This document shows positions 1-64,000 of a stretch of 64,000 bases of DNA, piece after piece (the stretch's first letter is position 1; every line of letters begins with the position of its first letter). The stretch comes from Plantibacter elymi (nom. nud.). Lineage in GTDB: Bacteria; Actinomycetota; Actinomycetes; Actinomycetales; Microbacteriaceae. The position numbers and the translations under genes were made by a program. The stretch spans positions 310,001-374,000 of the forward strand of contig NZ_FXWJ01000001.1 of NCBI RefSeq assembly GCF_900177795.1, given 5' to 3'. The notes under the pieces were generated by a model, which saw only the letters and a program-made list of their open reading frames with translations, was not told the DNA's origin and ran no database searches.

Positions 1-1363
1 GCACGCGGCTGGCGGCCTCGCGGGGGAGACCCGACCGGTGCTCGTCGCCGCGGTGCAGGATGTCGAGCAGGGTCCGGCCGACGAGTTCGGGGTGCCGGTG
101 CGACTGTGCGAACCACCCCGGCTGCACGCGCGCGCCGAGCTTGGCGTCACCGTCGTGCTCGACCGGGACGAGCGCGTCGCCCGCTGCGGCGAGGTGCCCG
201 GCGCCCGGATCGGGATCCGTCCCGCCGCCGGCGAGCAACCGGAGGAAGTGCGACTTGCCCGAACCGTTCGAACCGAGGACGCCGATGCGCTCGCCGAACC
301 AGATCTCCGCGTCGAACGGCTGCATGAGGCCGGTCAGTTCCAGCCCCGTGCAGACGATCGCGCGACGACCCGTACGTGCGCCGCGGAGGCGCATCGTGAC
401 CTGCTGGTCCTTCGGCCGCTCCTCAGGCGGACCGGCCTCCTCGAACTTGGCGAGTCGGGTCTGCGCGGCGCGATAGCGGGAGGCCATGGAGTCGTTGAAC
501 TTGGCCTGCTCGCGCAGACGCAGCACGAGTGCGCGGAGCTTCACGCGGTCCTCGTCCCAGCGCCGGCGGAGTTCGTCAAGACGGTCGAGGCGGGCGTCGC
601 GGGCCTCGTGGTAGCTGCGGAAGCTCGCGCCGTGGGTCCACGTCGTGCTGCCGGCCGCGCCGACCTCGAGGGTGATGATGCGGGTCGCCGCCTGTGCCAA
701 GAGCTCGCGGTCGTGCGAGACGAGGAGGACCGTCTTCCGGGTCTCGGCGAGCATCCCCTCGAGCCAGCGCTTCGTCGGGACGTCGAGGGAGTTGTCGGGC
801 TCGTCGAGGAGGAGGACCTGCTCGGGGCCGCGGAACAGGGCCTCCAGGACGAGCCGCTTCTGCTCGCCGCCGGACAGCGTCCCGAGCGTCCGCCACTGCG
901 CGCGGTCGTAGGGCACCCCGAGTGCCGCCTCGCAGCAGCTGTCCCAGAGCACCTCCTGGTCGTACCCGCCGGCGTCGGCGTACTCGGCTAGCGTCGTCGC
1001 GTAGGCCATCTGGGTCGCCTCGACGTCGTCCTCCATGAGGGCGAGCTCGGCGCGGTCGACCGCCTCGGCGGCCGCGCGGACCCGCGGAGGCGCGACCTGG
1101 ACGAGCAGGTCGCGGACCGTCCGGTCGTCGTCGCCGCGACCGACGAACTGGTCCATCACGCCGAGGCCGCCGTCGATGGAGACGACCCCGGAGTCTGGCT
1201 GGAGTTCGCCGCGGATGATCCGCAGGAGCGTCGTCTTGCCGGCGCCGTTCGCTCCGATGAGCGCGGCGATCGCTCCCTCGCCGACGCGGAACGAGACCTC
1301 GTCCAGCAGGGTCCGTCCGTCGCTCAGCGTGTAGCTGAGGTCGCTGACGTCGATGTAGCCCAT
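1..1363 (-). CDS. ABC-F family ATP-binding protein (partial, C-terminus cut by window edge)
   Basis: This is a duplicated-ATPase protein without membrane segments, the ABC-F type that acts on ribosomes in translation quality control or antibiotic protection. About 454 residues are present, starting with MGYIDVSDLSYTL. The first ATPase domain has Walker A GANGAGKTT near residue 40, signature LSGGEQKR and Walker B LLLDEPDN. A charged, arginine-rich linker follows. The second domain has Walker A GSNGSGKS near residue 375. The second signature lies beyond the left edge. Full-length family members have about 530-600 residues, so roughly 100 are missing. The start is the ATG at 1361-1363. Upstream lies a repeat-rich gap. 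Which ABC-F subgroup it belongs to cannot be told from sequence alone. Confidence 0.9.
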   Translation of the reverse strand, partial: MGYIDVSDLSYTLSDGRTLLDEVSFRVGEGAIAALIGANGAGKTTLLRIIRGELQPDSGVVSIDGGLGVMDQFVGRGDDDRTVRDLLVQVAPPRVRAAAEAVDRAELALMEDDVEATQMAYATTLAEYADAGGYDQEVLWDSCCEAALGVPYDRAQWRTLGTLSGGEQKRLVLEALFRGPEQVLLLDEPDNSLDVPTKRWLEGMLAETRKTVLLVSHDRELLAQAATRIITLEVGAAGSTTWTHGASFRSYHEARDARLDRLDELRRRWDEDRVKLRALVLRLREQAKFNDSMASRYRAAQTRLAKFEEAGPPEERPKDQQVTMRLRGARTGRRAIVCTGLELTGLMQPFDAEIWFGERIGVLGSNGSGKSHFLRLLAGGGTDPDPGAGHLAAAGDALVPVEHDGDAKLGARVQPGWFAQSHRHPELVGRTLLDILHRGDEHRSGLPREAASRV

Positions 1364-1757
1364 GGTGCGCACTCCCCAGGGAGCCGATCGCCCCCGAACG
1401 GGCCCGCGCTGGTTCGCGCCGGGCCGCCCACCGCCTGGCGAGCCGACCAGTCTAGCCGCGCCGGTCCGGCCGCGCGCAACGTACGCTCGCCGAGCGCACC
1501 CGTTCCGGCCATGGCGCGCGCTCGTTCCGGTCGCGGTACGCACCCGTTCCGGTCACTGAGCCCCCCCACCCCGGTCACTGAGCCCCCCACCCCGGTCACT
1601 GAGCTTGTCGAAGTGCCCACGGGCGCCCTTCGACAGGCTCAGGGACCGGAGGAGGTCGCCGCCCTTCGACAGGCTCGGGGACCGGAGGAGGTCGCCGCCC
1701 TTCGACAGGCTCAGGGACCGAAAGGGGCCCGGTCAGAGACCGAAGGAGTCGCGCGGC
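1364..1757. repeat. Repeat-rich intergenic region (family A tandem and inverted copies)
   Basis: No gene is seen in this 394-base gap. At 1550-1605 the phrase CCGGTCACTGAGCC recurs three times. An inverted family A copy (ggtcactgagcttgtcgaag) lies at 1594-1613. It is followed by three direct copies of CCCTTCGACAGGCTC at 1626-1640, 1662-1676 and 1698-1712, an exact 36-bp period. The inverted copy and the direct copies could pair as a stem. The region lies after the stop of the phosphotransferase gene and before the ABC-F gene, both on the minus strand, so it may both end one transcript and hold the promoter of the next. Confidence 0.85.
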
Positions 1758-2834
1758 TCAGGCGAGCGAGGCCGCGATGTCACCGATCCACGTGCGCACC
1801 GACGCGTCGTGCTCGTCGAACCAGTCGCCCTCGTAGCCACGCGGGACGCCTTCGACCACCATGACGAGCGCGAGGTACAGCGACCACAGCCGCGCGCGGG
1901 TCCGGGCGTCCTCGTCGGGGAGGAGCTCGCGGCCGGAGGTCTCGCGGTAGGCGCGGAGGAGTTCCGAGTCGGCGGCGACCGTCTCCGGCACGTCGGTGAA
2001 GAGCGCCAGGGAGACGAGGTCGGCGGTCGGATCGGCCCAGTGGGCGCGCTCATGGTCGATGACGCCGGTCAGTTGGGCGGCCTCTGCCCCGTGCTCGGGC
2101 ATGACGAGGAGGTTGCCCTCCCAGAGGTCGAAGTGGACGAGTGTCGGCTGCGTCACGCTGTCGAAGGCCGGCAGCGCGTTGTTGATCAGGTGTCGGATCT
2201 CCTCAGCCGCGACCGGGAGGTCGACCTCGAACCGCAGGGCGTCGGCGAGGACGGCCTCCACGACGAGTCGGTAGGCGTCCGCGGCGCTCGCCGCCTGAAG
2301 CTCCGGGCGGACGGGGTAGCCGAATCGATTCCCCTCGGCGAGGCCGGTCGCCGGATCGGTGGACGCGGCCTCCGCCGGGATATCGACGTCGTCTGGTTCC
2401 ACGTGGAACGGCGTGCGTCCTGCCTCGTGCAGGCGGGCGAGCGTGCGGCCGAGGACGTCGCGGGCGAGGGGGACGGTCTCGGTGCTGTTCGCCGGTCGGC
2501 CGGTGAGTTCGGTCATCACGAGGGCGTCGCGTCCGTCGAGGGTCGCCTCGAAGACGATCTCCGGCTGCGGCACCTCCGCACGACCGAGGATGCGGAGGGC
2601 GAGCGCCTCGGTCGCCATGAGGGACCGCTCGTAGGTGAGGCCGGCCGCGTCCGCGGGGGAGAGCTTCACGATGACGCGCTCGCCGCCGTCGAGTTCGACC
2701 GCTGCGACCTCGTTCGCCGTGCCCGCTCCGAGCATCGTGATGGTCGGGCTGCCGGGCTGCATCGCCGGTCGCTCGGCCGCCCAGTGCTCGGCGACCGCGA
2801 TCATGGTGTCACTGGGGCGAGGGGTTCGGCTCAT
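1758..2834 (-). CDS. Phosphotransferase of the aminoglycoside/choline kinase (APH) fold
   Basis: This 358-residue protein has the APH/protein-kinase-like fold. The catalytic loop is VHFDLWEGNLL (H234, D236, N241) and the metal-binding motif is GVIDHERA (D260). An N-lobe lysine sits in VIVKLSP (K57). Such enzymes transfer the gamma-phosphate of ATP to a hydroxyl of a small molecule; the substrate cannot be inferred and resistance should not be assumed. The chosen start, MSRTPRPSD at 2834, gives a normal family length; the frame stays open 31 codons further upstream into repeat-like DNA that is probably not coding. Its neighbours are unrelated and it is probably transcribed alone. Confidence 0.8.
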   Translation of the reverse strand: MSRTPRPSDTMIAVAEHWAAERPAMQPGSPTITMLGAGTANEVAAVELDGGERVIVKLSPADAAGLTYERSLMATEALALRILGRAEVPQPEIVFEATLDGRDALVMTELTGRPANSTETVPLARDVLGRTLARLHEAGRTPFHVEPDDVDIPAEAASTDPATGLAEGNRFGYPVRPELQAASAADAYRLVVEAVLADALRFEVDLPVAAEEIRHLINNALPAFDSVTQPTLVHFDLWEGNLLVMPEHGAEAAQLTGVIDHERAHWADPTADLVSLALFTDVPETVAADSELLRAYRETSGRELLPDEDARTRARLWSLYLALVMVVEGVPRGYEGDWFDEHDASVRTWIGDIAASLA

Positions 2835-3010
2835 CCGCCCACGGTAGCGCGCCCTCCGCCCTCCGCTCTTCGCCCTTCGCTCGCGCTGGCCCGCTCGCCG
2901 ACTGCCCCTACCCCGGTCACCGAGCACCCCACCCCATTGCCGAGCCCCCCCATCCGGTCACCGAGCGCCCCATCCGGTCGCCGAGCTTGTCGAGGTGCGC
3001 AGCCCAGAGC
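2835..3010. repeat. Intergenic repeat tract with CGGTCACCGAGC motifs
   Basis: The gap holds several degenerate copies of a GGTCACCGAGC or GGTCGCCGAGC phrase separated by C-rich spacers (2918-2990). The last reads into cgagcttgtcgagg, which resembles family A. No gene or obvious promoter was seen. It adjoins the family B inverted repeat at 3011-3106. Confidence 0.6.
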
Positions 3011-3106
3011 GTCCACAACTCCTGCTGGAGTTGCGGGCGGCTCACGCGGGGTGCGGGATCTCCTCGCGGGCGGCGTCGGCGGGCTCATCCTGCAGGAGTT
3101 GTGGAC
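3011..3106. repeat. Family B inverted-repeat element overlapping the 3' end of the MFS gene
   Basis: A perfect 15-bp inverted repeat, gtccacaactcctgc at 3011-3025 and its complement at 3092-3106, encloses the last codons and stop codon of the minus-strand MFS gene (stop 3042-3044). The right arm encodes the PQLLQ part of the protein tail. The element could form a hairpin in the 3' end of the transcript. Confidence 0.75.
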
Positions 3107-4259
3107 GACGGCGGGAGCGCTTCGCGGCGGTGGACGCACCGACGATGACGATCAGGCCGAGCAGGGTGATGGCCGCGCCGGCCCAGATCGGCGAGGTGTA
3201 GCCGAGGCCGGCGGTGATCGTGACGCCGCCGAGCCAGGCGCCGAGCGCGTTACCGAGGTTGAACGCGGCGATGTTCGCACCCGAGGCGAGCGTGGGAGCG
3301 GCCGACGCGTACCGCATGACCCGCATCTGCAGCGCGGGGACGGTCGCGAATCCGAAGCCGCCCATGAGGACGAGGGCGATCACGGTGGCGACGGGCGACT
3401 GTGCGGTCGCGGCGAAGGCGACCAGGATCACGGTCAGCACCGCGATCACGACGATGAGCGTCCGGTCGATGTTCCGGTCGGCCGCCTTGCCGCCCACGAT
3501 GTTGCCGACCAGGAGTCCGACGCCGAAGAGGATGAGCAGCCACGGCACCGTGGTCGAGGCGAAGCCGCTGACCTCCGTGAGTGTGTACGCGATGTAGGTG
3601 AAGGCGCCGAACATACCGCCGTAGCCGAGGACCGTGACAGCGATCGAGAGCCAGACCTGGCCGGAGCGGAACGCGCGCAGCTCGGCGAGGAGCGACGCCG
3701 GGGCTTCGTCACGCTTCGGCTTCGGCACGAGGGCCAGGATGCCGACGAAGGCGATGACTCCGATCACCGTGATGGCCCAGAAGGTCGAGCGCCAGCCGAA
3801 GTGCTGGCCGAGCAGCGTGCCGAAGGGGACACCGAGCACGTTCGCCGCGGTGAGGCCGGTGAACATGATCGCGATCGCGCCGGCCTGTTTGTGGGCGGGG
3901 ACCATCGCCGCCGCCAGGACCGAGCCGATGCCGAAGAACGCTCCGTGGCTGAGGGCGGCGATGATGCGGCCGGCGAGCATGACCTGGTAGTCGCCGGCGA
4001 GTGCGGAGACGAGGTTGCCGACGATGAAGAGCACCATCAGGGCCAGCAGGACGGGCTTCTTCGGCAGTCGGGTGACCGCCGCGGTGAGGGCGAGCGCCCC
4101 GACGACGACGGCCAGGGCGTAGCCGGAGATGAGCCAGCCGGCTGCGGCCTCTGAGACGCCGAAGTCGGCCGCCACCTCGGGCAACAGCCCCATGATGACG
4201 AACTCTGTGAGGCCGATGCCGAAGCCGCCGAGGGCGAGGGCGATGAGACCGAGTGGCAT
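3042..4259 (-). CDS. MFS transporter (DHA1-type drug/metabolite exporter)
   Basis: This 405-residue protein is almost entirely hydrophobic, with about 12 predicted membrane segments beginning MPLGLIALALGGFGIG. It resembles the AraJ/YdhP group of proton-driven exporters; the segment LTEFVIMGLLPEVAADFGVS and the acidic/aromatic residues of helix 1 are typical. The start at 4259 is preceded by AGGAATC. It is divergent from a marR gene (start 4434) over an operator-rich region, so substrate-induced derepression is likely. The C-terminal tail RRRPQLLQDEPADAAR is encoded by a family B repeat and is probably not conserved. The substrate is unknown. Confidence 0.88.
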   Translation of the reverse strand: MPLGLIALALGGFGIGLTEFVIMGLLPEVAADFGVSEAAAGWLISGYALAVVVGALALTAAVTRLPKKPVLLALMVLFIVGNLVSALAGDYQVMLAGRIIAALSHGAFFGIGSVLAAAMVPAHKQAGAIAIMFTGLTAANVLGVPFGTLLGQHFGWRSTFWAITVIGVIAFVGILALVPKPKRDEAPASLLAELRAFRSGQVWLSIAVTVLGYGGMFGAFTYIAYTLTEVSGFASTTVPWLLILFGVGLLVGNIVGGKAADRNIDRTLIVVIAVLTVILVAFAATAQSPVATVIALVLMGGFGFATVPALQMRVMRYASAAPTLASGANIAAFNLGNALGAWLGGVTITAGLGYTSPIWAGAAITLLGLIVIVGASTAAKRSRRRPQLLQDEPADAAREEIPHPA

Positions 4260-4332
4260 GACGATTCCTGCGATTCCTGGGGGTCGTGGGGAGAGTGCTG
4301 GTGGCCTGTAGCCGGGACGCGTACGCTGATAG

Positions 4333-4400
4333 TTGCAGACGCGCGATAGATATCGTTGCACGCGCTAGGTAATAGCGCAAGCAACTATGTGCGTCTGCAA
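4333..4400. promoter_or_regulatory. Nested inverted repeats between MFS and marR genes (probable MarR operators)
   Basis: The outer pair is perfect: TTGCAGACGC at 4333-4342 and GCGTCTGCAA at 4391-4400. The inner pair, GTTGCACGCGCTA (4355-4367) and TAGCGCAAGCAAC (4373-4385), matches at 11 of 13 positions. TTGC or GCAA therefore recurs in symmetric arrangement. MarR proteins bind palindromes in such divergent promoters, so joint control of both genes is inferred. Confidence 0.7.
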
Positions 4401-4433
4401 TCAATTGATCGATGTTCGAACCGAGGAGTCCCG

Positions 4434-4892
4434 ATGGGCATCGCCGACGACGCTGTTGAGATCCGCGCGCAGGGGTGGCGGACGCTCGCTGCCCTGTACG
4501 GATCGATCGAGTCCGATCTGGAACGTGCGCTGCAGGCCGAGGCCCGGCTCTCCGTGGTCGAGTACACCGTGCTCGACGCCCTGGGGCGCCAGGACGGCTG
4601 GCACATGCGCATGCAGCAGCTCGCCCGCGCGACGGCCCTGTCGCCAAGCGCCACCACCCGGCTCGTCAACCGCCTCGAGGACCGCGCGCTCCTCACCCGC
4701 GTGCTGTGCGCCGACGATCGCCGAGGTGTCTACACCGAGCTCACGGCGGCCGGGAAGGCGCTGCTCGAGGAGGCCCGACCGGTGCACGACCGCGCCCTCG
4801 AGGAGTCGCTCACCACCGCGGAGTCGCTTCCGGAACTCGCGCCGCTCGTGGAGGCGATCCACCGGCTGGACCCCGTCGCCACCACCGTCTGA
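4434..4892 (+). CDS. MarR family transcriptional regulator
   Basis: This 152-residue winged-helix protein has the MarR layout: an N-terminal dimerisation helix, then VVEYTVLDAL, a recognition region MQQLARATALSPSATTRLVNRLED, and the wing DDRRGVYTELTAAGK, where the DRR sequence contacts the DNA minor groove in this family. GAGGAG lies 7 bases before the ATG at 4434 and fixes the start. It most likely represses itself and the divergent exporter. The ligand is unknown. A family B inverted repeat begins 3 bases after the stop codon. Confidence 0.9.
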   Translation: MGIADDAVEIRAQGWRTLAALYGSIESDLERALQAEARLSVVEYTVLDALGRQDGWHMRMQQLARATALSPSATTRLVNRLEDRALLTRVLCADDRRGVYTELTAAGKALLEEARPVHDRALEESLTTAESLPELAPLVEAIHRLDPVATTV

Positions 4893-4895
4893 CCC

Positions 4896-4981
4896 GTTCG
4901 CAATTCAGGAAGCCTCCGGCGTGTCCGTGCTGCGGCGCGGCGGAGCCGGCGAGACACGCGGGGGCGTCCTGTATTGCGAAC
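4896..4981. repeat. Family B inverted-repeat element
   Basis: Arms gttcgcaattcaggaagcc (4896-4914) and ggcgtcctgtattgcgaac (4963-4981) are complementary at 17 of 19 positions. Inside lie ggcgtgtc and gagacacgcg, the inner motif shared with the copies near 11.5 and 24.6 kb. It starts 3 bases after the marR stop and may end that transcript. Confidence 0.75.
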
Positions 4982-5032
4982 ACGGCGTCGGTGGGTGATG
5001 CCAAGCTGAGTCGTCCGACTCGAGGGAGCACG

Positions 5033-5998
5033 ATGAGCACCGCAGCACCGAACACCCGTGTCACCGCGCTCGTCGCACCAGGGTCCCGCAGGGTGCTGGG
5101 CGCCTATCTCGGTGCCGCGCTCATCTGGGGTGCCAGCTTCCTCTTCATGAAGACCGGCCTCACCGGCCTCGCTCCGGCGCAGGTCGCGCTGTCCCGCGTG
5201 GTGCTCGGCGCCCTGACGCTCTGCATCATCATGCTCGTCACCCGACGCCGCTGGCCGCGGGAGCGCCGACTCTGGGCGCACCTCGCCGTCGTCTCCGTCT
5301 TCCTCTGCGTCGCCCCGTTCCTCCTCTTCTCCTGGGCGGGACAGTTCCTGCCGTCCGGCCTGTCGAGCATCCTCAACGCGTCCACGCCGATCATGACGCT
5401 CGCCGTCGGCGCCGTGTTCCTGCCGAAGGAGCGACTGAACGGCCTCCAGGTGTTCGGCATCTTCGTCGGCGCCCTCGGCGTCGCGATCGTCGTCGGCCCC
5501 TGGCGTGTGCTCGGCGACCCGGCGATCCTCGAGTCCATCCCCGCGCAGCTCGCCTGCCTCGGCGCGACCCTCTGCTACGGCATCGCCTTCGTCTACCTCC
5601 GGAAGTTCGTCCTCGGCACCCACAGCTACGACGCGGTCGTCATCTCCGCCGTGGAGATCTCGCTCGCCGCCGTCATCATGCTCGTGCTCTCGCCGTTCAT
5701 CGCGATGCAGCCCGTGTCGCTCGATGCCCCGGTCGTTCTCAGCATGCTCGCGCTGGGAGCACTCGGTACCGGCGTCGCCTACATCTGGATGACGACGATC
5801 GTCGACTCCTGGGGCCCGACGGCGGCGTCCACCGTCACGTACCTCACGCCCCTCGTCGGTGTCGTCCTCGGCATCGTCGTGCTCGGTGAGATCCTGCACT
5901 GGAACGAGCCGGTGGGTGGCGTGATCGTCGTGCTCGGCATCCTCGTGAGCCAGGGGCGGCTCCGGCTCCGGAGGCGCACGCCCCCACTCTCGGCATAG
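5033..5998 (+). CDS. EamA/DMT family transporter
   Basis: This 321-residue protein has ten likely membrane segments in two homologous halves, the drug/metabolite transporter (EamA) pattern. Typical phrases are GAALIWGASFLFMKTGL in the first helix and LTPLVGVVLGIVVLGE in the second repeat. A basic tail, RLRLRRR, ends the protein. The ATG at 5033 follows GGGAGCACG. It is 141 bases after marR and separated from it by a hairpin-capable repeat, so it is probably a separate transcript, perhaps continuing into the amidohydrolase at 6057. The substrate cannot be inferred. Confidence 0.88.
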   Translation: MSTAAPNTRVTALVAPGSRRVLGAYLGAALIWGASFLFMKTGLTGLAPAQVALSRVVLGALTLCIIMLVTRRRWPRERRLWAHLAVVSVFLCVAPFLLFSWAGQFLPSGLSSILNASTPIMTLAVGAVFLPKERLNGLQVFGIFVGALGVAIVVGPWRVLGDPAILESIPAQLACLGATLCYGIAFVYLRKFVLGTHSYDAVVISAVEISLAAVIMLVLSPFIAMQPVSLDAPVVLSMLALGALGTGVAYIWMTTIVDSWGPTAASTVTYLTPLVGVVLGIVVLGEILHWNEPVGGVIVVLGILVSQGRLRLRRRTPPLSA

Positions 5999-6056
5999 GG
6001 TGGCTGGACGGCCGCGCGCTGACGGTCGCGGCCCTTCCCACGGAACGAGGTTTCAC

Positions 6057-6857
6057 ATGCGCATCGCATCCGGGCAGTTCTCCGCCGGAACGGACATCGA
6101 CGAGAACCTCGCCAGCGTGGTCGCCCTGCTCGGTGAGGCCGCGGCGGGTGGCGCCGAGCTGCTCGTGCTGCCGGAGATGAGCAGCTACGCCACCTCGGAA
6201 CCGCCGAGCGCGCTCGCCGCGATCGCCCAACCACTCGACGGCCCCTTCATCACGGGCGTCGCCGCCGCAGCCGCTGCGCGCTCCCTCCCGACGGTCGTCG
6301 GCACCATCGAGGAGAACCCCGGCGGGTTGCCCTACAACACGCTCGTGGTGATCGACGCCGAGGGGGACATCACGGCGACGTACCGGAAGGTGCACCTCTA
6401 CGACGCCTTCGGGTACGCGGAGAGCGACGGCATCTCGGCCGGCGAGCTCACCGAACCGTTCGTCCTCGAGTTCGGCGACCTCCGCATCGGTGCCTTCACC
6501 TGCTACGACCTCCGCTTCCCGGAGAGCGCACGGCGGCTCATCGACGCCGGCGCCAACGTCATCCTGCTGCCAGCGATGTGGATCGTCGGCCCCGGCAAGG
6601 AGGACGCCTGGACGACCCTCGTGCGCGCCCGGGCGATCGAGAACACCGCCTACGTCGTGAGCGCCAACCAGACCGGCCCGCTCGCCACCGGGAACTCGAT
6701 CATCGTCGACCCAGCTGGCGTCGTCATCGCCGCCGCCGGCGAGGCACCCGGTGTGGTGTTCGCCGAGCTCGATCCGGTGCGACTCGACGCCGTGCGGGCG
6801 CGGGTGCCCTCGCTCGCCAACCGCCGGTTCACCGTGGTCCCGCGGACCGCCGAATGA
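6057..6857 (+). CDS. Carbon-nitrogen hydrolase (nitrilase superfamily amidase)
   Basis: This 266-residue enzyme carries the nitrilase-superfamily triad: Glu40 in VLPEMS, Lys111 in YRKVHLYD and Cys149 in FTCYDLRFPE. It should hydrolyse an amide, omega-amide or N-carbamoyl bond in the cytoplasm. The KVHLYDAFGY and CYDLRFPE phrases are like the Nit1/Nit2 and deaminated-glutathione-amidase branch. The start MRIASGQF matches the family N-terminus. Its stop overlaps the start of the M20 peptidase by four bases (ATGA), so the two are translationally coupled and may act on successive steps of one substrate. Confidence 0.85.
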   Translation: MRIASGQFSAGTDIDENLASVVALLGEAAAGGAELLVLPEMSSYATSEPPSALAAIAQPLDGPFITGVAAAAAARSLPTVVGTIEENPGGLPYNTLVVIDAEGDITATYRKVHLYDAFGYAESDGISAGELTEPFVLEFGDLRIGAFTCYDLRFPESARRLIDAGANVILLPAMWIVGPGKEDAWTTLVRARAIENTAYVVSANQTGPLATGNSIIVDPAGVVIAAAGEAPGVVFAELDPVRLDAVRARVPSLANRRFTVVPRTAE

Positions 6858-8182
6858 GCGTGGGCGAGCGCGTGAGCGACCCGGTCGGCCTCTCGGAGGT
6901 CGTCTCCATCACGCGCGACCTCATCCGGATCGACACCTCGAACTACGGCGGCGGGCGTGCCGTCGGCGAGTCCCGCGCGGCGGACCTCGTCGAACGCCTG
7001 CTCGGTGAGGTCGGGATCGTGTGCGAGCGCTTCGAGGCCGAGCCCGGCCGGACGAACCTCGTCGCGCGGTGGCCAGGTCGTGACCGCACCCTGCCCGGTT
7101 TGCTGCTGCACGGGCACCTCGACGTCGTCCCGGTCGACGCCGCCGCGTGGACGGTCGACCCGTTCGGCGGCGAGATCGCCGACGGCATGCTGTGGGGCCG
7201 CGGCGCCGTCGACATGAAGAACATGGTGGCGATGATCGTCGCGTCGGTCCGGCGCATGGTGACGGCGGGGGAGCAGCCCGAGCGCGACGTCGTCCTCGCG
7301 TTCTTCGCCGATGAGGAGGCCGGGTGCGTCCTCGGCTCCCAATGGATGGTCGAGCACCACCCGGAGCAGTTCGCCGGCGTCCGCGATGCGATCAGCGAGG
7401 GCGGCGGGTACAGCGTCACCCTCGGCGAACGAGCGGACACCCGCGCGTACCTGCTCAACACCGGCGAGAAGGGCGTGCTCTGGTTGCGGCTGACCGCCCA
7501 CGGTGCCGCCGGTCACGCCTCCCTCGCGAGCCAGGACTCGGCGATCGTCAAGCTCGCCGCCGCGGTCGGCCGGATCGGCGCGCTCGACTGGCCGGTGTCG
7601 TTCACCGAGACGACGACGCACCTGTTCCAGCGGCTGCGCGAACTGACCGGGGCCTCGTCCGAGCTGTCGCCGTTCGAACTCGCCGCGCTCGTCGGCCCGA
7701 GTGCTTCGCGGCTGCGCGCCGGCCTGCAGAACGTGGCGAACGTCACCATGATCTCCGGCGGGTACAAGGAGAACGTGATCCCCGAGTCCGCGACCGCGAC
7801 CGTCGACGCGCGGTTCCTGCCCGGCCAGCGGAACGAGGTCATCGCGCGCATCCGCGAGGCGGCGGGTGAGGGGGTCGACGTCGAGGTCCAGCTGGAACTC
7901 ATCGCGATGGAGTCACCGAACGACGGCGAGCTCGTCTCGGTGATCGAGGCGGTCGTCGAGCGTCACGACCCCGGTGCGACCGTGCTCCCGCACCTCATCC
8001 CCGGCGGCACCGACGCGAAGGCGCTCAGTCGACTCGGCATCACGGGGTACGGCTTCATCCCGCTCCGGCTGCCGGCGGACTTCGACTTCCCCGGAATGTT
8101 CCACGGTGTCGACGAACGCGTGCCGCTCGACGCTCTCGACTTCGGCTGCGCGGTGCTCACGGACATCATCCGCTCGGCCTGA
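6854..8182 (+). CDS. M20/M28 family zinc peptidase (ArgE/DapE-like)
   Basis: This 442-residue di-zinc hydrolase has metal ligands in HGHLDVVP (H88, D90), GRGAVDMK (D120) and FADEEAGC (general base E154, ligand E155), plus a dimerisation domain near residues 195-340 and a late ligand in FHGVDERVPL. It belongs to the ArgE/DapE/carboxypeptidase G2 group that cleaves N-acyl or dipeptide-like substrates. It starts inside the stop of the amidohydrolase gene (ATGA). The convergent Nudix gene downstream is separated by two inverted-repeat structures. The exact substrate is open. Confidence 0.88.
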   Translation: MSVGERVSDPVGLSEVVSITRDLIRIDTSNYGGGRAVGESRAADLVERLLGEVGIVCERFEAEPGRTNLVARWPGRDRTLPGLLLHGHLDVVPVDAAAWTVDPFGGEIADGMLWGRGAVDMKNMVAMIVASVRRMVTAGEQPERDVVLAFFADEEAGCVLGSQWMVEHHPEQFAGVRDAISEGGGYSVTLGERADTRAYLLNTGEKGVLWLRLTAHGAAGHASLASQDSAIVKLAAAVGRIGALDWPVSFTETTTHLFQRLRELTGASSELSPFELAALVGPSASRLRAGLQNVANVTMISGGYKENVIPESATATVDARFLPGQRNEVIARIREAAGEGVDVEVQLELIAMESPNDGELVSVIEAVVERHDPGATVLPHLIPGGTDAKALSRLGITGYGFIPLRLPADFDFPGMFHGVDERVPLDALDFGCAVLTDIIRSA

Positions 8183-8211
8183 CGTACGCCGGTCCCTGAG
8201 GTGACTTACGC

Positions 8212-8280
8212 CGGTCCCTGAACCTGTCGAAGGGCGGTGGTGGGCTCGGTTGGGGCGCCCTTCGACAAGCTCAGGGACCG
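8212..8280. repeat. Family A inverted pair (hairpin-capable)
   Basis: A family A copy at 8212-8235 and its inverted partner at 8257-8280 match at 22 of 24 positions across a 21-base loop. It lies 30 bases after the M20 peptidase stop, between convergent genes, as expected for a two-way terminator. A partial copy, ggtccctgag, precedes it at about 8191. Confidence 0.75.
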
Positions 8281-8333
8281 GAACGGCGCTCGGGGACCGG
8301 CGCTCGCTTGGGGTCCTGAGCTGCGCTCGGCGA

Positions 8334-8377
8334 CCGGGTGGCCGACCGGTGTTCGGGTTCGCCGATCGGCCACCCGG
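8334..8377. terminator. Inverted repeat between convergent genes
   Basis: CCGGGTGGCCGA (8334-8345) pairs perfectly with TCGGCCACCCGG (8366-8377) around a 20-base loop. It lies 53 bases downstream of the Nudix gene stop. There is no T-run, so the terminator role is inferred from position and stem strength. Confidence 0.5.
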
Positions 8378-8430
8378 AGTCGGGTGGCACGGTGTTCTGG
8401 CGAGCTCGGGGTCCGGGAGGCTCGGCGCTA

Positions 8431-9147
8431 CTAGCGTGCGGGTGGTGCGGGCGGAACAGGCCTCGGTGCCGTCGCGAACGGGCCGGAGAGCCTCGCCCAC
8501 TGCAGCAGCATGATGGTCTTCGCGTCGATGATGTCGTCGCCGATGCGCGCGATCGCGTCGTCGATGTCGAGTTCGAGGAGTTCGATCTCCTCGCCCTCCT
8601 CGGCGAGCCCGCCCCAGTCGCCGCGACGCGCAGCGGGGTCGTACTCGGCCGCGTAGAAGTGCAGGCGCTCGGTCACGGAGCCGGGGCTCATGAAGGCGTC
8701 GAACACATGCTGGACGGCCTCGACCGCGAACCCGGTCTCCTCGCGGGCCTCACGGGCAACCGCCGTCTCGGGATCGTCGTCGTCGAGCAGGCCTGCGGCG
8801 GTCTCGATGAGCTCGCCGGTCGGGTGTCCGTTGACGTAGGCCGGGTAGCGGAACTGCCTGGTGAGCAGGACCTTCCGCGAGTCACCGTGGTAGAGCAGGA
8901 TGGTCGCGCCGTTGCCGCGGTCGTAGGTCTCGCGCTGCTGCGTCGACCATGCGCCTGAGCGGTCCTGGACCCGCAGGGTCGTCCGTCGGAGGACGTGCCA
9001 GGCGGCGGCGACCAGTTCCACGTCGGTCACCTGGACGCGCGGGTTGCCGGTGAGGTCGAGGCCGGTCCGGTGCAGGCCGGTGCGCCCGCGGGCGTCGGGG
9101 AGGTCTGCTCCGGGTCGCGGCTCCCGGACCGTCGTGGAATCGGCCAT
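8431..9147 (-). CDS. Nudix hydrolase, NudK/ADP-ribose pyrophosphatase-like
   Basis: This 238-residue protein has a Nudix box AGLLDDDDPETAVAREAREE followed by TGF. Its spacing, one residue shorter than the classical GX5EX7REUXEEXGU, is that of E. coli NudK (GDP-mannose pyrophosphatase), as is the preceding ELIETAAGLL. It probably hydrolyses a nucleoside-diphosphate sugar to a sugar phosphate and a nucleoside monophosphate. The start MADSTTVREP at 9147 is chosen; earlier in-frame codons lie in the intergenic region with the divergent GH30 gene. The proline/alanine-rich tail is probably disordered. Confidence 0.82.
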   Translation of the reverse strand: MADSTTVREPRPGADLPDARGRTGLHRTGLDLTGNPRVQVTDVELVAAAWHVLRRTTLRVQDRSGAWSTQQRETYDRGNGATILLYHGDSRKVLLTRQFRYPAYVNGHPTGELIETAAGLLDDDDPETAVAREAREETGFAVEAVQHVFDAFMSPGSVTERLHFYAAEYDPAARRGDWGGLAEEGEEIELLELDIDDAIARIGDDIIDAKTIMLLQWARLSGPFATAPRPVPPAPPAR

Positions 9148-9336
9148 CCATCGAGTGTACGACCGCCCGCGAACGGCATACCAGCGGGGTGTCCCGGGTG
9201 CGCCGCTCGGGTGAGCCCTGCTGCGCGCCGCGCCCGATCGTGAATGGCGACTGTTCTTCGGTTTTCGCGGGTTCTGCAACATACTGGTGGGAGCACCGGT
9301 CGCGGTCCACGGAGGACCCCCGTCGAAAGGCACTCG

Positions 9337-10767
9337 ATGACGAGCAGCAGTCCCGCCAGCAGCAGTCCCGCCGCCAGCGAAGGCGCCCCGGCAGCAGCGC
9401 GGTCGGTCGCCTGGGTCGTGACCACCCAGGACGCACCCTGGCAGGAGCAGGAGCCTCTCGGGTTCGGACGAGTCGCGGGGATGCCGAACGTCATGGTCGA
9501 CCTGACGAACCCGCAGCAGACCGTCGACGGTATCGGCGGATGCTTCAACGAGCTCGGCTGGACGGCGCTGGGGCTCCTGTCCGAGGATGACCGCGAGGGT
9601 ATCCTGTCCGACCTCTTCACGCCGGGCTCGGGACTGAACCTCTCGCTCTGCCGTATGCCCGTCGGCGCCAACGACTTCTCCACCGACTGGTACTCCTACG
9701 ACGAGGTCGACGGCGACTTCGACCTCGAACACTTCAGCATCGATCACGACCGCGCGACGCTCGTCCCCTTCATCCAGGCGGCGCAGCGGTACCAGGGCGA
9801 CCTGCGTCTCTGGGCGTCGCCGTGGAGCCCGCCCACCTGGATGAAGACGAACGGGCACTACGCGGCCGCGCGCCCCTGGGCAGGATCAGATGTCGACAAC
9901 GGCATCCGTGACGATCAACTCGGCGCAGAGGGGACCGATCTGTTCGTCCTCGAAGACCGCTACCTCGAGACCTACGCCCGGTACTTCGCCCGCTTCGTCG
10001 AGGCCTACGGCGAGGAGGGCATCCGCGTCGAGATGGTCATGCCGCAGAACGAGTTCAACTCTGCGCAGGTGTTCCCGAGCTGCGTGTGGACGGCCGAGGG
10101 GCTCGCGCGGTTCATCGCCGTCCTCGGCCCGGAGATGGACCGTCTCGGAGTGCGGGTCTTCCTCGGCACGCAGGAGCGGCCGCACGACGCGCAGATCGAG
10201 ACCGTGCTCCAGGATCCGTCGGCCGGCCCGTGGGTCGCCGGAGTCGGATTCCAGTGGGCCGGCAAGGGCGCGATCGCCGCAGTGCACCACGCCCACCCGG
10301 ACCTCGCGCTCTACCAGACCGAGCAGGAGTGCGGCGACGGCCGGAACGACTGGCGCTTCGTGCGGCACACCTGGGGACTCATGCGCCACTTCTTCACGAA
10401 CGGCGCGCAGGCCTACACGTACTGGAACCTCGCGCTCACGGAGGGCGGGGTCAGCCGCTGGGGCTGGGCGCAGAACTCGCTCGTCGTCGTGGACCCCGAG
10501 AACCGGACCTTCCGCTACACCCATGAGTACTTCCTCATGCGGCACCTCGGGCACTTCCTGCAGCCGGGGGCGCAGCGACTCGCGACGATGAGCTGGACCG
10601 GGCACGAGAACCTGCTGGCCTTCCGCAACCCGGACGGCGGCGTCGTGCTCGTGATGCAGAACGACCTCGGCCAACCGCTCCCCGTGCAGATCGTGGTGGG
10701 CGACGACGTCATCACCCCGACCCTGCCGGCCGACTCCTTCGCGACGCTCGTCATCCCGCCCGCCTGA
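9337..10767 (+). CDS. Glycoside hydrolase family 30 (glucosylceramidase-like), cytosolic
   Basis: This 476-residue protein aligns with GH30 enzymes: DGIGGCFNELGW near residue 65, LWASPWSPPTWMKTNG near 158-173, the acid/base region MVMPQNEF (E239) and the nucleophile region LYQTEQECG (probably E329), ending in a small beta-sandwich domain. There is no signal peptide, so it should act inside the cell on an imported glycoside. The motif NEF replaces the more usual NEP. The start MTSSSPASS at 9337 follows GAAAGG; the Ser/Ala/Pro-rich first 20 residues are likely flexible. No transporter gene adjoins it. Confidence 0.85.
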   Translation: MTSSSPASSSPAASEGAPAAARSVAWVVTTQDAPWQEQEPLGFGRVAGMPNVMVDLTNPQQTVDGIGGCFNELGWTALGLLSEDDREGILSDLFTPGSGLNLSLCRMPVGANDFSTDWYSYDEVDGDFDLEHFSIDHDRATLVPFIQAAQRYQGDLRLWASPWSPPTWMKTNGHYAAARPWAGSDVDNGIRDDQLGAEGTDLFVLEDRYLETYARYFARFVEAYGEEGIRVEMVMPQNEFNSAQVFPSCVWTAEGLARFIAVLGPEMDRLGVRVFLGTQERPHDAQIETVLQDPSAGPWVAGVGFQWAGKGAIAAVHHAHPDLALYQTEQECGDGRNDWRFVRHTWGLMRHFFTNGAQAYTYWNLALTEGGVSRWGWAQNSLVVVDPENRTFRYTHEYFLMRHLGHFLQPGAQRLATMSWTGHENLLAFRNPDGGVVLVMQNDLGQPLPVQIVVGDDVITPTLPADSFATLVIPPA

Positions 10768-10849
10768 CTTCGGTGCCGGAGCCACCCCTTGTGGGCGGTC
10801 GCCTCTGCGGCCTAGCCTCTCGCGTACCGGCACTGGCGACGGAGGACAC

Positions 10850-11419
10850 ATGGGCAGGCTCATCTACTCGGCGATCAGCTCGCTCGACGGCTACCTCGCC
10901 GATGAGGAGGGCCGCTTCGACTGGAGTGCGCCGGACGCCGAGGTGCACGCGTTCGTGAACGAGCTCTCCCGCCCGATCGGCACCTACCTGTTCGGCAGAC
11001 GCATGTACGAGATCATGACGTTCTGGGAGACGGCGGACGAGCTGCCGGACGAACCTCGCGAGATCACCGACTTCGCGGCACTGTGGCTCGCGGCCGACAA
11101 GGTCGTGTACTCGACGTCGCTCGATGCGGTCTCGACGGCCCGGACGACGCTCGAGCGATCGTTCGACCCGGAGGCCGTGCGCCGGTGGAAGGCGGAATCG
11201 GACCGCGACCTCAGCGTCGGCGGTCCGCACCTCGCGGCCGAGGCGATGGCCGCGGGGCTCGTCGACGAGGTGCAGTTGTTCCTCTCGCCGGTGATCGTCG
11301 GTGGCGGCTTGCGTGCGCTGCCGGCCAACCTCCGGCGACGTCTGGAACTCGTCGACGAGCGTCGCTTCGAGGCCGGCGTCGTCCACCTCCGCTACACCGT
11401 CACCGGCGAGCCCGTCTGA
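10850..11419 (+). CDS. Dihydrofolate-reductase-like / RibD C-terminal domain protein
   Basis: This 189-residue protein has the RibD-C/DHFR fold: N-terminal SAISSLDGYLADEEG, then TYLFGRRMYEIM for nucleotide contact, ISVGGPHLAAEAMAAGLVDE-like phrasing and SPVIVGGGLRA. Such proteins are NADPH-dependent reductases of unknown substrate, common in actinobacteria. GGAGGA lies 5 bases before the ATG at 10850. A second, more distant member of the family is at 43207. It is not a folate-pathway DHFR. Confidence 0.85.
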   Translation: MGRLIYSAISSLDGYLADEEGRFDWSAPDAEVHAFVNELSRPIGTYLFGRRMYEIMTFWETADELPDEPREITDFAALWLAADKVVYSTSLDAVSTARTTLERSFDPEAVRRWKAESDRDLSVGGPHLAAEAMAAGLVDEVQLFLSPVIVGGGLRALPANLRRRLELVDERRFEAGVVHLRYTVTGEPV

Positions 11420-11444
11420 GTCGGCAGCGCGGCCAGCTCGCTCC

Positions 11445-11614
11445 GCGCACAACTCCTGCTCCTCCGAGGCGGTGATCCCCGCCGGTGCGCACAACTCCTG
11501 CTTGGAGCCGCGCGGCTCACCCGACACGCCGGGGCGGGAGGTGACGCGGCGCGATGAGCAGGAGTTGCGCACGGGCGGGGATCGGCGCCCGTGCGCCCAG
11601 CAGGAGTTACGGAC
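11445..11614. repeat. Compound family B inverted-repeat element
   Basis: GCGCACAACTCCTGCT occurs directly at 11445-11460 and 11487-11502 and inverted at 11557-11572 and, degenerate, at 11599-11614. The inner pair extends to about 28 bp (11474-11502 with 11557-11583) with one mismatch and a two-base bulge. CCGACACGCCGGGG, the inner motif of the family, lies at 11520-11533. It fills the gap between the convergent DHFR-like and thiolase genes. Confidence 0.8.
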
Positions 11615-11617
11615 GGG

Positions 11618-12790
11618 TCAGACGGCTTCGAGGATGATCGCGGAGCCCTGCCCGCCACCACCGCAGATGCCGGCGGCACCGATCGAACCCGAGCCGGCGG
11701 CGGCGAGGCGCCGGGCGAGGTGCCCGACGATCCGGGTGCCGGAGGCGCCGATCGGGTGACCGAGGGCGATCGCGCCGCCGTTCGCGTTCACGATCGCGGG
11801 ATCCACACCGAGCTCCTCGGTCGAGTGGACCGACACGGCGGCGAACGCCTCGTTGATCTCGACCGCTGCGAGGTCACCCGTCGTGTGGGAGGTCTTCGCG
11901 AGGGCGGCGACGATCGCGTTCGACGGCTGGGCGTGCAGGCTGACGTCGGGTCCGGCGACGAGTGCATGCGCGACGACGCGGGCGATCGCGGTGAGTCCCC
12001 GGGCTGCAGCGACTTCCTCGCTCATCAGCACGACCGCGGCGGCCCCGTCGGTGATCTGGGAGGAGTTGCCTGCGGTGATCGTGCCCTCGCCGCCGAACGC
12101 GGGACGCAGCCCGGCCAGCGACTCGGCAGTGGTGTCGGCGCGGAGTCCGTCGTCGGCGCTCACGACCGTCGGGCCCTTGCGCCCCGGCACGGAGAAGGGT
12201 TCGATCTCCTCGGCCTGGACGTCCGCAGCTGCTGCGAGCCGCTGGTGTGACCCGGCCGCCCAGGCGTCCTGCTCAGGGCGTGCGATGCCGAGTGAGCCGT
12301 TGCGCTCTTCGGTGGACGACCCCATCGACCGGTGCTCGAACGCATCGGTCAGGCCGTCGTGGTCGAGGGTGTCGACGAGCTCGATGGCGCCGTAGCGCTT
12401 GCCGGCGCGCGAGCCCGACCAGGCGTGCGGGGCGAGACTCATCGACTCCTGGCCGAGCGCGACGACGACGTCGACCTCGCCGGCGTCGATGAGACGCGTG
12501 CCGCTGACGATCGCCTCCATGCCGGAAAGGCACACGGCGTTGACGGTGATGGCGGGGACGGTGAAGGGGATGTCGGCCCCGACGGCGGACTGCCGGGCGG
12601 GGTTCTGGCCGGCGGCGCCCTGCAGCACCTGGCCGGCGATGACCTGCTGCACGTCGGCGGCGTCGACCCCTGCCCGGGACAGCGCGGCGCGGATGGCGTG
12701 GGCGCCGAGCTCGGTGGCCGGCACGGACGCGAACGCCCCGTTGAACTTCACGAACGGGGTGCGGGCGTACCCGACGATGACGGTGCTCAT
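11618..12790 (-). CDS. Acetyl-CoA C-acyltransferase (thiolase)
   Basis: This 390-residue thiolase has the nucleophilic Cys87 in NAVCLSG, the NEAF motif, His345 in LGHPIGASG and Cys376 in ICGGGG, so all catalytic residues are present. It makes or cleaves 3-oxoacyl-CoA. The length is normal. Its ATG at 12790 overlaps the stop of the CoA-transferase beta subunit gene by four bases. With scoA and scoB upstream, the operon could activate acetoacetate (or another 3-oxoacid) with succinyl-CoA and cleave it to acetyl-CoA. A 3-oxoadipyl-CoA role (pcaF-like) is the main alternative. Confidence 0.9.
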
Positions 12791-13479
12791 GCGTGTGCCT
12801 CCTGAGGCGTGGCGGGTGCGGTCGGCACCTCGCCGGTGGTGGTGGGGTCGAGTTCGACGGAGAACTCCGCGCCCGTCAGGGTGCGCAGCTCGGCGACGCT
12901 CGTGTCGGGCGCGAAGGCCCGTAGGACGAGCGCCCCCTCGACGATATCGAAGACGGCGCGGTCGCTGATGATCCGGTCGACGACACCGACGCCGGTGAGA
13001 GGGAGATCGCACTGCTCGACGATCTTCGGGCTGCCGTCCTTCGCGACGTGCTCGGTGACGACCACCACCCGTGGCGTCCCGGCGACGAGGTCCATCGCAC
13101 CGCCCATCCCCTTGACGAGCTTGCCCGGGATCGTCCAGTTCGCGAGGTCGCCCGCACCCGACACCTGCAGCGCGCCGAGGATGGCCAGCTGCACGTGGCC
13201 GCCGCGGATCATGCCGAACGAGGTCGCGGAGTCGAAGTAGCTCCCGCCCTCGAGGAGCGTGACCGTCTGCTTCCCGGCGTTGATGAGGTCGGCGTCCTCC
13301 TCGCCCTCGATCGGGAACGGACCCATGCCGAGCAGGCCGTTCTCGCTCTGCAGCGTGACGTGGACCCCCGGCGGGACGTGGTTCGCGACGAGCGTGGGGA
13401 TGCCGATGCCCAGGTTCACGTACTCGCCGTCGCGGAGTTCGGTCGCCGCGATCGCGGCCATGTCGTCTCTCGTCCACAT
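12787..13479 (-). CDS. scoB: 3-oxoacid CoA-transferase subunit B
   Basis: This 230-residue beta subunit carries the catalytic glutamate in [10 protein letters not shown] (E46), preceded by [16 protein letters not shown], both hallmarks of class I CoA-transferases. It pairs with the alpha subunit encoded 5 bases upstream. The last 20 residues ([15 protein letters not shown]) are a proline/alanine/threonine-rich extension beyond the usual end. The start [10 protein letters not shown] at 13479 gives the expected N-terminus. Succinyl-CoA:3-oxoacid transfer is favoured; 3-oxoadipate is possible. Confidence 0.88.
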
Positions 13480-13484
13480 GATGA

Positions 13485-14210
13485 TCAGGCTCCTGCCGGT
13501 GTCGTGGTGGCGGCCGCCGGACGGACGGTGCGCTGTTCGATGTCCTTCACCCGCGGCGTCGCCGTGACGAGGCGCTGGACGAAGATGCCGGGGGTGACGA
13601 CGGTGTTCGGATCGAGGTAACCGTCCTCGACGACCTCCTCGGCCTCGGCGATCGTCAGCCGGCCGGCGGTCGCGACGATCGGGTTGAAGTTCCGTGCGGT
13701 GTGCCGGAAGACGAGGTTGCCCTCGCGGTCGGCGCGGAACGCGTGCACGAGGGCCACGTCGGCGACGATGCCGCGCTCGAGGACGTAGGTCTCCCCGTCG
13801 AACACCTCCGTCGGCTTGCCCTCCGCGACCGGGGTGCCGACGCCGGTCTTCGTGTAGAACCCGGCGATACCGGAACCGCCAGCGCGCAGCCGCTCGGCGA
13901 GCGTGCCCTGTGGCGTGAACTCGACCTCGAGCTCACCGTCGAGGAACTGCTTGGCGAAGAGCTTGTTCTCGCCCACGTACGACGCGACGACCTTCCGCAC
14001 CTGTCGGTTCTCGAGGAGGATGCCGAGGCCCTTGCCGTCGACGCCCATGTTGTTGGAGACGATCGTGAGGTCGGTGGCACCCGTGTCCCGCAGGGCCTCG
14101 ATGAGGTCGGTCGGGTTGCCGCTCAGGCCGAACCCGCCGACCGCGATGGTGGCTCCGTCCCGGACGACCTCGTGCAACGCCTCGGCGGCGCTCGACCAGT
14201 GTTTCGTCAT
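13485..14210 (-). CDS. scoA: 3-oxoacid CoA-transferase subunit A
   Basis: This 241-residue alpha subunit has the CoA-binding GGFGLSGNP loop, [20 protein letters not shown] and [13 protein letters not shown]. The last two phrases are closer to ScoA (acetoacetate) than to PcaI (3-oxoadipate). It is the first gene of the operon scoA-scoB-thiolase. GGGAG lies 4 bases before the ATG at 14210. Across a 184-base gap is a divergent IclR-family gene that is the obvious candidate regulator. Confidence 0.88.
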
Positions 14211-14364
14211 GTCACTCCCTTGTGGATGGCGGACCGGCCTGCCCACATGGTGGTTCCGGCCGTTCGTCTCTCCAGTAGTCAGTCACAGCGGTCCTGCGGT
14301 GTCAAAGGTGGCATCGGGCCCGAGCCCGGATTCACTCATGACGTGGTCCCGGCCACGGCGTAGG

Positions 14365-14392
14365 CTCACCATGTGGACAAGCTGATGGTGAG
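14365..14392. promoter_or_regulatory. Palindrome at the iclR start (probable IclR operator)
   Basis: CTCACCAT (14365-14372) and ATGGTGAG (14385-14392) form a perfect 8-bp inverted repeat with a 12-base centre. It ends 2 bases before the GTG at 14395 and directly follows a -10-like TAGGCT (14361-14366). Binding here would block the regulator's own expression and could also affect scoA. Confidence 0.6.
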
Positions 14393-14394
14393 AT

Positions 14395-15156
14395 GTGGCT
14401 GAGGGGATGCGCGGCGCCCAGGTCGTCTCGCGCGTGAGCCGGATCCTCAAGATCGTGTCGGAGCATCCCGGTGGCGCGTCGTCTTCGGCGGTTGCTGCGG
14501 CCGCCGGGCTCACCCGGCCGACGGCGCACCGCCTGCTCGCCTCGCTCGCCGCCGAGGGCTTCCTCGACCACGACACCCGGGCGGCCCGATGGCACCTCGG
14601 TCCAGAGTTGTTCCTCCTCGGATCGCTCGCGGCGGAGCGGTACGACGTCGCCGAGCTCGCGCAGGAGAGCGTGCGGATCCTCGCGCACGAGAGCGGCGAG
14701 AGCGCGTTCCTGTCGGTGCGCCGTGGCTTCGAGACCGTCTGTCTCCTGCGTGAGGAGGGGAGTTTTCCGGTGCGGTCGTTCGTCCTGACCGAGGGTGTCC
14801 GCTTCCCGCTGGGGGTCGCGTCGGCGGGGCTGGCGATCCTCGCGTTCTCGAGCGACGAGGAGATCGACGACTACCTGGGCCGCGCCGACCTCGCCGAGCG
14901 GTGGGGCGAGGCCCACGCCGCCGACCGTGTGCGCGAGCGGATCCGCGAGACGCGCGAGCGCGGGTATGCGGTGAACCCGGCGCTCATCCTCGAGGGCAGC
15001 TGGGGGATGGGTGCAGCGGTCTTCGATGCGGCGGGGAAGCCCGCCTGGGCGCTCAGTCTCACCGGGATCGAATCCCGGTTCCGGCCTGAGCGCCAGGCGT
15101 TCCTCGGTGGCCTGCTGCTGGAGCAGGCGCACGAGCTGTCGAAGCGGCTCCGCTGA
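14395..15156 (+). CDS. IclR family transcriptional regulator
   Basis: This 253-residue protein has an N-terminal winged helix (VSRVSRILKIVSEHPGG, then AAAAGLTRPTAHRLLASLAA) and a C-terminal GAF-like effector domain (FLSVRRGFETVCLLREEGS, GVRFPLGVASAGLAIL, RGYAVNPALILEGSWGM). It is divergent from the thiolase/CoA-transferase operon and likely controls it in response to a pathway acid. The first candidate start is the GTG at 14395; an ATG at 14407 gives MRGAQVV and is equally possible. A 48-bp repeat begins 16 bases after the stop. Confidence 0.88.
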   Translation: MAEGMRGAQVVSRVSRILKIVSEHPGGASSSAVAAAAGLTRPTAHRLLASLAAEGFLDHDTRAARWHLGPELFLLGSLAAERYDVAELAQESVRILAHESGESAFLSVRRGFETVCLLREEGSFPVRSFVLTEGVRFPLGVASAGLAILAFSSDEEIDDYLGRADLAERWGEAHAADRVRERIRETRERGYAVNPALILEGSWGMGAAVFDAAGKPAWALSLTGIESRFRPERQAFLGGLLLEQAHELSKRLR

Positions 15157-15171
15157 GCCGGGTGGTCGGTC

Positions 15172-15219
15172 CCTGAGCTGCGCTGCACTTCGACAAGCTC
15201 AGTGACCGGGTGGCCGCTC
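15172..15219 (+). repeat. Left 48-bp direct repeat flanking the bacteriocin cassette
   Basis: The segment beginning cctgagctgcgctgcacttc is identical over 48 bases to 18948-18995 and similar for about 13 more bases. It contains a family A core (cttcgacaagctcagtgacc). It lies 16 bases after the iclR stop. Confidence 0.9.
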
Positions 15220-15473
15220 CGTGACCGGCGGTGCGGTTCCTGAGCCTGTCGAAGGGCAGTGACCGACGGTGCGGTCCCTGAGCCTGTCGAAGGGCGGCGG
15301 CACGACGCCGGCGAGCCGTAACCCGACGCTGCTCCAGCGGTATCGCTGACCTCCCAAGGTGGCGCGATGAGGCGTGGAGGGACTCTCGACCATCTTTCGA
15401 CCCACGCGCTGGGTCTCGCGCTATGGCGGTGAGTCAGTCATATCAGCGAACCAGGAAAGCCTGAAATATTAAC

Positions 15474-15503
15474 TGGACATGCAAAATATCTGTTCGCTAG
15501 GGT
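15474..15503 (+). promoter_or_regulatory. Probable promoter of the bacteriocin operon
   Basis: TGGACA (15474-15479) and TAGGGT (15498-15503) are separated by 18 bases, a fair match to a housekeeping promoter. Transcription would start near 15510 and leave a leader of about 130 bases before the bacteriocin ATG. Confidence 0.5.
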
Positions 15504-15641
15504 CGACCTACGCTCAACTCCTCAAGCCGAACCGACCAAAAGGAGCCATTCAGGTGTCGATAGTCGGATCGGCTGCGGACAAGATCGCGGGGCGTTACCG
15601 TCGGTGGCGCTCGACTCAAAGGGTTAGAGGGGAAACACATA

Positions 15642-15932
15642 ATGAGGATCAAAAAGGCACTCACCGTCACGCTACTGTCTGCGGGACTGTTGGCTGGAGG
15701 AGCAGGTGTCGCGCACGCGGAAACCGTTTACTACAAAGGGTCTGCGATCAGCTGGGATCACGGTCGCTCTTGGGGGGTAACGAGTTACTCGAGTGTGCAG
15801 TCGGGCGCCTACGAGCACAGCGCCACCGCAAATACGACCTTCTCAGGTTGGAAAGCCCCGGGAGTGCTTGCGAGCGCTGAACAGTGGGTCGGGACGGGCT
15901 CGGCGACGGCCTACTGGAACGCCCGAGGATAG
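15642..15932 (+). CDS. Lactococcin 972 family bacteriocin precursor
   Basis: This 96-residue secreted peptide has a clear Sec signal: basic MRIKK, a hydrophobic core to about residue 23, and AHA before the predicted cleavage at A26/E27. The mature part would be 70 residues (ETVYYKGSAISWDHG...), without cysteine and rich in Gly, Ser, Tyr and Trp. YEHSAT matches the HSAT core of lactococcin 972, and an aromatic end (AYWNARG) parallels the aromatic C-terminus of that peptide. Lactococcin 972 blocks septum formation by binding lipid II. AGAGGGG lies 9 bases before the ATG. The next two genes are the membrane protein and ATPase that typically accompany this family. Confidence 0.85.
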   Translation: MRIKKALTVTLLSAGLLAGGAGVAHAETVYYKGSAISWDHGRSWGVTSYSSVQSGAYEHSATANTTFSGWKAPGVLASAEQWVGTGSATAYWNARG

Positions 15933-16039
15933 GTTCTTCGTTCACATATTCGGCCTCTCGTGAGGTCTCCGTCGTCTGGGGCGACCTCACGAGAGTGTCC
16001 GGAGAACCGGCGGTCGGCGAAAGAGAGACGGCAACACAC

Positions 16040-18229
16040 ATGGCCCTCTGGTCGAAAGTGACGAGCGTCGTGCTCGTGATCGTCATCGGAGCACTGATGA
16101 GTGTGCTCTACGTGATCGGTCAAGGGAGCCTGCTTCGTCGAGAGATCGATGAGTATCCTCGCGGTTCCACAGAGATCTCCCTCTATGACGTTTCCGAGGC
16201 GCAAACGACTCGCGTACTGGGCATTCTCGGTGAGTTCGCCACCGCCGACGAGGCAGCCATCGTGAGAGTGGATCAAGAGTTGTCCGATGCTGACGGCTCA
16301 TTGACCGGGATGCGCGTCGGGGTCATGACCGGAGACAATGCTCCGGCATCGCTCACGTTGGATTTCCTCGGGACGACGCTGGTCGACATCGACCAGATCG
16401 CCGATCTCGCCAGGGCCGATCCCGCCGCATCGATCGGCCTCGACGCCAACGCGGCAGATGTGATCCACCCTGTTCCGGAGTTGTTGTTCGCGCCGCGGTT
16501 CTCCGTGGTGCAACTCGCGCGGCTCGTGGAAACGTCGGGTACGGTCAACGGTGCTTACCGGGTTTCGGGAGCCGACGAGGAGCAGTTGACGGAGTTGCTC
16601 AGTTCGCTCGAATCGGCGACGGGGCTCTCGTCGGACCGGATGCTCGCACCGCTCCGCGGTCATGTGACGGACAGCGGGATGAGCGCCCGCCTGCTTCAAG
16701 GATTCGTGATAGCCACGGCTCTCCTGCTGTTGCTCGTTCTCCTCTTCGAGGCAGTGCGTGCGTTCTGCGTGCTCGGCGTGCATCTCCTCCTGGGAAGGTC
16801 GCGCTTGGGTTTCGCCGTCGTGCTGTTGAGACCCGTCGTCGTCGCGATCGTTGCAACCATTGCGCTGTCGATGATCGCCGTACCGCTGATGGCGCCGGGA
16901 TACAGCGTGAACCCGACGATGCTCGTCGCTGCATGGAGTGCCGCAGTGGCCGGAATGCTCCTACCAGTCGGGTGTGTGGCGATCGCGGCCCTCGCGCTCG
17001 TCGCGGTCAAACCGGTCGACGCGATCGCCGGACGCTTCTCGCGGCGAATTCTGCTCGGCGTGCTCGCCGGTATTCACGCGATGGCGATGGCCGGATTCAC
17101 CACGACGTTCATCTTTCTCGACGGTCCGATGAAGGAAGCCGGAACGCTCGCAGGGGTCAGCGAATCATGGGCGGCGGTGGCCGATCAGGAGATCCTGTAC
17201 CAGACGAAGGCGGGTGATGATGAGGCGAGTTTCGCCGGACAGTCAGGCCAGTATCAGCGCGATTTCTACGACTGGTACACCTCGATCGCCGACGCGCGCG
17301 GCGTCGGCCTCGTCAACAGCCAGTATGTCGACCGGAGTGTGCTGGACGTGTGGTCGGGAGTGTACCAATCCGTTCCGGAGCGGCCGTTCTGGTATGTGGT
17401 GGCCTCGCCGAACGCCCTCGCGTCACAGGGCTTCGCGGTGGACGCCGGTCTCGTCGAGCGTGCCGAGGCCGGCGAACGTGTCTTCCTGATTCCGGATTCC
17501 TGGACGGGATCGGCGCAAGCCGCAGTCCGCGGGTGGCTCGGTGAGCACAGTGACGTCGCCTACGAACCGGCGATCCGCACGGCCTTCTTCGACGACCGGA
17601 TCGTCACCTTCCAGAACTACCACCCCGCCGAAGCGCTGTTCCCGTGGAGCACGAATCCGGCTGGGTGGAATGGGGTCACCGACGCGGTCATCCTCGTGAC
17701 GACCCCGGAGAACATGATCCCGTTCGAAAGCGAAAGCCTCGCCGCGGTCGGGTTGGACAACAGTTACGTCAAGCTCAGCCGGGGCGCATCGAAGAGCTAT
17801 GCGAATCAGTCATACCTCTCGAGATTCGACCTGGACGACAACGGGGTCGAATTTCTCCCGGTCGGCGATTTCGTCGCGGGCCTCACGAAGTCCATCCAGT
17901 CGGTGGTGCAACTCTTCGGCGTGATGATTCTCTTCCTTGGCCTGTTCTGCTTGTTGCTGCTCACTGCGCTGATGAGGCTGTATTCGACCACGTATCGGGA
18001 ATCGATGGCCGTCAAGAGGATGCTCGGGTATTCATCCAGCAGCATCTTCGCGCCCGCCTTCGTCCTCGTCGGCGTGGTCTGTGCCTCGGCAGTGACAGCC
18101 GCGGCGCTGTCCTCTTCGCGGAGCGCGATCCTGGGGATCGCCGTCATGTCCGCGGCACAACTCATCCTGTTCGTGTTCCTTGCGCGAACCCTCTCGCGGC
18201 TGCAACTGACCATCATGCTCAAGGACTAG
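16040..18229 (+). CDS. Bacteriocin-associated integral membrane protein (lactococcin 972 type; putative permease/immunity)
   Basis: This 729-residue protein has about eight membrane segments (near residues 8-27, 218-240, 257-283, 294-322, 337-360, 621-647, 668-690, 697-715) and two large outside domains (28-217 and 361-620). One signal anchor, an ectodomain, a helix bundle, a second ectodomain and a last three-helix bundle resemble FtsX/MacB-type ABC permeases. Proteins of this kind accompany lactococcin 972 peptides and are annotated as putative immunity proteins. It follows the bacteriocin by 107 bases and precedes the ATPase by 12. The start MALWSKV at 16040 follows GAGAG; the frame stays open upstream into the bacteriocin gene. 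Immunity versus export is undecided. Confidence 0.8.
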   Translation: MALWSKVTSVVLVIVIGALMSVLYVIGQGSLLRREIDEYPRGSTEISLYDVSEAQTTRVLGILGEFATADEAAIVRVDQELSDADGSLTGMRVGVMTGDNAPASLTLDFLGTTLVDIDQIADLARADPAASIGLDANAADVIHPVPELLFAPRFSVVQLARLVETSGTVNGAYRVSGADEEQLTELLSSLESATGLSSDRMLAPLRGHVTDSGMSARLLQGFVIATALLLLLVLLFEAVRAFCVLGVHLLLGRSRLGFAVVLLRPVVVAIVATIALSMIAVPLMAPGYSVNPTMLVAAWSAAVAGMLLPVGCVAIAALALVAVKPVDAIAGRFSRRILLGVLAGIHAMAMAGFTTTFIFLDGPMKEAGTLAGVSESWAAVADQEILYQTKAGDDEASFAGQSGQYQRDFYDWYTSIADARGVGLVNSQYVDRSVLDVWSGVYQSVPERPFWYVVASPNALASQGFAVDAGLVERAEAGERVFLIPDSWTGSAQAAVRGWLGEHSDVAYEPAIRTAFFDDRIVTFQNYHPAEALFPWSTNPAGWNGVTDAVILVTTPENMIPFESESLAAVGLDNSYVKLSRGASKSYANQSYLSRFDLDDNGVEFLPVGDFVAGLTKSIQSVVQLFGVMILFLGLFCLLLLTALMRLYSTTYRESMAVKRMLGYSSSSIFAPAFVLVGVVCASAVTAAALSSSRSAILGIAVMSAAQLILFVFLARTLSRLQLTIMLKD

Positions 18230-18241
18230 GACGGACCCACA

Positions 18242-18952
18242 GTGACACCACTGCTCATGATCGACCAGCTGACCAAGCAGTACGGTTCACGCCGCGTCCT
18301 CGACGGCGTGGACTTGGAGGTCCACCGTGGCGAATCGGTCGCCATCGTGGGGCCGTCAGGTTCCGGCAAGTCGACGTTGTTGAACATCGCAGGGCTCCTC
18401 GACGAGTGCAGCGGCGGCGAAGTGCGGTTCCGCGGCGCACCGCTTCCACGGATCAACAGCCGGGCGGCGTCGCATCTGCGCCGCGACCACATCAACTACC
18501 TCTTCCAGTCGTTCGCGCTGATCGGTGCTTCGACGGCCTTCGAGAACGTCCTGATCGGTCTTCATGCTGTGAGACTCGGCCGACGAGCGAAGGAGCAGCA
18601 GATCATGGAAATACTCAACCGACTCGGTCTTCGGCAGGTCGCGCACGACCGGGTCATGACGCTGTCCGGGGGAGAGCGTCAGCGCGTCGCGCTCGCTCGT
18701 TGCCTCGTGAAGCCGGGAGAGCTCATCCTCGCGGACGAGCCGACGGGAGCCCTCGATGACGCTCTGGCGGATGTCGCAGTCGCTGAAATGCTCTCGCTAC
18801 AGCAGGACTACGGCAAGACACTGCTGGTGGTCACTCACGATCGGCGGGTCGCCGACCGATGCGACCGGGTCTTCGACCTCGGCCTGTCTGCAGAACGCGA
18901 TGGAGCCCCGTCGCTCTCGGCCTCGTCGGCCGACCCGGCGACCAGGTCCTGA
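18242..18952 (+). CDS. ABC transporter ATPase of the lactococcin 972 cassette
   Basis: This 236-residue ATPase of the MacB/LolD type has Walker A GPSGSGKST (37-45), Q-loop LFQSFALIG, signature LSGGERQR, Walker B LILADEPTGALD and switch VVTHD. It should power the membrane protein encoded just upstream. The GTG start at 18242 follows that gene's stop by 12 bases. The final codons run into the right copy of the 48-bp repeat: the TGA stop (18950-18952) lies inside it, so the SSADPATRS tail may reflect the insertion junction. Confidence 0.85.
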   Translation: MTPLLMIDQLTKQYGSRRVLDGVDLEVHRGESVAIVGPSGSGKSTLLNIAGLLDECSGGEVRFRGAPLPRINSRAASHLRRDHINYLFQSFALIGASTAFENVLIGLHAVRLGRRAKEQQIMEILNRLGLRQVAHDRVMTLSGGERQRVALARCLVKPGELILADEPTGALDDALADVAVAEMLSLQQDYGKTLLVVTHDRRVADRCDRVFDLGLSAERDGAPSLSASSADPATRS

Positions 18953-18995
18953 GCTGCGCTGCACTTCGACAAGCTCAGTGACCGGGTGGCCGCTC
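18948..18995 (+). repeat. Right 48-bp direct repeat flanking the bacteriocin cassette
   Basis: This copy is identical to 15172-15219 and in the same orientation, 3776 bp away. It overlaps the last codon and stop of the ABC ATPase gene. Further family A copies follow at 19011-19055 (ggtccctgag..., then ctgagcctgtcgaag). Confidence 0.9.
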
Positions 18996-19010
18996 AGTGA
19001 TCAGCGGTCC

Positions 19011-19055
19011 GGTCCCTGAGCTGCGTCGCACTGAGCCTGTCGAAGTGTCGAAGGG
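19011..19055. repeat. Family A repeat copies downstream of the bacteriocin cassette
   Basis: One partial and one full family A core (ctgagcctgtcgaagtgtcgaagg) lie between the cassette and the stop of the convergent aldo/keto reductase gene at 19067. Confidence 0.7.
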
Positions 19056-19066
19056 TGGTGGGAGTA

Positions 19067-19936
19067 CTACTCCGAGACGGCGGACAGCTCCTCGAACTCG
19101 TCGTCGGTGAGCTCGATCGTCGCGCCCTGCAGGTTGTCCTCGAGGTGCTCGATGCTCGACGTCCCCGGGATCGGGAGCATGACGCGCGAGCGCTTGAGCA
19201 GCCAGGCCAGCGCGAGCTGCGACGGGGTCGCGTCGTGTCGCTCGGCGAGCTGCGTGAGCGGGCCGTCCTCCTTGCTGAGGGCGCCGGTCGCCAGCGGGAA
19301 CCACGGGATGAAGGCGACGCCGTGCTCGGTCGACCAGTCGAGGAGGTCCTCCGAGGAGCGGTCGGTGAGGTTGTAGAGGTTCTGCACCGACGCGATCGGA
19401 GCGATCTTCTGGGCCGCCTCGACCTCGGCGACGCTGACCTGGCTGAGGCCGATGTGCCGGATCTTGCCCTCGTCCTGCAGCTTGCGCAGCTCGCCGATCT
19501 GGTCCTCGAACGGCACGGTCGGGTCGATCCGGTGCAACTGCAGGAGGTCGATGCGGTCGACGGCGAGACGGCGGAGACCGAGTTCGACCTGCTGGCGGAG
19601 GTAGGCGGGCACGCCGGTGGGCGTCCACTCGCCGGGACCCTGTCGCGTCTGGCCGACCTTCGTCGCGATCACGATGTCGTCGTAGGGGTGCAGCGCTTCG
19701 CGGAGGAGGGTGTCGGTGACGTCGGGGCCGTAGGCGTCGGCGCTGTCGAAGAAGTTCACGCCGAGCTCAGCGGCTCGCTTGATCAGGCGGATGGCGCCGT
19801 CGCGGTCGTCGGGCTCGCCCCAGACGCCCTCGCCGGTCAGCTGCATGGTGCCGTAACCGAGTCGGTTGACGGTGAGGTCGCCGCCGAGGGCGAAGGTGCC
19901 TGCGGCGGTTGCGGGGCGTGTGGTGGTGTCGGTCAT
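19067..19936 (-). CDS. Aldo/keto reductase
   Basis: This 289-residue NADPH-dependent reductase has the AKR barrel and tetrad: NRLGYGTMQLTG at the start, VNFFDSADAYGP (catalytic Asp and Tyr), IATKVG (Lys) and LLQLHRID (His). It should reduce an aldehyde or ketone in the cytosol. The ATG at 19936 begins MTDTTTRPATA; in-frame codons before it are in intergenic DNA. It is oriented against the bacteriocin cassette and is probably monocistronic. The substrate is unknown. Confidence 0.87.
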   Translation of the reverse strand: MTDTTTRPATAAGTFALGGDLTVNRLGYGTMQLTGEGVWGEPDDRDGAIRLIKRAAELGVNFFDSADAYGPDVTDTLLREALHPYDDIVIATKVGQTRQGPGEWTPTGVPAYLRQQVELGLRRLAVDRIDLLQLHRIDPTVPFEDQIGELRKLQDEGKIRHIGLSQVSVAEVEAAQKIAPIASVQNLYNLTDRSSEDLLDWSTEHGVAFIPWFPLATGALSKEDGPLTQLAERHDATPSQLALAWLLKRSRVMLPIPGTSSIEHLEDNLQGATIELTDDEFEELSAVSE

Positions 19937-20010
19937 GCGGGTGCTCCTTCGGAGGAATGCGGGAGTTCCAGCCAAGCACCGGCGGCTGGGAGGCGCACCC
20001 CCCTTGCGTT

Positions 20011-20125
20011 CGGTCCCCGAGCCTGTCGAAGGGTGGTTCCTGAGGTTGTCGACGGGCGCCCTTCGACAAGCTCAGGGACCGGCGGGTGTTACTCAGGGAC
20101 CGCCCTTCGACAGGCTCAGGGACCG
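20011..20125. repeat. Cluster of four family A copies
   Basis: Two copies in one orientation (20011-20033 and 20036-20056) are followed by two inverted copies (about 20057-20081 and 20100-20125), so several alternative stems can form. The cluster ends 8 bases before the lysR stop codon and lies behind the aldo/keto reductase promoter region. Confidence 0.8.
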
Positions 20126-20133
20126 GGGATGGG

Positions 20134-21024
20134 TCAGGCCGCCGCGTCCTCGAGGGCGGCGCGGAAGGCGACGATCGCCGGGCGGGTGACGCCGGCCTCG
20201 CGCGCGGAGGTGAAGATGGTGCGCCGCGGGAGGTCGGGCAGGTCGACGAGGCGACAGCTGGCCGGCTCGCCCGCCCACTGGAGGTCGGGGATGAGGGCGA
20301 CCGCGTTGCCGGACTCGATCAGCCGGATCTGCGCCTGGAGGTCGGCGGTCTGGTAGCGGACGTCGGGCTCGAACCCCGCACGGCGGCACAACTGCTCGGC
20401 GAAGTGGCGTGACGCCGCTCCGTGCGGCTCCATCACCCAGGGGAGGTCGGCCGCATCCTCGATGCGCAGGACCGGGTGGATCTCGTTCGCGACCGGCGGG
20501 CACGCGAGTCGGATGGGGTCGGTGGCGAGCTGACGGCGGTCGAGTCCGGGGTGCCGCGGGGCGGCGTGGGCGGGGTACTGCTCCGCGACGACGACGTCGA
20601 AGTCGCGCGCCCAGGTCTCGGCCAGCGCCGTCTCCGGTTCGTGCTGCACCATCTCGACGCGGACGTCCGGGTGGTCGCGGCGCATGGCGCTCAGGGCCGC
20701 CGGCATGAGCGCGAGCGCCGCCGACTGGAAGACCGCGACGCGGATGGTGCCCGACACGGTCGTGAGGGACGCCCCGAGGTCGGCTTCTGCGCGCTCGAGC
20801 GTGTCGAGGAGGGCATCCGTGTGTCCCACGAGGATCTCGGCCTGCGGGGTGAGCTGCACCCGTCGACCGACCTTCCGCAGGAGCTCGACACCGGTCTCCT
20901 GCTCGAGGACGGAGAGCTGCTGCGACACGGAGGAGGGGCTGAAGTTGAGGGCTGCGGCGACCTCGGCGATCGTCCCGCGGATCTTGAGTTCGCGCAGCAG
21001 GCGGAGCCGTCGGACGTCCAGCAC
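20134..21024 (-). CDS. LysR family transcriptional regulator (probable putA regulator)
   Basis: This 296-residue protein has an N-terminal winged helix (LRLLRELKIRG, AEVAAALNFSPSSVSQQLSVLEQETG) and a type 2 periplasmic-binding-like effector domain (GTIRVAVFQSAALALMPAAL onward). It is divergent from putA and 89 bases away, the usual arrangement for a LysR activator with its target. The GTG at 21024 is preferred because GGAGGG lies 5 bases upstream; an ATG 18 bases earlier (21042) falls inside a palindrome. It may sense proline or a derivative (inference). Confidence 0.87.
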   Translation of the reverse strand: MLDVRRLRLLRELKIRGTIAEVAAALNFSPSSVSQQLSVLEQETGVELLRKVGRRVQLTPQAEILVGHTDALLDTLERAEADLGASLTTVSGTIRVAVFQSAALALMPAALSAMRRDHPDVRVEMVQHEPETALAETWARDFDVVVAEQYPAHAAPRHPGLDRRQLATDPIRLACPPVANEIHPVLRIEDAADLPWVMEPHGAASRHFAEQLCRRAGFEPDVRYQTADLQAQIRLIESGNAVALIPDLQWAGEPASCRLVDLPDLPRRTIFTSAREAGVTRPAIVAFRAALEDAAA

Positions 21025-21038
21025 GGTGCCCTCCAAAA

Positions 21039-21057
21039 CCATCGGCTCAACCGATGG
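21039..21057. promoter_or_regulatory. Palindrome in the lysR-putA divergent promoter
   Basis: CCATCGG (21039-21045) and CCGATGG (21051-21057) form a perfect 7-bp inverted repeat around CTCAA. It lies 15 bases upstream of the lysR GTG and 57 bases before the putA ATG. It contains ATCGG-N5-CCGAT, which fits a LysR-type site. A putA -10-like TATCTT lies at 21081-21086. Confidence 0.6.
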
Positions 21058-21113
21058 ATATCGTTCGAAAACCTTCGCTGTATCTTATTGGTCCCGACGC
21101 CGATACTGGCACC

Positions 21114-24100
21114 ATGACCGACACTCTTGCATCGACGCAGCAGCTCGACCGCGACGCCCTCGCCACCGAGGCCATCGCCCTCGTCCGCCGCTGGCTCCAG
21201 ACGGCCTCGACGATCCCCGCCGACGCCTCCGCGCAGCAGCTCGCCGGTGTGTTGAAGGACCCGACCGGCCTCGAGTTCACGGTCGGCTTCGTCGACGGCG
21301 TCGTGCGTCCGGAGGACCTCCGCGTCGCGGCCCGCACCCTGCAGACGATCGCCCCGAAGGTGCCTGCGTTCCTCCCCTGGTACCTGAAGGCCGCCGTCCG
21401 CTGCGGCGGTGCGTTCGCCCCGATCCTGCCCGGTATCGTCATCCCGATCTCCCGCAAGGTGCTCCGCAACATGGTCGGCCACCTCGTCGTCGACGCCACC
21501 GACAAGAAGCTCGGCCCCGCGATCGCGAAGATCAAGACGCCCGGCACCCGACTCAACGTCAACCTGCTCGGCGAGGCCGTCCTCGGCACAGGTGAGGCGG
21601 CACGTCGTCTCGAGGGCACCCACAAGCTGCTCGCGCGCCCCGACGTCGACTACGTGTCGATCAAGGTGTCGTCGACCGTCAGCCCCCACTCGGTCTGGGC
21701 GTTCGACGAAGCCGTCGAGCACGTCGTCACGAGCCTCACCCCGCTGTTCGAGCGTGCCGCCAAAGCCACACCTGCGAAGTTCATCAACCTCGACATGGAG
21801 GAGTACAAGGACCTCGACCTCACCATCGCGGTCTTCACCAAGCTCCTCGACCTCCCGCAGTTCCGCGACCTCGAGGCCGGCATCGTCCTGCAGGCCTACC
21901 TGCCCGACGCCCTCTCCGCGATGATCCGTCTCCAGGAGTGGTCGGCCGGTCGCCGTGCCGCCGGTGGTGCCGGCATCAAGGTGCGCATCGTCAAGGGCGC
22001 CAACCTCCCCATGGAGCAGGTCGAGTCGTCGCTCCACGACTGGCCGCTCGCCACCTGGTCGACCAAGCAGGACTCCGACACCAACTACAAGCGCGTCGTC
22101 GAGTACGCCCTGCACCCCGACCGCATCGACAACGTCCGCATCGGCGTCGCGGGCCACAACCTCTTCGACATCGCCTTCGCCTGGCTGCTCGCCAAGCAGC
22201 GGGGCGTCGAGCGCGGCGTCGAGTTCGAGATGCTGCTCGGCATGGCTCAGGGGCAGGCCGAGGCCGTGAAGCGCGACGTCGGCGAGCTCCTGCTCTACAC
22301 GCCGGTCGTGCACCCGCAGGAGTTCGACGTCGCCATCGCGTACCTCATCCGCCGCCTGGAGGAGGGCGCGAGCCAGGACAACTTCATGTCCGCCGTGTTC
22401 GAGCTGAGCGAGAACGAGACCCTCTTCGCCCGTGAGGAGCAGCGGTTCCTCGCGTCGCTCGCGGAGCTGGACACCACCGTCCCCGCGCCGAACCGGCAGC
22501 AGGACCGCACGAAGCCGGCCGAGGCCTCTCCGGTCGACGCGTTCGAGAACACCCCCGACACCGACCCCTCGCTGCCCGCGAACCGGGTCTGGGGACGCGA
22601 CATCCTCACCCGTGTCGCCGAGTCGCGGCTCGGGGACGACACCGTCGCCGCGTCCATCCTCGACAGCGTCGAAGCCCTCGACGCCGTCATCGACGGAGCG
22701 ACCGCAGCGGGCGCCTCGTGGGGCTCGCTCTCCGGCGCCGAGCGTGCGGTCATCCTGCACCGCGCCGGCGACGTCCTCGAGCGGCGTCGTGCCGACCTCA
22801 TGGAGGTCATGGCGTCGGAGACCGGCAAGACCCTCGACCAGTCCGACCCCGAGGTGTCCGAGGCGATCGACTTCGCCCACTACTACGCCGAGCGCGCCCG
22901 CGAGCTCGACCACGTGGACGGCGCGACCTTCACCCCCGCGAAGCTCACCGTCGTCACCCCGCCGTGGAACTTCCCCGTCGCCATCCCCGCCGGCTCGACC
23001 CTCGCGGCGCTCGCCGCCGGTTCGCCCGTCATCATCAAGCCCGCCCGTCAGGCTCGCCGAAGCGGTGCCGTCATGATCGAGGCGCTGTGGGAGGCCGGTG
23101 TGCCGCGCGAGGTGCTCCGCTTCGCGCAGCTGGCCGACAACTCGCTCGGTGAGCGCCTGATCGCCCACCCGGCGGTGGAGCGCGTCATCCTCACCGGTGG
23201 CTACGAGACCGCGGAGCTGTTCCGCTCCTTCCGCCCCGAGCTCCCGCTCCTCGCCGAGACGTCCGGCAAGAACGCGATCATCGTCACCCCGAGCGCCGAC
23301 CTCGACCTCGCGGTGAAGGACGTCGTCGCGTCGGCCTTCGGTCACGCCGGCCAGAAGTGCTCGGCCGCGTCGCTCGTGATCCTCGTCGGGTCGGTTGCCT
23401 CGTCGCGCCGCTTCCGTCACCAGCTGGTCGACGCCGTCACCTCGCTCAAGGTCGGCTACCCGGTCGACCCGACCACGCAGATGGGGCCGATCATCGAGCC
23501 GGCGAAGGGCAAGCTGCTCGGCGGCCTGACGACGCTCGGCTCCGGTGAGTCGTGGCTCGTCGAGCCGAAGCAGCTCGACGACAGCGGCAAGCTGTGGAGC
23601 CCCGGCGTGCGTGCCGGCGTCGCTCGCGGCTCCGAGTACCACCTCACCGAGTACTTCGGCCCGATCCTCGGGATCATGACGGCCGAGACCCTCGAGGAGG
23701 CCATCGCCATCCAGAACGAGATCGACTACGGTCTCACCGCCGGGCTGCACTCCCTGAACCCGGCCGAGCTGCGCCTCTGGCTGGACGGCATCCAGGCGGG
23801 CAACTTGTACGTGAACCGCGGTATCACCGGCGCGATCGTGCAGCGTCAGCCGTTCGGCGGTTGGAAGAAGTCCGCGGTCGGCGCGGGGACGAAGGCCGGC
23901 GGCCCGAACTACCTCATCGGCCTCGGCTCGTGGACCAGCGCCGAGAGCACGGCTGAGCGCACCGTCGGTCGGTCGGCGGAGCGCCGTGGCCCGAAGCCTT
24001 CTGTCGCCTCGTTGCTGCGCGCCGCTGACGCGGTGCTCAGCGCCGACGAGTTCGCGTTCCTGCGCCGGTCGGTCGCGAGCGACGCGGCAGCGTGGGCGGA

Positions 24101-24587
24101 CGAGTTCGGGGTCGCGAAGGACGTGTCGAAGCTGACCGCCGAGCGCAACGTGTTCCGGTACGTGCCGCGTGAGGTCCACGTGCGTCTCGTCGACGGCGGT
24201 TCGGTCGCGGAGCTCCTCCGCGTCGTCGCCGCCGGTGCGACCGCAGGCGCGACCGTGCACGTGTCGTCCGCCGTCGCGCTGCCGCCGAAGCTCGTCCCGG
24301 CCGTCGAGGCCATCGCCGGTGGGATCACCGTCGAGAGCGAGGACCGCTGGTACGTCACCGCCGCCTCGCTCGTCGGGACGAAGGCCGGCGCGCGCGTCCG
24401 GATCATCGGTGGGACGACCGAGGGTGTCGCCCACGCGACCTCCGGCAGCCCCGACGTCGCGATCTACGCGGGCGACGTCACCGAGGCCGGCCGCATCGAG
24501 CTGCTGCCGTTCCTCCAGGAGCAGGCGGTCTCGATCACGGCGCACCGCTTCGGCACGCCGAACCACCTCTCGGACGACCTCATCTGA
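21114..24587 (+). CDS. putA: Bifunctional proline dehydrogenase / L-glutamate gamma-semialdehyde dehydrogenase
   Basis: This 1157-residue enzyme oxidises proline to glutamate. The N-terminal FAD barrel (about residues 90-430) contains the substrate and flavin phrases KVSSTVSPH, QAYLPDA, RIVKGANLPMEQ and FEMLLGMAQG. The aldehyde dehydrogenase domain (about 480-970) has PPWNFPVAIPAG, AETSGKN (E715) and GHAGQKCSAAS (C749). A further domain of about 170 residues ends the protein. There is no N-terminal DNA-binding domain, so regulation would come from the divergent LysR protein. The ATG at 21114 starts MTDTLAST. A family B hairpin follows the stop. Confidence 0.93.
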   Translation: MTDTLASTQQLDRDALATEAIALVRRWLQTASTIPADASAQQLAGVLKDPTGLEFTVGFVDGVVRPEDLRVAARTLQTIAPKVPAFLPWYLKAAVRCGGAFAPILPGIVIPISRKVLRNMVGHLVVDATDKKLGPAIAKIKTPGTRLNVNLLGEAVLGTGEAARRLEGTHKLLARPDVDYVSIKVSSTVSPHSVWAFDEAVEHVVTSLTPLFERAAKATPAKFINLDMEEYKDLDLTIAVFTKLLDLPQFRDLEAGIVLQAYLPDALSAMIRLQEWSAGRRAAGGAGIKVRIVKGANLPMEQVESSLHDWPLATWSTKQDSDTNYKRVVEYALHPDRIDNVRIGVAGHNLFDIAFAWLLAKQRGVERGVEFEMLLGMAQGQAEAVKRDVGELLLYTPVVHPQEFDVAIAYLIRRLEEGASQDNFMSAVFELSENETLFAREEQRFLASLAELDTTVPAPNRQQDRTKPAEASPVDAFENTPDTDPSLPANRVWGRDILTRVAESRLGDDTVAASILDSVEALDAVIDGATAAGASWGSLSGAERAVILHRAGDVLERRRADLMEVMASETGKTLDQSDPEVSEAIDFAHYYAERARELDHVDGATFTPAKLTVVTPPWNFPVAIPAGSTLAALAAGSPVIIKPARQARRSGAVMIEALWEAGVPREVLRFAQLADNSLGERLIAHPAVERVILTGGYETAELFRSFRPELPLLAETSGKNAIIVTPSADLDLAVKDVVASAFGHAGQKCSAASLVILVGSVASSRRFRHQLVDAVTSLKVGYPVDPTTQMGPIIEPAKGKLLGGLTTLGSGESWLVEPKQLDDSGKLWSPGVRAGVARGSEYHLTEYFGPILGIMTAETLEEAIAIQNEIDYGLTAGLHSLNPAELRLWLDGIQAGNLYVNRGITGAIVQRQPFGGWKKSAVGAGTKAGGPNYLIGLGSWTSAESTAERTVGRSAERRGPKPSVASLLRAADAVLSADEFAFLRRSVASDAAAWADEFGVAKDVSKLTAERNVFRYVPREVHVRLVDGGSVAELLRVVAAGATAGATVHVSSAVALPPKLVPAVEAIAGGITVESEDRWYVTAASLVGTKAGARVRIIGGTTEGVAHATSGSPDVAIYAGDVTEAGRIELLPFLQEQAVSITAHRFGTPNHLSDDLI

Positions 24588-24601
24588 CCCGACTCCGCGC
24601 G

Positions 24602-24688
24602 GTTCGCAACTCAGGAACGCCCCGGCGTGTCATCCCGACACACCGGGGCGTTCTGCGCGACGCGCCGACGTCCTCCTGAATTGTGGAC
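24602..24688. repeat. Family B inverted-repeat element after putA
   Basis: The outer arms gttcgcaactcagga (24602-24616) and tcctgaattgtggac (24674-24688) match at 12 of 15 positions. Inside is a strong hairpin whose arms begin aacgccccggcgtgtc. The element begins 15 bases after the putA stop codon. Confidence 0.75.
24616..24652. terminator. Strong hairpin after putA
   Basis: AACGCCCCGGCGTGTC (24616-24631) pairs with GACACACCGGGGCGTT (24637-24652) at 15 of 16 positions around a 5-base loop. It ends in TT but lacks a long T-run. Position and stem strength suggest a terminator. Confidence 0.6.
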
Positions 24689-24712
24689 GGAGGACCCGTC
24701 GCGTGGGTCTTG

Positions 24713-24796
24713 TCCCTCACTCAGGACGAGCTGGGTGTGTCGGCGCCGGGCGCACGCGGATGGGCGCGACACGCCGGAGCTGTCCTGAGTTAGGGA
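24713..24796. repeat. Second family B-like inverted repeat
   Basis: Arms tccctcactcagga (24713-24726) and tcctgagttaggga (24783-24796) match at 13 of 14 positions. Between them ggtgtgtcggc and gcgacacgcc repeat the family's inner motif. It lies 35 bases before the stop of the convergent reductase gene. Confidence 0.65.
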
Positions 24797-24830
24797 TGAG
24801 GTGGAAGGGGTCAGGGGAGGGGTTGTGGCG

Positions 24831-25835
<1,005 letters not shown>

Positions 25836-25883
25836 GGTCTGCGCTTTCATCATCGAATCGTCGTGGTGCCGGAGGCAAGCGTA

Positions 25884-25899
25884 CCGTGATCGTTCACGG
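25884..25899. promoter_or_regulatory. Palindrome between divergent reductase and Nudix genes
   Basis: CCGTGA-TCGT-TCACGG is a perfect 6-bp inverted repeat. It lies next to a minus-strand -10-like TACGCT (complement of 25878-25883) and 20 bases before a plus-strand -10-like TAGCGT (25920-25925). It could be an operator for either gene. Confidence 0.35.
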
Positions 25900-25932
25900 C
25901 CGAGCCGATGCGGCGTCGAGTAGCGTGAGCAC

Positions 25933-26403
25933 GTGTCGTCCACCACGCTTCCACCCGCTGAAGAGCCTGTGTCCCACCCGCGGTCCGGGTGTGGCGTCGC
26001 GATCGTCCGCGAGGGTCGGATCCTCCTGCTCGAGCGCCTCCGCGAGCCCGAGGCCGGATCCTGGGGCATCCCCGGCGGGAAGGTCGACTGGATGGAACGC
26101 CTCGAGGACGCCGTCCGTCGCGAGGCACTGGAGGAGACCGGGCTCGAGCTCGGATCGATCGAGCTGTTGTGCGTCGTCGACCATTTCGAGCAGGCGCTGC
26201 ACCAGCACTGGATCTCGCCGGTGTACCTCGCGGAGGACACCGTCGGCGAGCCAGAACTCCGAGAGCCGGAGAAGCACGGCGGTCTCCGGTGGTTCCCGCT
26301 CGACGCATTGCCGGAACGGGTGACCGTGTCCACGGCGGCGGCGGCGGTCGAGGCGATCGCGCGGTCTCGCGGATCCAGACGCCCGGACGACGCCGACTCG
26401 TAG
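25933..26403 (+). CDS. Nudix hydrolase (MutT-like)
   Basis: This 156-residue protein has a complete classical Nudix box, GGKVDWMERLEDAVRREALE followed by ETGLEL, in a MutT-sized domain. It should hydrolyse a nucleotide or nucleotide-sugar pyrophosphate bond. The GTG start at 25933 lies 7 bases after TAGCGT, a leaderless pattern; a downstream GTG at 25969 is an alternative. The next gene starts 11 bases after the stop, so the two may be cotranscribed although the second has its own -10-like box. Confidence 0.82.
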   Translation: MSSTTLPPAEEPVSHPRSGCGVAIVREGRILLLERLREPEAGSWGIPGGKVDWMERLEDAVRREALEETGLELGSIELLCVVDHFEQALHQHWISPVYLAEDTVGEPELREPEKHGGLRWFPLDALPERVTVSTAAAAVEAIARSRGSRRPDDADS

Positions 26404-26413
26404 ACTCGGGCGC

Positions 26414-27496
26414 GTGACCGATTACCCGTCGTCCGACGCCCGCAACGACTTCGTCACCTTCGACGCGCTCCGGGCGGAGGCCGTCGAGCAGCCGGTCCGA
26501 CGTGGAGCGGGCGCGTGGGGGTTCTTCGGCACGGTCGCGATCGTGATCGGCGCCCTGTTGATCCCGGTCGCCCTCGTCAGCACCTGGGCGGACACGATGC
26601 TCCGCGACACCGACGCGTTCGTCGACACCCTCGCCCCGCTGGCCACGGACCCCGCCGTCCAAGCCTTCGTGGGGGACCAGGCGCTCGCCGCGCTGGAGAG
26701 TCAGGTCGATCTCGATGCGGCGGCTGCAGTACCGGCCGACCTTGCGGCGACCCTCTCGCTCCCGCCGGCGATCTCGGAAGTGCTCGGCGCGATCGGCGGC
26801 GACACCGCGGATGCGCTGCGCGAGGTCCTGCGCCGGAACGTCGCCGAGTTCGCGACCGCCTGGACCGAGGCCCTCCGCGTCACGCATGAACAGCTCGTCG
26901 CGGGCGTCTCCGGTTCCCAGGGTGCCGTCATCGACGTCTCGGCCGAGCAGGGCCTGGGCGTGCAGTTGGGACCGATCGTCTCCGCGACCCGCACCTGGCT
27001 GGTCGACGCCGGGTTCGGCTTCGCGGCCGCCATCCCGGACGTCGACCGCGTGGTCGACGTCGTCCCGGCATCGCAGGTCGCGCCAGTGCTCGATGGCATC
27101 CGGGTGATCGAAACGGCGGCGGGTTGGTCGCCCTGGCTCGCAATCGGGCTCCTCGCACTCGGGGTGATCTTGCTCTGGCTGGGGCGCCGCAACCCGAGCC
27201 GGACCGTCGCCGGAGCTGCGATCGGCGTCCTGCTCGCGGCGGGCCTGACGCTCATCCTGCTCGGCGCTGCCCGACTCGCCCTCGTGTTCGCGGTGTCGGT
27301 CGCGATCCCCGGCGGCGTCGGGGATGCGGCGGCGTCGCTGCTGCTGGGCCCGCCCACCGAGGTCGCCTGGTCCGTACTCTGGGTGTCGCTCGCCGTGGCA
27401 GTGCTCGCCTTCGTCAGCGCTGCGTTGCGACTCCCCGAGCGTGTCGCGCGGGGCGTCCGCACGGTGCGGCGCCCGCTGTCGGGGACGAACGCCTAA
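26414..27496 (+). CDS. Hypothetical membrane protein with large extracytoplasmic domain
   Basis: I do not recognise this 360-residue protein. It has one membrane segment near residues 36-58, an outside domain of about 180 residues with helices and repeated DTADALREVL-like sequences, then three membrane segments near 240-262, 268-292 and 315-340, and a basic tail. TAGACT at 26401-26406 sits 7 bases before the GTG at 26414, an almost ideal leaderless promoter. The stop overlaps the stop of the convergent acyltransferase gene by three bases. A role at the cell envelope is likely only from topology. Confidence 0.75.
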   Translation: MTDYPSSDARNDFVTFDALRAEAVEQPVRRGAGAWGFFGTVAIVIGALLIPVALVSTWADTMLRDTDAFVDTLAPLATDPAVQAFVGDQALAALESQVDLDAAAAVPADLAATLSLPPAISEVLGAIGGDTADALREVLRRNVAEFATAWTEALRVTHEQLVAGVSGSQGAVIDVSAEQGLGVQLGPIVSATRTWLVDAGFGFAAAIPDVDRVVDVVPASQVAPVLDGIRVIETAAGWSPWLAIGLLALGVILLWLGRRNPSRTVAGAAIGVLLAAGLTLILLGAARLALVFAVSVAIPGGVGDAAASLLLGPPTEVAWSVLWVSLAVAVLAFVSAALRLPERVARGVRTVRRPLSGTNA

Positions 27497-28641
27497 GCAC
27501 CGGTCGCCGATCCGTCGGCTTGGGTGGCCCGGCTCGTCCGCGGTGCTGCGAGTCTCCGATGCCACGGCACCTCCACGAGTGTGTGGAGCAGCCAGGACGC
27601 GGTGAGGATCGTGCCGCACCAGACCGGGATGATCGGGGCCCGGAGGAGGAGGGGCATGCCGTCGACGGCGCTCGGCGTGATCGCTTTCGCCAGCAGGATG
27701 AGCACGAAGACGTGCACGAGGTACGTGGAGAACGAGAGCTGCCCCAGGAAGCGCGCTGGGCGACTGCGCAGCACCGCCGTGGAGCGCGGACTCGCGACCG
27801 CCAGGCCTCCGACGATGATCCCCGCGAAGGTGATCGCTGCCCAGGCTCGTGGTGCTCCGGGTTCGAGTGCGATCGCCGCCATTACCAGACCGACGGCACC
27901 TCCCGCAGCGACCCACGCCGCTCGTCGGGTGGCCGGGAGGGCCGCCGTCCACTCCGCCACACAGAAGCCGAGCGTGAAACAGCACAGCACCCGGACAGCT
28001 GGGGGTGCCATGCCGTTCATGGCCGACGGCGCGACAGCGGCTGCGATCGTCGTCGCGCAGACGAGTCCGATTGCGAGGGCGATCACCGGGACCGGGCCGC
28101 GCATCCGGCCGCGGAAGGCGAAGGCGATCACCGGGAACAGGATGAACGCGAGGAACTGGGCCGACAGCGACCAGGCGGGCGGGTTCCACCAGAGTGCGTC
28201 GCCGAACCATGCGCGGGTGAGGGTGAGCTCGGCGAGGAGGCCGATGGGCGGGAACGCTCCGTCGTCCGTTGCGACACCGACGATGGCCCCGCCGACGCAG
28301 AGCAGCACGAAGGCGGAGAGCACGGCCACGTGTGCCGGGTAGAGGCGCGCCACGCGGTTCCGGAGGTAGCGACCGTAAGCGGGCCAGGTCCAGCGCCGAT
28401 CCAGGTAGGCCCGGGCGATCGTGTAGCCGCTCAGGACGAAGAAGACGTCCACGGCGAGTCCGGTGTGTGCCAACGGCGCGAGCCACGAGAGCTCGGGGAG
28501 TACGGAGAACAGCCAGTCCGCGGAGTGCGAGAACACCACCCACCAGGCGGCGATGGCGCGGGCACCGGCGAAGGCGGTGTGGTCGACGCGGGGTGCCGGT
28601 CGGCAGCCCGGCCAGGTCGCGCGGTTCGCGGGTGACGGCAT
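27493..28641 (-). CDS. Acyltransferase family 3 (OafA/YrhL-like) membrane protein
   Basis: This 382-residue protein has about ten membrane segments and the acyltransferase-3 pattern: FAGARAIAAWWVVFSHSADW with the conserved His, FFVLSGYTIARAY, and RNRVARLYPAHV. Such proteins O-acetylate or O-acylate cell-surface polysaccharides or lipids at the membrane. AGGAGC precedes the ATG at 28641 by 3 bases. It is divergent from the tandem beta-helix genes, which suggests but does not prove a shared role in surface glycans. Confidence 0.83.
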   Translation of the reverse strand: MPSPANRATWPGCRPAPRVDHTAFAGARAIAAWWVVFSHSADWLFSVLPELSWLAPLAHTGLAVDVFFVLSGYTIARAYLDRRWTWPAYGRYLRNRVARLYPAHVAVLSAFVLLCVGGAIVGVATDDGAFPPIGLLAELTLTRAWFGDALWWNPPAWSLSAQFLAFILFPVIAFAFRGRMRGPVPVIALAIGLVCATTIAAAVAPSAMNGMAPPAVRVLCCFTLGFCVAEWTAALPATRRAAWVAAGGAVGLVMAAIALEPGAPRAWAAITFAGIIVGGLAVASPRSTAVLRSRPARFLGQLSFSTYLVHVFVLILLAKAITPSAVDGMPLLLRAPIIPVWCGTILTASWLLHTLVEVPWHRRLAAPRTSRATQADGSATGA

Positions 28642-28717
28642 GGTGCTCCTGAATGGTCGGGCGGCGGTGAACGCGCCAGACACTCATCTTAAGATGCTTT
28701 TGTGCCTCATGTCTCTG

Positions 28718-28730
28718 TACTGTGTGAGCT
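28718..28730 (+). promoter_or_regulatory. Leaderless -10 element of the first beta-helix gene
   Basis: TACTGT (28718-28723) stands 7 bases before the GTG start at 28731. The upstream stretch cactcatcttaagatgc is unusually AT-rich for this genome. Confidence 0.4.
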
Positions 28731-30503
28731 GTGGACAAGACATCACGACGCGAGAGATCAGGCTGGTGGCGGAGCGGCGCGGCCGAGCCTCAGACGACAC
28801 CGGAGCCAGAGCCGACCGCCGATGACCCGGGTCCGGAGGAACCGGGTCCTGACGAACCGGCTCCGTCACCCGATACCGGAGAAGAGCCGTCGACTCCGGA
28901 CGCGGTACCGGACGCCGCCACCGTCGCGCCCGCCGAACACGTGCTCGGCGGCCCGGGGATCGACACGACCGGTGCGGTGGTGAGCACGGCGGCCGTCAAG
29001 GCGTGGTTCGCGGCGCTTCCGGACGGAGCGACCGCCGTGGTCAGGGGCGGGGACGTCGTCGCCCTTGACGGGACGCTCAGGCTCGCTCGACGCATCGACA
29101 TCAGAGGAGGGGGTGAACTGCGGTTCGTGGCGGGGCTCGCCGCCGACTCCGCGATCAAGTTGATCGTGGACGGAAGCTCGGTGCGGGATGTCCGAGTCAC
29201 GTACTCCGGCCCCATCGACGGCGGTGCCGCGGAGCGCAACGTCGGGATCGACATCCACGCGGACGACGTCGTGGTCGACGGCGTCACGGTGGATGGGTTC
29301 CAGAACGGCATCGTCGTCCGCCCGTTCGGTGAATACCAGGGCACCATCGTCACGAACTGCCACGTGCTCAACATCAGGGGCGCCGGCGGCGGCTCGGGGT
29401 CCGACTCGAAAGCAGGGGAGGATCGGGGCGACGGCATCGCCGTCTGGGGTGCTCGGGCGACCGTCGTCGGCAATGTGGTCTCCGCGGCTGCGGGTACCGA
29501 CGCTCGGATCGGGATCCACGCCGAGTCGCTCGGCGACTTCGCGGTCGATCCGGGTTCCTGGCTGGATTCGATGATCACGATCAGCGGCAACGTCGTCTCC
29601 GGACCGTTCCGTCGGGGGATCACCCTCGAGGGTGTCGGCCACGCCGTCGTCTCCGCGAACACCGTCTCGGATGCGACGTGGTGGGGGATATCCCTCAACG
29701 ACACGGGTCCGACCTCGGTGGTCGGCAACGCCGTGCGTTGGACGAGGACGGCGGACCAGACGCCCGGCTCCGTGTGGAACCCGCTCCGCTGCCCCATCAT
29801 GCTGTACCGGGGTGCGCAGTCCTCCCTGGTCACCGCGAACGTCATCGAGATCCTCGGGGTCGCGTCGGCTGCGATCGTGCTGCAGCCGGCGACGCTCCCC
29901 AGCGACAAGACGAAGCTGGTCGGGGCGACGGATGCGATCATCTCCGACAACATCGTGCGGATCGCAGGGGGAAGCTGTTCGACGGGGGTGGCGGTCGACC
30001 GCGCCGTCCGCGCGACGGTGTCCGGGAACCAGATCGCTGTGAGCCTCGCGACCGGTCCGGTGGGCGGGGTGATCTCCTACCTGGCCGTCGACGCGGTCGT
30101 GAGTGGCAATTCGATCGTCGGGGCGGCGAGCTCGAACGGGTACGGGGTGCTGCATCAGGGTGACGGCTCGATCGTCGTCATGGGGAACCGCATCGACCGG
30201 ATCCGTGTCGCGGTCGCCGTGAACAACTGCACCGGTGGTGCGACGATCGTCGGCAACACGGGACGCGACTGCGAATACGGCCTGGACACGTTCGGTACGA
30301 CCGGGCCGTCGGTGGTGCAGGGCAACCGCTGGGAGTCGAACAACACGGCGCATGCGAACGCGCAGCCGAACACGAGCTACCTCTCGACCCGCCACATGGG
30401 TCTCGCGCGCCCGTACGGAGGTCGGTCGGGCGACATCCTCGTCGGGAACGGCCTGCTCTGGGTGAACGACCAGGGCACCTGGCGGTGGACCGCGCTGAAG
30501 TGA
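28731..30503 (+). CDS. Parallel beta-helix repeat protein (first of a tandem pair)
   Basis: This 590-residue protein has a Pro/Glu/Asp-rich N-terminal linker (about residues 18-65) and then a long right-handed beta-helix of the pectate-lyase type. Repeats such as VVSGNSIV, VVGNAVR and ISGNVVSGPF recur every 20-25 residues. A conserved tail, SGDILVGNGLLWVNDQGTW, ends it. No signal peptide or membrane segment is seen, so its location is unclear. GTG at 28731 is the start. The next gene is a diverged copy. It could be a polysaccharide-binding or -cleaving protein, like phage tailspikes; no catalytic residues could be assigned. Confidence 0.78.
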   Translation: MDKTSRRERSGWWRSGAAEPQTTPEPEPTADDPGPEEPGPDEPAPSPDTGEEPSTPDAVPDAATVAPAEHVLGGPGIDTTGAVVSTAAVKAWFAALPDGATAVVRGGDVVALDGTLRLARRIDIRGGGELRFVAGLAADSAIKLIVDGSSVRDVRVTYSGPIDGGAAERNVGIDIHADDVVVDGVTVDGFQNGIVVRPFGEYQGTIVTNCHVLNIRGAGGGSGSDSKAGEDRGDGIAVWGARATVVGNVVSAAAGTDARIGIHAESLGDFAVDPGSWLDSMITISGNVVSGPFRRGITLEGVGHAVVSANTVSDATWWGISLNDTGPTSVVGNAVRWTRTADQTPGSVWNPLRCPIMLYRGAQSSLVTANVIEILGVASAAIVLQPATLPSDKTKLVGATDAIISDNIVRIAGGSCSTGVAVDRAVRATVSGNQIAVSLATGPVGGVISYLAVDAVVSGNSIVGAASSNGYGVLHQGDGSIVVMGNRIDRIRVAVAVNNCTGGATIVGNTGRDCEYGLDTFGTTGPSVVQGNRWESNNTAHANAQPNTSYLSTRHMGLARPYGGRSGDILVGNGLLWVNDQGTWRWTALK

Positions 30504-30539
30504 CGCAGCGGCGAGACGGTGGACCCACTGATATATGAG

Positions 30540-30551
30540 TAGATTGGCAGC
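30540..30551 (+). promoter_or_regulatory. Leaderless -10 element of the second beta-helix gene
   Basis: TAGATT (30540-30545) is 6 bases before the GTG at 30552, within the AT-rich stretch actgatatatgagtagattg. It shows that the second copy probably has its own promoter. Confidence 0.5.
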
Positions 30552-32333
30552 GTGAACGACATTGAACAGCCCCTTCCGGCCGGCCGGCCGCGAGCGGTTG
30601 AAGTACCACCCGATCCGTCCCCGCCGCCAACGCCCGTGCCCGATCCCCCTGCGGAGTCGCCCGACGATCTCGACGGTGGAGGAGGGGAACCAGCGCCGCA
30701 ACCGGAGCCGTCGCCCGACGCCGCGACGCCCGCCGCCGACCCGGCGTCGTCCTCGTCTTCCGGCGCGTGGGTCTTGGAGGGCCCGGGCATCGATCCGACG
30801 GGTGCCGCAGTGAGCACCGCCGCCGTCGCGGCATGGTTCGCCGCCGTGCCCGTCGGCAGCACGGTCATCGTGCGAGGCGGCGATGTCATCGCCCTGGATG
30901 AGACGATCCGGCTCGACCGACGACTCGATCTCAGGGGAGGAGGTGAACTCCGTTTCGTGGACGGTATCGCTGCTGCTGCGGCACTCTCGTTCAGAGCGGA
31001 CGGCAGCACGATCCGGGACATCCGCGTGACGCACCCCGGTCCCATCGACGCGGGCGCACGGACCCGGAACATCGGGATCGAGGTCCTGGCGCACGACGTC
31101 GTCATCGACGGCGTGACGCTCGACGGCTTTCAGAACGGCGTCGTCGTCCATGCATCGGGCGACTTCGAGGGCACCATCGTCACGAACTGTCACATCCTCA
31201 ACATCCGAGGTGCCGGGGGCGGTTCCGGCTCTCCATCCAAGGCCGGAGAGGACCGCGGCGATGGCGTCGTCATCTGGGGTGCCCGCGCAACGGTCTCCAA
31301 CAACATCGTCACGGCTGCCCCTGGGACGGATGCGCGGATCGGCATCCACGCTGAAGGGCTCGATGCGTTCTCGACCGACCCGGGACCGTGGCACGATGCC
31401 ATGGTCACAATCCACGGCAATGTCGTGACGGGGCCGTTCCGTCGTTCCATCGCACTCGAGGCGGTGAGCCACGCGGTGGTCTCCGCCAACACCGTTTCAG
31501 ATGCGACGTGGTGGGCGATCGCGATGAGCGACACGACCGCAGTCTCCGTCGTCGGGAATACGATCCGATGGACGAGGGCTGACGATGACACGACGGGCTC
31601 TGTGTGGAAGCCCAAGCATGCCGCTGTCTATGTGTTCCGCGGCACGCAAGCGACGGTCATCGCGGCGAACGTCGTCGACGTCGCAGGTGACGTGCCGGTT
31701 GCGATCCGCTTCTACGCGGCGCCTCGAGACGACGACAAAGGGACCATCATCGGCGCTGCCGACGCGGTGGTCGCTGACAATACGATCCGCCTCGCAGGAG
31801 GATCCTGTTCGACGGGCATCGCGCTCGACCGGACATCCCGCGCAGTCGTGTCCGGGAACCGGATCGCCGTGTCGTCGGGTTCCGGTTCGGTCGGTGGGGT
31901 GACGTCCTATCTCGCCGTCGATGCGTCGGTCAGTGGGAACTCGATCAGTGGGGGCGGAACGACGACTGGGTACGGCGTGCTGCATCAAGGCGACGGACCG
32001 ATCCTGGTGTCCGGGAACCGCGTTGACAAGGTCCGCGTCGCCGTCGCGGTCAACCAGTGCAAGGAGGGCGTGACGGTCACCGGCAACGTGGCTCGCGACG
32101 TCGAGTTCGGGCTCGACACCTTCGGCTCCACCGGTCGATCGCTCGTGCATGGCAACCTCTGGGGATCCGCGAACACCCCCCACACGAACGCGCAGCCGAA
32201 CACGAGCTACCTCTCCACCCGGCACATGGGTCTTGCGCGGCCCTTGGGCGGCCAGTCCGGCGACATTCTCGTCGGGAACGGTCGTCTCTGGGTAAATGAC
32301 CAGGGCACCTGGCGGTCGACGACCCTCAGCTGA
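30552..32333 (+). CDS. Parallel beta-helix repeat protein (second of a tandem pair)
   Basis: This 593-residue paralogue of the preceding gene shares the whole layout: a disordered Pro-rich start (here residues 8-70, with a run of Ser), STAAVAAWFAAVPVGS, DGVTLDGFQNGVVV, TIVTNCHILNIRGAGGGSGS, the GNxV-type helix turns and the tail NTSYLSTRHMGLARPLGG. The linkers differ most and the helix least, so the helix is under selection. It lies 48 bases downstream with its own promoter. The function is unknown; a surface-glycan role is a guess. Confidence 0.78.
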   Translation: MNDIEQPLPAGRPRAVEVPPDPSPPPTPVPDPPAESPDDLDGGGGEPAPQPEPSPDAATPAADPASSSSSGAWVLEGPGIDPTGAAVSTAAVAAWFAAVPVGSTVIVRGGDVIALDETIRLDRRLDLRGGGELRFVDGIAAAAALSFRADGSTIRDIRVTHPGPIDAGARTRNIGIEVLAHDVVIDGVTLDGFQNGVVVHASGDFEGTIVTNCHILNIRGAGGGSGSPSKAGEDRGDGVVIWGARATVSNNIVTAAPGTDARIGIHAEGLDAFSTDPGPWHDAMVTIHGNVVTGPFRRSIALEAVSHAVVSANTVSDATWWAIAMSDTTAVSVVGNTIRWTRADDDTTGSVWKPKHAAVYVFRGTQATVIAANVVDVAGDVPVAIRFYAAPRDDDKGTIIGAADAVVADNTIRLAGGSCSTGIALDRTSRAVVSGNRIAVSSGSGSVGGVTSYLAVDASVSGNSISGGGTTTGYGVLHQGDGPILVSGNRVDKVRVAVAVNQCKEGVTVTGNVARDVEFGLDTFGSTGRSLVHGNLWGSANTPHTNAQPNTSYLSTRHMGLARPLGGQSGDILVGNGRLWVNDQGTWRSTTLS

Positions 32334-32334
32334 A

Positions 32335-32375
32335 CCGACGGGCGGGCACTCGGGAATCGAGTGCCCGCCCGTCGG
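32335..32375. terminator. Perfect 18-bp hairpin terminator between convergent genes
   Basis: CCGACGGGCGGGCACTCG (32335-32352) pairs perfectly with 32358-32375 around GGAAT. It begins 1 base after the beta-helix stop and ends 12 bases before the stop of the convergent ABC exporter gene, so it can serve both. No T-run follows. Confidence 0.8.
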
Positions 32376-32387
32376 CGTCGGTAGGGC

Positions 32388-34472
32388 TCAGCTGCGCGGT
32401 GCGTGCGCCGCCTCGGACCCGTCGGCGACGGCTGCCTCGTCGATCGCCGACTGCTCCTCGCCGCCGCGGAACTGCGTGCGGTAGAGCTCGGCGTAGGCGC
32501 CGTCGACCTCGAGGAGCTGTGCGTGCGAGCCCTGTTCGACGATCCGTCCGTTCTCCATGACGAGGATCGTGTCCGCGTCGCGGATGGTCGACAAGCGGTG
32601 GGCGATGACGAACGAGGTGCGGTCGGAACGCAGCGCTGCCATCGCGTGCTGCACCAGCAGCTCGGTCCGCGTGTCGACGGAGGACGTCGCTTCGTCGAGG
32701 ATGAGCAGCTTCGGCTTCGCGATGAACGCGCGGGCGATCGTGATGAGCTGGCGCTCACCGGCCGAGACGCTGCCGCCGTCCGCGTCGAGGACGGTGTCGT
32801 ACCCGTCGGGCAGCTGCCGCACGAAGCGGTCGACCATCGTCGCCTCAGCGGCCTCGACGACCTCCGCGTCGCTCGCGTCGAGTCGGCCGTACCGGATGTT
32901 CTCGCGGATCGTTCCCTCGAACAACCAGGCGTCCTGCAGCACCATTCCGACCTGCGACCGCAGCTCGGCGCGCGTCAGGGCGGTGATGTCGACGCCGTCG
33001 AGCAGGATGCGACCACCCGTGAGTTCGTAGAACCGCATGACGAGGTTCACGAGGGTCGTCTTCCCGGCCCCGGTCGGGCCGACGATCGCGACGGTCTGAC
33101 CCGGCTGCGCGGAGAAGGAGAGGTCTTCGATGAGCGGCTTCTCGGGGTCGTAGCTGAAGGAGACGCCGTCGAACTCGACGTGGCCGTCGGTGTGCTCGGG
33201 CAGGTGTGCCGTCGCCGTCTCCGGGTCCTGTTCCTCGGCGTCGAGCAGCTCGAAGGTGCGCTCGGCGGAGGCGACACCCGACTGCAGCTGGTTCGCCATG
33301 CCGGCGATCTGACCGAGCGGCTGCGAGAACTCGCGAGAGTACTGGATGAACGCCGTCGCGTCGCCGAGCGTCATCTGCCCGGAGGCGACGCGCAGGCCGC
33401 CGACGACCGCGATGAGCACGTAGGACAGGTAGGACACGAAGGTCATCGCCGGCATGATCATGCCGGACACGAACTGCGCTCCGAACGCGGCCGTGTAGAG
33501 CTTCTCGTTGCGCTCGTCGAACTCGGCGAGCATCTCCTTGTCGCGGCCGAAGACGCGCACGAGCTCGAGCCCCGAGAACGACTCCTCGATGTGCCCGTTG
33601 AGCGAGCCGGTGTTCTTCCACTGCGCGGTGAAGAGCTTCTGCGACCGCGAGCCGATGACCCCGGCGATCAGTGCGGACAGGGGCAGCGCGATCAGCGCGA
33701 TGAGGGCGAGCTGCCACGACACGATGAACATCATCGCCGTGATGCCGAGCACCGTGAGCGCAGACTGCACGAGTTGCGAGAACGCCTGTTGCAGGGCGGT
33801 CTGGATGTTGTCGACGTCGTTCGTGACCCGGGACATGAGGTCGCCGCGCTGGCGGGTGTCGAAGTAGCTGAGCGGGAGGCGGTTGAGCTTCCGTTCGATG
33901 TCCTGGCGGAGGGTGTAGACCACGCGCATGACGAGTCCGTTGAGGATGTATCCCTGCGCCCAGTTGAGGATCGACGCGACGATGTACATGGCGAGCACGA
34001 TGATGATGAGGCGGCCGAGCAGGGTGAAGTCGATTCCCTGACCGGGCGTGATGTCGGACTTCACGAGCATGTCGGCGTACTGGTCGTTGCCGGAGGCCCG
34101 TGCTTCGTCGACGATCTGGTCGAGCGGGACGCCCGCCGGGAGCTGCGAGCCGATGACGCCGTTGAAGATCGCGTCCATCGCGAGCCCGAGGATCTTCGGG
34201 GCGATGACCGTGAGGACGACGGAGAGCACGACGAGCCCGACGACGAGGCTCATCTTGACCTTCTCGGGGGCGAGGAGACCGATGAGCCGCTTCGCGGAGG
34301 GCCAGAACTGCTCGGCCTTCTTCGACGGGGTGCCGCCGAACATGTCGCCGTCGGACTCACCCGGCGTGAACTCCGGTGCGAGCGCCTCCTCCTCGACCGC
34401 GGTCAACTCGGGGGCCTGAGCGGTGTCCTTCGAGGGACCGGAGGAGCGCTTGTCACGTGGTGAACGGGCCAT
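32388..34472 (-). CDS. ABC exporter half-transporter, catalytic-site subunit
   Basis: This 694-residue protein joins a six-helix exporter domain (about residues 85-400) to an ATPase domain: Walker A GPTGAGKTT, signature SVSAGERQ, Walker B LLILDEATSSVD and H-loop VIAHRLST. The charged first 80 residues (with APELTAVEEEALAPEFTPG) are likely cytosolic. It follows its partner gene by 2 bases. Together they resemble heterodimeric multidrug or lipid exporters (LmrCD, TmrAB type); this subunit holds the intact Walker B glutamate. The substrate is unknown. Confidence 0.88.
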   Translation of the reverse strand: MARSPRDKRSSGPSKDTAQAPELTAVEEEALAPEFTPGESDGDMFGGTPSKKAEQFWPSAKRLIGLLAPEKVKMSLVVGLVVLSVVLTVIAPKILGLAMDAIFNGVIGSQLPAGVPLDQIVDEARASGNDQYADMLVKSDITPGQGIDFTLLGRLIIIVLAMYIVASILNWAQGYILNGLVMRVVYTLRQDIERKLNRLPLSYFDTRQRGDLMSRVTNDVDNIQTALQQAFSQLVQSALTVLGITAMMFIVSWQLALIALIALPLSALIAGVIGSRSQKLFTAQWKNTGSLNGHIEESFSGLELVRVFGRDKEMLAEFDERNEKLYTAAFGAQFVSGMIMPAMTFVSYLSYVLIAVVGGLRVASGQMTLGDATAFIQYSREFSQPLGQIAGMANQLQSGVASAERTFELLDAEEQDPETATAHLPEHTDGHVEFDGVSFSYDPEKPLIEDLSFSAQPGQTVAIVGPTGAGKTTLVNLVMRFYELTGGRILLDGVDITALTRAELRSQVGMVLQDAWLFEGTIRENIRYGRLDASDAEVVEAAEATMVDRFVRQLPDGYDTVLDADGGSVSAGERQLITIARAFIAKPKLLILDEATSSVDTRTELLVQHAMAALRSDRTSFVIAHRLSTIRDADTILVMENGRIVEQGSHAQLLEVDGAYAELYRTQFRGGEEQSAIDEAAVADGSEAAHAPRS

Positions 34473-34474
34473 GG

Positions 34475-36211
34475 TCACGCCACCCCTTCCACAGCGAGCT
34501 GCGATTGGACGATCTCGCGATACGTCTCGTTGGATTCGAGGAGTTCGTCGTGGGTGCCGCGGCCGACGATGCCGCCGTCGTTCATGACGATGATGTGATC
34601 GGCCTCGCGGATGGTCGCGATGCGCTGCGCGACGATGATGACGGTCGCGTCGGCGGTGCTGTCGCCGAGGGCTGCGCGGAGTCGGGCGTCGGTGGCGACG
34701 TCGAGGGCCGAGAACGAGTCGTCGAAGAGGTAGACCAGAGGCTTCGCGACGAGGGCCCTGGCGATGCACAGGCGCTGACGTTGGCCGCCGGACACGTTCG
34801 TCCCGCCCTGGGCGACGCCGTCGTTCAGCATCTTCGGCTTCGCGCGGACGAAGTCCTCAGCCTGCGCGACGTCGAGGGCGCTCCACAGCTCGTCGTCGGT
34901 GGCGTCGGGACGTCCGAACCGGAGGTTCGAGGCGATCGTGCCCGAGAACAAGTACGGCTTCTGTGGCACGATCCCGACGACCCCGGCGATCTGCTGCCGG
35001 GTGAGCTGCGAGACGGGGACGCCGTCGATGGTGACGTGGCCCTGCTGCGGGTCGTAGAGGCGCGGGATGAGCGAGAGGAGCGTCGTCTTGCCGGAGCCGG
35101 TGGAGCCGACGATCGCGGTGGTCTTGCCGGGCTCCGCCGTGAACGTGACGTCCGACAGGACCGGTCGCTCAGCACCGGGGTAGCCGAAGGTGACTCCGGT
35201 GAACTCGACTCGTCCGACCGACGGCACGCGGATGTCGGTGCTCGTCGGAACCGTGAGGCTCGGCTCGGTGTCGAGGACGCTCTGGATGCGCTCGGCGCAC
35301 ACGACCGCGCGAGGGATCATCATGACCATGAAGACGCCCATCATCACCGAGGTGAGGATCTGGAGCAGGTACTGGAGGAACGCGGTGAGGGAACCGACCT
35401 GCATCTGTCCGGCGTCCACCCGTTGGCCACCGAACCAGAGCACGGCCGCCGTCGCCAGGTGCAGGACCATCATGATGACCGGGAACATGAGGACGAAGAT
35501 GTTGCCGACCTTGATCGACACCCGGGTGAGCGCCTCGTTCGCGCGGTCGTACCGCTCCGACTCGAACGGCTCTCGGACGAACGCCCGGACGACGCGGATG
35601 CCGATGATCTGCTCGCGCAGCACGCTGTTGATGCCGTCGATGCGGTCCTGCATCTGGCGGAACAGCGGCATGAGCAGGTAGACGAGGAACCCGACGATGA
35701 TGAACAGCACCGGCACGGAGACCCACACGAGCCACGACAGCCCCGCGTCCTCGCGGAGCGCCATGATGATGCCGCCGACGCACATGATGGGCGCGGACAC
35801 CATGAAGTTGAGGGTCATGAGGACGAGCATCTGGACCTGCTGGACGTCGTTTGTGCCGCGCGTGATGAGCGTCGCGCTGCCGAAGCCGCCGATCTCGAGG
35901 GCGCCGAGCGAGTCGACCTTGCGGTAGAACTCCCGGCGCAGGTCGCGGCCGATGGCCATGGCGGTGCGGGCGCCGAAGTAGACCCCGCCGATGGCCGCGG
36001 CCACCTGGACGAGGCAGACGAGCAGCATCGTCATGCCGGTGGACCAGATGAAGTCCGTGTCGCCGCGGGAGACACCCTGGTCGATGATCTGGGCGTTCAG
36101 GCTGGGGAGGTACAGGGCCGCGATCGTCGAGACGAGCTGCAGCACGAACACCGCGACCACCCAGGCCGCGTACGGCTTGGCGTGTCGGAGGGCGAGGGCG
36201 AGGAGGGCCAC
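34475..36211 (-). CDS. ABC exporter half-transporter, degenerate-site subunit
   Basis: This 578-residue half-transporter has six membrane helices and an ATPase with Walker A GSTGSGKTT, signature NVSGGQRQR and Walker B VYLFDDSFSALD. The residue after the Walker B aspartate is Asp rather than the catalytic Glu, and the switch His is replaced (IVAQRIATI). These changes mark the non-hydrolysing site of heterodimeric exporters. It is first in a two-gene operon; the start MALLALALRHAKPY at 36211 is clear. Its partner at 32388 has the canonical site. Confidence 0.88.
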   Translation of the reverse strand: MALLALALRHAKPYAAWVVAVFVLQLVSTIAALYLPSLNAQIIDQGVSRGDTDFIWSTGMTMLLVCLVQVAAAIGGVYFGARTAMAIGRDLRREFYRKVDSLGALEIGGFGSATLITRGTNDVQQVQMLVLMTLNFMVSAPIMCVGGIIMALREDAGLSWLVWVSVPVLFIIVGFLVYLLMPLFRQMQDRIDGINSVLREQIIGIRVVRAFVREPFESERYDRANEALTRVSIKVGNIFVLMFPVIMMVLHLATAAVLWFGGQRVDAGQMQVGSLTAFLQYLLQILTSVMMGVFMVMMIPRAVVCAERIQSVLDTEPSLTVPTSTDIRVPSVGRVEFTGVTFGYPGAERPVLSDVTFTAEPGKTTAIVGSTGSGKTTLLSLIPRLYDPQQGHVTIDGVPVSQLTRQQIAGVVGIVPQKPYLFSGTIASNLRFGRPDATDDELWSALDVAQAEDFVRAKPKMLNDGVAQGGTNVSGGQRQRLCIARALVAKPLVYLFDDSFSALDVATDARLRAALGDSTADATVIIVAQRIATIREADHIIVMNDGGIVGRGTHDELLESNETYREIVQSQLAVEGVA

Positions 36212-36405
36212 GTGAGGTCCTTAGACGGTTCGTGTCCGGCGCGGGGCGTCGCGCGGACGGGTGACGAGGTGGAGCGGGCCTGGCGCGAGACCAGTGCTCC
36301 GGTCGGCGGCGCAGCCGGACGGGAGCGTGAGGGACGTGCCCGAGTGACGATACTCCGCACCGGTGACACGGTGGTGTCCCGGTTCGGAATCGTGATGATC
36401 TCGGG

Positions 36406-37980
36406 TCAGTCGACGCCGACGGAGATGGTGTGCCAGCCCTCCGCGCCGTCGGGGACGACGTCGACGGGGGTCTCGCTCTGCGTCTTCCCGGCGGCATCGG
36501 TCGCGCGGACGGCGATGGTGTGGTCGCCGGCCGGGGCGTCCCACTGGAGGACCCACTGCACCCAGGTGTCGTCGGAGATCGCGGTCGCGAGGGTCGTGTC
36601 GAGCCAGTCGCCGTCGTCGATCCGGACCTGGACCCGGTTGACGCCCGTGTGCTGTGCCCAGGCGACGCCGGCGATCGCGACGTTGCCTGCAGCAACACGT
36701 CCACCGTTGCGCGGCACGTCGATGCGCGACTCCGTCTTGATGGGCCCGCGTTCCGACCAGCCGCGGTCGGTCCAATACGCCCGGGCGTCCGCGTAGCGGG
36801 TCACTTCCAGCTCGACGACCCACTTCGTGGCGGAGACGTACCCGTACAGGCCGGGGACGACCATGCGGACCGGGAAGCCGTGCTGCAGCGGGAGCGGTTG
36901 CCCGTTCATCCCGACGGCGAGGAGGCTGTCGCGGTCCTCGTCCTGCAGGACCTCGAGCGGGGTACCGGCGGTGAACCCGTCGATGCTCCGCGACAGGACC
37001 ATGTCGGCCCCGGCCTTGGGCTTCGCGCGGGCGAGCAACTCGCGGATCGGGTACCCGAGCCAGAGCGCGTTGCCGATGAGGTCGCCGCCGACGGGGTTGG
37101 AGACGCAGGTCAGCGTGATGATCGACTCCTGGAGCGGGAGGGCGAGGAGTTCCTCGAACCCGATCTCGACCTCCTGCTCGACCATGCCGGTGATCTTGAG
37201 GCTCCAGGTCGAGGGGTCGATGTTCGGTACTTGGAGGGCGGTGTCGATCCGGTAGAAGGAGTCGTTCGCCGACACGACCGGGGTGAGTCCGTCGATGCCG
37301 AGTTCGGCTCCAGCGGGGACCGGTGGTGCGGCGACGGCGGCCGTCGGGAGCTTGAGCGCCTTCCGGATGGTCTCCACGGCGACCGCTCCGGCCGAGGCGA
37401 CGCGCGCGCCGACGCCGACGACGAGGGCGCCGACCGCGGTGCCGCCGAGCAGGACGAGGAAGGAGCGCCGGGGGAGTTCGGCCCGCGAGGCGCCGACGAC
37501 CGGCCGGGCTTCATCCGCGACCGTCGCATCGTCCCAGGTCCGGAGCCGGGTCACGAGCAGTCGCAGCACCAGGATGCCGACGGCGGTGCCGACGATGCTC
37601 GGGAACGCCCAGTCGAGGCCGGCGTCCGCGCGGGTGATCGCTGCGACGACCGCGACGACGCCGACGAGCGCGAGGGCGATGCTCCCGACCACCGGGCGGC
37701 GTTCCTCGAGGATGCCGATCCCGACGGCGAGGGCCGCGACCAGGACACCGAGCACGATGAGCAGCACGAGCTTGTCGTCGGTGCCGAACAGGGCGATGAC
37801 GAGGTCCTTCACCCAGCCGGGCACGAGGTCGATCACGAGGGAGCCCACGGCGAGCAGGGGCGAGCTCGCGGGGGCGACGAACGCTGCGACGGCCTCGGCC
37901 GAACCGAGGGTGGCGACGGCTGCGACGACGCCGGACGCACCGGCGAGCAGGGTGCGGCGGCGGGGCTCCATGTCCGTCAT
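36406..37980 (-). CDS. Membrane-anchored sulfite-oxidase-like molybdopterin oxidoreductase
   Basis: This 524-residue protein starts with [11 protein letters not shown], then about four further membrane segments (residues 70-195), and continues into an outside molybdopterin domain (about 225-415) with the Moco-ligating cysteine in [15 protein letters not shown], then a Mo-Co dimerisation domain with [11 protein letters not shown] and [12 protein letters not shown]. It is a YedY/sulfite-oxidase-type enzyme facing the outside of the membrane. It is divergent from moaA, 81 bases away, in keeping with its cofactor need. The start MTDMEPRRR at 37980 or the Met at 37971 are both possible. The substrate is unknown. 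Confidence 0.85.
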
Positions 37981-38061
37981 GCTACGCGCGCCCGCTGGGC
38001 GTTCCTCCCGGAAGCGGCTCTAGAGGGGCAAGTCGGCCGTCCATCCCCGTACCCTGGGGGG

Positions 38062-39129
38062 ATGACCACAGTCGGGCTCGGAATCCCACGCATCGGGTCG
38101 CCGCTCAGGCACATCCCGGACGCTGCCGGACGCCCCGACGTCGACGGCCTCATCGATCGCTTCGGCAGGGTCGCCCGCGACCTCCGGGTGTCGATCACGG
38201 AGAAGTGCTCGCTGCGCTGCACGTACTGCATGCCCGAGCAGGGTCTCCCCGCGATCGCCCGCGACGACCTGCTGACGCCGACCGAGATCGGCCGCCTCGT
38301 CGAGATCGCCGTCCGCGACCTCGGGGTGCACGACATCCGCTTCACCGGCGGTGAGCCGCTCATGCGCCCCGACCTCGCGGAGATCATCGCCCGTAGCTCC
38401 GCGGTCGCCGGCGACGCCTCGATCTCCATGACGACCAACGGCATCGGACTCGACAAGCGCGTCGACGAGCTCGTGGCCGCCGGGCTCACCCGTGTGAACA
38501 TCTCCCTCGACACCGTCGACCGCGACCACTTCGCGCGGCTCACGCGTCGCGACCGCCTCCCCGCCGTCCTGGCCGGCATCGAGGCCGCCAAGCGCGCCGG
38601 GCTGACGCCGCTCAAGATCAACGCCGTCCTCATGCGCGACACGCTCGACGGCGCGGTCGCCCTCCTGTCCTGGGCGATCGAGAACGGTTGCCGCCTCCGG
38701 TTCATCGAGCAGATGCCGCTCGACGCCGACGAGGCGTGGGTGCGGGAGAACATGGTCGACGCGGCCGAGTTGCTCGACGTCCTCGGCTCCCGCTTCACGC
38801 TCACCGCTCCGCATCGCGAGGACCCCTCCGCTCCTGCCGAGGAGTGGCTCGTCGACGGCGGCCCGGCGACGGTCGGCATCATCGCCTCGGTCACGCGCTC
38901 GTTCTGCGACGACTGCGACCGAACCCGGCTCACGGCCGAGGGGACGATCCGCTCCTGCCTCTTCGGCGACGACGAGACCGACCTCCGGGGCATGCTGCGT
39001 TCGGGCGTCGAGGACGTCGAGATCGCGGACCGCTGGCGCGCGGCGATGTGGCACAAGCAGGCCGGGCACCGCATCGCGTCGCCCGACTTCGTCCGTCCGG
39101 AGCGGAGCATGGGAGCGATCGGTGGCTGA
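38062..39129 (+). CDS. moaA: GTP 3',8-cyclase MoaA
   Basis: This 355-residue radical SAM enzyme makes the first Moco intermediate from GTP together with MoaC. The SAM cluster cysteines are in CSLRCTYC (C49, C53, C56), FTGGEPL follows, and the C-terminal cluster is formed by [14 protein letters not shown] and RSC. It ends in GAIGG, the C-terminal double glycine that MoaA needs. The ATG at 38062 lies 6 bases after TACCCT and after a run of G, so leaderless or normal initiation is possible. It overlaps moaD by 8 bases. Confidence 0.95.
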
Positions 39130-39379
39130 GACGACGACCCTGCAGGTACTCGTGCGTTACTTCGCCGCTGCCGAAGAGGCCGCCGGCGTCCCCGAGGAGT
39201 CCTTGCCCGCGGTCGCGACGGTCGGCGAGTTGAAGTCCGTGCTGCTCGAGCGCTACGGCGACGCGATGGCGAAGGTACTCGCGTCAGGCTCGTTCCTGGT
39301 CGACGGCGTGGTCAGTCGCGACGACGCGCGTCCGCTCGGCGCCCGGGTCGACGTCCTCCCACCCTTCGCCGGCGGCTAG
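39122..39379 (+). CDS. moaD: MoaD/ThiS family sulfur carrier protein
   Basis: This 85-residue ubiquitin-like protein ends in PPFAGG; the terminal Gly-Gly is adenylated by MoeB and thiocarboxylated, then donates sulfur in molybdopterin synthase with MoaE. LLERYG and [16 protein letters not shown] fit MoaD. The GTG start at 39122 lies within the moaA gene (8-base overlap). Its stop overlaps the stop of the convergent BLUF gene. The partner moaE is 4.5 kb away at 43847. Confidence 0.9.
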
Positions 39380-39843
39380 GACGGCGACGTCGCCGAGCGA
39401 CCACGCTCGGCCAGGGCGCGGGTCGCGCGGTGTTGGAACCATCGCACGAGGTCCAGGATGCGATGGCGCCGTGCATCCGATTCGTCCTCGTGCGACGCCC
39501 GGTAGCCGGGGATCGAGTCAGCCGGGTAGTCGTCGAGGTTCTCGCAGCGCATCGTCCAGTCGGGGAACCGCCGGTAGTCGATCTCCTCCTCGACCAGGAC
39601 CCGCAGCTCGCTGTGTCTGGTGTCCTCGCGCAACCGCTGCAGCACGTGGCGCACGGCCGGAGGAGGCCCTTCGACCACCTGAAAGAAGTCGTCGCCTCGC
39701 ACGGCGAGCATGCCGGTGAGGCCCGAGCGTTCGTTGTTGTCTCGGGACTGACGGAGGATCGCTTCGAGGGCGGTCTGCGTCAGCGGCGCAGCGGACGTAC
39801 TCACGTAGGTCACGGAGAGGAACGCGGATTCGGGCTGCGTCAT
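39376..39843 (-). CDS. BLUF-domain blue-light sensor protein
   Basis: This 155-residue protein is nearly all BLUF domain. The flavin residues occur at the same spacing as in AppA: Tyr13 (VTYVST), Asn37 (SRDNNERSGLTGML), Gln55 (FFQVVEG), Trp96 and Met98 (PDWTM). Blue light should rearrange the hydrogen bonds around FAD. A helical tail of about 45 residues (RRHRILDLVRWFQHRATRAL) is the likely output surface; there is no fused enzyme domain, so it must signal through a partner. The start is the ATG at 39841-39843. Neighbours are Moco genes and a small membrane protein. Confidence 0.9.
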   Translation of the reverse strand: MTQPESAFLSVTYVSTSAAPLTQTALEAILRQSRDNNERSGLTGMLAVRGDDFFQVVEGPPPAVRHVLQRLREDTRHSELRVLVEEEIDYRRFPDWTMRCENLDDYPADSIPGYRASHEDESDARRHRILDLVRWFQHRATRALAERGRSATSPS

Positions 39844-39880
39844 ACTCCGTGACCTTACACGTCAGGTGTCGGATAGGGGC

Positions 39881-40423
39881 TCATCGCGAAGCCTGCCAGG
39901 CGCGACGGGCCACCCCGGCCGACCGGAACATCAGGACGAGCGAGGAGATCGCGCCGACGACGGTCGCCAGGAACGCCACGAGCGCCAGCATTTGGAGCAG
40001 TTCGCCGATCGATGACGACCGGCCGACGTACGGCGGGATCTCGTCGGACACGGTGTTCCCGACGCCAAAGCCGGCGACGAACATGGCCAGGAGACCGAGC
40101 CAGACGAGCATCGAACCGAGGGTCGCGACGTGGACCCAGTGTGTGCCGAGCCGGCCGCGCCATCCGAGGTGGGTGAACACCAGGATGGCAGCGAGGCCGA
40201 GCAGGAACGCGATCGCGACCCCGACGAGGCCGACGGCCAGGGTGGTGGGCGTGAACACCCCGTAGATCGCCTCGAGGCCGTAAGAGTCGTCCGTCATCGC
40301 GAGCGGTGCCCAGATGAGTTCCTCGATGGGAGCGAGCACCAGCATCACCGTCGCGGCGACCGCCCAGACGACGACAGCGATGCGCTGAGCGCGGAGGTCA
40401 CGGCGTGCATCGGTCGTCTGCAT
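39881..40423 (-). CDS. Hypothetical four-helix membrane protein
   Basis: I do not recognise this 180-residue protein. Four membrane segments lie near residues 15-37, 55-84, 94-120 and 140-168, with an acidic/polar loop TDDSYGLEA after the first. The start MQTTDARRDL at 40423 lies 7 bases after TAGCGT on its strand, the leaderless pattern. It is upstream of the BLUF gene on the same strand (37-base gap), so it may be cotranscribed with it; a link to light signalling is only a guess. Confidence 0.7.
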   Translation of the reverse strand: MQTTDARRDLRAQRIAVVVWAVAATVMLVLAPIEELIWAPLAMTDDSYGLEAIYGVFTPTTLAVGLVGVAIAFLLGLAAILVFTHLGWRGRLGTHWVHVATLGSMLVWLGLLAMFVAGFGVGNTVSDEIPPYVGRSSSIGELLQMLALVAFLATVVGAISSLVLMFRSAGVARRAWQASR

Positions 40424-40458
40424 GGACTCCACGCTAGGCGCTCGGCGACAGCGGGGCG

Positions 40459-43113
40459 TCATCCCGCCGACGCGTCCTCCGGTGACGGTGCGGCACCGAG
40501 CAACGCCAGTCGCTTCGCCAGGTAGGGCGCGGTGCGGCTATCAGGGTCTGCGGCGACGGCGTCCGGGGTGCCTGCGGCCACGATGCGTCCACCAGCGTCG
40601 CCACCGGACGGTCCGAGGTCGATCACCCAGTCGGCCGCCGCGACGACGTCCATCTCGTGCTCGACCACGACGACCGTGTCGCCGGAGTCGACGAGCGCGT
40701 TCAACTGCGCCAGCAGACGACGGACGTCGGCCGGGTGGAGGCCGGTCGTCGGCTCATCGAGGAGGTAGAGCGTGTGACCGCGTCGCACCCGCTGGAGTTC
40801 CGTCGCGAGCTTGATGCGCTGCGCCTCACCGCCCGACAGCTCGGTGGCCGGCTGGCCGAGTCGCAGGTACCCCAGGCCGACCTCGAGCAGGGTGCGGAGG
40901 CTGCGCGCAGCCGCCGGGACGGCCGCGAGGAACTCGGCCGCCTGCTCGACGGTGAGTGCGAGGACGTCTGCGATCGACTTCCCGTCGTAGGTGACCTCAA
41001 GGGTCTCCGCGTTGTACCGAGCGCCGTCACAGGTCGGGCATTTCCCGTAGCTGCCGGGGAGGAACAGCAGCTCGACCGACACGAAGCCCTCACCGAGGCA
41101 GGTTTCGCAGCGACCTCCCGCGACGTTGAACGAGAACCGGCCGGCCGTGTAGCCGCGTTCGCGGGCGAGGTCCGTGGCGGCGAAGGCCGCGCGGACGGCG
41201 TCGAACAGTCCGGTGTAGGTCGCCAGGTTCGACCGCGGTGTGCGTCCGATGGGCTTCTGGTCGACCCGCACGAGGCGGTCCACGTGTTCGAGCCCGCGCG
41301 CGCGGCGGACGGTGAGCGTGTCGGCGTGTCCGTCCGGCACCGTCGCCTCCGCCAGGCCGGAACCCTCGGCCGCATCGGGATCGGTGGGCACCTCGTCGTC
41401 ATCGTCCGCGACGTCGTCCGTCGTCCGGCCGTCCGCGCGCAGGTGATCGCGCACGACGTCGTCCGTCGTCCGGCCGTCCGCGCGCAGGTGATCGCGCACG
41501 ACGTCGCGGAGGACCCGGCTCACGAGGGTCGACTTGCCGGAACCCGAGACACCGGTGACGGCGACGAAGGTCCCAAGGGGGATCGAGGCGTCGACGCCGG
41601 CGAGATTGTGGAGCGTGATGCCCTCGACCTCGAGCCAGTCGCGTGCCTCGCGGAGTGCTCGTCGCGCGGGAGCCGGACCGTGCTGGTCGGGGAAGAGGAA
41701 CGGGCGGGTCGCCGAGGCCTCGACGTCGGCGAGACCCTCGACGGCCCCGCTGTAGAGCACGTCGCCGCCACCCTCACCCGCGCCGGGGCCGACGTCGACG
41801 ATCCAGTCGGCGTTCCGGACGACGTCCATGTTGTGCTCGACGACGTAGACCGAGTTGCCCGAGCGCTTCAACTGCTCGAGCACCTCGAGAAGGGGCTCCG
41901 CGTCGGCCGGGTGCAGCCCCGCCGACGGCTCGTCGAGCACGTAGACCACGCCGAAGAGCCCCGAGCGCAGCTGGGTCGCGAGCCGGAGCCGCTGCATCTC
42001 GCCAGGGGAGAGCGTCGTGGTCACGCGCCCGAGGCCGAGGTAGCCGAGTCCGAGGTCGGTGAGCACGCGGATGCGCGCGAGGAGGTCGGTCGTGATGGCG
42101 ACGGCGACGTCGGTGCGCTCGCCGGACAGCGTCGTCGGGAGTGCGGGCGCCGCGTCGGTCAGCTCCGTGGTGGGCCGGATGACCTCGGCGAGCTCCGTCA
42201 TCGGCAAGGCGTTGAGTTCGGCGATCGTGCGGCCGGCGAAGGTGACCGCGAGCGCCTCGCGGCGGAGTCCCGTGCCGTGGCAGAGCGGGCACGGACCCGA
42301 GCGCACGAACTGGAGCACCTTGTTCCGCATCATCTGGCTCTTCGAGTCGGAGAGGGTGTGGAAGACGTACTGCTTGGCGCTCCAGAACATGCCGTTGTAC
42401 GGCTTCGCGACGCGGTCGCGCTGCGGCGTGATCTGCACGACCGGCTGCTCCTCGGTGAAGAGGATCCAGTCGCGGTCCTCCTGGTCGAGCTCCCGCCAGG
42501 GGCGGTCGACGTCGTATCCGAGGGCGATGGTGATGTCGCGGAGGTTCTTCGCCTGCCAGGCTCCCGGCCACGCGGCGATCGCGCCCTCGCGGATGCTCAG
42601 CGACGGGTCGGGCACGAGGGAGTCCTCGGTGACCGTGTGCGCGACGCCGATGCCGTGGCACTCCGGGCAGGCGCCGACGGCGGTGTTGGGCGAGAAGGCG
42701 TCCGAGTCCAGACGGGTCGTGAATCCCTCGGGGAAGGTGCCGGCGCGTGAGAAGAGCATGCGGAGTGAGTTCGAGAGCGTCGTCACCGTGCCGACGCTGG
42801 AGCGCGAGCTGGGGGCGCCGCGTCGCTGCTGCAGGGCGACCGCCGGTGGCAGGCCGGAGATCGAGTCGACGTGCGGGTCGTGACCCTGCTGGATCAACCG
42901 TCTGGCGTACGGGGCGACGGACTCGAGGTACCGTCGCTGCGCCTCGGTGAAGATCGTGCCGAACGCGAGCGACGACTTGCCCGAGCCGGAGACCCCGGTG
43001 AAGGCGACGATCGCATCGCGCGGCACGTCGACGTCCACGTTGCGGAGGTTGTTCTCGTTGGCTCCCCGGACGCGGACGAACGGGTCGGATGCTTCGGGGG
43101 CGTGTTCGGGCAT
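40459..43113 (-). CDS. UvrA-like ATPase, class II (UvrA2)
   Basis: This 884-residue protein has two ABC halves and the UvrA zinc motifs: Walker A GVSGSGKSS (about 40-48) and GVSGSGKST, signatures LSPGEMQR and LSGGEAQR, and CxxC pairs in CPECHG, CPLCHG, CETCLGEG and CPTCDGARY. Main UvrA proteins have about 950 residues; this one lacks much of the UvrB-binding insertion and fits class II UvrA, which is linked to drug or DNA-damage tolerance. A 15-residue segment, DVVRDHLRADGRTTD, occurs twice in tandem after the second Walker A. The start MPEHAPEASDP at 43113 is clear. Confidence 0.87.
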   Translation of the reverse strand: MPEHAPEASDPFVRVRGANENNLRNVDVDVPRDAIVAFTGVSGSGKSSLAFGTIFTEAQRRYLESVAPYARRLIQQGHDPHVDSISGLPPAVALQQRRGAPSSRSSVGTVTTLSNSLRMLFSRAGTFPEGFTTRLDSDAFSPNTAVGACPECHGIGVAHTVTEDSLVPDPSLSIREGAIAAWPGAWQAKNLRDITIALGYDVDRPWRELDQEDRDWILFTEEQPVVQITPQRDRVAKPYNGMFWSAKQYVFHTLSDSKSQMMRNKVLQFVRSGPCPLCHGTGLRREALAVTFAGRTIAELNALPMTELAEVIRPTTELTDAAPALPTTLSGERTDVAVAITTDLLARIRVLTDLGLGYLGLGRVTTTLSPGEMQRLRLATQLRSGLFGVVYVLDEPSAGLHPADAEPLLEVLEQLKRSGNSVYVVEHNMDVVRNADWIVDVGPGAGEGGGDVLYSGAVEGLADVEASATRPFLFPDQHGPAPARRALREARDWLEVEGITLHNLAGVDASIPLGTFVAVTGVSGSGKSTLVSRVLRDVVRDHLRADGRTTDDVVRDHLRADGRTTDDVADDDDEVPTDPDAAEGSGLAEATVPDGHADTLTVRRARGLEHVDRLVRVDQKPIGRTPRSNLATYTGLFDAVRAAFAATDLARERGYTAGRFSFNVAGGRCETCLGEGFVSVELLFLPGSYGKCPTCDGARYNAETLEVTYDGKSIADVLALTVEQAAEFLAAVPAAARSLRTLLEVGLGYLRLGQPATELSGGEAQRIKLATELQRVRRGHTLYLLDEPTTGLHPADVRRLLAQLNALVDSGDTVVVVEHEMDVVAAADWVIDLGPSGGDAGGRIVAAGTPDAVAADPDSRTAPYLAKRLALLGAAPSPEDASAG
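41410..41499. repeat. Perfect 45-bp tandem duplication inside the uvrA-like gene
   Basis: The unit beginning gacgtcgtccgtcgtccggc occurs twice, at 41410-41454 and 41455-41499, with no mismatch, and keeps the reading frame. It adds 15 residues to a charged linker. A partial third unit (gacgtcg) follows. Perfect identity suggests a recent slippage or recombination event. Confidence 0.95.
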
Positions 43114-43206
43114 CAGATCACCCTACGTCGCCGCGGTCCGGTGGGCGACCGGTTGACGTGCCCCGCCCGATGCGCGATGTCGGGGGTGGAAGGCAGGATC
43201 GTCCTC

Positions 43207-43773
43207 ATGACTCGTGAACGTTCCTGGCACGGCTGTGTCTTCATCGGCGTGAGCCTCGACGGTTACATCGCAAAGCCCGACGGCGACCTCGGCTGGCTCA
43301 CCGAGCTCGAGCCGCGGGAGCATGCCGCGGATGCGCCAGGGCAGCACCCGGCGCTCGACTGGGACTCGTTCTTCCCGACGATCGACACGCTCGTGATGGG
43401 CCGCTCCACCTACGACACCGTCCTCGGCTTCGGCGAGTGGCCGTTCGACGGCAAGCGGGTCGTCGTGCTGAGCACCACACTCGAGGCCGGGGACGACCGC
43501 GTCACGGTCGCCGGGTCGGTCGACGAGGCGGCCGCCCTGCTCGACGAGGCCGGGGCCGGCCGCGTCTACATCGACGGCGGCAGGACCATTCAGGCGTTCC
43601 TCGGTGCGGGCCTCGTCGACGAGATCACCGTGTCGGTCGCACCGGTGCTCATCGGCTCGGGCGCCCGCCTCTTCGGCGACCTCGACGCCGACGTCCGCCT
43701 GCGGCTCCGCGGCACCCACGCGACGCCCGAGGACGGGCTCGTGCGCATCACCTACGAGGTGCTGCCGCGCTGA
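43207..43773 (+). CDS. Dihydrofolate-reductase-like / RibD C-terminal domain protein
   Basis: This 188-residue protein has the DHFR/RibD-C fold: CVFIGVSLDGYIAKPDGDLGWL, TLVMGRSTYDTVLGFGEWPF, then VYIDGGRTIQAFLGAGLVDE and APVLIGSGARLFGDL. It is more like true DHFRs than the protein at 10850 but again belongs to the uncharacterised actinobacterial reductases. The ATG at 43207 lies 7 bases after CAGGAT, a weak leaderless signal. A 24-bp hairpin follows its stop. Confidence 0.85.
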   Translation: MTRERSWHGCVFIGVSLDGYIAKPDGDLGWLTELEPREHAADAPGQHPALDWDSFFPTIDTLVMGRSTYDTVLGFGEWPFDGKRVVVLSTTLEAGDDRVTVAGSVDEAAALLDEAGAGRVYIDGGRTIQAFLGAGLVDEITVSVAPVLIGSGARLFGDLDADVRLRLRGTHATPEDGLVRITYEVLPR

Positions 43774-43775
43774 CA

Positions 43776-43838
43776 GCTCGATTCGCCCCGAATGGTCGCC
43801 CACGCTTCGTGCATGCGACCACTCGGGGCGAATCGAGC
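43776..43838. terminator. 24-bp inverted repeat between convergent genes
   Basis: The arms at 43776-43799 (starting gctcgattcgccccga) and 43815-43838 match at 23 of 24 positions around a 15-base loop. The hairpin begins 2 bases after the DHFR-like stop and ends 8 bases before the moaE stop, so it should terminate both transcripts. Confidence 0.75.
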
Positions 43839-43846
43839 AGGGGTCG

Positions 43847-44275
43847 CTACAGGCCGACCCACTCCGTCTCGCCGTCGGCCAGGTGCTGGCGCTTCCAAAT
43901 GGGGACGGTGCGCTTGATCTCCTCGACCAGCCGCTCGCAGGCGGCGAACGCCTCGGCCCGGTGCGCAGCCGCGACGGCGGCCACGAGCGCCAGGTCGCCG
44001 ACGACGAGCGACCCGACGCGGTGCGCTGCCGCCACTCGGAGGCCGGTCTCCGCGGCGACCGTCCGGCAGCAGTCCTCCAGGAACCGTTGGGCGTCGGGGT
44101 GCGCCCGGTAGTCGAGGGCGTCGACCGCCTCGCCGTGGTCGTGGTCGCGCACGATGCCTCGGAACGCGACGAGTGCGCCGTTGGCGGGCGCCGCGACGAA
44201 GTCCTCGATCGCGTGCGCGTCGAGGGGCGACTCCGAGATGAGGGCGAGGACCTCGGGAACCGTCGACTCACTCAT
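43847..44275 (-). CDS. moaE: Molybdopterin synthase catalytic subunit MoaE
   Basis: This 142-residue subunit converts the cyclic pyranopterin into molybdopterin with MoaD. Family signs are GALVAFRGIVRDHDHGEAV, HRVGSLVVGD and the catalytic region EEIKRTVPIWKRQHLADGET. The ATG at 44275 is preferred over an earlier one at 44284 because GGAGGTGG lies 6 bases before it. It overlaps the end of moaC-mogA by 8 bases and is the last gene of the moeA-moaC/mogA-moaE operon. Confidence 0.92.
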   Translation of the reverse strand: MSESTVPEVLALISESPLDAHAIEDFVAAPANGALVAFRGIVRDHDHGEAVDALDYRAHPDAQRFLEDCCRTVAAETGLRVAAAHRVGSLVVGDLALVAAVAAAHRAEAFAACERLVEEIKRTVPIWKRQHLADGETEWVGL

Positions 44276-45251
44276 GCGAGCCACCTCCGGCGATCTGGGC
44301 GACGAGGTGGTCGAGCAGGCCGTCGAGGACCGCGAGTCCGTCCTTCACGCCGCCGGTCGACCCGGGCAGGTTCACGACGACGGTGCCGCCGGAGACCCCG
44401 GCGAGACCGCGACTGAGCGCGGCGGTCGGGGTCTTGGTCGACCCGAGCGTGCGGATCGCCTCCGCGATGCCGGGCAGTTCGCGGTCGAGGTGGGGCTGCG
44501 TCGCCTCCGGGGTGCGGTCGCTCGGCGAGAGGCCGGTGCCGCCCGTCGTGATGAGCACCGCGGGCGCGGCGTCCAGGGCTGCCGTGATCGCGAGGTGCAC
44601 GTCGGCGTCGGACACGACCGTCACCGCATCGACCGCGTAGTCGTGCTCGGACAACCAGGCGGAGATGCGCGGCCCCGTGAGGTCCTCGCGTGTGCCGGCC
44701 GCGCCGGCGGTCGACGCGACGATGACGGCCGCGGTTCGCGGACGGACCGTTCGCGCCACAGGTGCTTCGATCGGCTCCACCGCTTCCGGCGTCCAGTTCC
44801 CGCGCTTGCCGCCCGACTTCTCCAGCAGCCGGATGTCGCCGAGGACCGATGCCGGGTCGACGGCCTTGACCATGTCGTGCAAGGTCAGGCCGGCGATCGA
44901 CGCGGCCGTCAGGGCCTCCATCTCGACCCCGGTCTGGCCGGTGGTCTTCGCCGTCGCGGTGATGACGATGGAGTCCTCGGTGAACGCGAAGTCGAGGCTC
45001 ACGGATGACAGCGCGAGCTGGTGGCACAGCGGGATGAGCTCGCTCGTCCGCTTGGCTCCCGCGATCCCGGCGATGCGAGCGGTCGCGATGACGTCCGCCT
45101 TCGGCAGGCCGTCCGCTTGAACGAGCGCGATCACGTCTGGTCGGGTGGTGAAGGTCGCCGTCGCCGTCGCGGCCCGCTTCGTCGTGGCCTTGTCGCCGAC
45201 ATCGACCATCCGTGCGCGGCCGTCGTCGTCGAGGTGTGTGAGCCCGGTCAT
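44268..45251 (-). CDS. MoaC-MogA/MoaB fusion (cyclic pyranopterin synthase + molybdopterin adenylyltransferase)
   Basis: This 327-residue protein fuses two Moco enzymes. Residues 1-155 are MoaC (LTHLDDDGRARMVDVGDKA, LIPLCHQLALSSV, GVEMEALTAAS, VKAVDP, KSGGKRG), which acts after MoaA. Residues 165-327 are a MogA/MoaB domain (AAVIVASTAGAAG, ITTGGTGLSPSDRTPEAT, NLPGSTGGVKDG) that adenylylates molybdopterin. The ATG at 45251 overlaps the moeA stop (ATGA); an ATG at 45260 would add three residues. It lies between moeA and moaE in one operon. Confidence 0.92.
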   Translation of the reverse strand: MTGLTHLDDDGRARMVDVGDKATTKRAATATATFTTRPDVIALVQADGLPKADVIATARIAGIAGAKRTSELIPLCHQLALSSVSLDFAFTEDSIVITATAKTTGQTGVEMEALTAASIAGLTLHDMVKAVDPASVLGDIRLLEKSGGKRGNWTPEAVEPIEAPVARTVRPRTAAVIVASTAGAAGTREDLTGPRISAWLSEHDYAVDAVTVVSDADVHLAITAALDAAPAVLITTGGTGLSPSDRTPEATQPHLDRELPGIAEAIRTLGSTKTPTAALSRGLAGVSGGTVVVNLPGSTGGVKDGLAVLDGLLDHLVAQIAGGGSHE

Positions 45252-46483
45252 AGTGCCCATGCTTCCACAGCGTCACCGGCGTCGAGCTCGACGATGTCCT
45301 CCGGGATCACGATCAGCACGTCCGAGGCCGCGAGCCCGGCGACGAGGTGCGAGCCGGGGCCCGCGACCGGTTCGACCCGACCATCGTCTCGTCGGCGTCC
45401 GCGGAGGAACTGGCGCTTGCCGGGCACCGAACGCACGGCGACCGCGAGTTCGGCTGGCACACGCGACGCCTGCGGCAGCCCGGCGACCCGGCGGAGGACC
45501 GGAGCGACGAAGACCTCGAACGAGAGCTGGGTGCTCACCGGGTTGCCGGGGAACGCGATGATCGGGACGCCCCGGTGGGCACCGAGCGCCTGTGGTCCGC
45601 CGGGCTGCATCGCGACCGAGCCGATCCAGCCGCCCAGTGGCCCGAGGACGTCTCGGACGACCTCGTGCTCGCCCATGGAGATCCCGCCGGAGGTGAGGAT
45701 GAGATCGACCTCGCCGTGGAGGTCGTCGAGCAGGGCGAGCAGGACGTCGGCGTCGTCGACGACGCGCGAACGGGCGGCGACCTCGGCCCCGGCTGCGACG
45801 ACGGCGGCCGCCAGCGCGGTCCCGTTGGAGTCGAAGGTCTGGCCGAGCGTCGGCGTCTCGCCGGGTTCGACGAGTTCGGCGCCGGTCGTGACGATCGCGA
45901 CCCGCACCCGCCGACGCACCTCGACGGTCGTGATCCCGGCCGCAGCCAACACGGCGAGGTGTCGCGAAGCGAGGCGTACGCCGGCCGGCAGCAGCTCCTC
46001 GCCGGCGCGGACGTCGCTCCCGCGCTCCCGGACGAACAGCCCCACCGGTCGCTCGCCACCGCCGCGCGCAGGACCGAGGAGAACGGTCTCGACACCGTCC
46101 GGATCCGTCTCGACCTCGCTCTCCTCGACCGGCACGACGACGTCCGCACCCGGCGGAACGACCGCGCCCGTCATGATGCGCACCGAGGTCCCCGCCTCGA
46201 GCGGCGCGGGTTCGATCGGGCGCGCGGCGATCTCACCCACCACCCGCAGTCGCGTCTCATCGCCCGTGAGGTCTGCCGCCCGAACCGCGAACCCGTCCAT
46301 CTGCGAGTTGCGGAACAGCGGCAGGTCGACCGGTGACGGCACCGCCACCGCTGTCACCCGAGCTGCGGCCTCGTCGATCGGCACGCGCTCGGCGCCGGTG
46401 TCGGTCACGTCGTCGAGGAGGGCTGCGACGTCGGAGGCGTGTTGCTCGACGGTCTTCCGACTCGTGGGCGCTGGCGTCGTCAT
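45248..46483 (-). CDS. moeA: Molybdopterin molybdenumtransferase MoeA
   Basis: This 411-residue enzyme inserts molybdate into adenylylated molybdopterin. It has the MoeA domains and motifs: LFRNSQMDGFAVRA, IMTGAVVPPGADVVVPVEE, then the MogA-like domain with VAIVTTGAEL, GQTFDSNG, TSGGISMGEHE and IAFPGNPVS, and a C-terminal beta-barrel. The start MTTPAPTSRKT at 46483 is chosen. The stop overlaps moaC-mogA by four bases. It is 58 bases downstream of moeB. Confidence 0.93.
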   Translation of the reverse strand: MTTPAPTSRKTVEQHASDVAALLDDVTDTGAERVPIDEAAARVTAVAVPSPVDLPLFRNSQMDGFAVRAADLTGDETRLRVVGEIAARPIEPAPLEAGTSVRIMTGAVVPPGADVVVPVEESEVETDPDGVETVLLGPARGGGERPVGLFVRERGSDVRAGEELLPAGVRLASRHLAVLAAAGITTVEVRRRVRVAIVTTGAELVEPGETPTLGQTFDSNGTALAAAVVAAGAEVAARSRVVDDADVLLALLDDLHGEVDLILTSGGISMGEHEVVRDVLGPLGGWIGSVAMQPGGPQALGAHRGVPIIAFPGNPVSTQLSFEVFVAPVLRRVAGLPQASRVPAELAVAVRSVPGKRQFLRGRRRDDGRVEPVAGPGSHLVAGLAASDVLIVIPEDIVELDAGDAVEAWAL

Positions 46484-46541
46484 GGTGGTTCCCGTCGTCG
46501 AGGTCGGTCGGTGGGGCTGCACGGGGTGTTCGGAGCCGCGG

Positions 46542-47681
46542 TCAGTAGCGGGGGACGGTCGGATCCACGAGCCGCGACCACGCGTCGATACCGCCCTCGA
46601 GATGGACGGCCGAGTAGCCGCGCTCGAGGAGCAGGCGAAGCGCTGACTCGGACCGGATGCCGTGGTGGCAGTAGACGACTACGGGCGTCTCGGGGTCGAG
46701 CCCGTGGAGCGTCTCAGGGAGCGAGCCGAGCGGCATCAGCGTCGAACCCGGCAGCCGGGCGATCTCCGCCTCCCACGGCTCCCGGACGTCGAGCAGGACG
46801 GCCTCATCGTCGCTCGCCGCGAGCTGTGGTGCGGTGATCGTACGTCCGGCGTGTCGCGGCTCGTGGGGTGCTGCCGCTGCGGCACTCGCCGCGTCCCCTC
46901 CTGGCGTCCGATGCAGATGCTCATCGAGCGACACCTGCCGGGCACCCGCGGGGTCGCGCTCGTACCGGAGTTCGCGGAACCCGCCGCTCAGCCCGTCGAA
47001 CATCGTCACCCGGCCGAGCGAGAGGGTCCCGACCTCGGTGAGCACCTTGATCGCCTCGGTCGCCATGATCGACCCGATGACCCCCACCGTGGTGGGCAGG
47101 ACCCCGCCGGCCTCGCAGGAGAGCACCGAACCGTCCGTCGGCGGGTGGGGGAAGAGGTCGCGGTAGCGCGGGCCGCGAGACGACCAGCTGAGCCCGGCCT
47201 GCCCGCCGTACTGCGAGACCGCACCCCAGACGAGTGGGACGTCGGCGAGCGTCGCGGCGTCGTCGACCAGGTAACGGGTCTCGAAGTTGTCGCTGCCGTC
47301 GATGACGAGGTCGATCTCCGCGTCGGCCAGGAGGCCCATGATCTCGCCGGGTCCGAGGCGGAGGCGGTGCCTGAGGATCGTCGCATCGGTGTTGACGGCG
47401 AGGGCGCGATCGGCGGCGGAGTCGACCTTCGGCCGGCCGACGTCCGCGGTGCTGTGGACGGTCTGCCGATGCAGGTTGCTGAGCTCGACCGTGTCGTCGT
47501 CCACCAGGTGGATCGCGCCGTCACCGGAACCGACACCGGCAGCGGCAAGCGCCGGGATGACGATGCTGCCGAGCCCACCGGCGCCGACGATCAGCACCCG
47601 CGCATCGGCAAGGCGCTGCTGCGCCGCTGGTCCGAACCCGGGGAGGGCGAGCTGCCTGGCGTACCGCGCGGTCGAGGACAT
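46542..47681 (-). CDS. moeB: MoeB/ThiF-type adenylyltransferase with C-terminal rhodanese domain
   Basis: This 379-residue protein activates the MoaD/ThiS C-terminus. The E1-like domain (1-245) has LIVGAGGLGSIVIPAL, LVDDDTVELSNLHRQ, GRPKVDSAAD and DGSDNFETRY. The rhodanese domain (275-379) has VVYCHHGIRSE with the sulfur-carrying Cys. The usual zinc-binding CYRC is replaced by RYRD in GPRYRDLFPHPP and the second CxxC is also missing, so the zinc site is lost. The ATG at 47681 starts MSSTARYARQ. It heads the Moco operon together with moeA. Confidence 0.88.
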   Translation of the reverse strand: MSSTARYARQLALPGFGPAAQQRLADARVLIVGAGGLGSIVIPALAAAGVGSGDGAIHLVDDDTVELSNLHRQTVHSTADVGRPKVDSAADRALAVNTDATILRHRLRLGPGEIMGLLADAEIDLVIDGSDNFETRYLVDDAATLADVPLVWGAVSQYGGQAGLSWSSRGPRYRDLFPHPPTDGSVLSCEAGGVLPTTVGVIGSIMATEAIKVLTEVGTLSLGRVTMFDGLSGGFRELRYERDPAGARQVSLDEHLHRTPGGDAASAAAAAPHEPRHAGRTITAPQLAASDDEAVLLDVREPWEAEIARLPGSTLMPLGSLPETLHGLDPETPVVVYCHHGIRSESALRLLLERGYSAVHLEGGIDAWSRLVDPTVPRY

Positions 47682-47718
47682 GCGCCGATTATCCCACCGG
47701 CACCGTGCCCGACGGCCC

Positions 47719-48096
47719 TCAGACCGGCTTGACGGGCGTGCGCAGGAGGCAGAAGGCGTTGCCCTCGGGATCGGCGAGGACGTGCCACGACTCGTCGCCC
47801 GTCTGCCCGATGTCCGTCGGGCGCGCACCGAGGGCCAGCAAGCGCTCGAGTTCGGCGTCCTGGTCGCCGTCGGTCGGGCTCACGTCGATGTGGAGCTTCG
47901 ACTTCGGCTGCGGTGGGTCGTCGCTGCGGCTGAGGATGATCGTTGGCTGCGATCCACCGAAGCCGTCCCGGGCTCCGATCTCCACCCCGTCCTCGTCTCG
48001 GTCGAGCACGACGAAGTCGAGGACCTCGCACCAGAAGCGGGCGAGCGCTTCCGGATCGCGGCAGTCCAGGACGAGTTCACTGATGCGGCATGACAT
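47719..48096 (-). CDS. VOC (glyoxalase-like) family protein
   Basis: This 125-residue protein has the beta-alpha-beta-beta-beta repeats of the vicinal oxygen chelate fold: ISELVLDCRDPEALARFWCEVL at the start and WHVLADPEGNAFCLL at the end. Members are lyases, dioxygenases or drug-binding proteins; the activity here is unknown. It lies 37 bases upstream of moeB on the same strand but shows no functional link to it. Confidence 0.82.
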   Translation of the reverse strand: MSCRISELVLDCRDPEALARFWCEVLDFVVLDRDEDGVEIGARDGFGGSQPTIILSRSDDPPQPKSKLHIDVSPTDGDQDAELERLLALGARPTDIGQTGDESWHVLADPEGNAFCLLRTPVKPV

Positions 48097-48147
48097 GACG
48101 GCACGCTACCCCGCACGCGTCGTGCAGCGGAACCCGTTGCGGATCGG

Positions 48148-48732
48148 CTAGGACTCGTCCCCAGCGGTCTCGGCCCAACGGGTCAGGGTGATCGTGAACC
48201 CACGGACGAGGCGGTCGAAGCTGCGGTCGAGATCGCGGTCGAGGCCGAAAGAGCCTGCCGCCTCGAGCGAGACGAAGCCGTGCAGGGTGGACCGGAACGC
48301 GCGGATTGCGTCGATGGCGTCGTCGCCGCGGAGCTCGTAGGCCGTGAGGACGTCGGTGATGACCTGGATGGCACCGAGCGATGCTGCCGTGTCCTCCTCG
48401 TCCTCCGGCCCGGCGATCCACTGCGCGGCCGTATAGCGTGCCGGGTGCTTCAGGGCCCACTCCCGGTAGGCCCCGGCCATCACCGTGATCGCGTCCGCGC
48501 CCGAACGGCCGACGGCCGCGCGCAGCAGGACGTCGCCGAGCTCGCCCTTCGCCTGGAGGGAGATGCTCCGGCGGAGTCCGGCGAGCGAGTCGAGGTGCTT
48601 GTAGAGCGAGGGCTGCCGGACGCCGAGCCGTTCGGCGAGGGCGGCGAGGGTCAGCCCCTCGAGCCCGACCTCGTCGGCGAGTTCAGCCGCTTCGTCCACC
48701 ACGCGCGCGCGGCTGAGTCCCGCCCTAGGCAC
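48148..48732 (-). CDS. TetR family transcriptional regulator
   Basis: This 194-residue regulator has a TetR helix-turn-helix (VVDEAAELADEVGLEGLTLA, then ERLGVRQPSLYKHLDSL) and a C-terminal TetR_C-type ligand domain (YREWALKHPARYTAAQW). Its start overlaps the end of the alpha/beta hydrolase gene by 8 bases, so it is second in that operon and probably represses it. A palindrome over the hydrolase -35 box is a candidate site. Confidence 0.88.
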   Translation of the reverse strand: MPRAGLSRARVVDEAAELADEVGLEGLTLAALAERLGVRQPSLYKHLDSLAGLRRSISLQAKGELGDVLLRAAVGRSGADAITVMAGAYREWALKHPARYTAAQWIAGPEDEEDTAASLGAIQVITDVLTAYELRGDDAIDAIRAFRSTLHGFVSLEAAGSFGLDRDLDRSFDRLVRGFTITLTRWAETAGDES

Positions 48733-49561
48733 GGTGCAACGCCGACTGGAGGAAGCCGAGGACGGCCTGCGACGTGACCTCGGGCTGCTGGGCCTGCGGG
48801 TAGTGGCCGGCGTCCTCGACGAGGACGACCTCCGCCTGCAGGGTGTCGCCGATCCAGCGGGCCTCTGCCGCAGGGTCGGGGAAGTCGGGGTCCTTGGTGC
48901 CCATGATCACGAGCGTCGGAGCGCTCACGCCGGGGAGCGCGGCCTCGGCCGGGGCGTGGTCGGTCTGCCTCGTCGTCTGCGAGAAGGCCTTGCCGTAGGC
49001 GGGTCGACGCAGGCTCGCGAAGACGTCGGCGAGGTAGTCGTCGAAGTCGACCGGCTTCCGGCCCGCGTTCAGCGTGGGGAGGTAGGCCTTCCAGACCCGT
49101 GCGATCCACAGCGGAGCCATCATCGCGCGGAAGACCGCCTGCATGACGGCGCCCGCCTTCGGGTTGCGGACGAAGGGCCCGACGAGCACGAGACCGGACA
49201 CGTCCTCGGGGTGCTCTGCGGCGACGATCACGCCCGCGCCGGCAGCGAGGGAGTTGCCGATGACGACGGCCGGGGCGCCGAGGTCGCGGATGAGGGCGTG
49301 GACGTCCGAGGCGGTCGCCACGTCGCCGTACGAGGAGAACGTCGTGTCGCTGTCGCCGTGACCGCGGAGGTCGGTGGAGGCGACGCGGTACCCGGCCTGG
49401 ACGAGCGCTGGGGCGAGGAAGCGGTAGGAGGAGCGGAGCTCGCCCATCCCCGGGACGAGGACGACGAGCGGGCCGTCTCCCTGGATCTCGTAGGCGATCT
49501 TGCCCTCGGGACGGTCGAGGTAGCGGGTGGCAGGCCCTGTCGATGCCGGGTTCGTGTTCAT
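48725..49561 (-). CDS. Alpha/beta hydrolase
   Basis: This 278-residue hydrolase has the oxyanion-hole LVPGMGELRSSYR, DLRGHGDSD, nucleophile Ser in VIGNSLAAG, acid in GTKDPDFPD and His in DAGHYPQAQQPE. It is of the haloalkane-dehalogenase/ester-hydrolase type and acts on an unknown substrate. The start MNTNPASTG at 49561 is chosen: a TTGACA/CAGACT promoter with a 17-base spacer ends 6 bases before this ATG, while an earlier ATG (49576) overlaps the -10 box. It is the first gene of an operon with tetR. Confidence 0.85.
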   Translation of the reverse strand: MNTNPASTGPATRYLDRPEGKIAYEIQGDGPLVVLVPGMGELRSSYRFLAPALVQAGYRVASTDLRGHGDSDTTFSSYGDVATASDVHALIRDLGAPAVVIGNSLAAGAGVIVAAEHPEDVSGLVLVGPFVRNPKAGAVMQAVFRAMMAPLWIARVWKAYLPTLNAGRKPVDFDDYLADVFASLRRPAYGKAFSQTTRQTDHAPAEAALPGVSAPTLVIMGTKDPDFPDPAAEARWIGDTLQAEVVLVEDAGHYPQAQQPEVTSQAVLGFLQSALHRA

Positions 49562-49567
49562 GAAGCT

Positions 49568-49600
49568 AGTCTGCATCGCCGTTTGGCTAATGTCAATAGC
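49568..49600 (-). promoter_or_regulatory. Hydrolase/tetR promoter with overlapping palindrome
   Basis: On the minus strand TTGACA (49591-49596) and CAGACT (49568-49573) are 17 bases apart, a near-consensus promoter that would start transcription at or next to the ATG (49561). GCTATTGACATTAGC (49586-49600) has GCTA/TAGC arms around the -35 box and is a candidate TetR operator. Confidence 0.65.
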
Positions 49601-49619
49601 TTTTGCGGACGAGGTTCAT

Positions 49620-49667
49620 TCGCCCATCTTTGGGCGACAGCAGCTCCGTTCGCCCAAGAATGGGCGG
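49620..49667. promoter_or_regulatory. Two 30-bp-spaced TCGCCCA palindromes upstream of the hydrolase promoter
   Basis: TCGCCCA-TCTT-TGGGCGA (49620-49637) and TCGCCCA-AGAA-TGGGCGG (49650-49667) are near-identical palindromes whose starts are 30 bases apart, about three helical turns. They lie 20-75 bases upstream of the hydrolase -35 box and may bind a regulator as two dimers. Confidence 0.55.
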
Positions 49668-49688
49668 ACGAGTGCGGGGGAGGGGTGG

Positions 49689-49946
49689 TCAGCCGAGGTC
49701 CGTCCACCAGCGGACGCCGTCGAGGGTGACGCGCGTGGTCTCCTCGTGATGGAGGACGACGAGCAGGACGTCGTCGCAGAGCCGACAGCGCACCACCCAC
49801 GCGTCCGGGGTGCCGAACACCAGCTCCGCGGCGAGGGGCGCGACGTCGCGGCACCCGAGGCACTGCGACATCGTCCTGCTCGGGTCGGTGCCGGTCAGTT
49901 CCGACAGGGTTCCGGCGAGGACGTTCCCGTCCAGATGCGAGGTCAT
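49689..49946 (-). CDS. Small CxxC-pair protein (DUF6510-like) linked to a molybdoenzyme
   Basis: This 85-residue protein has two cysteine pairs, QCLGC and RCRLC, spaced like a zinc ribbon, and a WWTDLG end. It is the last gene of an operon with a sulfite-oxidase-like protein and a ferredoxin-reductase-like protein. The ATG at 49946 shares a base with the preceding stop (TGATG). Its function is unknown; a role with the redox partners is inferred from context. Confidence 0.78.
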   Translation of the reverse strand: MTSHLDGNVLAGTLSELTGTDPSRTMSQCLGCRDVAPLAAELVFGTPDAWVVRCRLCDDVLLVVLHHEETTRVTLDGVRWWTDLG

Positions 49947-50674
49947 CACGCGCCTCCGAACCGCTCGGTCTTGATGCGGGCGGGATCATGGCCGATCGCG
50001 ACGAGGGTGTCGGCGACCGCCTCGACGAAGCCGGTCGGCCCGCAGACGAACACCGATGGGGCCTCGCCGCCGGTGGACTCGAGCGCCTGCAGGTCGGCCG
50101 CGGCCAGGCGACCGGCGGGCCGAGGCCAGCCGTCGGGCGCTCGCCGGGTGTAGATCCAGGTGACCTCGACCCCGGTCGCCGCAGCGAGCTCGTCGGCGAA
50201 GAAGGCGTCCTGCGGTGAGCGGACCGAGTACACGAGTCGGAACGGCGTCGTGCTCCCGGCCGCCTCGTGCGCTCGCACCATCGCCATGAGCGGCACGATG
50301 CCCGAACCGCCGCCGATCAGGAGGACCGGCTCCGTGTCCTCGGGGCGCCAGACGAACCAGCCGCCCAGTGGGCCACGCACCTCGACCTGGTCGCCGACCT
50401 CGATCGCGTCGACGAGGAACGGGGAGACCTCGCCGTCGGGGACCCGGTCGACGGCGATCTCGATGCGGTCGCCGGCGTCCGCCGAGGCGATCGAGTAGGA
50501 GCGCACCGCCTGGTAGCCGTCGGGCGCGGTGAGGCGGACGTCGGCGTGCTGCCCGGCGAGGTTCCCGCCCCAGCCGGGGGCGTCCAGGACGAGGCTGCGC
50601 CCCGATGGGGTCAGCTGCGTCGCCGTGACCACGGTGGCCGGCTTCCAGACGTCGACATGGTTCGTGCGCCTCAC
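49946..50674 (-). CDS. Ferredoxin-reductase-like FAD/NAD(P)-binding oxidoreductase
   Basis: This 242-residue protein has the FNR-type fold: FAD motif RSYSIAS, LLIGGGSGIVPLMAM for the pyridine nucleotide, and VFVCGPTGFVEAV. No iron-sulfur domain is fused. It probably passes electrons between NAD(P)H and the molybdoenzyme encoded just upstream, with which it overlaps by four bases (ATGA). The small CxxC protein follows at once. The start is MRRTNHVDVW at 50674. Confidence 0.87.
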   Translation of the reverse strand: MRRTNHVDVWKPATVVTATQLTPSGRSLVLDAPGWGGNLAGQHADVRLTAPDGYQAVRSYSIASADAGDRIEIAVDRVPDGEVSPFLVDAIEVGDQVEVRGPLGGWFVWRPEDTEPVLLIGGGSGIVPLMAMVRAHEAAGSTTPFRLVYSVRSPQDAFFADELAAATGVEVTWIYTRRAPDGWPRPAGRLAAADLQALESTGGEAPSVFVCGPTGFVEAVADTLVAIGHDPARIKTERFGGA

Positions 50675-51264
50675 GAGTACCGCTGTTCGAGCCAGGGGTC
50701 ACCGTAGGCGTGGTAGCCGTTCTGCTCCCAGAACCCCGGTTCGTCGTCCTGCTGCATGACGAGGCCGCGGATCCACTTCGCGCTCTTCCAGAAGTACAGG
50801 TGCGGGATGAGGAGCCTCGCCGGGCCGCCGTGCTCCGCGGCGAGGGGCTCGCCGTCGAAGCCCGTGGCGATCCAGGCCTTGCCGTCCAGGAGGTCGTCGA
50901 GTGGGACGTTGGTCGTGTAGCCGCCGTAGGAGTGGGCCATCACGAAGTCGTAACCGCTCTCGACCTCGGCGAAGAGCGTGTCGAGTGAGACGCCCTGCCA
51001 GCTCGTGCCGAGCTTCGTCCACCGGGTCACGCAGTGGATGTCGCGGGTGATGTCGTCCTGCTGCAGGGCCTGCATGGCCGCCCAGTCCCAGCGGTGGGTC
51101 TCGCCCGTCTCCGTCCGGATCTGGAACTCCCACTCATCGGTGTCGATCCGCGGCGTGGGCCCGGCGGACAGCACCGGGAAGTCCTCGGTGAGGAACTGAC
51201 CGGGCGGGAGTCGGTCGTCCTGCTCCCGTGCCCGTCCTCCGAAACCACGTGTGAACACCGCCAT
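50671..51264 (-). CDS. Sulfite-oxidase-like molybdopterin-dependent oxidoreductase (single domain)
   Basis: This 197-residue protein is just the molybdopterin domain: DIHCVTRWTKLGTSWQGV supplies the Moco-ligating Cys, then YTTNVPLDDLLDGKAWIA, GGPARLLIPHLYFWKSAKWI and a short tail. There is no signal peptide, so unlike the 36406 protein it should be cytosolic. It is first in an operon with an FNR-like reductase and a CxxC protein, probably as a three-part enzyme. The reaction is unknown. The ATG at 51264 starts MAVFTRGFGGRA. Confidence 0.87.
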   Translation of the reverse strand: MAVFTRGFGGRAREQDDRLPPGQFLTEDFPVLSAGPTPRIDTDEWEFQIRTETGETHRWDWAAMQALQQDDITRDIHCVTRWTKLGTSWQGVSLDTLFAEVESGYDFVMAHSYGGYTTNVPLDDLLDGKAWIATGFDGEPLAAEHGGPARLLIPHLYFWKSAKWIRGLVMQQDDEPGFWEQNGYHAYGDPWLEQRYS

Positions 51265-51353
51265 GTCGACCTCCTCAGGATGGTCATCACCCTAGTGAGC
51301 AGGTGTCGGTGAAGCCAGGCCCTCCTGGGGTCACCAAGTGGTTCCGGTCTCGC

Positions 51354-52046
51354 TCAGCCGGTGATGAGGTTCGACAGCGCGTCGATCGAGTGGACGACGG
51401 CGAGGGCGCCGGCGGCCTCTGCGGGCGAGCCGTAGCCCCACTCGACGAGGATCGTCGGGATCCCGTGTGCAGCCGCGCCCTCGATGTCGTGGAGGCGGTC
51501 GCCGACGAGCACGGTGCGGGAGGTGTCGACGCCGGCGGCCGTGAGGCGTCGGAGGGCCTCGCCGACGACGTCGGCCTTGCTGCTGCGCACCTCGTCCTCG
51601 GAGGCGCCCGTGACGACGGTGAAGTACTGGCTCAGACCGAAGTGGTCGAGGATCGTGTTCGCCTGCGACTCGGGCTTCGAGGTCGCGAGCCCGATGGGGA
51701 TGCCGGCCTCGGAGATGCGCGCGAGCAGCCCGGCGACGCCTGGGAACACCGCGGTGCCGACCTCGGCGCCCTCGATGGCGACCTGGCGGCGGTACTCGGT
51801 GAGGGCGAGCTGCGACTGCAGTGGGTCCATGTCCGCGAAGTCGCGGAAGGAGTCGAGCAGCGGCGGTCCGACCCAGCGCAGCAGCGATTCGTCGGACGGG
51901 ACGACGGCACCGACGTTCGCCAGGGTCGTCTTCATGCGGGAGATGATGCCGGGAGCCGAGTCCACGATCGTGCCGTCGAGGTCGAACAACACGCAGGACC
52001 AGCTGCGGTGGAAGGACACGGTCGTACTCGCGAGGTAGAGATCGGT
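51354..52046 (-). CDS. HAD superfamily hydrolase (phosphoglycolate-phosphatase-like)
   Basis: This 230-residue phosphatase has motif I LFDLDGTIVDS, a helical cap (about residues 35-105), LATSKPESQAN (motif II/III region) and VLVGDRLHDIEGAAAHGI (motif IV). It resembles phosphoglycolate phosphatase and pyrophosphatase PpaX. The GTG at 52046 lies 7 bases after TAGGAT on its strand and is preferred; an ATG at 52058 overlaps that box and would add four residues. It is divergent from a sugar isomerase gene and may have no link to it. Confidence 0.82.
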   Translation of the reverse strand, partial: TDLYLASTTVSFHRSWSCVLFDLDGTIVDSAPGIISRMKTTLANVGAVVPSDESLLRWVGPPLLDSFRDFADMDPLQSQLALTEYRRQVAIEGAEVGTAVFPGVAGLLARISEAGIPIGLATSKPESQANTILDHFGLSQYFTVVTGASEDEVRSSKADVVGEALRRLTAAGVDTSRTVLVGDRLHDIEGAAAHGIPTILVEWGYGSPAEAAGALAVVHSIDALSNLITG

Positions 52047-52087
52047 CACACGCTCCATCCTAGGGCGACCCCTCCGGCCGGGAAGGG

Positions 52088-52116
52088 TTGTCAACCGGTT
52101 GCCAGAGCCGTAGGCT
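52088..52116 (+). promoter_or_regulatory. Promoter with LacI-type palindrome for the isomerase/dehydrogenase operon
   Basis: TTGTCA (52088-52093) and TAGGCT (52111-52116) are 17 bases apart. TGTCAACC-GGTTGCCA (52089-52104), with the perfect core CAACCGGTTG, overlaps the -35 and spacer. Palindromes with a central CG are typical LacI-family sites, and a LacI gene lies at 58510. Confidence 0.6.
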
Positions 52117-52149
52117 GACTGGACCGGCAGCCCGACTGTCTGGTTCCCG

Positions 52150-53031
52150 ATGACGAGAACGAACGCGAAGGCGGAAGCGCACGTGAATGCACAACACCCG
52201 GTGAGCTGGACCCTGTCGGGCTTCGGCGACGAGATCGACGCCGACCCCACGACGCAGATCGCCGTGCTCGAGGCGCTCGGGGCATCGCACATCGAGGTCC
52301 GCAGCGCGTGGGGCGTCAACATCATCGACCTCGACACCGACCAGCTCGCCCGACTCGGTGCGCAGCTGCGGCAGTCGGGTATGGGTGTGTCCGCCATCGG
52401 ATCGCCGATCGGCAAGGTCGACGTTGCCCTCGACGCCGAGCTGGAAGTCGCCCGCCTCGCGCGAGCGATCACCGCTGCACACGCCCTCGGGACCCCGAAC
52501 ATCCGCATCTTCTCCTTCTTCCGCGGCGAGGGCGTGCCGGTGGAGGCCACCCGCGACGACGTCCTGGTCCGCATGCGCCTGCTCGCCGACCTGGCCGAGC
52601 GGGAGGGGGTCGTGCTCCTGCACGAGAACGAGAAGGACATCTACGGCGACGTCCCGGAGCGCATCCTCGACCTCGTCGAGTCCGTCGGATCACCCGCCCT
52701 GCGGCTTGCCTGGGACAACGCGAACTTCGTCCAGGTGGGCGTCGCCCCGTTCGACGACGGCTACGCGATGCTGCGCCCGTACGTCGACTACCTCCAGGTC
52801 AAGGACGCGGTCGCCGAGAGCGGCCAGGTCGTGCCGTCCGGCGAGGGCGACGGGCAGCTGCGTGAGACGCTCACGGCGTTGCGCGACGACGGCTACGCCG
52901 GGTTCGCCTCGCTCGAGCCGCACCTCGCCGACACCCACGCGCTCGGCGGCTTCTCCGGTCCCACCTCGTTCGGCGTGGCCGCCCGGGCCTTCCGGAGGCT
53001 CACCGACGAGCTGGGGATCGAGCTGCGATGA
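52150..53031 (+). CDS. Sugar phosphate isomerase/epimerase (TIM barrel)
   Basis: This 293-residue AP-endonuclease-2-type barrel has GFGDEIDADPTTQIAVLEALG, then IRIFSFFRGEG, LLHENEKDIYGD and WDNANFVQVG, with metal ligands expected in HENE, WDNAN and SLEPHL. Such enzymes isomerise or epimerise keto-sugars or inositols with the help of a divalent metal. Its stop overlaps the next oxidoreductase gene by four bases. The start at 52150 or the GTG at 52183 (VNAQHPVSW) are both possible. It resembles two other isomerases at 59667 and 61698 in fold only. Confidence 0.85.
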   Translation: MTRTNAKAEAHVNAQHPVSWTLSGFGDEIDADPTTQIAVLEALGASHIEVRSAWGVNIIDLDTDQLARLGAQLRQSGMGVSAIGSPIGKVDVALDAELEVARLARAITAAHALGTPNIRIFSFFRGEGVPVEATRDDVLVRMRLLADLAEREGVVLLHENEKDIYGDVPERILDLVESVGSPALRLAWDNANFVQVGVAPFDDGYAMLRPYVDYLQVKDAVAESGQVVPSGEGDGQLRETLTALRDDGYAGFASLEPHLADTHALGGFSGPTSFGVAARAFRRLTDELGIELR

Positions 53032-54080
53032 GCCGCGAGCCCGCACCCGTCCTCCGCCGCGTCGCCGTGATCGGGTGCGGCGACATCTCCGCACTCCACC
53101 TCGCGGCGATCGGAACGGTCCCCGGCGCGCAGCTCGTGGCGGTGTGCGACGTCGACGCCGGCCGGCTCGATGCGGCGACGGCTGCGACGGGTGTCCCGGG
53201 ATTCACCGACCTCGACCGACTGTTCGATGAGGCGCGACCCGACGTCGTCCACATCTGCACCCCGCACCACCTGCACGCCGACCAGGCGATCCGGGCGCTC
53301 GAGCGCGGGATCAGTGTCATCCTCGAGAAGCCCCTCGCCCACACGCGCGATGAGGCCGAACGGCTCCTGGCCGCGGCGGAGCACAGTCGCGCGAAGATCG
53401 CGGTGTGCTTCCAGAACCGCTACAACCAGCCGGCGGAGCGCGCCAAGGAACTCCTCGACTCGGGTGAGCTCGGCGCAGTGCTCGGCGCCTCGGCGGTCGT
53501 GCCGTGGCATCGGACGGCGGCCTACTACGAGGATCGCCCGTGGCGCGGTCGCTGGGAGACCGGCGGCGGTGGACTCCTCATGAACCAGGCGATCCACACG
53601 ATCGACCTCGTGCAGTGGTTGGTCGGCGACCCGATCGAGGCGACGGGGTCGATCGCCACTCGCGCGCTTGCCGAGGTGATCGAGGTCGAGGACACGGCCG
53701 AGCTGCGCATCGTGCACGCGGGTGGCGCGACGAGCACGGTCTACGCGACGGTCGCCGGGGTCGCGAACCTGCCCGTGACGATCGACGTCGTCTGCGAGCG
53801 GGGCACGCTGAGCCTCGGCGCCGAACTCACCGCCCGCTTCGCCGACGGGCGCGTCGAGACCACCGTCGAGCGCGTGACGGCCAGCGGAGCGCGTGCCTAC
53901 TGGGGCGTCTCCCATGAACGGCTGATCCAGGACTTCTACGCGGGGCTCGACGAGCCGGGCGCCTTCTGGCTCCACCCCGCCGAAGCATGCAAGGCGTTCG
54001 CCGTGATCCAGGACGTCTACGACGCGGCGATCCCCGAGCGACGGCCGTCGGTCCTCGCCGCGCAGCTCGGCGCTCGCTGA
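53028..54080 (+). CDS. Gfo/Idh/MocA family oxidoreductase
   Basis: This 350-residue NAD(P)-dependent dehydrogenase has a Rossmann start VAVIGCGDISALHLAAI, the EKP motif in ISVILEKPLAHT and the C-terminal domain GGGGLLMNQAIHTIDLVQWL with the usual His. It should oxidise a sugar or cyclitol hydroxyl. It is coupled (ATGA) to the isomerase upstream, so the pair likely forms a short oxidation-isomerisation pathway. It is convergent with the ROK gene across 28 bases. Confidence 0.88.
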   Translation: MSREPAPVLRRVAVIGCGDISALHLAAIGTVPGAQLVAVCDVDAGRLDAATAATGVPGFTDLDRLFDEARPDVVHICTPHHLHADQAIRALERGISVILEKPLAHTRDEAERLLAAAEHSRAKIAVCFQNRYNQPAERAKELLDSGELGAVLGASAVVPWHRTAAYYEDRPWRGRWETGGGGLLMNQAIHTIDLVQWLVGDPIEATGSIATRALAEVIEVEDTAELRIVHAGGATSTVYATVAGVANLPVTIDVVCERGTLSLGAELTARFADGRVETTVERVTASGARAYWGVSHERLIQDFYAGLDEPGAFWLHPAEACKAFAVIQDVYDAAIPERRPSVLAAQLGAR

Positions 54081-54108
54081 GCCACCACCCGTTGCAGGCG
54101 GCGACGCC

Positions 54109-55323
54109 TCAGGACGCTGCGGTCCGCCTGACGAGCCGCAGCGCTCCGTCCGGGTCGGGGAACCGCTCCACGTCTCGGACGGCCGTCTGCAGGACGGTGT
54201 CGAGGTGCTGGGACGCCAGGCTGACGCCACCCATCGCCACCGCCTCCGAGCCGAGCGAGGACACGACCACGTCCGGTGGCAGCGGGCAGATCTCGCCGAG
54301 GGTGTGGATGAAGCGCGGCAGGAAGACGTCCGCGCCCGGAGCGCTGCCGCCGCCGACCACGAGGAGTTCCGGATCGAGTGCGAGGACCATGGCCGCCGCA
54401 CCGGTGGCCAGGTCGTCCGCGAACTCGTCCATCGCCGTCAGAGCGATCCGATCACCGGCGCGAGCCGCCTCGAAGATCTCCTCGCGGGACGGCCGTGGTG
54501 AGCTGAGGACCGACTCGCCGTACCGCTCGTTCAGGCGGGACCACCGGAGTTCGGGCATCTCGCCGACGATCCCTGCCGCACCGTGCACGCCGCGATGCAC
54601 CTTCCCGTCGACGATGGAGGCCGCGCTGGTGCGCACGCCGCAGAGGAGGTAGACGACGTCGCGGTGGCCCTGTGCTGCGCCGACGGTCAGTTCCGCGCGG
54701 GCGCCGAGCGCGACGTCGCCCTCCACCAGGACGGCTCCGTCGAACTCCTGCTCGAACCGCTCGCGCAGGTTCAGCCCGACCCAGTCCGGCAGCCCCGTCC
54801 CGCCGAAGTGCAGTACCTCGCCGTCCCGGCCGATCGCGCCCGGGGACCCCACGGCGACGATCCACACCGACCCGCGGGTGAGGCCGAGGGTGCTGAGCAC
54901 CGCATCGCCGGTCGCCAGCGCCAGGGTGATGCGCTCGGTCGCGCCCGTGTCCTCTGGGAGGCGAGCCGTGCGCTGGTCCAGGACGGCACCGGCGAGATCG
55001 GTCACGACGGCGTGGATGTGGTTCGCGCCGATGTCGAGCGACAGGAGGTGGCCGAGTCCGGCCCGCACGTGGAAGGCGGTGGCGGGTCTGCCGATCCGGG
55101 ACGCCGAGGCGCGTTCGACGGATTCGAGCCAGCCCATCTCGACGAGGTCCGTCACGATAGCGTCGATGGCCGTCCGAGACAGCCCGGACGCGTCCGCCAG
55201 CTCCCGCAGGGTGAGTGGCTGCGGGAGCAGGGCGCGCAGCACACCGAGCGAGTTCATCCTCCGGAGCAACGACCGACTGCCCATCGATCCGCCGGACGGC
55301 TCCACCATCGCCTCTCGAGGCAT
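54109..55323 (-). CDS. ROK family transcriptional regulator
   Basis: This 404-residue regulator has an N-terminal winged helix (LRELADASGLSRTAIDAIVT) and a ROK sugar-kinase-like domain (LLSLDIGANHIHAVVTDLAG, VGSPGAIGRDGEV, GAAGIVGEMPEL, VVGGGSAPGADVF). The cysteine-rich zinc motif usual in ROK repressors (CxCGxxGC) is missing between GIVGEMPEL and the next helix. AGAGGGGA lies 6 bases before the ATG at 55323. It is divergent from a GH36 gene and is its likely repressor; the inducing sugar is unknown. Confidence 0.87.
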   Translation of the reverse strand: MPREAMVEPSGGSMGSRSLLRRMNSLGVLRALLPQPLTLRELADASGLSRTAIDAIVTDLVEMGWLESVERASASRIGRPATAFHVRAGLGHLLSLDIGANHIHAVVTDLAGAVLDQRTARLPEDTGATERITLALATGDAVLSTLGLTRGSVWIVAVGSPGAIGRDGEVLHFGGTGLPDWVGLNLRERFEQEFDGAVLVEGDVALGARAELTVGAAQGHRDVVYLLCGVRTSAASIVDGKVHRGVHGAAGIVGEMPELRWSRLNERYGESVLSSPRPSREEIFEAARAGDRIALTAMDEFADDLATGAAAMVLALDPELLVVGGGSAPGADVFLPRFIHTLGEICPLPPDVVVSSLGSEAVAMGGVSLASQHLDTVLQTAVRDVERFPDPDGALRLVRRTAAS

Positions 55324-55464
55324 TCGCCATTCCCCTCTTGCGACTTTTCACGGCACGTTGCAGTATTAACTCCGCCTCCTCGACTCTACCCGCGGCAGCC
55401 CCGTGGTGGCAGGCGGGAGTCCCGCGTCGATCCCGAGAGCGCCCACCCACACAGAAAGCCGGCC

Positions 55465-56964
55465 ATGCTGCACACCTTCACCTTCGGTGACCTCCGCATC
55501 CCCGCGAACCTCGCCGGCGAACCGACGGCCACGAGCACGGGGTTCGTCGTGCCCGCAGGTCCGGTCGCGCTGCTCCACCCCTTCGGCGACACCGGCTTCT
55601 ACCGGCACGGCTGGAACTCGTGGAGCCCGAGCGGCTGGACCACCACCGACGGCGAGACGATCGGCATCAAGAACAGCCCCGACCGGCTGCTCACCGCCGA
55701 CGATGCGGTCAACGAGACCACGCACCTCCACTCCGGCAGCGGTGTCGGAGCCATCGCAGGACCGGACGGCACCGTGCTGCTCATCGGGACCCTCGGGCTC
55801 GGCAACCCCCGGGTCGGTGCCGACCGCAACACGATCTGGGCGCGGAGCGAGACCGACGAAGCCGAGTGGTTCGTCACGTTCGGACCGGAGCAGCAGGCCT
55901 TCGCCGACTACGCGGCGATCCTGTCCGAACGGCTGGGGCGGCGCTCGCAGCGCGCCGGTCGCGTCTGGAGCAGTTGGTACTCCTACTACGAGGGCATCGA
56001 CGAGGAGCTCGTCGCCCGCACCGTGGCCGACCTCACCGGGTACCCCTTCGACGTGTTCCAGCTCGACGACGGCTGGGAGCCGATCGTGGGCGACTGGACG
56101 GCCGGCCCGGACTTCCCGTCGGGCATGCAGGCGACCGCCGGTCGCATCGCCGAAGCCGGGTTCCGCCCGGGGCTCTGGCTCGCCCCGATGATCGCGCTTC
56201 CCGACTCCACCATCGCGCGAGAGCGCCCCGACCTCCTCGTGCAGGACGACGCCGGCCGCCCGCTGGCGACCGGCTACAACTGGAACTCCCACTACTACTC
56301 GCTCGACACCACGCAGCGGGAGGTGCAGGACCACCTCCGCGAGGTCTTCGAGCGCGTCACCGGATGGGGCTTCAGCTACCTCAAGCTCGACTTCATGTAC
56401 GCGGGCGCCGTGACCGGTCGGCGGCACCAGGACGTCCACCGCGAGACCGCCTACCGGGACGCGATCTCGTTCATCAGGGAGACCGTCGGCGACGACGTGT
56501 ACCTGCTCGGCTGCGGCGTCCCGATGATCCCGTCCATCGGGGTGTTCGACGGCGCGCGCGTGGGGCCGGATGTCGGTCCGTTCTGGGACAACGCCGAACG
56601 CGTCGGCGACCCGTCGGGCGTCGGGGCCTGGAACTCCATCGTCGACTCCGTCAACCGCGTCTGGCTGAAGGAGGTCTACGAGGTCGACCCCGACGCCGTC
56701 TACTTCCGCAGCGCTCGGAACCTCCTCGACCCCGTCGAACGTCGCCTGCTCCAGGACGTCGCCGCCATCCTCGAGTTCAAGTCGACCTCCGACCCGGTGG
56801 TCTGGCTGCATGAGAGCGAACGCGCCGAGCTCCGGCAGTACCTGACGGAGACGCCGACGGTCGAGCAGACGGGGCGGTTCACGTTCCGGCTCGACGGCCG
56901 CGAGGTCGACCTGACGGACGTCGTGGCGGGAGAGGCCCGCTCCGACACCTCGTACATCGGGTGA
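55465..56964 (+). CDS. Alpha-galactosidase-like glycoside hydrolase (GH36/GH-D clan)
   Basis: This 499-residue enzyme has the clan D motifs FDVFQLDDGWEPIVGDW, GLWLAPMIALP, the nucleophile in YLKLDFMYAG (D309) and the acid/base in GPDVGPFWD (D369). The N-terminal beta-domain (about 1-155) has HGWNSWSPSGW. The size is smaller than classical GH36 (about 700), fitting a compact actinobacterial subgroup. No signal peptide is seen, so the enzyme is cytosolic and acts on imported oligosaccharides. It is divergent from the ROK gene. Confidence 0.87.
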   Translation: MLHTFTFGDLRIPANLAGEPTATSTGFVVPAGPVALLHPFGDTGFYRHGWNSWSPSGWTTTDGETIGIKNSPDRLLTADDAVNETTHLHSGSGVGAIAGPDGTVLLIGTLGLGNPRVGADRNTIWARSETDEAEWFVTFGPEQQAFADYAAILSERLGRRSQRAGRVWSSWYSYYEGIDEELVARTVADLTGYPFDVFQLDDGWEPIVGDWTAGPDFPSGMQATAGRIAEAGFRPGLWLAPMIALPDSTIARERPDLLVQDDAGRPLATGYNWNSHYYSLDTTQREVQDHLREVFERVTGWGFSYLKLDFMYAGAVTGRRHQDVHRETAYRDAISFIRETVGDDVYLLGCGVPMIPSIGVFDGARVGPDVGPFWDNAERVGDPSGVGAWNSIVDSVNRVWLKEVYEVDPDAVYFRSARNLLDPVERRLLQDVAAILEFKSTSDPVVWLHESERAELRQYLTETPTVEQTGRFTFRLDGREVDLTDVVAGEARSDTSYIG

Positions 56965-56991
56965 CGCCAGGCGCTCGGCGGCAAACCGGCG

Positions 56992-57002
56992 TTATCCGAT
57001 AA
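56992..57002. promoter_or_regulatory. TTATC-c-GATAA palindrome upstream of the araC-type gene
   Basis: A perfect 5-bp inverted repeat lies inside a longer GGCGTT...AACGCC pair (56989-57012). It is 58 bases before the ATG of the AraC-type regulator and 28 after the GH36 stop. It may be an operator; the binding protein is unknown. Confidence 0.35.
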
Positions 57003-57059
57003 ACGAACGCCGACCGCGCAGAAGTGGAGCTTTGGCACAGTCGTGGGATTCTGAGCAGG

Positions 57060-58046
57060 ATGAGCGCGAAACCAGGGTCCGCGGAGCGGTTCGAGGCCGC
57101 GGGGAGCGACGTCGACGACGCTCGCGAGCTCTACCGCGAGGCCTACCGGATCGGCAGGATGACGGTCGAGCCGACGGCGGCTGCGTTCGGATACCGCTTC
57201 ACCTCCACTGGCGACGACGACCTCTCCCTCCGCGCCTCGCAGGTCGAGGGACGGATCACGGGTGCGTCGTTCACCCAGGGGGAGTACGTCGTCTCCTGGA
57301 TGACGCGTGGCGAAGGCGTCTCGGACCTGCTCGGCTCGCCGATGAAGTTCCTCCACGGGCAGCCGGCGATGTTCGCGAACGACCGCCCCGCGCAGTTCGA
57401 CCTCATCGACTACCGGCTCAACATGATGCACTTCGGTGGCGCGTATCTCGAGGGTGTCGCGGGGGAGACCGAGGGGTCGGTCGGTCCGATCCGGTTCGAC
57501 ACGACGTTCCGCCCGTCGGGCGACGCCCTGCGGCGCTGGACCGAGACGGTGGCGACCGTCGCCCGGGTGGTCTACGACGACGGGAGTTCCGCACTGCTGC
57601 GCGCCGAGGCGAACCGAGCGGCAGCCGTCACGCTGCTCGAGGTCTTCCCACACGTCGCCCTGCAGCCGCGGGTCGACCTGGCGGTGCCGTCGGGCGGCAA
57701 GACCCGCGCCGCGGTCGAGTTCATGATCGCGAACGCCCACCGGCCCATGGGCACCGACGAGATCGCCGCTGCCGCGGGGATCAGCCTGCGCAGTCTGCAG
57801 GCGGCGTTCCGCCGCGAGTACGACGTCACCGCCACCGACTACCTGCGGTCGATCCGGCTCGATCGCGTCCGACAGGAGCTGCGGGACGCGGAACCGGGCC
57901 TCGCGACGGTCGCCGAGGTCGCCAGGCGCTGGGGGTTCACCCACCTCGGGCGCTTCGCGGCCTCGTACACGGCCCGCTTCGGCGAGTACCCGAGCGTCAC
58001 CCTCGCATCGAGCCGCGGCGCAACCCACCCGCGTTCCCTAGGCTGA
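57060..58046 (+). CDS. AraC family transcriptional regulator
   Basis: This 328-residue regulator has an N-terminal cupin-like sensing domain and a C-terminal double helix-turn-helix: EIAAAAGISLRSLQAAFRRE, then the AraC signature region DYLRSIRLDRVRQELRD and VAEVARRWGFTHLGRFAASY. The ATG at 57060 follows GATTCT by 7 bases; an upstream GTG at 57024 would add 12 residues. It is downstream of the GH36 gene and 4 bases before a RidA gene. The target genes are uncertain. Confidence 0.87.
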   Translation: MSAKPGSAERFEAAGSDVDDARELYREAYRIGRMTVEPTAAAFGYRFTSTGDDDLSLRASQVEGRITGASFTQGEYVVSWMTRGEGVSDLLGSPMKFLHGQPAMFANDRPAQFDLIDYRLNMMHFGGAYLEGVAGETEGSVGPIRFDTTFRPSGDALRRWTETVATVARVVYDDGSSALLRAEANRAAAVTLLEVFPHVALQPRVDLAVPSGGKTRAAVEFMIANAHRPMGTDEIAAAAGISLRSLQAAFRREYDVTATDYLRSIRLDRVRQELRDAEPGLATVAEVARRWGFTHLGRFAASYTARFGEYPSVTLASSRGATHPRSLG

Positions 58047-58050
58047 GGCC

Positions 58051-58428
58051 ATGACGCGATCCACGGTGACCGATCCGCACGCTCCGAAGCCCGTCGGGCC
58101 GTATTCGCATGCCGCGGTCGCCCCGACCGGAGCGCTGTACCTGTCCGGGCAGACGCCCATCGATCCGGTGACCGGAGCCCTCGTCGACGGTGATGTCGCC
58201 GAGCAGACCCGCCGGGTGTTCGCCAACCTCGAGTCGGTGCTGACGGCCGCCGGTCGCGGGTTCGGCGACGTGGTCAAGGTGAACGTCTACCTCGTCGACA
58301 TGGCGGACTTCGCGTCGATGAACAGCGTCTACGAGACGGTCTTCTCGGCGCCCTATCCTGCGCGCACCACGGTCGCGGTCGTCGGGCTGCCGCTCGGCGC
58401 GCGCGTCGAGATCGAACTGGTCGCCTGA
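58051..58428 (+). CDS. RidA family protein (enamine/imine deaminase)
   Basis: This 125-residue protein matches the RidA/YjgF fold: PVGPYSHAAVAPTGALYLSGQ, then NLESVLTAAGRGFGDVVKVNVYL, and PARTTVAVVGLPLGARVEIEL with the conserved Arg that binds the enamine. RidA proteins hydrolyse reactive 2-aminoacrylate to pyruvate and ammonia, or serve a specific pathway. It begins 4 bases after the AraC-type gene; TAGGCT, 7 bases upstream, may give it its own leaderless promoter. Confidence 0.88.
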   Translation: MTRSTVTDPHAPKPVGPYSHAAVAPTGALYLSGQTPIDPVTGALVDGDVAEQTRRVFANLESVLTAAGRGFGDVVKVNVYLVDMADFASMNSVYETVFSAPYPARTTVAVVGLPLGARVEIELVA

Positions 58429-58470
58429 GGCGGTGCGCCCCTGGGCGAGAGCGGCTCCAGAGCTCATCCA

Positions 58471-58492
58471 GGTCCCTGAGCCTGTCGAAGGG
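58471..58492. repeat. Single family A copy between convergent genes
   Basis: One full unit, ggtccctgagcctgtcgaag, lies 43 bases after the ridA stop and 18 before the lacI stop. It is the only isolated, unpaired copy noted in the window. Confidence 0.7.
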
Positions 58493-58509
58493 TTGGACGA
58501 AGGCCCGAC

Positions 58510-59580
58510 TCAGTCCGAGTTCGGCGGCGGGGCGGTCGACTCGCGCATGATGAGCGTGGTCGCGAGGTCGGTGATGGTCGGGACGTCGGTGCCCCCGAGG
58601 TGCGCGAAGAGGGTCTGCACGGCGTAGGAGCCGGAGGCGATGTGCGGGCTGCGGATCGACGTGAGTGCCGGTGTCGTGAAGTCCGAACCGAAGATGTCGT
58701 CGAAGCCGATGAGGCTCAGCTGGGTGGGCATCTCGACACCACGTGAGCGCAGCTCCAGCATGATGCCGATGGCCAGGAGGTCGTTGTACGCGAGGACCGC
58801 GGTGGCACCCGTCTCGAGCACGGCCGTGGCCGCCGCCCTGCCCGCGGCCATGTCGGGCTGCGTCGACGGCACTCGCACGGTCTCGATGCCGCGTTCGGCG
58901 CACAGCTCCCGTGTCCGGCTCCACCGATGCCGCGACATCCAGGAGCGACCGGGGCCGGAGACGAACGCGAGGCGGCGGTGACCGAGCTCGGCGAGGTGGT
59001 CGATCGCCTCGGTGAGCCCCGGGTCGATGTCGGCGACGATGCTGTCGACGTCGTCGACCTGACGGTTGATCACGACGACGGGCTTCTCCTGGCCCAGTGC
59101 GCGGACGTCGTCGGGCAGGAGCCTCGAGGTCGCGAGGATGAGACCGTCGACCGACGGCATGAGCCGCCTGGCGGTCAGCAACTCCATCTCCGCCGACTCC
59201 TTGAACTCCGCGAGCACGAGCGTGTAGTTGCGCTCGGCGGCCTCGCGCTCCGCGCCGCGGACGACGTCGAAGAACATCGGGTTCGTGATGTCGGCGACGA
59301 TGAGGCCGAGCGTGCCGGTGCGCCCGGTGGGGAGCGCCCGGGCGGCGGGGTTCGCGACGTAGTTGAGCTGCTTCGCGGCGTCGTGGATCTTCTGCGCCGT
59401 CTTCTCGTTGATGCGGCCGGGGCGACTCAGCGCCCGCGACACGGTCGATGGGTTGACGCCGGCGAGCTGCGCGATGTCGTAGATGGTCGCGGCACGTTTC
59501 GTCTTCGCGGCCCCTGCCGTGGGTTCGGGCGTTCCGGGCTCGGGAGCGACCGTCTCCGCGGATGCGTCAGCGGTGCTCAT
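58510..59580 (-). CDS. LacI family transcriptional regulator
   Basis: This 356-residue regulator has the LacI helix-turn-helix near residues 33-55 (TIYDIAQLAGVNPSTVSRAL) and hinge helix (NPAARALPTG), then a sugar-binding core (LGLIVADITNPMFFDVVRG, LAYNDLLAIGIM, IGFDDIFGSDF). The first 28 residues are an Ala/Pro/Glu-rich extension. GAGAGGAG precedes the ATG. It lies 86 bases downstream of the isomerase gene at 59667 on the same strand, so it may be the last gene of, and the repressor for, the sugar operon. Confidence 0.88.
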   Translation of the reverse strand: MSTADASAETVAPEPGTPEPTAGAAKTKRAATIYDIAQLAGVNPSTVSRALSRPGRINEKTAQKIHDAAKQLNYVANPAARALPTGRTGTLGLIVADITNPMFFDVVRGAEREAAERNYTLVLAEFKESAEMELLTARRLMPSVDGLILATSRLLPDDVRALGQEKPVVVINRQVDDVDSIVADIDPGLTEAIDHLAELGHRRLAFVSGPGRSWMSRHRWSRTRELCAERGIETVRVPSTQPDMAAGRAAATAVLETGATAVLAYNDLLAIGIMLELRSRGVEMPTQLSLIGFDDIFGSDFTTPALTSIRSPHIASGSYAVQTLFAHLGGTDVPTITDLATTLIMRESTAPPPNSD

Positions 59581-59666
59581 GGGGCCCGCTCCTCTCGATC
59601 GCCGCCCTCGGCGGCCTGAGCCATCGTACTGCCGCGGCCTCGGCGTGCGGGCTCAGGCCGGCCGGG

Positions 59667-60551
59667 TCAGCGGGTCGCGACATCGAGTGCGTGGCTGGCC
59701 CATTCGTATGACAGGCGGTGCGACTCGTAGACGCTCTCGACGCTCGGGAAGTCGACCTCGATCATGTAGTCGCCGTCGTAGTCCGCGGGCATCGCTGCGA
59801 CGATCGCGTCGAAGTCGAGTACACCGAGCCCGGGTTCCGCCCACAGCCGCTTCGTCTGCGACGTCTCGTGGTAGCTCAGCGCGCCGTCCGCTGCGCCGTC
59901 GAGGTGATCGGCGTAGACGTCCTTGATGTGGATGCCGCCGACGCGGTCGCGGTAGTCGGTGATCATCGCGACCGGGTCCGCTCCCGCCCAGCGGAGGTGT
60001 CCGGTGTCGGGCCCGAACCCGATGAGGTCCGGTCCGAGGGTGTCGAGCAGACTGCGGATCTCGTGCTCGGTCTCGAAGACACCACCGACGTGCGAGTGGT
60101 GCAGGGGGCGGATCCCCTCGGCGAGCAGGACCTCGCAGGTCCGGCCGGCGTTCTCGATGGCCAGGTCGAGACGCTCCTGGGAGAAGTCGGCGCCGATCGC
60201 CGGCGTCGCCATGCGGGCCGGGATCGCCATCGAGGAGATCATCGTGCGGTCGAGTCCCAGGGAGGCCTGCGCCGCCCCGAACGCCTTCGCCGCCTCGAGG
60301 ACCTCGGTCAGGACGACCGTCTCGTCGAACGCGCTGCTGAACAGGCTGAGCGACGGCGTGAGGCCGTAGCCGCCGATCCACGTGCGGTACTCGTCAGCGG
60401 TCATGCCCTCGGGGATGTCGGCCTTCACCGCGGTGAACCCGATGTGCTGGAAGTCGGCGAAGGCCTCCTCGAACACCTCGCGGGTCTTGCCGCGCGCACT
60501 CCAGTACGGGATGGGGTTCGCCGCCACCCGGTTCGTCCGCTGCGCGCTCAT
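59667..60551 (-). CDS. IolE/xylose-isomerase-like sugar phosphate isomerase
   Basis: This 294-residue TIM-barrel protein has PIPYWSARGKTREVFEEAFAD, HHSHVGGVFETEHEIRSLLD, GFGPDTGHLRWAGADPV and MIEVDFP, with metal ligands in these last motifs. It resembles IolE-type inosose dehydratases and related isomerases. Its start overlaps the preceding dehydrogenase by four bases (ATGA). It is fifth in the operon after two permeases, an isomerase and a dehydrogenase. Inositol or an uncommon sugar are possible substrates. Confidence 0.83.
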   Translation of the reverse strand: MSAQRTNRVAANPIPYWSARGKTREVFEEAFADFQHIGFTAVKADIPEGMTADEYRTWIGGYGLTPSLSLFSSAFDETVVLTEVLEAAKAFGAAQASLGLDRTMISSMAIPARMATPAIGADFSQERLDLAIENAGRTCEVLLAEGIRPLHHSHVGGVFETEHEIRSLLDTLGPDLIGFGPDTGHLRWAGADPVAMITDYRDRVGGIHIKDVYADHLDGAADGALSYHETSQTKRLWAEPGLGVLDFDAIVAAMPADYDGDYMIEVDFPSVESVYESHRLSYEWASHALDVATR

Positions 60552-61645
60552 CGGGTCACCGCCGCAACGGCGTCGAGCCGGACCGGCTGGCCAGTGCGCG
60601 CGGATTCGTAGAGACCGGTGATGATCGAGATCGCCTGGCGGTTCTCGGCCAGCGTCACGCGGAGCGGCTCCTCCCCGCGGATCGCGGCGAGCACGTTCCG
60701 GTACTGGTGCAGGTGCGCGTCCGACATCTGTCCGGCGACGCTCGAGCCCGCCTGCGTCTCGTCGGCGAACTGCGCCGCCTGGTTCGTGTCCTTCCCCTGC
60801 GAGCCGAAGAAGGCCTCGGCGCGCTCCATTCCTGCGGGGGTGGAGTGGAAATACGTCAGCTGGTCGTTCTCGATGACCGCGGAGCCGCGGTCACCGTGGA
60901 CCTGCAGCCGCGCGACGAGGCCCGGGTAGACGGCCGTCGAGCCGTGGATGACGCCGAGCGCGCCGGATGCGAAGCGGACGACACCGACCGCGACGTCCTC
61001 GGTCTCGATGCGCTCGTGGGCGAGGAGCGCGGTGTAGCCGAAGACCTCGACGGGGCGTCCGAGGAGGGCGACCAGCAGGTCGACCGTGTGCACGCCCTGG
61101 TTCATGAGCGCGCCGCCGCCGTCGAGCGCCCAGGTGCCGCGCCAGTCGCCGGAGTCGTAGTAGCTCTGCCCGCGCCACCAGTCGACCGAGGCGATGCCCG
61201 AGGTGATGCGCCCGAGGTCTCCGCGTTCGGCGGCGGCGAGGACGATCTCCGTCGAGGGGTCGAAGCGGTGCTGGGAGATGACGGTCACGACGGTGCCGGC
61301 GCGCTCCTGGGCGGCGATGATGTCGTCCGTCCGCGAGACGGTGACGTCGGCCGGCTTCTCGATGATGACGTGCTTGCCGGCCTCGAGCGCCTCGATGGCG
61401 AGGTCGGCGTGCAGGCCGGTGGGCGTGCAGACGACGACGATGTCGGGGTCGGTCTGCGCCAGCGCCTCCGTGAGGGTCGTGAACGCCCGTCCGCCGCGCT
61501 CGGCGACGAGGGCCTCCGCCTTCGCGAGCTCCGGGTCGGCGACGGCGACGAGTTCCAACTCGTCGCGCAGCTGGTCGATGACGATGCCGTGCTGCTTCGA
61601 GATGATGCCGGCGCCGGCGATGGCGATGCGGTGCGGTCGGGACAT
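60548..61645 (-). CDS. Gfo/Idh/MocA family oxidoreductase
   Basis: This 365-residue dehydrogenase has the Rossmann start RIAIAGAGIISKQHGIVIDQL, EKPADVT and the substrate domain DWWRGQSYYDSGDWRGTWAL, DGGGALMNQGVHTVDLL. It is of the same family as the protein at 53028 but clearly distinct. It should oxidise the imported sugar. It overlaps the isomerase gene at 59667 by four bases and follows the 61698 isomerase by 52 bases. Confidence 0.88.
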   Translation of the reverse strand: MSRPHRIAIAGAGIISKQHGIVIDQLRDELELVAVADPELAKAEALVAERGGRAFTTLTEALAQTDPDIVVVCTPTGLHADLAIEALEAGKHVIIEKPADVTVSRTDDIIAAQERAGTVVTVISQHRFDPSTEIVLAAAERGDLGRITSGIASVDWWRGQSYYDSGDWRGTWALDGGGALMNQGVHTVDLLVALLGRPVEVFGYTALLAHERIETEDVAVGVVRFASGALGVIHGSTAVYPGLVARLQVHGDRGSAVIENDQLTYFHSTPAGMERAEAFFGSQGKDTNQAAQFADETQAGSSVAGQMSDAHLHQYRNVLAAIRGEEPLRVTLAENRQAISIITGLYESARTGQPVRLDAVAAVTR

Positions 61646-61697
61646 GCGGGGGTTCGCTCCAGTTCTGTGCGTGGGATGGGTCGGTGTCCGTGCCGGC

Positions 61698-62498
61698 TCA
61701 GGCGAGCTGGCGGAGGTGTGCGAGGGCGGCCTCGAGCTCCGGTTCGAAGTCCTCGAAGAGGCACTCGACGGTGATGGGGCCGTCGTAGCCGCCGTCGCGC
61801 AGGGCCGTGATGAACCCGGTGAGCGGCCAGTCGCCCTGGCCGGGTGGCCGTCGTCCGGCATCGGCGATGTGGGCGTGTCCGATGCGGGCGCCGAGGGCTT
61901 GGACGACGGCGAGCGGCTCCTCCTCCAGCATGATGTGGAAGAGGTCGGCGACGACGGGCACGCGGTCGATCCCGAACTCGTCGAGGAAGGCGACCGTCTC
62001 CTCGAGCGAGTTGAGCAGGTTCGTCTCGTCCCGGTTCAGCGGCTCGAGGACGATCTGCAGCCCGTTCCGCTCCGCCGCGTCGCGCGTCTCTACGACGACG
62101 TCCGCGAACCTCGCGCGGGCGGCCGTGACGTCCACCCCGGTGGGGATGGTGCGCGCCGTCCCGCTCCCGAACACGATCTTCGCGCCGGGCTCCGAGACCG
62201 AACCGATGATCGGCATGACGGCGTCGAGGTACGCGGTGACGCGCTCCGCCGGGAAGCCGGGGTCGGCGAGCGACAGGTCGCCGGGGAACAGGATGGCGAA
62301 CGAGCCGCGTGGGACGCTCGTGTCGTAGTCGGGATGGCGCGTCCACCCGGCTCCGTCGGCGACGACGAGGTTGCCGACGATGGTCGGTTCCGCGTAGTCG
62401 GCTCCGGACGCGAACGCACCGGGGATGCGTTCGGAGGGGACGATCACGCCGTACCCGGTGAGCGGGTGCCGCTGGGCGGTCGGGTTCGTGTCGGACAT
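61698..62498 (-). CDS. Sugar phosphate isomerase/epimerase (TIM barrel)
   Basis: This 266-residue AP-endonuclease-2-type barrel has IVLEPLNRDETNLLNSLEE, VVADLFHIMLEEEP, IGHAHIADAGRRPPGQGDW and ITVECLFEDFEPE; the Glu, Asp/His, His and Glu in these phrases are the likely metal ligands. The pattern is that of hydroxypyruvate isomerase or tagatose/psicose epimerase relatives. The start MSDTNPTAQ at 62498 follows GGAACGGAA; an ATG at 62531 would add 11 residues. It lies between the permeases and the dehydrogenase in the operon. Confidence 0.84.
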   Translation of the reverse strand: MSDTNPTAQRHPLTGYGVIVPSERIPGAFASGADYAEPTIVGNLVVADGAGWTRHPDYDTSVPRGSFAILFPGDLSLADPGFPAERVTAYLDAVMPIIGSVSEPGAKIVFGSGTARTIPTGVDVTAARARFADVVVETRDAAERNGLQIVLEPLNRDETNLLNSLEETVAFLDEFGIDRVPVVADLFHIMLEEEPLAVVQALGARIGHAHIADAGRRPPGQGDWPLTGFITALRDGGYDGPITVECLFEDFEPELEAALAHLRQLA

Positions 62499-62533
62499 GT
62501 GGTTCCGTTCCGTCGTCGGTGGGATGGTCATCG

Positions 62534-63478
62534 CTACTTCAGGCTCCCCGAGATGAGGTCGAGGCGCCAGAACCGCTGGAGGACGAGCACGAAGATCACC
62601 ACGGGGATGACGGCGATGAGCGCCCCGGCGATGGCGACCGAGTAGAGCACCGGTTCGCTGCCACCACGGTTGAGCATGAGGAACATGGCGACCGTGATGG
62701 GCGACAGCTCCGACTTCGACTGCATGATGTACGGCAGCAGGAAGTTGTTCCAGGCGCCGATGAACTGCAACAGGAACACGGTCACGAGACCGGGGAAGAG
62801 CAGCGGGAGTCCGATCGAGACGAAGGTGCGTCCCTCGTTCGACCCGTCCACGCGTGCCGCTTCGAGGAGTTCCTGCGGCACTGAGCCTCGCGCGAACACG
62901 TAGGAGAGGTAGATCCCGAACGGGGTGATCGAGATCGGGATGAGCACCGCCCAGTAGGTGTTCGTGAGGTTCAGCTGCGCGAAGAGCATGTACTGCGGGA
63001 TCGCGAGCGTGATCGTCGGGAGCAGCACGCCGGCGAGGAGTCCGACCATGACGGCCTTCTTGCCCGGGAACCGGTAGAGCGCGAGCGCGTAGCCGGCGGC
63101 GGCCGAGACGGCGGTCGACAGGAGTGCGCCGCCGATCGAGTAGATGAAGCTGTTGCCCAACCAACGCGCGAAGGAGCCGTTCTCGTACGCGAACAGGTCG
63201 GCCATGTTGTCGACGAGGCTCGACCCGAAGGTGAACGCGCTCGTGGAGAACAGCTCACCCGTGCTCTTCGTGGCGGCGAACACGACCCACACCATCGGGA
63301 GCAGGAAGTAGAGGACGGCGATCAGGAGGACGATCGTCGGGAGGATTCCGCCGAGCTTGTGGACGAGGCTGACGGATTCCTTCGGCTTGCGGATGCGGCC
63401 GCGATCGGCGCGGACGACGGTCTCGCGAGCGCGACGGTCCTCCTCCGCGCGTTCCGCGGTGCGTGCGGTGGTGGTCAT
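62534..63478 (-). CDS. Carbohydrate ABC transporter permease (MalG type)
   Basis: This 314-residue permease has six membrane segments and the EAA loop, EAARVDGSNEGRTFVSIGLP, that contacts the ATPase. The N-terminal 40 residues are basic and cytosolic (RRARETVVRADRGRIRKPKE). It is the second permease of a CUT1-type sugar importer. The ATG at 63478 overlaps the stop of the first permease (ATGA). No ATPase gene is seen in the window; such systems often use a shared MsiK-like ATPase. Confidence 0.9.
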   Translation of the reverse strand: MTTTARTAERAEEDRRARETVVRADRGRIRKPKESVSLVHKLGGILPTIVLLIAVLYFLLPMVWVVFAATKSTGELFSTSAFTFGSSLVDNMADLFAYENGSFARWLGNSFIYSIGGALLSTAVSAAAGYALALYRFPGKKAVMVGLLAGVLLPTITLAIPQYMLFAQLNLTNTYWAVLIPISITPFGIYLSYVFARGSVPQELLEAARVDGSNEGRTFVSIGLPLLFPGLVTVFLLQFIGAWNNFLLPYIMQSKSELSPITVAMFLMLNRGGSEPVLYSVAIAGALIAVIPVVIFVLVLQRFWRLDLISGSLK

Positions 63479-64000
63479 GCGTTCCTCCGAGCTGCGAGGC
63501 GTTGCCCGCCGAGCACCAGGAGCGACAGCAGCACCGTGGCGAGGGCGAGGATGATGGATGCCGCCGACGCCGAGTTGAGGTCGTCGTGGGCGAAGGCGTC
63601 CCGATACACCCGCATCAGCGGGAAGTAGGTGGAGCTGATGGCCGGGGTGAGGCTCGAGAGCATCTGCGGCTCGCTGTACACCTGGAGCGCGCCGATGATC
63701 GAGAAGAGCCCGGTGAGGATCGTGGCCGGCACGATGTGCGGCAGCTTGATGTACCAGGCGATGCGCGGTTCGTTGCAGCCGTCGATCCTGGCGGCGTCGA
63801 TCTGCTCCTTCGGCAGCGACTGCAGCGAGGTGTAGAGGATGATCGTGTTGAAGCCGATCCCGCCCCACAGCACGACGTTGATGATCGCGGTCATGACGAG
63901 ATCCCCGCGCAGCAGCGTCGGGAACTGCAGACCGAAGGTCTCGGCGAGCTGGTAGATCGGGCTGATCTCGGGCACGTACAGGAAGCCCCACATGAGCGCC
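63475..64000 (-). CDS. Carbohydrate ABC transporter permease (MalF type), partial
   Basis: The reading frame enters from the right edge; about 174 C-terminal residues are present, so the N-terminal 130 or so are missing. Visible are membrane segments and an EAA loop, DAARIDGCNEPRIAWYIKLP, with Asp in place of the first Glu. It is the first permease of the importer, overlapping the second by four bases. A substrate-binding protein gene is expected just outside the window. Confidence 0.88.
   Translation of the reverse strand, partial: ALMWGFLYVPEISPIYQLAETFGLQFPTLLRGDLVMTAIINVVLWGGIGFNTIILYTSLQSLPKEQIDAARIDGCNEPRIAWYIKLPHIVPATILTGLFSIIGALQVYSEPQMLSSLTPAISSTYFPLMRVYRDAFAHDDLNSASAASIILALATVLLSLLVLGGQRLAARRNA

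Follow-up and report, generated by a model that had tools for sequence, protein, structure and literature searches.

A divergent lactococcin-972-like cassette on a small island in a Plantibacter genome

Does a compact three-gene cassette in a plant-associated Plantibacter make a bacteriocin related to lactococcin 972 (Lcn972), a peptide described as binding lipid II (PMC9964109, excerpt)? The cassette occupies positions 15642–18952 of the window (the whole stretch of DNA that was analysed, 64,000 nucleotides), with all genes on the + strand, in the order peptide precursor, membrane protein, ATPase (Table 1). The first-pass annotation had read this order, a 729-residue polytopic protein, a MacB-type ATPase and a Microbacteriaceae-like genome from the DNA. 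Each reading held: the open reading frames follow one another at the expected lengths, the membrane protein has hydrophobic stretches within residues 1–32, 213–355 and 615–727, the two larger proteins match TIGR01654 and TIGR03608, and Plantibacter belongs to the Microbacteriaceae. The layout had also been likened to the known family unit, and the gene order is indeed that of lcn972-orf2-orf3 (PMC4055356, PMC8538875, PMC9964109, excerpts). The limits first drawn around the locus (15172–18995) cover one of two 74-bp direct repeats whole and the other in part. A 133-aa frame at 15479–15880, overlapping the peptide gene in another frame, had no support and was not accepted as a gene. We think it likely that the cassette makes, and allows its host to survive, a secreted envelope-acting bacteriocin of the lactococcin-972 kind, with ABC-type immunity.

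Table 1. Features of the cassette and its flanks (window coordinates).
Feature	Position	Strand	Basis or remark
Left 74-bp direct repeat	15172..15245	+	93% identical to 18948-19021; holds a 15-mer of an abundant intergenic repeat family
Probable ribosome-binding site GAGGGG	15627..15632	+	upstream of the peptide gene, read directly
Peptide precursor gene, 96 aa, ATG start	15642..15932	+	ORF; TIGR01653, hhalign and conservation
Signal peptide (by eye)	15642-15719	+	precursor N-terminus
Mature peptide part, 70 aa, no cysteine	15720-15929	+	remainder of the precursor after the signal peptide
Polytopic membrane protein, 729 aa; relative of bacteriocin-associated integral membrane protein / DUF1430	16040..18229	+	TIGR01654, DUF1430
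MacB/LolD-type ABC ATPase, 236 aa, GTG start	18242..18952	+	TIGR03608, ABC_tran
Right 74-bp direct repeat	18948..19021	+	overlaps the ATPase stop codon

The precursor opens with MRIKKALTVTLLSAGLLAGGAGVAHA, followed by ETVYYKG..., and its N-terminus combines a basic start, a hydrophobic stretch (hydropathy maximum at residue 6) and, by eye, an AxA-type signal-peptide end. It had been described as a 96-residue, cysteine-free precursor with a signal peptide, an HSAT core and an aromatic end. The length, the lack of cysteine and the core (EHSATAN) stand, and a Sec-type signal peptide is probable by eye; the aromatic residues are close to the C-terminus (AYWNARG) but not terminal. We propose that the precursor would exit through the Sec pathway and be trimmed to an unmodified, cysteine-free peptide of about 70 residues, whose site of action would be extracellular, at the envelope of related Gram-positive species; the likeliest mechanism would be a block of septal cell-wall synthesis, with lipid II as the presumed target. 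AlphaFold, given the mature peptide of the window and its identical P. flavus form, returned a poor model (pLDDT 54.7) with three strands, where the family fold is a beta-sandwich; it had no PDB match at E ≤ 0.001, and the weaker matches carried no meaning. Sequence searches of solved structures gave one chance-level match for the single peptide (E 0.94), none up to E 10 for the peptide family profile and five unrelated weak matches (E 0.36–0.85) for the canonical peptide of a second cassette in the same genome. Phages searched with the mature peptide yielded no match up to E 0.1, and a literature search with peptide fragments found no mention of it.

For each of the three proteins, the best NCBIfam match is the corresponding lactococcin-972 model, and all three scores fall under the curated cut-offs. 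The 96-residue precursor matched TIGR01653 (E 0.0013), but at 19 bits against a cut-off of 32.1, and Pfam PF09683 gave no match to it at E ≤ 10. The membrane protein reached 28.9 bits against TIGR01654 over residues 223–726 (E 4.1e-7; cut-off 189.35) and matched DUF1430 under the cut-off (E 0.0031). The ATPase scored 217.4 bits against TIGR03608 (E 1.3e-64; cut-off 254.85), its top model among 205 families, and exceeded the Pfam cut-off for ABC_tran. The TIGR01654 cut-off is also missed by the membrane proteins of the second cassette and of a relative on a Macrococcus plasmid (87.7 and 85 bits), and that of TIGR01653 is strict here, as the genome's canonical second peptide scores 26.6 bits against 32.1 yet passes Pfam's.

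Profile tests with shuffled controls support homology of the mature peptide to the lactococcin-972 family. An hhalign comparison of the mature parts only, four from the subfamily described below against 16 canonical peptides, gave a probability of 90.1 (E 1.6e-6), with a maximum of 18.9 among 100 column shuffles. An HMM of canonical mature peptides scored all seven distinct subfamily peptides above every one of 350 shuffled ones, the window peptide being low at 10.7 bits (best shuffle 7.5). Run against 398 family genomes, the subfamily profile found five members, and the next two matches were canonical PF09683 peptides (G178, E 9.9e-6; G116, E 7.5e-4). All five strong peptide matches (E 1.5e-39 or better) lie directly upstream of homologues of the membrane protein, the gene partnership that the first-pass annotation had expected. 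Since the NCBIfam cut-offs were missed and PF09683 was silent, the window peptide is a divergent relative and not a certified member: the claim of a lactococcin-972 family cassette survives as homology of all three proteins, without formal membership, and the same scores bear out the claimed divergence of the mature sequence. The subfamily shows that real relatives can score under curated model cut-offs.

This subfamily comprises seven distinct mature peptides that are 51–86% identical (60–86% between the window peptide and the other six), from Actinomycetota and the one Macrococcus plasmid. The plasmid relative sits where the (incomplete) table of PLSDB has no gene. Motif features were read from 31 PF09683-selected canonical peptides and do not constitute an official family definition. 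GG precedes W-x-[YWH]-G in 31/31 of these, a motif enriched by construction because of how the peptides were selected, and of a histidine pair spaced by five positions the first is present in 25 by script, or 27 once two rows mis-captured by the pattern (L038, L039) are corrected by eye. Both the GG and the first histidine are missing from all seven subfamily peptides, which have common motifs of their own, so the binding site may differ from that of canonical peptides; the second histidine, W-x-x-G and the AYW region are retained. The mature peptide is also conserved far more than its partner membrane protein (67% versus 26% for the Macrococcus plasmid, for example). Canonical peptides from one family have a mean identity of 39% over 325 pairs (26 of the 31 loci), a control limited to peptide identities because the 'partner' frames were chosen as the longest among the trailing open ones, and some of them do not encode a membrane protein.

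The bacteriocin could thus have a target or binding site unlike that of lactococcin 972, be it the membrane, a surface protein or an envelope precursor of another kind. The missing GG and histidine, the subfamily's own motifs and the excess conservation of peptide over partner all point this way, as does a lactococcin-972-type peptide of Bacillus velezensis reported to damage Streptomyces scabies membranes (PMC9372549, excerpt), which makes envelope action besides lipid II binding possible in the family. Against these stand the retained motifs and the fact that the two profiles find each other, and we regard a different target as a genuine possibility that falls short of being probable. More speculatively, and with little confidence, we suggest that a peptide strongly conserved across Actinomycetota and Bacillota may address an invariant envelope target through a binding site unlike lactococcin 972's, while the membrane protein has drifted to ~25% identity and the pair of membrane protein and ATPase serves as an immunity shield that spreads or survives by itself.

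The cassette forms a low-GC island between the 74-bp direct repeats, whose 34-nt core occurs nowhere else in the 4.12-Mb genome (up to 2 mismatches). One sister species (G266) has an empty site with one full repeat copy, and shorter forms are found in G175 and G224. A small island bounded by intergenic repeats may be the unit in which the cassette is acquired or lost. No direct repeats of at least 25 bases were found around the cassettes of G139, G098 and G160 or around the second Plantibacter cassette, so among the sites compared this Plantibacter site alone showed flanking repeats. Comparison of viral contigs with the membrane-protein alignment gave 29 stretches that matched a pattern, none of them a relative. 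Identity this high over two phyla, set against the 39% of canonical pairs within one family, might instead mark a signal or housekeeping secreted peptide that is no bacteriocin; its very patchy presence (5/398 family genomes), the island context and empty site, the homology to bacteriocins and the pairing with immunity-type proteins make this quite improbable. It is harder still to believe that the cassette is a decayed remnant, no longer made. A simple scan found no sigma-70-like promoter for it (shuffles average 0.5), but all three frames are intact, and the mature peptide, which is under selection, differs from the P. flavus copy by six synonymous and zero non-synonymous changes.

On the bacteriocin reading, the membrane protein and ATPase would form an ABC complex that shields the producer by clearing the peptide from its target or the membrane and is dispensable for export. 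The pair stands without a detected peptide in 7/14 genomes (absence was judged by eye from listed frames around the gene and, for five of the seven, also from profile searches of the whole genome), which favours self-protection over export, and the tree forces three changes of the peptide-presence label. For the tree, the G1002 membrane protein, whose frame has one internal stop, was reduced to the longest open segment of 662 aa, and the sequences in several rows begin before the true start. That the pair exports the peptide instead is suggested by the NCBIfam name of TIGR03608, putative bacteriocin export ABC transporter. We consider it improbable in view of the Sec-type signal seen by eye, the peptide-less pairs with their label changes, and streptococcin B, which reportedly does without a transporter of its own (PMC11796350). 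Lactococcus lactis with lcn972-cluster constructs had MICs of 800 to 1600 AU/mL versus 12.5 in the plain host (PMC4055356, excerpt). Counting against an immunity role, pneumococcus strains with scbBC but without scbA are still inhibited, for which the authors blame a lack of expression; the same paper states that neither the immunity nor the transport role presumed for the partner genes has experimental backing (PMC11796350). A search of solved structures with the membrane-protein profile returned none up to E 1. Peptide-less pairs and matched cassettes with peptide offer a natural comparison for the immunity role, and a conserved, unmodified 70-residue peptide with predicted antibacterial activity would be a convenient study subject.

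The same genome carries a second, canonical lactococcin-972 cassette 24 kb upstream (C8, about 298.6–301.6 kb). Canonical Microbacteriaceae cassettes, this one included, share the three-gene unit and general peptide layout; its peptide passes the Pfam cut-off and not NCBIfam's, whereas the window peptide passes neither, and BLASTP finds no meaningful similarity between the two membrane proteins (best E 4.4). Lactococcin 972 itself (L. lactis, plasmid pBL1) shares with the window cassette its gene order, a membrane protein paired with an ABC ATPase, a small mature peptide that has no cysteine and, as predicted for the window, secretion of the precursor and an unmodified mature form (PMC4055356, PMC8538875, PMC9964109, excerpts). 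The window peptide differs in its profile scores, its missing GG and first histidine, and its host phylum, and action on lipid II is here only presumed. Streptococcin B of pneumococcus (scbABC) likewise has peptide, membrane protein and ATPase genes, and strains with scbBC and no functional scbA; unlike the window cassette it is competence-regulated, was called lactococcin-972-like by its authors and was shown to be active (PMC11796350). Brevibacterium clusters related to lactococcin 972 are also actinobacterial, weakly homologous and on an island that has cluster-free strains, but their operon has two transmembrane proteins and the island lies at a tRNA-Val gene (PMC5719810, excerpt). Mediterrocin of Mediterraneibacter gnavus, with a Sec-type signal, a DUF1430 7TM protein and an ABC protein, is similarly divergent (18% identity to the Lcn972 core); it differs in being an annotated family member from Bacillota, shown to be active, with a 114-residue precursor and a larger cluster (PMC12345188, excerpt).

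Three open reading frames on the forward strand of a 4.12 Mb genome bear out the three genes, their order and their placement as proposed in the first-pass annotation. The peptide precursor has a single NCBIfam match, TIGR01653 (lactococcin_972; E 0.0013, 19 bits, cut-off 32.1), and no match in Pfam. The membrane protein is matched best by TIGR01654 (E 4.1e-7, 28.9 bits, cut-off 189.35) and, below threshold, by Pfam DUF1430, and TIGR03608 (L_ocin_972_ABC) ranks first among 205 families for the ATPase (E 1.3e-64, 217.4 bits, cut-off 254.85). The proposed lactococcin-972 type therefore stands as to the kinds of gene, their order and the best NCBIfam matches, but the curated lactococcin-972 cut-offs are missed. 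These cut-offs are strict, because the peptide (26.6 bits) and membrane protein (87.7 bits) of a second, canonical cassette in the same genome (cassette 2, locus L003) fall under those of TIGR01653 and TIGR01654 too.

Features of the two cassettes and the frames beside the first (window positions unless marked L003)
Feature	Position	Strand	Remark
Peptide precursor, 96 aa	15642-15932	+	GAGGGG upstream, resembling a ribosome-binding site
Membrane protein, 729 aa	16040-18229	+	ORF
ATPase, 236 aa	18242-18952	+	ORF
Left neighbour frame	14395-15156		probable IclR-type regulator
Right neighbour frame	19067-19975	-	probable aldo/keto-reductase type
Cassette 2 peptide	L003 10284-10595	other than window cassette	passes Pfam cut-off, 34.6 bits
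Cassette 2 membrane protein	L003 8250-10220	other	ORF
Cassette 2 ATPase	within frame L003 7556-8707	other	named by eye

To keep signal peptides out, we restricted three homology tests to the mature part of the peptide. A profile-profile comparison of four mature peptides of the window's subfamily with 16 canonical ones gave a probability of 90.1 (E 1.6e-6), against a maximum of 18.9 in 100 column shuffles. With an HMM of canonical peptides, all seven distinct subfamily peptides scored above all 350 shuffled sequences, the window peptide alone scoring low (10.7 bits versus 7.5 for the best shuffle). Searched against 398 Microbacteriaceae genomes, the subfamily profile returned its five members (E <= 1.5e-39, by construction) and then G178 (E 9.9e-6) and G116 (E 7.5e-4), both coinciding with places reported by the Pfam model PF09683; a weak match in G290 (E 0.007) contains internal stops. 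The profile check thus upheld homology to the family in the mature part but not membership by the curated model, whose cut-off is missed, and from these sequence comparisons we take the mature peptide to be a lactococcin-972 homolog outside that model.

Close peptides lie directly upstream of membrane-protein relatives in six further genomes (G050, G139, G098, G160, G609 and G597), so that the small paired peptides whose absence would have spoken against the first-pass annotation are present. Among six subfamily precursors besides the window's, five match TIGR01653 below threshold and one not at all, and PF09683 matches none. A further relative of the window's mature peptide (70.8% identity over 65 residues, E 2e-25; L074 816-1181) is found on two sequence-identical plasmids of Macrococcoides caseolyticum and Macrococcus sp., each of 12,038 bases and typed mobilizable. 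Downstream of this putative frame come a membrane protein of the TIGR01654 type and an ATPase of the TIGR03608 type; PLSDB's incomplete table has no gene at its place, and no ATG, GTG or TTG is found where its start codon is expected. The seven distinct mature sequences are 51–86% identical in pairs and the matching membrane proteins 24–69%; canonical Microbacteriaceae peptides average 39% (325 pairs, 26 loci). Set beside 31 canonical peptides, all seven are without the GG that precedes the tryptophan and have Ser or Thr in place of the first of two histidines, while retaining W-x-x-G, the second His and AYW. Between the window and Plantibacter flavus VKM Ac-2504, the mature part carries six synonymous and no non-synonymous changes and the signal part two of each; the membrane protein is 97% identical to that of P. 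flavus and also 97% to that of G050. No paper containing subfamily sequence fragments was found in a search of the running text of articles in one open-access library. As a separate observation, L070 and L067 (actinobacterial, outside Microbacteriaceae) and the Macrococcus locus L074 have a single cysteine in a C-terminal end [ND]CR(G), where the Microbacteriaceae subfamily peptides read NARG.

The cassette forms an island of low GC content. Its GC content (15296-18952) is 62.7%, against 69.8% for the window; none of 121 sliding windows of comparable length, a set that includes some overlapping the cassette, is as low. It is flanked by two 74-bp direct repeats that share 93% identity, and their 34-nt core occurs in the genome at those two places only. 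Inside this core lies the 15-mer CTTCGACARGCTCAG, a very abundant and apparently intergenic repeat, with 517 occurrences genome-wide (reversed control, 0) and 12 places in the window with at most one mismatch, including 15188-15202 and 18964-18978. Presence across related strains, the comparison originally proposed, is patchy: the regulator frame is present in all seven Plantibacter genomes and the membrane protein in two. The flanks are joined across one full repeat copy in G266 and one shortened copy in G175 and G224, the junction is more altered in G303 and G120, and G050 has its cassette in this position too, most of the left repeat being absent. This pattern fits gain or loss by recombination between the repeats.

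Cassette 2 (L003 7556-10595; about 298.6-301.6 kb of contig NZ_FXWJ01000001.1) lies outside the window, ~24 kb upstream of the first cassette. BLASTP shows no meaningful similarity between its membrane protein and that of the window cassette. Among the seven Plantibacter genomes its peptide exceeds the cut-off only in G000 and G050, the same two that carry the window cassette, and in G266 the sequences flanking it (L003 7556 and 11359) are separated by 49 bases. Cassettes of the canonical kind are common among Microbacteriaceae, since 43 of 398 genomes have peptides above the cut-off; PMC12823222 describes one in Frigoribacterium. One canonical-type peptide frame (L034, G150:C1:2736342-2736536) is interrupted by a single in-frame TAG.

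Relatives of the window's membrane protein occur in 7 of 398 Microbacteriaceae genomes, in four additional ones among 396 from the order and in three more among 396 from the phylum, 14 genomes in total with the window's own. In each of the 13 genomes other than the window's, the next gene encodes an ATPase that carries the Walker A, LSGGE and Walker B motifs. A peptide was found in seven of the 14 and none detected in seven: G005 and G151 had no match at E <= 0.01 (family-wide profile search, assuming the same 398-genome draw), G667, G1097 and G1002 none at E <= 1 (a search without positive control), and G762 and G1154 none within 1.5 kb either side of the membrane protein gene. In G1097 the contig ends 308 bases upstream of the gene. 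The G1002 membrane protein contains a stop. In G151 the gene (L018 6662-9088) sits directly behind a tRNA-Thr gene, with a gap too small for a peptide gene; tRNA genes are usual integration sites. Directly upstream of the G1154 gene is a probably transposase-like frame (L072 408-1226). We built a tree of the membrane proteins from the 14 genomes and from two plasmid records, 16 in all; in the Clostridiaceae record no peptide was seen and the ATPase frame is broken. The peptide label requires three changes on this tree, all forced by starred branches, and is clustered, with values as low in 18 and 12 of 500 shuffles. Loss of the peptide is the simpler reading because the peptides are homologous, and the pattern favours a function of the pair independent of its own peptide.

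In our best reading, the putative precursor would be exported by Sec to yield a bacteriocin without modifications, directed against the envelope of related bacteria, and the membrane protein and ATPase would form an ABC-type complex for immunity; self-protection as the pair's function is suggested by the pairs without a peptide taken together with the putative Sec-type peptide. PMC11796350 offers a parallel in pneumococcal strains that retain scbBC without functional scbA; there the silent scbBC pair gave no protection, which the authors explain by lack of expression. No structure of the mature peptide was obtained at useful confidence. Lactococcin 972 is described in PMC9964109 and PMC8538875 as a lipid II-binding peptide that blocks septation, and a Bacillus velezensis relative is reported in PMC9372549 to damage Streptomyces scabies membranes. 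Given the altered motifs (GG and first His absent), the subfamily's binding site may differ. In Trichomonas and related sequences two histidines are fully conserved according to PMC12612818, and one of these appears to be missing from the subfamily if the positions correspond.
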